NCBI GenBank assembly: GCA_030699625.1
Contig: JAUYLU010000017.1
Span: 1-12,545 of the forward strand
Length of the DNA stretch: 12,545 nt
Origin: a bacterium
Lineage (GTDB): Bacteria; Patescibacteriota; Minisyncoccia; Phycocordibacterales; VMEP01
Direction: 5' to 3'
The notes beneath the pieces were generated by a model, which saw nothing but the letters and a program-made list of their open reading frames with translations, ran no database searches and was not told the DNA's origin. Shown in pieces: positions 1-12,545 of this stretch (positions are counted from its first letter, which is position 1; the number at the start of each line of letters is the position of its first letter). The position numbers were made by a program, and so were the translations under genes.

Positions 1-1232
1 TCGAAGTGAAATCGACCGACGGCGACTCGCACATGGGCGGCGAGGATATCGACCAGAAGATCGTGCGCTGGATTGCGGACGAGTTCAGGAAGCAGTCCGG
101 CCTCGACGTCACCAAGGACCCGCTCGCCCTTCAGCGCCTGAAGGAAGCGGCGGAAAAATCGAAACACGAGCTTTCGACGACCATGGAGAGCGAGATCAAC
201 ATCCCCTTCGTGGCCTCGGACGCTTCGGGGCCGGTGCACCTCCTCATGAAGATGAGCCGGGCCACCCTCGAGTCGCTCGGGAAGGAATACGTCGACCGCT
301 CCATGGAGATACTCGACCGGGCCATCAAAAACTCGCCTTTCAAGAAGGAAGACATCCACGAGATCGTCATGGTGGGCGGCCAGACGCGGATGCCCCTCAT
401 CGTCGAATCGGTCAAGAAATATTTCGGCAAGGACCCGAACCGCTCCATCAACCCCGACGAAGTGGTGGCCCTCGGCGCCGCCGTCCAGGCGGGCGTTCTC
501 CAGGGCGACGTCAAGGACGTCCTTCTCCTCGACGTCATTCCCTTGTCGCTCGGCATCGAGACCATGGGCGGCGTCGCCACCAAGCTCGTGGAGCGCAACA
601 CCACCATTCCCACTTCGCGCTCGCAGGTCTTTTCGACCGCCGCCGACAACCAGACGTCGGTGGAAATCCACATCGTCCAGGGCGAGCGCCCTCTGGCCGT
701 GGACAACAAGAGCCTCGGCCGCTTCATCTTGGACGGCATCCCGCCCTCCCCGCGCGGCATGCCCCAGATCGAGGTCTCGTTCGACATCGACGCGAACGGC
801 ATCCTCGGGGTGACCGCCAAGGACAAGACGACCGGCAAATCGCAGTCGATACGCATCACCGCTTCGTCGGGTCTCACCGACACGGACATCAAGAAGATGC
901 AGGCGGACGCCGAAGCGCACGCCGAGGAAGACCTGAAGAAAAAGGAGTTCGTCGACCAGAAGAACAGCGCCGAAATGCTCATCTATACCGCCGAAAAAGC
1001 GCTCCGCGACGCGGGCGACAAGGTGCCTGAGGACGTGAAGAAGGGCGTGAACGAAAAGATCGAGGCGGCCAAGAAGGCGAAGGACGGGAGCGACAGCGAA
1101 GCCATGAAGCGCGCCTCCGACGAGCTTTCCCGCGAGATGCAGAAAATAGGGGAGGCCATGGGAAAGCAGACTAACAATCAACAACAGACAACTGACGACG
1201 GAGAAAAGAAAGACGGCGAAGAAGGGAAATAA
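1..1232 (+). CDS. dnaK: Chaperone DnaK (Hsp70), C-terminal two thirds; 5' end outside window
   Basis: The reading frame is open from the first complete codon (position 3) to TAA at 1230-1232 and begins inside the ATPase domain, so the start lies outside the window. It carries late nucleotide-binding-domain signatures: [11 protein letters not shown] near the beginning, [10 protein letters not shown] and [13 protein letters not shown]. The interdomain linker [15 protein letters not shown] follows, then the substrate-binding domain ([26 protein letters not shown]) and a helical lid. The lid ends in a Gln/Asp/Glu/Lys-rich tail that lacks the EEVKD-like end of E. coli DnaK. By family knowledge it is an ATP-driven cytosolic chaperone that works with DnaJ, whose gene is next. 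A weak terminator and a fresh promoter separate the two, so dnaJ is probably also transcribed on its own. Identification is near certain; only the missing 5' end limits it. Confidence 0.97.
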
Positions 1233-1244
1233 CAAAAAGGACAA

Positions 1245-1266
1245 AGCGAGTCAGGCGCTCTTTTTT
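1245..1266 (+). terminator. Weak intrinsic terminator after dnaK
   Basis: A short stem AGCG (1245-1248) / CGCT (1256-1259) with a 7-nt loop is followed by six T (1261-1266). The stem is only 4 bp (an alternative GAG/CTC pairing also exists), so termination may be partial. Its position, 12 bp after the dnaK stop and just ahead of the dnaJ promoter, supports the call. Confidence 0.45.
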
Positions 1267-1275
1267 CGCCGTTAC

Positions 1276-1304
1276 TTGCCTCAAATTTCACGCGTTTATA
1301 TAAT
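1276..1304 (+). promoter_or_regulatory. dnaJ promoter, leaderless geometry
   Basis: TTGCCT (1276-1281) and a perfect TATAAT (1299-1304) are separated by 17 bp. The -10 ends 8 nt before the dnaJ ATG (1313), so the expected transcript start lies at or within a base or two of the ATG. No Shine-Dalgarno could fit. Confidence 0.75.
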
Positions 1305-1312
1305 ACGCCCAT

Positions 1313-2356
1313 ATGACACAGGATTATTACAAAATACTGGGGGTGGAAAAGGGGGCTTCGAAGGACGACATCAAAAAGGCGTTCCATAAGCTCGCCCACA
1401 AATACCATCCCGACAAGGGCGGCGACGCGGCCAAGTTCAAGGAGATCAACGAGGCCTATCAGGTGCTCTCCGACGACAGGAAGCGGGCGGAATACGATTC
1501 TTACGGCAGGGTCTTCGGCGGGAACGGCGGCCCGGAAGGGTTCGGCGGTTTCGGCTTCGACCCGTCGGCCTTTCAGGGCTTCGATTTCGGCGACATCTGG
1601 AACGAGTTCTTCGGCGGCATGGAGGGCAGCACGCGGCGCGGCCGCGACATTTCCATAGAGCTCATCATTTCCTTCAGGGAATCCGTCTTCGGCACCGAGC
1701 GCAAGATCCTCCTCGGGAAAACCTCGACCTGCAAGGTCTGCGACGGAAGCGGCGGAAAGCCCGGCACCGCGCACAAGAAATGCCCGACCTGCAACGGCAA
1801 GGGAAAGATCCACGAGACGAGGGCCTCGCTCATCGGCTCCTTCACCTCGGTGCGCACCTGCGCCGCCTGCCAGGGAACCGGCACCATTCCTTCCGAGCCC
1901 TGCGAGGCCTGCAAAGGCAAGGGGGTGCGGAGGGCCGAGGAAGAGATTCCCATCAAAATCCCTCCGGGCATCAAGGGCGGCGAGATCATCCGCATGAGCG
2001 AGATGGGCGAGGCCATCGCCCGCGGCCTCTCCGGCGACCTCTACGTCAAAGTGGAGGTGATGCCGGACCCCGTCTTCAGGCGCGAAGGGAACAACATCGC
2101 CATGAACCTGAACGTGAAGCTCACCGACGCCATGCTCGGCGCGGACTACACGGTACGCACGCTCGTCGTCGAGCTTACGGTCAAAATCCCCGAGGGCGTT
2201 TCCCCCGACGAAATCATCCGCGTGAAGGGCAAAGGCGTGCCGACGGGGAAGGGCGCCCGCGGCGACCTTCTCGTGAAGCTCGACATCACCCTCCCGAAAC
2301 ACCTCTCTAAAAAAGTGAAAGCGCTCATCGAAGAGTTGAAAAAGGAAGGCATCTGA
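1313..2356 (+). CDS. dnaJ: Chaperone DnaJ (Hsp40), type I
   Basis: Cochaperone that delivers unfolded clients to DnaK and stimulates its ATPase. The 347-aa product has a J domain at about residues 4-65 with the HPD tripeptide at 32-34, then a Gly/Phe-rich stretch (about 66-102). Four zinc-binding CxxCxGxG repeats follow, starting near residues 140, 157, 183 and 197 (CKVCDGSG, CPTCNGKG, CAACQGTG, CEACKGKG), and then the C-terminal client-binding region (PPGIKGGEIIRM, GDLYVKVEV, GDLLVKL). All parts of a type I DnaJ are present, and the length is slightly under the usual 370-380 aa. The ATG at 1313 is chosen because the promoter's -10 ends 8 nt upstream. The stop overlaps nothing, and the NADAR gene begins 4 bp later, so the two are probably cotranscribed. 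Confidence 0.97.
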   Translation: MTQDYYKILGVEKGASKDDIKKAFHKLAHKYHPDKGGDAAKFKEINEAYQVLSDDRKRAEYDSYGRVFGGNGGPEGFGGFGFDPSAFQGFDFGDIWNEFFGGMEGSTRRGRDISIELIISFRESVFGTERKILLGKTSTCKVCDGSGGKPGTAHKKCPTCNGKGKIHETRASLIGSFTSVRTCAACQGTGTIPSEPCEACKGKGVRRAEEEIPIKIPPGIKGGEIIRMSEMGEAIARGLSGDLYVKVEVMPDPVFRREGNNIAMNLNVKLTDAMLGADYTVRTLVVELTVKIPEGVSPDEIIRVKGKGVPTGKGARGDLLVKLDITLPKHLSKKVKALIEELKKEGI

Positions 2357-2360
2357 ACAG

Positions 2361-2825
2361 ATGGAAAAGGATCAAGGGCCCATATTGTTCTACGGGAGCG
2401 AATTTTACGTGTTTTCGAATTTTTCCTCGTTCACTCTCGACTGGAAGGGGAGACGCTGGATGACCTCGGAACAGGCCTACCAGGCGGAAAAGTTCGACGA
2501 CGAGGCGATGAAAGAAACGATCGGGAACGCCCGCTCCGCCCACGAGGCGTTCAAATTCGCCGAGGCGAACAAGGAGAAGGCGCGAAACGGCTGGAATGAC
2601 ATCAAGCTCGGCGTGATGAAGGCCATCCTCCGCGAGAAGGTGCGCCAGCACCCGTATGTGAAAAAGAAACTTCTCGAATCGGGCGACCGGCCGCTCATCG
2701 AGGACTCGTGGCGCGACGATTTCTGGGGATGGGGGGCCGGGAAGGACGGGGAGAACCATCTCGGGAAGCTCTGGATGGAAGTGCGCGAGGAATTCAATCG
2801 ACTTCCGAGCGATTTTGAGGCATAA
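2361..2825 (+). CDS. NADAR-family (YbiA-like) N-glycosidase
   Basis: A 154-aa protein of the NADAR/YbiA family. Family members hydrolyse N-glycosidic bonds: some act on reactive riboflavin-pathway intermediates, others remove ADP-ribose from guanine or from NAD-derived products, often near ADP-ribosylation toxins. Visible signatures are FYGSEFYVFSNF (10-21) with the following WKGRRWMTSEQAYQAEKF (28-45), and a C-terminal block at 119-142 with DDFWGWG, GKDGENHLG and WMEVR. These match the family's conserved N-terminal and DxxWGxGxxGxNxLG regions. It starts 4 bp after dnaJ and probably shares its transcript. A GGAAGG run inside the dnaJ end (about 2344-2349) is rather far from the ATG to serve as a ribosome site. 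No DarT-like or macrodomain partner is visible, and the in vivo substrate cannot be told from sequence. Confidence 0.88.
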   Translation: MEKDQGPILFYGSEFYVFSNFSSFTLDWKGRRWMTSEQAYQAEKFDDEAMKETIGNARSAHEAFKFAEANKEKARNGWNDIKLGVMKAILREKVRQHPYVKKKLLESGDRPLIEDSWRDDFWGWGAGKDGENHLGKLWMEVREEFNRLPSDFEA

Positions 2826-2826
2826 T
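2798..2826 (+). promoter_or_regulatory. Promoter of the acyl-ACP-reductase-like gene
   Basis: TCGACT (2798-2803) and CATAAT (2821-2826) with 17 bp between them lie over the end of the NADAR gene. Expected transcription start is about 2833, leaving a leader of roughly 25 nt that includes a Shine-Dalgarno sequence. This is unlike the leaderless promoters nearby. Confidence 0.45.
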
Positions 2827-2846
2827 TTGAAAAGTAAAAATTATTT

Positions 2847-2852
2847 GGGAGG
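2847..2852 (+). promoter_or_regulatory. Strong Shine-Dalgarno site GGGAGG
   Basis: GGGAGG sits 6 nt before the ATG at 2859. It fixes that start and is notable because most starts in this window have no such site. Confidence 0.8.
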
Positions 2853-2858
2853 TGGCCC

Positions 2859-4088
2859 ATGGGCCCTTTTGTAGCTGCCGTAAAAACCTTCCGGTCCCTC
2901 GCGAATGCGGCACTTGATTGGCTGTACGTCGCAGGACCTCAGTGGTTTCGGGGAAAGGCTGTGGAAGGCGCGTTTGCGTTCCTCGTCCATCCCCGCGATA
3001 TCACGGACATATACCGTCCGTACCCGTTCTTTAAGTATCTGCCGTCGAAGTTAGTGCTCGCACTGGTAAGGCTGTTGCCGCCCATTCGGCTTTCAAAAAT
3101 AGAAGGAATCCGTCGCGCGAGCGATGGAACTCCCCTAGATGGATACCTGCTTTCCATCGTGCTCGGTCCCGAGCACATGAACAACCGGCGTGGTCTTGCC
3201 CTCGCGCAAAAACGCATCGCGCAGGAGGTAGCGCTTGCTGAAAAGCTCGGCGTGGAGCGCGTGGGGTTGGGGGCACTCATTCCGTCGCTAACACGACAAG
3301 GGAAAGACCTGGTACCGGAAGGCAGCAGTCCGTATCTTACACCGTCGGTCACCACGGGGCATACGCTTACCGCGTGGACGATCGGGCGCTATCTCGAACG
3401 CCTGATCCAGCACCGCGACCGGCATGTCTCTTCCGTCACTGTCGCCATCGTGGGCGCCGCCGGCTCAACGGGCTCGCTTACGGCGAAGATATTGGCGCGA
3501 AAAAAAGCGTTCGGCAGAACGGGGCTATGTCTTCTCCTCATTGACCTCAAGGCGAAAAAGGAGATGCTGAACAAGCTTGTCGAAGACCTGGGGCGCATCA
3601 ATCCCTCGGTTCCCGCGAGCATCAGCACCGACCTGCACGACCTGCAGAAAGTGGACTATGCCGTGACCGTCACCAACGCACCGGGAGCCGTCGTTCGGCC
3701 TCAGCACGTCAGTAAAGGGCTTGTCATAGTCGATGATTCACAGCCTCGCAACACCAGCCCTGAGCTTGTCGCCTGTGGGGTGACCGTCATCGATGTGCTT
3801 TCCAAAGTGCCTGGCCTGCAGTGTAACTTTGATTTCGGGTTCATAATCAAAGACCCAGAAATCACCTTTACCTGCCTCGCTGAAACGGTGCTTTTGGCCA
3901 GCCAAGAACACCAAGGGCATTTCTCGCTCGGTTACGTCGAGCTCCCGCTAGTCGACGAACTGGAACGTCTCCTTGAATCTGGAGCGGTGAAGGACGCCCC
4001 GTTCCACTCGTTCACCCGGGAACTTTCGGCTGACGAGGTGAAAGCGCTTCTCGCCCCAAGGAAAGTACAGATGGCAACAGCCGTGTAA
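2859..4088 (+). CDS. Long-chain acyl-ACP reductase (AAR)-like Rossmann oxidoreductase
   Basis: A 409-aa protein whose middle and C-terminus follow the layout of cyanobacterial acyl-ACP reductase, which reduces acyl-ACP to fatty aldehyde with NADPH. Visible matches (from memory of the Synechococcus enzyme) are TTGHTLTAW (165-173; cyanobacterial TTGNTHTAY), the dinucleotide-binding strand-loop TVAIVGAAGSTGS (194-206), DDSQPRN (292-298; cyanobacterial DGGYPKN) and FTCLAETVLLA (337-347; cyanobacterial FACFAESMLLE). The last contains Cys339 at the position of the cyanobacterial catalytic cysteine. About 80 N-terminal residues are extra. The gene has its own promoter, Shine-Dalgarno and strong terminator, and uses CTG, TTG, GGA and GCA more than its neighbours, which suggests transfer. 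No aldehyde decarbonylase or fatty-acid synthesis gene is nearby, so the substrate is open. A shikimate-dehydrogenase-like role is the main alternative. Confidence 0.7.
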   Translation: MGPFVAAVKTFRSLANAALDWLYVAGPQWFRGKAVEGAFAFLVHPRDITDIYRPYPFFKYLPSKLVLALVRLLPPIRLSKIEGIRRASDGTPLDGYLLSIVLGPEHMNNRRGLALAQKRIAQEVALAEKLGVERVGLGALIPSLTRQGKDLVPEGSSPYLTPSVTTGHTLTAWTIGRYLERLIQHRDRHVSSVTVAIVGAAGSTGSLTAKILARKKAFGRTGLCLLLIDLKAKKEMLNKLVEDLGRINPSVPASISTDLHDLQKVDYAVTVTNAPGAVVRPQHVSKGLVIVDDSQPRNTSPELVACGVTVIDVLSKVPGLQCNFDFGFIIKDPEITFTCLAETVLLASQEHQGHFSLGYVELPLVDELERLLESGAVKDAPFHSFTRELSADEVKALLAPRKVQMATAV

Positions 4089-4096
4089 GCGGCTTC

Positions 4097-4129
4097 AAGA
4101 GCAGGGAAATCATCCTGCTCTTTCTTTTT
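4097..4129 (+). terminator. Strong intrinsic terminator after the AAR-like gene
   Basis: Perfect 9-bp stem AAGAGCAGG (4097-4105) / CCTGCTCTT (4114-4122) with an 8-nt loop, followed by a T-rich run to 4129. It closes the AAR-like gene as a single-gene transcription unit. Confidence 0.88.
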
Positions 4130-4152
4130 GGGAATAGCCGAAAAATGAAGCT

Positions 4153-4161
4153 TGCTATAAT
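4153..4161 (+). promoter_or_regulatory. Extended -10 promoter of the histidine kinase
   Basis: TGC directly precedes a perfect TATAAT (4156-4161), an extended -10 element, and no good -35 is seen at 16-18 bp. The hexamer ends 8 nt before the ATG at 4170. This favours that ATG, as a leaderless start, over the ATG at 4164, which would be only 2 nt from the hexamer. Confidence 0.65.
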
Positions 4162-4169
4162 GAATGGGC

Positions 4170-5798
4170 ATGAATTTCTCGCTTGATCTTCCAAATCTCC
4201 TTCTTATCATCACAGGCGTGATGAACGTGCTGCTCGGCGCGCTCATTTACTTGAAACGCCGGGAATCGCTCGCGAACCAGCTTTATACGCTCAACATCAT
4301 CTTCATTACCTGGTGGGTGGTCGCGATGGTAATCTTTCGCTCCGCCGCCGAATCTTTGCTTTTTTGGACGATGGTTTTGTACGTCACTCCTACCTTCATC
4401 GCAAGCTCATTCCTCTATTTCTCGTATTTTTTCCCTTCCGGAGAAAAACGCCATTCATACAGGCGCCTTGCGGTGCTTGTCGGATTAAACGCGGCAATCG
4501 TGGTTCTTATTCTTACACCTGGCCTTATTCTCAAGGGAGTGAGCCATGTCCCCGGGAGCGAGCCCGTCATCGAATTCGGTCCCTGGTACGTCCTGTACGC
4601 CGCCTATATCAGCGGCTTCTTTCTCTATGGGCTTATCATCCTTTTCTTTAAATATCTCCATTCCAAAGATCACATCGAGCGACGCCAGCTTATCTATCTT
4701 CTCGTTGGGTATCTCATTGCTTCAAATCTCGCCATGGCTACGAACCTCATCTTGCCGTGGCTTGGCTACTACGAACTGAACTGGCTTGGGCAGGTGCTTA
4801 CGCTCTTCATGGTAGGACCAGTTACGTACGCAATTTATCGCCACAACCTTTTCAACATGAAGGTCATCGCGACGGAGATCCTGATCTTTTCTCTGTGGAT
4901 TTTTATGCTTGCCCGCACACTCCTTGAGGGAACATCGAACGACGTACTGCTTGACTGGTTCCTGCTCGGCGGCCTCATTGTCATCGGCATACTGCTCATG
5001 AGAAGCGTCCATAAGGAAGTGAGTGCCCGCGAACGTATCGAACTCCTCGCCAAGGACCTCGAAAAGGCGAATGCAAGGCTCACGGAGCTCGACCAACAGA
5101 AGTCGGAATTCGTCTCCATCGCCTCGCACCAGCTCCGGGCCCCGCTCACCGCCATCAAGGGCTATGCGTCCATGATACTCGAAGGCTCGTTCGGCAGGCT
5201 CGAGCCCAAGGCGCGCGAGGCGGTGGAGCGCGTGTACGAATCGACGCGGCACCTCGCCACCGTTGTCGAAGACCTCCTCTCCGTCACTAAAATCGAGCTC
5301 GGCGGCATGCAGTTCGATTTCCGGAAAGCCGACCTCAAAAAGCTCGTCCGCGAAGTGACCGCCGAGCTCGAGCCGAACGTGAAGAAGGCGGGGCTTTCGC
5401 TCGCCGCCGGCGACAGCGGGAAGAGCGCCTACTACGTGAAGGCGGACCACGAAAAGCTCCGACAGGTGGTGGCGAACCTCATTGATAACGCGGTGAAATA
5501 CACTCCCAAAGGCAAAATCTCCATATTCCTCGACGAAGACGGGGGGCGCGGCACGGTGACGCTCTCCGTGACCGACACGGGCCTCGGCATCCCGAAAGGG
5601 CTCCAGGACCGCCTGTTCGAGAAGTTCAGCCGCGGCGACGGCATTTCGAAGGTGAACACGGGCGGTTCGGGGCTCGGGCTCTACGTGGCGAAGGAGGTGG
5701 TGAAGGCCCACGGCGGCCGCATCTGGGCGGAATCGGAAGGCGAAGGAAAGGGCTCGACTTTTGTGGTCGAACTCAATGCATTCAGCGAAGAGAAATGA
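4170..5798 (+). CDS. Orphan membrane-bound sensor histidine kinase
   Basis: The protein is 542 aa from ATG 4170 (544 from ATG 4164; 4170 is preferred because of the promoter position). The first 280 or so residues hold about eight hydrophobic segments typical of an integral-membrane sensor. A short coiled-coil-like linker (about 285-310) leads to a HisKA domain with SIASHQLRAPLTAIKGY (His320 is the phosphate acceptor). The HATPase domain has the N box NLIDNAVKYTP (about 437-447), G1 DTGLGIP (about 469-475) and G2 GGSGLGLYVAK (about 498-508). It should autophosphorylate and pass phosphate to a response regulator, but none lies beside it. Codon use changes within the gene at about 5035: the membrane half resembles the AAR-like gene before it, while the kinase half resembles the rest of the window. 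The signal sensed is unknown. Confidence 0.92.
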   Translation: MNFSLDLPNLLLIITGVMNVLLGALIYLKRRESLANQLYTLNIIFITWWVVAMVIFRSAAESLLFWTMVLYVTPTFIASSFLYFSYFFPSGEKRHSYRRLAVLVGLNAAIVVLILTPGLILKGVSHVPGSEPVIEFGPWYVLYAAYISGFFLYGLIILFFKYLHSKDHIERRQLIYLLVGYLIASNLAMATNLILPWLGYYELNWLGQVLTLFMVGPVTYAIYRHNLFNMKVIATEILIFSLWIFMLARTLLEGTSNDVLLDWFLLGGLIVIGILLMRSVHKEVSARERIELLAKDLEKANARLTELDQQKSEFVSIASHQLRAPLTAIKGYASMILEGSFGRLEPKAREAVERVYESTRHLATVVEDLLSVTKIELGGMQFDFRKADLKKLVREVTAELEPNVKKAGLSLAAGDSGKSAYYVKADHEKLRQVVANLIDNAVKYTPKGKISIFLDEDGGRGTVTLSVTDTGLGIPKGLQDRLFEKFSRGDGISKVNTGGSGLGLYVAKEVVKAHGGRIWAESEGEGKGSTFVVELNAFSEEK

Positions 5799-5810
5799 GG
5801 GCCGAGAAAT

Positions 5811-5832
5811 GCTTTGAAACAAAGCTCTTTTT
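5811..5832 (+). terminator. Possible weak terminator overlapping the trpS promoter
   Basis: Stem GCTTTG (5811-5816) / CAAAGC (5820-5825) with an AAA loop is followed by TCTTTTT. It lies 12 bp after the kinase stop and contains the trpS -35 hexamer, so it could end kinase transcription just where trpS transcription begins. The stem is 6 bp and not GC-rich, so strength is uncertain. Confidence 0.4.
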
Positions 5833-5841
5833 CGGTATCAT
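5814..5841 (+). promoter_or_regulatory. trpS promoter, leaderless geometry
   Basis: TTGAAA (5814-5819), a 16-bp spacer and TATCAT (5836-5841), both one base from consensus. The -10 ends 6 nt before the trpS ATG (5848), so the mRNA should begin at or next to the start codon. Confidence 0.72.
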
Positions 5842-5847
5842 GCAGAC

Positions 5848-6813
5848 ATGAAGAAAATCCTCCTCTCCGGCATCCAGCCTTCCGGCAAGCTCCATATCGG
5901 AAATTATTTCGGGGCGCTCAAACAGTTCGTTGACCTGCAAGAGAGCCATGAATGCTATATCTTCATCGCGAACTACCATGCGCTCACTACGGTCACGGAA
6001 GCGAGAACCCTCCGGACGAACACTCACGAGGTGGCCATCGACTATCTCGCCGCGGGGCTCGACCCCGAAAAAACCACGCTCTACCTCCAGTCCGACGTGC
6101 CGGAAGTGACCGAGCTCGCCTGGATATTCGAATGCATCACCACCGTGCCGTACCTCGAGCGGGCCCACGCTTTCAAGGACGCCGAGGCCAAGTCGAAAGA
6201 GATCAACGCCGGGCTCATGAACTACCCGATGCTCATGGCCGCGGACATCTTGGTGCAGGACGCTGACGTCGTGCCGGTCGGCGCCGACCAAAAACAGCAC
6301 ATCGAGTACGCGAGGGACACCGCCGAGAAGTTCAACCGCCTCTACGGCGATACGTTCACCGTCCCGAAGGCGCACGTTCTTGAGAAAGTAGCGATCATCC
6401 CGGGAACCGACGGGCGGAAAATGTCGAAAAGCTACGGGAACGTGATCCCGCTCTTCGCCACGCCGGACGAGGTAAAGGGGGGAGTCATGGCCATTCCCAC
6501 GGATTCCAAGGGGATCACGGAGCCAAAAAACCCCGATACCTGCAATGTCTTCGCCCTCCACCGCCTTTTCAGCACTGACGAGCTTCCCGAGCTCGAAATG
6601 CGCTACCGAGAGGGCAAAATCGGGTACCATGAATCGAAAGAAATCCTCGTGAGGAACATGGACTCTTATCTCGCGCCTTTGCGCGAACGGCGCGAGAAGA
6701 TAGCGAAAGACGCAAAGGCGGTCGCGGGCATCTTGAAGGCGGGCGGCGACAAAGCGCGGGCGCGGGCGGCGGCTAAAATGAAAGAGGTGCGTGAAGCAGT
6801 GGGGCTCGTCTAA
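5848..6813 (+). CDS. trpS: Tryptophanyl-tRNA synthetase
   Basis: Class I synthetase that joins tryptophan to tRNA-Trp in the cytosol. The 321-aa length is normal for the bacterial enzyme. The N-terminus SGIQPSGKLHIGNYFGAL holds the HIGH-type motif (HIGN, 16-19), and KMSKS is intact at 191-195 after IPGTDGR. Family blocks MNYPMLMAADILVQDADVVP and VGADQKQHIEYARD are present. The start at 5848 is set by the promoter just ahead. The following 74-aa gene begins 2 bp after the TAA, so trpS, that gene and aspS (5 bp further on) form a likely operon. Confidence 0.97.
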   Translation: MKKILLSGIQPSGKLHIGNYFGALKQFVDLQESHECYIFIANYHALTTVTEARTLRTNTHEVAIDYLAAGLDPEKTTLYLQSDVPEVTELAWIFECITTVPYLERAHAFKDAEAKSKEINAGLMNYPMLMAADILVQDADVVPVGADQKQHIEYARDTAEKFNRLYGDTFTVPKAHVLEKVAIIPGTDGRKMSKSYGNVIPLFATPDEVKGGVMAIPTDSKGITEPKNPDTCNVFALHRLFSTDELPELEMRYREGKIGYHESKEILVRNMDSYLAPLRERREKIAKDAKAVAGILKAGGDKARARAAAKMKEVREAVGLV

Positions 6814-6815
6814 AA

Positions 6816-7040
6816 ATGTCTATCGAACAGCACAATTTTGGAGAAAAAAACTCTCTTGCAATCACCAACGCCATGCAAATAAGGCTTGCTGAGCGGCACA
6901 ACGAGGATCTTGATGATTTCATCGCCGAGCATGCGGCGGAGTTCCGCAAGACGGTAGGCGAACATCCGGAACTTATTGAAAAATTCGAGGAAGATCCCGA
7001 GAAAGCGCTCGGGGAACTCGACCACTATCTCTATCATTAA
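6816..7040 (+). CDS. Small acidic protein of unknown function
   Basis: A 74-aa protein that I do not recognise, placed 2 bp after trpS and 5 bp before aspS in the same direction. It is rich in Glu, Asp and His, has no Cys, no membrane segment and no signal peptide, and reads as mostly helical, with a central AERHNEDLDDFIAEHAAEF and a C-terminal EEDPEKALGELDHYLYH. The tight spacing and clean reading frame make it a likely real gene, although no Shine-Dalgarno precedes the ATG. Its position between two tRNA synthetases invites a role in translation, but nothing in the sequence shows it. Confidence 0.72.
   Translation: MSIEQHNFGEKNSLAITNAMQIRLAERHNEDLDDFIAEHAAEFRKTVGEHPELIEKFEEDPEKALGELDHYLYH
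7032..7037 (+). promoter_or_regulatory. Possible internal -10 for aspS
   Basis: TATCAT, the same hexamer as in the trpS promoter, ends 8 nt before the aspS ATG at 7046, matching the leaderless spacing of other genes here. No convincing -35 is present, so it is only a candidate. Confidence 0.3.
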
Positions 7041-7045
7041 ACGTC

Positions 7046-8371
7046 ATGAAGCGCACGCTTATTCACGAGCTTTCTGACCACATCGGCAAAGAAGTGTCGG
7101 TTTCCGGCTGGGTCTCCATCCGCCGCGACCAGGGCAAAATGGTCTTCATTGACCTCCGTGACCGCAGCGGCACGGTGCAGGGCGTCATCCTGCCGGGAAA
7201 GGAAGCCATGGCCGCCGGGAAGGAGCTCCGCGCCGAATACGTGGTGCGAGCACAAGGAAAGGTGAACAAAAGGCCCGAAAAGAACGTGAACCTGGACGTG
7301 ATGAACGGCGACATCGAGCTCGAGGTGGAAAATCTCGAAATCCTCTCCGTGGCCGACACTCCCTTCGAGCTCGGGGCCGAGGTCAACCTCGACACGTACC
7401 TCGACCACCAGCCGTACACGCTCCGGAGCGGACGCGCAAGGGAGATATTCAAACTGCAGGAAACGCTCATCGAGGCCTTCCGCGCGGCGCTCAAAGCGCA
7501 GGACTTCACCGAATTTCAGGCGCCCGCCATCGTGGGAGGCGACGCCGAGGGCGGCGCCGCGGCCTTCGAGGTCAACTATCATTACGGCCAGAAGGCATTT
7601 CTCGCCACCTCGCCGCAATTCTACAAGCAGATCATGGTGGGCGTCTTCGAGCGCGTCTTCGCCACGCCGAAGGTCTTCCGCGGCGAAAAGCATTCCACCC
7701 CCCGCCACCTGAACGAGTACAGCTCGATGGACTTCGAGATGGGCTTCATCAAGGACCACACCGAGGTGATGGCCGTGCTCGAAACTGCGGTCCACGCCAT
7801 GGTCAAGGAAGCGGAAAAGGCCCATGCAGAGACGCTCGCCGCGTTCAATCCCGACGGCCTGCCGCTCTTCCGCGAAAAAATCCCGGCGCTGAAACTCCGC
7901 GCGGCGCAGAAAATCCTCGGAGTGGGGGAGGAGCCCGACCTCGAGCCCGAGCACGAGCGGGGCATCTCCGAATGGGCGAAACGCGAACACCAAAGTGATT
8001 TCGTCTTCATCACGCACTATCCGGTGAAGAAGCGCCCGTTCTATATCTACGAGGACGAGCGTGACCCCGGGTACACCAAAAGCTTCGACCTTCTCTTCCG
8101 CGGGCTCGAGATCACCACGGGCGGGCAGCGCATCCACGACCACGGCCTCCTCACGGAACGGATACGCGAGCGCGGCTTCGACCCCTCGAAATTCGGCTTC
8201 TATCTCGAGGCCTTCAAGGCGGGCATGCCGCCGCACGGCGGCTCGGCTACGGGACTCGAGCGCATCACCGCGCGGATGCTCAATCTCCCGAACGTGAAGG
8301 AGGCGACGCTTTTCCCGCGCGACCTGAACCGCATCGACACGCTCCTCTCGACCGAAGAAGGAGAGAAATGA
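7046..8371 (+). CDS. aspS: Aspartyl-tRNA synthetase, archaeal type (possibly non-discriminating)
   Basis: A 441-aa class IIb synthetase. It has an N-terminal OB-fold anticodon-binding domain (about 15-100, GWVSIRRDQGKMVFIDLRD) and a catalytic domain without the bacterial GAD insertion. That architecture and length are those of archaeal AspRS rather than the ~590-aa bacterial form. Signatures are AFLATSPQFYKQIM (184-197), motif 2 VFRGEKHSTPRHLNEY (210-225) and motif 3 region MPPHGG...GLERITARM (394-411) followed by EATLFPRD. The ATSPQ and FPRD blocks favour AspRS over AsnRS. Archaeal-type enzymes in bacteria often also charge tRNA-Asn for later amidation by GatCAB. Residue 24, at a position linked with tRNA discrimination in this OB fold (Trp in one archaeal discriminating enzyme, His in non-discriminating ones), is Ser here, so specificity cannot be called. 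Confidence 0.93.
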   Translation: MKRTLIHELSDHIGKEVSVSGWVSIRRDQGKMVFIDLRDRSGTVQGVILPGKEAMAAGKELRAEYVVRAQGKVNKRPEKNVNLDVMNGDIELEVENLEILSVADTPFELGAEVNLDTYLDHQPYTLRSGRAREIFKLQETLIEAFRAALKAQDFTEFQAPAIVGGDAEGGAAAFEVNYHYGQKAFLATSPQFYKQIMVGVFERVFATPKVFRGEKHSTPRHLNEYSSMDFEMGFIKDHTEVMAVLETAVHAMVKEAEKAHAETLAAFNPDGLPLFREKIPALKLRAAQKILGVGEEPDLEPEHERGISEWAKREHQSDFVFITHYPVKKRPFYIYEDERDPGYTKSFDLLFRGLEITTGGQRIHDHGLLTERIRERGFDPSKFGFYLEAFKAGMPPHGGSATGLERITARMLNLPNVKEATLFPRDLNRIDTLLSTEEGEK

Positions 8372-8374
8372 AAG

Positions 8375-8403
8375 AAAAAAGCCGGCCCATGGGCCGGCTT
8401 TTT
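8375..8403. terminator. Strong bidirectional terminator
   Basis: Perfect palindrome GCCGGCCC (8381-8388) / GGGCCGGC (8391-8398), with six A before it (8375-8380) and five T after it (8399-8403). It can terminate aspS on the + strand and the convergent 90-aa gene on the - strand. Confidence 0.93.
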
Positions 8404-8415
8404 GTCGGTAAAAAG

Positions 8416-8688
8416 TCAGTTCCTGCTTCTGCTCTCCGGAAACATGTAGCGCAGGCCGTCCCGCAGCCTTTCTTCCTCTGTCCTCGGCGGCCCCGGCGCG
8501 TTCACCACGACGAATTTGAGGGCCGCCCGGGGATATTTGACGATGAACTCGAAAGGCGCGTAGGGATATTTGCGGTCGTCTTCCCCTTCGCGAAACTTCG
8601 TCGTGACGCACGTCATCTCTCCGGGACAGCGTGCTTCTGCGCACAACAAGACGCACCAGCTGCTCCCTTGAGTCAAATCACATCCCAT
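8416..8688 (-). CDS. Small Cys-rich protein of unknown function
   Basis: A 90-aa minus-strand gene that I do not recognise. The N-terminal third holds five Cys (residues 3, 12, 16, 21 and 27), spaced loosely like a small metal site or disulfide cluster. The rest, with PYAPFEFIVKYPRAALKFVVV and a charged C-terminus (TEEERLRDGL), looks like a small mixed alpha/beta domain. Three observations support a real gene: a GGAGG Shine-Dalgarno 4 nt before the ATG, a bidirectional terminator 13 bp past its stop, and no competing gene on the other strand. It is monocistronic and transcribed away from scpA. The Shine-Dalgarno sets it apart from most genes here. Confidence 0.72.
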   Translation of the reverse strand: MGCDLTQGSSWCVLLCAEARCPGEMTCVTTKFREGEDDRKYPYAPFEFIVKYPRAALKFVVVNAPGPPRTEEERLRDGLRYMFPESRSRN

Positions 8689-8692
8689 GGTT

Positions 8693-8697
8693 CCTCC
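8693..8697 (-). promoter_or_regulatory. Shine-Dalgarno site of the 90-aa gene
   Basis: On the minus strand GGAGG precedes the ATG at 8688 by 4 nt (AACC). It fixes the start of this gene. Confidence 0.7.
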
Positions 8698-8736
8698 GGA
8701 TCACGAATCAATGGTGTGGCGGTTTGCTCCTGCTTC

Positions 8737-8750
8737 TAGTGAAAACACTA
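8737..8750. promoter_or_regulatory. Inverted repeat near the expected transcript start of the 90-aa gene
   Basis: TAGTG (8737-8741) / CACTA (8746-8750) around AAAA. It lies just downstream of the candidate minus-strand -10 and could be an operator or a small 5' hairpin. Five base pairs can arise by chance. Confidence 0.3.
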
Positions 8751-8751
8751 C

Positions 8752-8757
8752 ATCATA
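8752..8757 (-). promoter_or_regulatory. Candidate -10 for the 90-aa gene
   Basis: TATGAT on the minus strand (one mismatch to consensus), with only an AT-rich -35 region. It would give a leader of roughly 55-60 nt containing the Shine-Dalgarno site. The gene-free stretch 8689-8991 is fully accounted for by this promoter, the divergent scpA promoter and the trefoil element. Confidence 0.35.
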
Positions 8758-8782
8758 AAACAAGAATAGTCAATTAAAAAAC

Positions 8783-8811
8783 TTGAAAAAACGGCTCAAC
8801 AGAAGTACTAT
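8783..8811 (+). promoter_or_regulatory. scpA promoter, leaderless geometry relative to the left ATG of the element
   Basis: TTGAAA (8783-8788), a 17-bp spacer and TACTAT (8806-8811). The -10 ends 7 nt before an ATG at 8819, which is the left copy of the ATGG duplication flanking the trefoil element. The true scpA ATG is 173 nt further on. The spacing to 8819 equals that of the leaderless genes in this window. Confidence 0.65.
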
Positions 8812-8822
8812 GGAGCGAATGG

Positions 8823-8991
8823 TCCTGTTAGAGATAATCCTTTGACGGGTGGGGCCAGAGAAGCAATAGTTCGCTATGCGAGTCAAAGGATTACGGGAAC
8901 GCGCAGATGACAAAAACCGAGAAAGATCTAAAAACTAATTTTAAGGAAGCGCCCTCCACGCATAGAGCAAGCGTTCCCTATCTCTAACAGG
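8823..8991 (+). mobile_element. Trefoil element copy A, inserted at the scpA start codon
   Basis: A 169-bp element bounded by terminal inverted repeats (TCCTGTTAGAGATA at 8823-8836; TATCTCTAACAGG at 8979-8991) and flanked by the direct repeat ATGG (8819-8822 and 8992-8995, the latter the scpA start). As RNA or single strand it folds as a three-way junction. P1 pairs 8823-8836 with 8979-8992. P2 pairs 8837-8846 with 8882-8891 and carries an upper hairpin 8863-8879 with a TTCG loop. The linker is TAC (8892-8894), and P3 pairs 8895-8902 with 8971-8978, flush against P1. Inside P3 is an A-rich core (8921-8939) shared with copy B. P1 pairs with the first bases of the scpA ATG. I know no named family with these features. 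A MITE-like transposon, a splicing RNA or a cis-regulatory leader are all possible. Confidence 0.72.
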
Positions 8992-9732
8992 ATGGAAACC
9001 GAGTACAAAGTGCGGACGCATGCGTTTGAGGGGCCGCTCGAGCTCCTCCTCGAGCTCATCGAAAAAAAGAAGCTCGGCATCAATGACATCTCGCTCGCGC
9101 AGGTGACCGACGATTTCATCGCTTACCTGAAATCGCTCGGTGCCGTCCCTCTTTCCTATACCGCGAATTTCATCATGACGGCGGCTTCGCTCGTCCTCGT
9201 CAAATCGAAATCGCTCCTTCCCTCGCTCGCGCTCTCGAGCGAGGAGGAAAGCAATATCGACGAGCTCAAGCGGCGGCTTCTCCTCTATCAACTCTTCAAG
9301 GGAGTGGGGGAGAAGCTGCGCGCCCTCTACGGCGCGCTTCCGCTCATGAAGCGGCCGTACCCGAAAATAACGCCGCTCTTCGTTCCGGACGATAAGCTCA
9401 CTGTCGCGCTCCTCCGGACAAGCATGGACGACGTGTTCGCGAACGTGCCGCAAAGAGAAAAGGCGCCGGAGGTAATGCTCAAAAAAGTGCTCTCCATCGA
9501 GGAGATGATCGACACGCTCACCGAGCGGGTCGAAGCCGCCATGAGGCTCTCCTTCAGGGACTTCTCGAAGCACGGCAAAGGAAGGAGCAGGGACGAGAAG
9601 GTCTATGTCATCGTCTCGTTCCTCGCCATCCTCGAGCTCGTGAAGCAGGGTGTGGTCGAAGCGAAACAAGATAGGGAATTCGATGACATCGAAATCGCCT
9701 CCGCACGCGAGCAGGCCGCCGTACAATCATGA
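8992..9732 (+). CDS. scpA: Segregation and condensation protein A (kleisin)
   Basis: A 246-aa ScpA, the kleisin that bridges SMC heads and binds ScpB to form the bacterial condensin used in chromosome compaction and segregation. The N-terminal domain shows FEGPLELLLELIEKKKLGINDISLAQVTDDFIAYL in pieces typical of ScpA (12-46), then an helical region (ASLVLVKSKSLLPS). The C-terminal winged-helix end has VIVSFLAILELVKQGVV (near 207-223). The length is normal. The ATG at 8992 abuts the right end of trefoil element copy A, with no spaced Shine-Dalgarno. The TGA (9730-9732) overlaps the ATGA that forms the left flank of copy B. The gene thus lies between two copies of the element, whose arms could also pair across it. 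Confidence 0.95.
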   Translation: METEYKVRTHAFEGPLELLLELIEKKKLGINDISLAQVTDDFIAYLKSLGAVPLSYTANFIMTAASLVLVKSKSLLPSLALSSEEESNIDELKRRLLLYQLFKGVGEKLRALYGALPLMKRPYPKITPLFVPDDKLTVALLRTSMDDVFANVPQREKAPEVMLKKVLSIEEMIDTLTERVEAAMRLSFRDFSKHGKGRSRDEKVYVIVSFLAILELVKQGVVEAKQDREFDDIEIASAREQAAVQS

Positions 9733-9884
9733 TCCTGTTAGAGATAAGCCTTTGGCAATGGTACGTTGCCAAAGGCTTACGGGAACGTATACAGTACCTA
9801 AACATGGGAAAGAAATTTAAAACTAATCGTAGGGGAAACGTTCTCCAGGCAGAGGACAAGCGTTCCCTATCTCTAACAGGATGA
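9729..9884 (+). CDS. Possible 51-codon ORF spanning element copy B
   Basis: An ATG inside the left ATGA (overlapping the scpA stop) opens a 51-codon frame that runs through the whole element and stops at the TGA overlapping the scpB ATG. The product would be basic, starting MILLEISLWQWYVAKGLRER and ending AEDKRSLSLTG. In copy A the equivalent frame is in register at both ends (KGLRER and SKRSLSLTG can be read) but is broken by at least five stops, the first after 8 codons. It is probably a by-product of the repeat sequence. If translated, it would keep ribosomes coupled from scpA to scpB. Confidence 0.2.
   Translation: MILLEISLWQWYVAKGLRERIQYLNMGKKFKTNRRGNVLQAEDKRSLSLTG
9733..9880 (+). mobile_element. 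Trefoil element copy B, inserted at the scpA/scpB junction
   Basis: A 148-bp second copy with the same ends (9733-9746 and 9868-9880) and flanked by ATGA (9729-9732 and 9881-9884, the latter the scpB start). P1 pairs 9732-9746 with 9868-9882 (15 bp). P2 pairs 9747-9758 with 9766-9777 around a 7-nt loop. The linker is again TAC (9778-9780), and P3 pairs 9781-9788 with 9860-9867, including one G-T wobble. Compared with copy A, P2 keeps pairing through two compensatory changes (T-A to G-C and A-T to G-C), and its upper part is quite different. The A-rich core is at 9808-9827, followed by a hairpin 9832-9837/9841-9846. A TACAAT at 9722-9727 could act as a -10 just upstream, without a clear -35. 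Confidence 0.72.
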
Positions 9885-10447
9885 CCCTCCCGCTCGAATC
9901 ACGCATCGAGGCGGTCCTTTTCTTCACCACCGACGCCATCTCCGTGGGGAAGCTCGCGAAGCTCCTTAATGCCGGAAAAGAAGAAATCGAAACGGCGCTC
10001 GGAGCGCTCGAGGCATCGCTTCTCGGGCGCGGGCTCTCGCTCATGCGAGAAGGCGACGAAGTGATGCTCGCGACCGCCTCCGAAATGGCGCCTTTCCTCG
10101 AGGCGCTCTCCAAAGAGGAGCGCGAGGGCGAGCTTTCCAAGGCATCGGTCGAAACGCTCTCCATCATCCTCTACAAAGACGGTGCCACCAAGAGCGAGAT
10201 CGATTATATCCGCGGCGTGAATGCCGCCTATATCCTCCGGGCGCTCGAGATCAGGGGGCTTGTGGAGAAGAAACAAAATCCGAAGGACGGACGGAGCCAT
10301 CTCTATGTGCCTACGTTCGATCTCTACGCCCATCTCGGCCTCAAAAAGAAAGAAGAGCTTCCCGATTACGCGCGCCTCCGCGAATCGCTTGCCGCCCTCA
10401 TGGAAGAAGGGATGCGCGATGAGAACGGCGAACCAAGAACCCCATGA
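9881..10447 (+). CDS. scpB: Segregation and condensation protein B
   Basis: A 188-aa ScpB, the dimeric winged-helix partner of ScpA in the SMC-ScpAB complex. It opens with the family pattern ESRIEAVLFFTTDAISVGKLAKLL and has the strongly conserved second half LSKASVETLSIILYKDG, TKSEIDYIRGVNAAYILRAL and RGLVEKKQNPKDGRSHLYVP, with FDLYAHLGL near the end. Length and domain order are normal. The ATG abuts the right end of element copy B. The 3' end overlaps the carboxypeptidase start by 4 bp (ATGA), so translation of the two is probably coupled. Confidence 0.95.
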   Translation: MTLPLESRIEAVLFFTTDAISVGKLAKLLNAGKEEIETALGALEASLLGRGLSLMREGDEVMLATASEMAPFLEALSKEEREGELSKASVETLSIILYKDGATKSEIDYIRGVNAAYILRALEIRGLVEKKQNPKDGRSHLYVPTFDLYAHLGLKKKEELPDYARLRESLAALMEEGMRDENGEPRTP

Positions 10448-11346
10448 GCCCACGCAGTATTCTCATCATCGTCGCGCTCGTCGCGATTGCCACATCGTTC
10501 GAATTGCTTCGGCTCGATGAAGAGACGGAGAAGGTCGCGCAGAGGGAGAGAGAAGCCATCGGTCTCGCCTTCAGGGAGCTTTCCATCGAGGGGAAAGCGG
10601 TCTACGTGTACGATGTCGCGGAAGGCCGGGAGCTCTACTCGAAGAACGGCGAATTGCCGCTTCCGCTTGCGTCGCTCGTGAAGCTCATGACCGGCCTCGT
10701 GGCCGTCGAGGAATCGCCGAATGCGCTCACTATAAAGATCGGCCGCGGGGCGCTCATGAAGGAAGGAGACACGGGACTGCTCGCGGAAGAGCGCTGGGAC
10801 CTCGCCCGGCTCGTGGCCTTCACCCTCACCACCTCGTCGAACGACGGGGCGGAGGCGCTCGCCGTCGCCCTCACCCCATACCTTAAGGACGGCGAAGGGA
10901 ACCCTTCCACGTTTTCGGAAGCCATGAACGAAAAAGCGGAGTCGCTCAGCATGTCAAGTATGTATTTTTCGGGAAGCACCGGCCTCGACGAGAACGGCGC
11001 GGTGGGCGGCTACGGCTCGGCCAAGGACGTGGCGCTCCTCCTCGCGTATCTCCTTGAAAAGCATCCCGCCCTCCTTGAGCCGACCGCCTACGAAGCCACT
11101 TCCTTCGCCTCCGCCGACGCCCTCCATAACGCCGAAAATACCAACAAGCGCGTCGCTTCCATTCCCGGCCTCATCGCCTCAAAAACGGGCTTCACCGACC
11201 TCGCCGGAGGGAACCTCGCCATCGCCTTCGAGCGCGGCCCCGGGCATCCCATCGTGATCGTGGTGCTCGGCTCGTCACAGGAAGGGCGGTTCGATGACGT
11301 GGACAAGCTCGTGCGGCGGGCCATCGAGCTCGGCGGGCGGCCATAA
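10444..11346 (+). CDS. D-alanyl-D-alanine carboxypeptidase (peptidase S11, PBP5-like)
   Basis: A 300-aa serine peptidase that trims or cross-links D-Ala-D-Ala stem peptides outside the cytoplasmic membrane. The N-terminus has one hydrophobic segment (about 4-19) serving as signal anchor. All three active-site motifs are intact: SLVK (77-80, nucleophile Ser77 and Lys80), SSN (131-133) and KTG (247-249). The protein ends soon after the transpeptidase-like domain, so the beta-rich C-terminal domain of larger PBP5 proteins is absent. It starts inside the scpB stop (ATGA overlap) and is followed 49 bp later by mraY, making a run of cell-wall genes. No lipobox is seen. Confidence 0.92.
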   Translation: MSPRSILIIVALVAIATSFELLRLDEETEKVAQREREAIGLAFRELSIEGKAVYVYDVAEGRELYSKNGELPLPLASLVKLMTGLVAVEESPNALTIKIGRGALMKEGDTGLLAEERWDLARLVAFTLTTSSNDGAEALAVALTPYLKDGEGNPSTFSEAMNEKAESLSMSSMYFSGSTGLDENGAVGGYGSAKDVALLLAYLLEKHPALLEPTAYEATSFASADALHNAENTNKRVASIPGLIASKTGFTDLAGGNLAIAFERGPGHPIVIVVLGSSQEGRFDDVDKLVRRAIELGGRP

Positions 11347-11360
11347 GCTCACCGTAAAAG

Positions 11361-11389
11361 TTGGTGACAAAATTAGTGCGGGGTATACT
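11361..11389 (+). promoter_or_regulatory. mraY promoter, leaderless geometry
   Basis: TTGGTG (11361-11366), a 17-bp spacer and TATACT (11384-11389). The -10 ends 6 nt before the ATG at 11396, again predicting a leaderless or nearly leaderless mRNA. It also argues against any mraY start further upstream inside the carboxypeptidase gene. Confidence 0.65.
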
Positions 11390-11395
11390 GTCCTC

Positions 11396-12451
11396 ATGAT
11401 TCTTGACGTCGTCAAAGTGTTCGCGCCGACCGCGTTCGCCTTTTTCATCGGCATCGCCATCACCCCGCTCCTCACGCACTATCTCTACAAATACAAGGCA
11501 TGGAAAAAGCAGAGCGTTCAGCTCTCGCTCGATGGGCGGGCCGCGCCCATTTCGGCCGCTCTCCACAATGACGAAGTCAAGAAAACGCCCCGGATGGGAG
11601 GCGTCGTCATTTGGGGAAGCGTCCTTTTCACCACCCTTCTCGCATATCTTCCGTCGCTTTTCATGCCGGACGCCTTCACCGAGAAGATGAACTTTCTTTC
11701 ACGGAACCAGACGTGGCTCCCGTTCTTCACGCTCATCGCCGCGTCGCTCATCGGCCTCGTCGACGACCTGCTCGTCGTCGGGAACAAGGGCGGCTATATC
11801 GGCAAAGGGCTTCCCTTGTCGCTCCGCATCGGGCTTGTCCTCCTCATCGGCCTCGTCGGGGCGTGGTGGTTCTACGCGAAGCTCGGCGTATCATCGGTCG
11901 GCGTGCCGTTCTACGGCGAGCTCAACCTCGGCCTCTTTTTCATCCCGTTCTTCATGCTCGTCATGCTCGCCCTCTTCTCGGGCGGCGTTATCGACGGCAT
12001 CGATGGGCTCTCGGGCGGCATCATGGCGACCATCTGGAGCGCCTATGCGGGCATCGCTTTTTTCCAGAACCAGATCGACCTCGCCGCTTTCTGCGCCGTC
12101 GTGGCAGGCGCCATCCTCGCCTTCCTCTGGTTCAATATCCCGCCCGCGCGTTTTTATATGTCGGAGACGGGCATGCTCGGGCTCACCACGGCACTCGCGG
12201 TCGTCGCCTTCCTCACCGATTCGGTCCTCGTCCTCCCCATCATCGCTTTCCCGCTCTTCGTCGCTTCGGGCTCGGTCATCGTCCAGATGCTCTCGAAGAA
12301 ATTCCGAAACGGCAAAAAGGTATTCCTGGTGGCGCCGGTCCACCACCACTTCGAAGCTCTCGGCTGGCCGTCGTACAAGGTGACCATGCGCTTCTGGGTC
12401 ATCTCGGTGGTCGCCGCCATCGTCGGGATGATCATCGCGCTCGTGAGCTGA
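11396..12451 (+). CDS. mraY: Phospho-N-acetylmuramoyl-pentapeptide transferase (MraY), divergent
   Basis: A polytopic membrane enzyme of 351 aa that moves phospho-MurNAc-pentapeptide from UDP to undecaprenyl phosphate, giving lipid I. The start is placed at ATG 11396, directly after the promoter; the frame stays open further upstream inside the preceding gene, but that extension is not needed. Seen: TPRMGG (64-69), the Asp pair LVDDLL (121-126), GVIDGIDGLSGG (197-208) and the MraY-specific PVHHHFEALGWP (314-325), with many hydrophobic segments. Two usually invariant spots differ. NLTDGLDGL is GVIDGIDGL, and the MGDTGS motif carrying the third acidic residue reads MSETGM (Asp to Glu at 257). 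The HHHFE block favours MraY over the related GlcNAc-1-phosphate transferases. The next dcw-type gene would lie past the window. Confidence 0.9.
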   Translation: MILDVVKVFAPTAFAFFIGIAITPLLTHYLYKYKAWKKQSVQLSLDGRAAPISAALHNDEVKKTPRMGGVVIWGSVLFTTLLAYLPSLFMPDAFTEKMNFLSRNQTWLPFFTLIAASLIGLVDDLLVVGNKGGYIGKGLPLSLRIGLVLLIGLVGAWWFYAKLGVSSVGVPFYGELNLGLFFIPFFMLVMLALFSGGVIDGIDGLSGGIMATIWSAYAGIAFFQNQIDLAAFCAVVAGAILAFLWFNIPPARFYMSETGMLGLTTALAVVAFLTDSVLVLPIIAFPLFVASGSVIVQMLSKKFRNGKKVFLVAPVHHHFEALGWPSYKVTMRFWVISVVAAIVGMIIALVS

Positions 12452-12545
12452 CATGAGTCCCGTAGTAGAAAATGGCATGGGGGACAGCGCTTCGCGCGTT
12501 TGCATGAAAACATTCGAAAGAGCAACTAAATTAAATATGGCCACA

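What the first reader, a model, noticed from the sequence alone, without database searches (positions are those of the whole stretch)
8823..9880. An undescribed-looking trefoil element in two copies at consecutive start codons
Copies at 8823-8991 and 9733-9880 share identical 13-14 bp terminal inverted repeats, the same P1/P2/TAC/P3 three-way junction layout, flush stacking of P3 on P1, and an A-rich core (8921-8939, 9808-9827: GAAAGA, then TAAAA, CTAAT). Their P2 arms differ in sequence at two base pairs, yet both changes keep pairing (T8838-A8890 against G9748-C9776; A8845-T8883 against G9755-C9769). P3 also tolerates C-G to T-G. Loops and the upper P2 arm differ freely, and copy A has a TTCG-capped hairpin that copy B lacks. 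This pattern suggests selection on a folded single strand, either RNA or transposition DNA. I cannot match it to a named riboswitch, ribozyme, intron or MITE.
Basis: partly seen in the sequence, partly recalled or inferred. Interest (0 to 1): 0.88.

Follow-up and report, generated by a model that had tools for sequence, protein, structure and literature searches.

The report
Mobile element targeting start codons
The two folded repeats look like short copies of a mobile DNA element that inserts at gene start codons in Patescibacteria and some other bacteria, duplicates the start codon so that one remains in front of the gene, and in its full-size form encodes one tiny nuclease.

Summary
The trefoils are real. 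Copy A (8823-8991) and copy B (9733-9880) sit at the starts of scpA and scpB, each between two copies of the start codon plus one base (ATGG/ATGG, ATGA/ATGA). P1, P2 and P3 covary across 11 copies in the same genome.

They are short non-coding members of a mobile family. ATGRNTCCYGTTAGA occurs in 81 of 297 genomes of the order, with one match for the reversed control. Of 166 terminal-repeat pairs, 159 abut an ATG; flanks mostly match over 5 nt, ATGRR. Two insertions have empty sites in congeners.

The full-size form (about 280 bp) encodes a single-domain GIY-YIG nuclease of about 86 aa. In 10 of 14 copies with an upstream ATG its frame is open from the target gene's own start codon; in 15 of 27 it stops on the TGA of the duplicated ATGA. 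Arm P3 is kept through synonymous codon choice. Copies also occur in Omnitrophota and Planctomycetota.

Insertion at start codons is shown by sequence. That GIY-YIG is the mobility enzyme, acting on a folded DNA strand, is inferred. Nine paper searches found no description.

The parts
8819..8822 (+). Left copy of the duplicated target, ATGG (upstream start codon plus one base) of copy A
   Evidence: ATGRR duplication as family rule; empty sites
8823..8991 (+). Copy A: short element; P1 8823-8836 with 8979-8992, P2 8837-8846 with 8882-8891, P3 8895-8902 with 8971-8978
   Evidence: covariation
8992..8995 (+). Right copy of the duplicated target, ATGG, start codon of scpA
8992..9732 (+). scpA; its stop TGA (9730-9732) lies in the left ATGA of copy B
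   Evidence: Pfam PF02616 E 5.9e-21
9729..9732 (+). Left copy of the duplicated target, ATGA, of copy B
9733..9880 (+). Copy B: short element; P1 9733-9746 with 9868-9881, P2 9747-9760 with 9764-9777, P3 9781-9788 with 9860-9867
   Evidence: covariation
9789..9859 (+). Core of copy B: remnant of the GIY-YIG reading frame (A-rich stretch 9808-9827 inside)
   Evidence: alignment to the frame of the copy at G000:C59, 0 of 500 shuffles as good; copy A core weaker, 29 of 500
9881..9884 (+). Right copy of the duplicated target, ATGA, start codon of scpB
9881..10447 (+). scpB
   Evidence: Pfam PF04079 E 2.3e-36

Best explanation
The copies are short, non-autonomous (MITE-like) members of a mobile element that inserts at start codons. 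Shown by sequence: insertion at ATGRR, the first five bases of genes, with duplication of those bases (5 nt in the order at large, mostly 4 nt in this genome's subfamily), so that a start codon stands on both sides. Shown: full-size copies of about 280 bp hold one frame, a single-domain GIY-YIG nuclease, which in many copies opens at the target's own ATG (MNPVR...) and stops on the TGA of the duplicated ATGA, beside the downstream start. Shown: the two ends keep pairing through compensatory changes (P1 throughout, P3 inside the coding sequence, P2 in this genome's subfamily). Inferred: the GIY-YIG protein makes a staggered cut at ATGRR and moves both forms. Inferred: a folded single strand of DNA or a cruciform is its substrate or intermediate. 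Inferred: insertions here are tolerated because start and stop codons are kept and, outside Patescibacteria, some copies bring a ribosome site. Unknown: what tells a start codon from other ATGRR, and how genes behind short copies in Patescibacteria are translated.
For: Duplication: flanks match over 5-6 nt in 128 of the 145 copies with an upstream ATG and in 210 of 235 isolated filled sites. Empty sites: def in three congeners, hpf with a single ATGAA in two. Start codons: 98 of 110 copies abut a frame of 40 codons or more although non-start, non-coding ATGAA (142) is nearly as common as possible starts (at most 198) in the same DNA. Family: 81 of 297 genomes, reversed control 1. Frame: in phase and open from the target ATG in 10 of 14, stop on the duplicated ATGA in 15 of 27. 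Protein under constraint: differences 0.28/0.22/0.52 at codon positions 1/2/3. Structure. Association: a strong GIY-YIG hit goes with elements in 12 of 17 genomes, against 7 of 43 without (tallied by hand); a close full-size relative in 15 of 24 element-rich genomes. Same layout in Omnitrophota and Phycisphaerae.
Against: No enzyme activity or movement was observed. 9 of 24 element-rich genomes have no close full-size copy, and Y1 transposases track the elements too: 24 of 25 element-rich against 13 of 25 element-free genomes. Four of 14 full-size copies with an upstream ATG are out of phase or broken. In L439 and L441 the right start reads GTG and the left ATG, so the duplication is imperfect there. 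In most short copies of the order the upstream frame ends early (101 of 145), so how the downstream gene is read is unexplained. The own-genome set shows the wobble excess expected of RNA. I know of no GIY-YIG enzyme that acts as a transposase (recalled).
Confidence: 0.7

Rival explanations
1. The palindromic copies are moved in trans by a Y1 (IS200/REP-type) transposase as folded single-stranded DNA, like REPINs, and the GIY-YIG gene is a passenger.
For: Y1 transposase in 24 of 25 element-rich and 13 of 25 element-free genomes (I picked the element-free set from genomes with no match and left out several with strong GIY-YIG hits or low completeness). Ends pair as a single strand would.
Against: A target duplication that varies with the site (ATGAA, ATGGA, ATGAG on both sides) and exact empty sites; Y1 transposition makes none (established knowledge, recalled). 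The GIY-YIG frame is conserved as protein and fitted to the target's codons.
Confidence: 0.12
2. An ordinary cut-and-paste transposase (DDE type), not seen here, moves the short and the GIY-YIG-bearing copies.
For: Inverted ends and a fixed 5-nt duplication are typical of such elements (recalled); 9 of 24 element-rich genomes lack a close full-size GIY-YIG copy.
Against: In the copies read, the GIY-YIG frame is the only gene seen between the ends. I did not search for DDE transposases.
Confidence: 0.12
3. A small intron or a translational bypass element: the RNA between the two start codons is removed or skipped.
For: Identical flanks mean that precise removal would restore the native start; copies sit before essential genes; P1 closes exactly at the ATG. 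GIY-YIG nucleases are common in group I introns (recalled).
Against: Copies as short as 39-67 nt, some with a Shine-Dalgarno-like run before the downstream start, which a spliced or skipped element would not need. Almost no copies away from gene starts. Interiors differ between subfamilies. No Rfam intron match. No wobble preference in the wide sets.
Confidence: 0.05
4. A cis-regulatory RNA (riboswitch-like leader) belonging to the genes.
For: Just before start codons, one orientation, structured.
Against: Target duplication and empty sites, unrelated downstream genes, tandem copies, no Rfam match.
Confidence: 0.01

Closest known systems
MITEs (miniature inverted-repeat transposable elements)
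   Same: Short non-coding copies with inverted ends and a target duplication, derived from a longer coding copy, many per genome
   Different: The coding partner has a GIY-YIG nuclease and no known transposase; the target is the start codon; ends covary in sequence
HEARO / IsrB elements of IS200/IS605
   Same: A nuclease gene with a folded element near ATGA-type sites; IsrB recognises NTGA beside its target (passages of PMC9581776); insertion of HEARO at ATGA/GTGA is recalled
   Different: GIY-YIG instead of RuvC/HNH; target duplication; no large guide RNA seen; short copies down to about 40 nt
Free-standing and intron GIY-YIG homing endonucleases (I-TevI type)
   Same: GIY-YIG nuclease in a mobile unit (PF01541)
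   Different: Many unrelated sites sharing only ATGRR rather than one homologous site; protein below the cut-off of the group I intron endonuclease model (22.4 and 25.3 bits against 56.05); no extra DNA-binding domain reported
GIY-YIG insertions in CPR rRNA genes (PMC11270868)
   Same: GIY-YIG insertions in the same kind of host that fit neither intron group, alongside short insertions without a frame; the authors see them outside homing (passages only)
   Different: Inside rRNA genes; no start-codon targeting is described in the passages seen
UPF0213 / SLX1-like GIY-YIG proteins
   Same: Closest solved structures by sequence: 1zg2 (UPF0213 BH0048, E 4.1e-10), 1ywl; SLX1 weakly (E 0.006-0.008)
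   Different: Those are solved as stand-alone or host proteins; mobility was not reported in the output
REPIN / RAYT systems
   Same: About 100-bp folded repeats in many copies; Y1 genes in the same genomes
   Different: Target duplication, fixed position at start codons, GIY-YIG full-size form

Membership tests
Transposable element with inverted ends (MITE sense) | Inverted terminal repeats | tested here: met
   12 bp in P1; variable positions 3, 10, 11, 12 pair in 149-151 of 152 copies; exact core of the ends was required by the search
Transposable element with inverted ends (MITE sense) | Target-site duplication of fixed length | tested here: met
   5-6 nt match in 128 of 145, 4 nt in 16, 3 nt in 1; a further 14 of 159 have no upstream ATG
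Transposable element with inverted ends (MITE sense) | Precise empty sites in relatives | tested here: met
   Two of the three elements in one stretch of G207 compared: def and hpf; the third was outside the homology
Transposable element with inverted ends (MITE sense) | Known transposase in the coding partner | tested here: not met
   Only a GIY-YIG frame seen between the ends
HEARO / IsrB (IS200/IS605) | IsrB/IscB-type nuclease in the element | tested here: not met
   The frame is GIY-YIG; no Rfam family reached its gathering score in the window
HEARO / IsrB (IS200/IS605) | No target duplication | tested here: not met
   Duplication found; that Y1 makes none is recalled
Group I intron with GIY-YIG homing endonuclease | Intron catalytic core | tested here: not met
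   No Rfam match at gathering score in the window; copies of 39-67 nt
Group I intron with GIY-YIG homing endonuclease | Removal from RNA | not testable with these tools
   No RNA data at hand
REPIN / RAYT | Y1 transposase in the genome | tested here: met
   24 of 25 element-rich genomes, also 13 of 25 element-free
REPIN / RAYT | Insertion without target duplication | tested here: not met
GIY-YIG-driven transposon | Nuclease cuts ATGRR or the element ends | not testable with these tools
   Needs biochemistry

The most novel reading that the evidence does not exclude
A class of transposon whose only gene is a GIY-YIG nuclease of some 85-95 aa and which inserts at start codons as such. It borrows the target gene's start codon and stop-start overlap to be translated, leaves a start codon (and, in some hosts that use Shine-Dalgarno sequences, a ribosome site) to the invaded gene, and moves through a folded DNA strand whose pairing is kept even inside its coding sequence. 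It spawns hairpin copies of about 40-150 nt that reach dozens per genome.
Probability: 0.5. Interest if true: 0.92.

Novelty: categorically new. Interest (0 to 1): 0.86.

Why it matters
If GIY-YIG alone drives it, this is a transposition chemistry and an element size that I do not know from elsewhere, with a target choice (the start codon) that no motif beyond ATGRR explains. It would make testable how an element finds translation starts, could account for some of the many small GIY-YIG genes of Patescibacteria, and means that gene starts and leaders in these genomes may be annotated wrongly where copies sit.

Tried and rejected
In-frame read-through or stop-and-restart as a general rule: the distance between the two ATGs falls in all three phases (65/43/37 of 145), and the upstream frame ends early in 101, at -4 in 35, at +4 in 8 and at +19 in 1. 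Outside Patescibacteria it may hold: of 10 copies, 7 upstream frames end at the downstream ATG, 2 run into the gene, 1 stops early.

Reverse transcriptase in trans: RVT_1 in 13 of 25 element-rich genomes and no match in the window's own draft genome, so not needed everywhere.

Leaderless-promoter targeting: a -10-like box 5-14 nt before the ATG at 34 of 121 element sites against 44 of 419 control starts; Shine-Dalgarno-like 4-mers at 7 of 121 against 62 of 419. The box is enriched, but most sites lack it and the logo shows no upstream motif. The control starts are first-ATG guesses.

P2 as a general feature: by eye it is not conserved in full-size copies of other genomes; not tested by a count.

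Dropped rows: 7 of 166 repeat pairs have no abutting ATG (nested hairpins L048 and L057, others decayed or differently flanked). Four of 12 exact right-end matches outside the own genome looked like chance by reading (L058, L060, L061, L062). One search left out loci without a recognised right end., genome and viral loci together: 101 of 157 left ends had a good right end with ATG; most viral ones did not. The output was cut in the middle.

MAFFT misplaced the 5' part of the full-size copy, so the remnant claim rests.

The tally of GIY-YIG against elements over 60 genomes was made by hand and depends on one left-end pattern and the threshold 1e-20. Five genomes with a strong hit had no match to that pattern.

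Papers: nine searches seen as listings, and passages of four papers (PMC1564403, PMC11270868, PMC12455944, PMC9581776). None described this element. The library lacks preprints and most subscription journals.

Full report
WHAT IS THERE. Both trefoils exist as described. Each is set between two copies of a start codon plus one base: ATGG 8819-8822 and 8992-8995 around copy A, ATGA 9729-9732 and 9881-9884 around copy B. The downstream genes are scpA (PF02616) and scpB (PF04079). The left ATGA of copy B also holds the stop codon of scpA, which suggests that an ATGA stop-start overlap of the two genes was split by the element. No Rfam family reached its gathering score.

OWN GENOME. The window's genome (571 kb draft, 87.8% complete) gave 66 matching pieces to copy B and 28 exact copies of the right end TCTAACAGGATG, with none for the reversed control. 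Copies lie before genes whose products read as ribosomal proteins S8, S11 and S13 and as MurG, among others (my reading of the translations). At least two interior types share the same ends. In 11 own copies of the window's type the structure P1-P2-P3 holds in 99.7% of 319 cells, with 9 of 29 pairs changed on both sides; 0 of 500 shuffles reach either value. These are 11 of the own copies, those without large inserts.

FULL-SIZE FORM. The copy at G000:C59:7133-7419 is 284 nt long and encodes 86 aa with a GIY-YIG domain (PF01541, 58.1 bits, cut-off 22.6). The core of copy B aligns with the second half of that frame better than 500 of 500 shuffles; copy A does so only weakly (29 of 500 shuffles as good or better). 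So the window copies, B at least, look like internally deleted forms of such a copy.

THE FAMILY. ATGRNTCCYGTTAGA occurs in 81 of 297 genomes of the order, up to 25 times per genome, against one match of the reversed pattern in all. In the loci then held, 166 distinct pairs of CCYGTTAGA and TCTAACRGG ends were found, and 159 have ATG exactly at one end. Many loci had been fetched by a left-flank or a right-flank pattern, so the count is a clean test only for the flank not used. Of the 159, 145 have an ATG within 9 nt upstream; the two flanks match over 6 (34), 5 (94), 4 (16) or 3 (1) bases. The sixth base is the T that begins the element, so the duplication is 5 nt (ATGAA, ATGGA, ATGAG and a few others). 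The own genome's subfamily mostly shows 4.

EMPTY SITES. In genome G207, elements stand before def and hpf (names from my reading of the proteins). Congeners G262, G238 and G128 have a single ATGAA at def. At hpf, G262 and G128 have a single ATGAA; G238 has no element but ATGCG. A third element of that stretch lay outside the homology. This is direct evidence of insertion with duplication.

START CODONS. Of 110 copies with a right end (one mismatch allowed), 98 abut a frame of 40 codons or more, 2 abut another element, 4 a short frame and 6 no ATG; some of these 6 come from a false right end, since one search found better ones. Of the 4 short frames, one abuts a differently spelled element, and one reads as the start of a broken gene. 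In the same DNA, ATGAA at non-coding non-start positions (142) is nearly as common as at possible starts (198, an over-count). If these sites were equally open, some 40% of copies should lie away from starts. The logo of 235 isolated sites shows ATGRR and only weak signals elsewhere. So something other than the DNA sequence near the site, or strong selection, holds the element to start codons. A -10-like box close before the ATG is commoner at element sites (34 of 121 against 44 of 419), in line with many leaderless genes, but not general.

HOW THE FULL-SIZE FORM IS READ. In 10 of 14 full-size copies with an upstream ATG, the nuclease frame is open and in phase from that ATG (MNPVR...); in 15 of 27 the stop is the TGA of the duplicated ATGA. 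Not so: L073, L121, L239, L242. L077 has no ATG of its own at the start of the domain. The left repeat then encodes the first residues and the right repeat the last (SLTG-stop). Nineteen frames of 86 codons differ by 0.28, 0.22 and 0.52 at codon positions 1, 2 and 3, so the protein is under constraint.

PAIRING INSIDE THE CODING SEQUENCE. P3 joins codons for RKR with codons for KRFLS near the end. Against synonymous shuffles 24 of 26 full-size copies pair better (p<0.05; mean z -3.8); the two exceptions are Omnitrophota copies. Over 24 copies and 13 pairs there are 286 Watson-Crick, 5 G-T, 7 A-C and 14 other cells. At the four variable P1 positions there are 7 G-T and 6 A-C. RNA pairing should favour G-T over A-C; the near equality suggests pairing, or copying of one end onto the other, in DNA. 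The own-genome set runs the other way (11 one-sided wobble cells, 1 unpaired), with shared ancestry among rows. Relatedness inflates all these counts.

OTHER PHYLA. Copies with both ends occur in records titled Omnitrophota, Planctomycetes, Phycisphaerae, Sedimentisphaerales, Saccharibacteria and Kazan, and in a few viral contigs. Some are hairpins of 39-67 nt. In the titled non-Patescibacteria set 5 of 10 copies have a Shine-Dalgarno-like 5-mer in the right arm, against 3 of 54 in the Patescibacteria-or-unnamed set; 7 of 10 upstream frames end exactly at the downstream ATG against 20 of 54 (small and partly related samples). The GIY-YIG profile matched 10 of 10 such genomes. Three Omnitrophota copies (L436, L439, L441) and one from Phycisphaerae (L440) have the same layout; their last codons spell a Shine-Dalgarno-like run 9 nt before the downstream start. 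In L439 and L441 that start reads GTG while the left copy reads ATG.

WHO MOVES IT. The GIY-YIG frame is the only gene seen between the ends and is the natural candidate. Genomes with a strong GIY-YIG hit have elements in 12 of 17 cases, against 7 of 43 without (hand tally), and 15 of 24 element-rich genomes hold a close full-size relative. Y1 transposases track the elements as well (24 of 25 against 13 of 25), but the site-specific duplication speaks against them. Reverse transcriptase is found in 13 of 25. DDE transposases were not searched for.

COMPARISON. It works like a MITE with a full-size partner, but no known transposase was seen. It resembles HEARO/IsrB in joining a nuclease with a folded element near ATGA (IsrB passages; HEARO recalled), but not in enzyme or duplication. 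It falls below the cut-off of the group I intron endonuclease model. A 2024 survey of CPR rRNA insertions notes GIY-YIG insertions that fit neither intron type and seem outside homing (PMC11270868, passages). More distant GIY-YIG frames seen here sit at tRNA and 16S genes, several with short direct repeats, and may be cousins with other targets.

LIMITS. Most genomes are drafts. Detection required near-perfect ends, so decay is under-counted. Nothing here shows movement in the laboratory, and the reason for the choice of start codons is open.

Noticed in passing
L086, L091, L092, L096, L099, L256: More distant GIY-YIG frames lie beside the 5' ends of tRNA-like genes, several with a direct repeat of about 9-14 bp of the tRNA start on both sides (for example 12 bp in L086, 13 bp in L091 and L096): possibly cousins with a different target.
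   Followed up: partly
L097: A GIY-YIG frame lies inside what reads as a 16S rRNA gene, flanked by a 13-bp inverted repeat.
   Followed up: no
L083, L084, L085, L087 and L093, L098: GIY-YIG frames with other end repeats (CCCTGTTAAATAA-like; AAACTTTTTA-like), perhaps further families of the same kind of element.
   Followed up: no
L004, L005, L011, L022, L031: Several own copies carry an extra GC-rich hairpin (GGCAAGCGAGGACGCGCG...) between P3 and P1, flanked by a short repeat (TATTTC in L022, L011 and L031); a similar sequence stands alone upstream of the element in L053.
   Followed up: no
L009, L010: A second element-like hairpin with its own TCCTGTTAGAAG ends takes the place of P2.
   Followed up: no
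L166, L167, L169, L176, L206, L224, L228: Tandem elements: one copy inserted at the duplicated ATGRR of another.
   Followed up: partly
L366 (rnf-like genes), L230 (ftsW, murG-like), L044 (ribosomal genes), window scpA/scpB: Copies tend to lie before several neighbouring genes; names are my reading. Not counted against chance.
   Followed up: no
L412, L418, L423: Short copies of 42-59 nt at gene starts in viral contigs, a possible route of spread.
   Followed up: partly
Element-rich genomes: Y1 transposases of about 220-250 aa are much commoner in element-rich than in element-free genomes of the order.
   Followed up: partly
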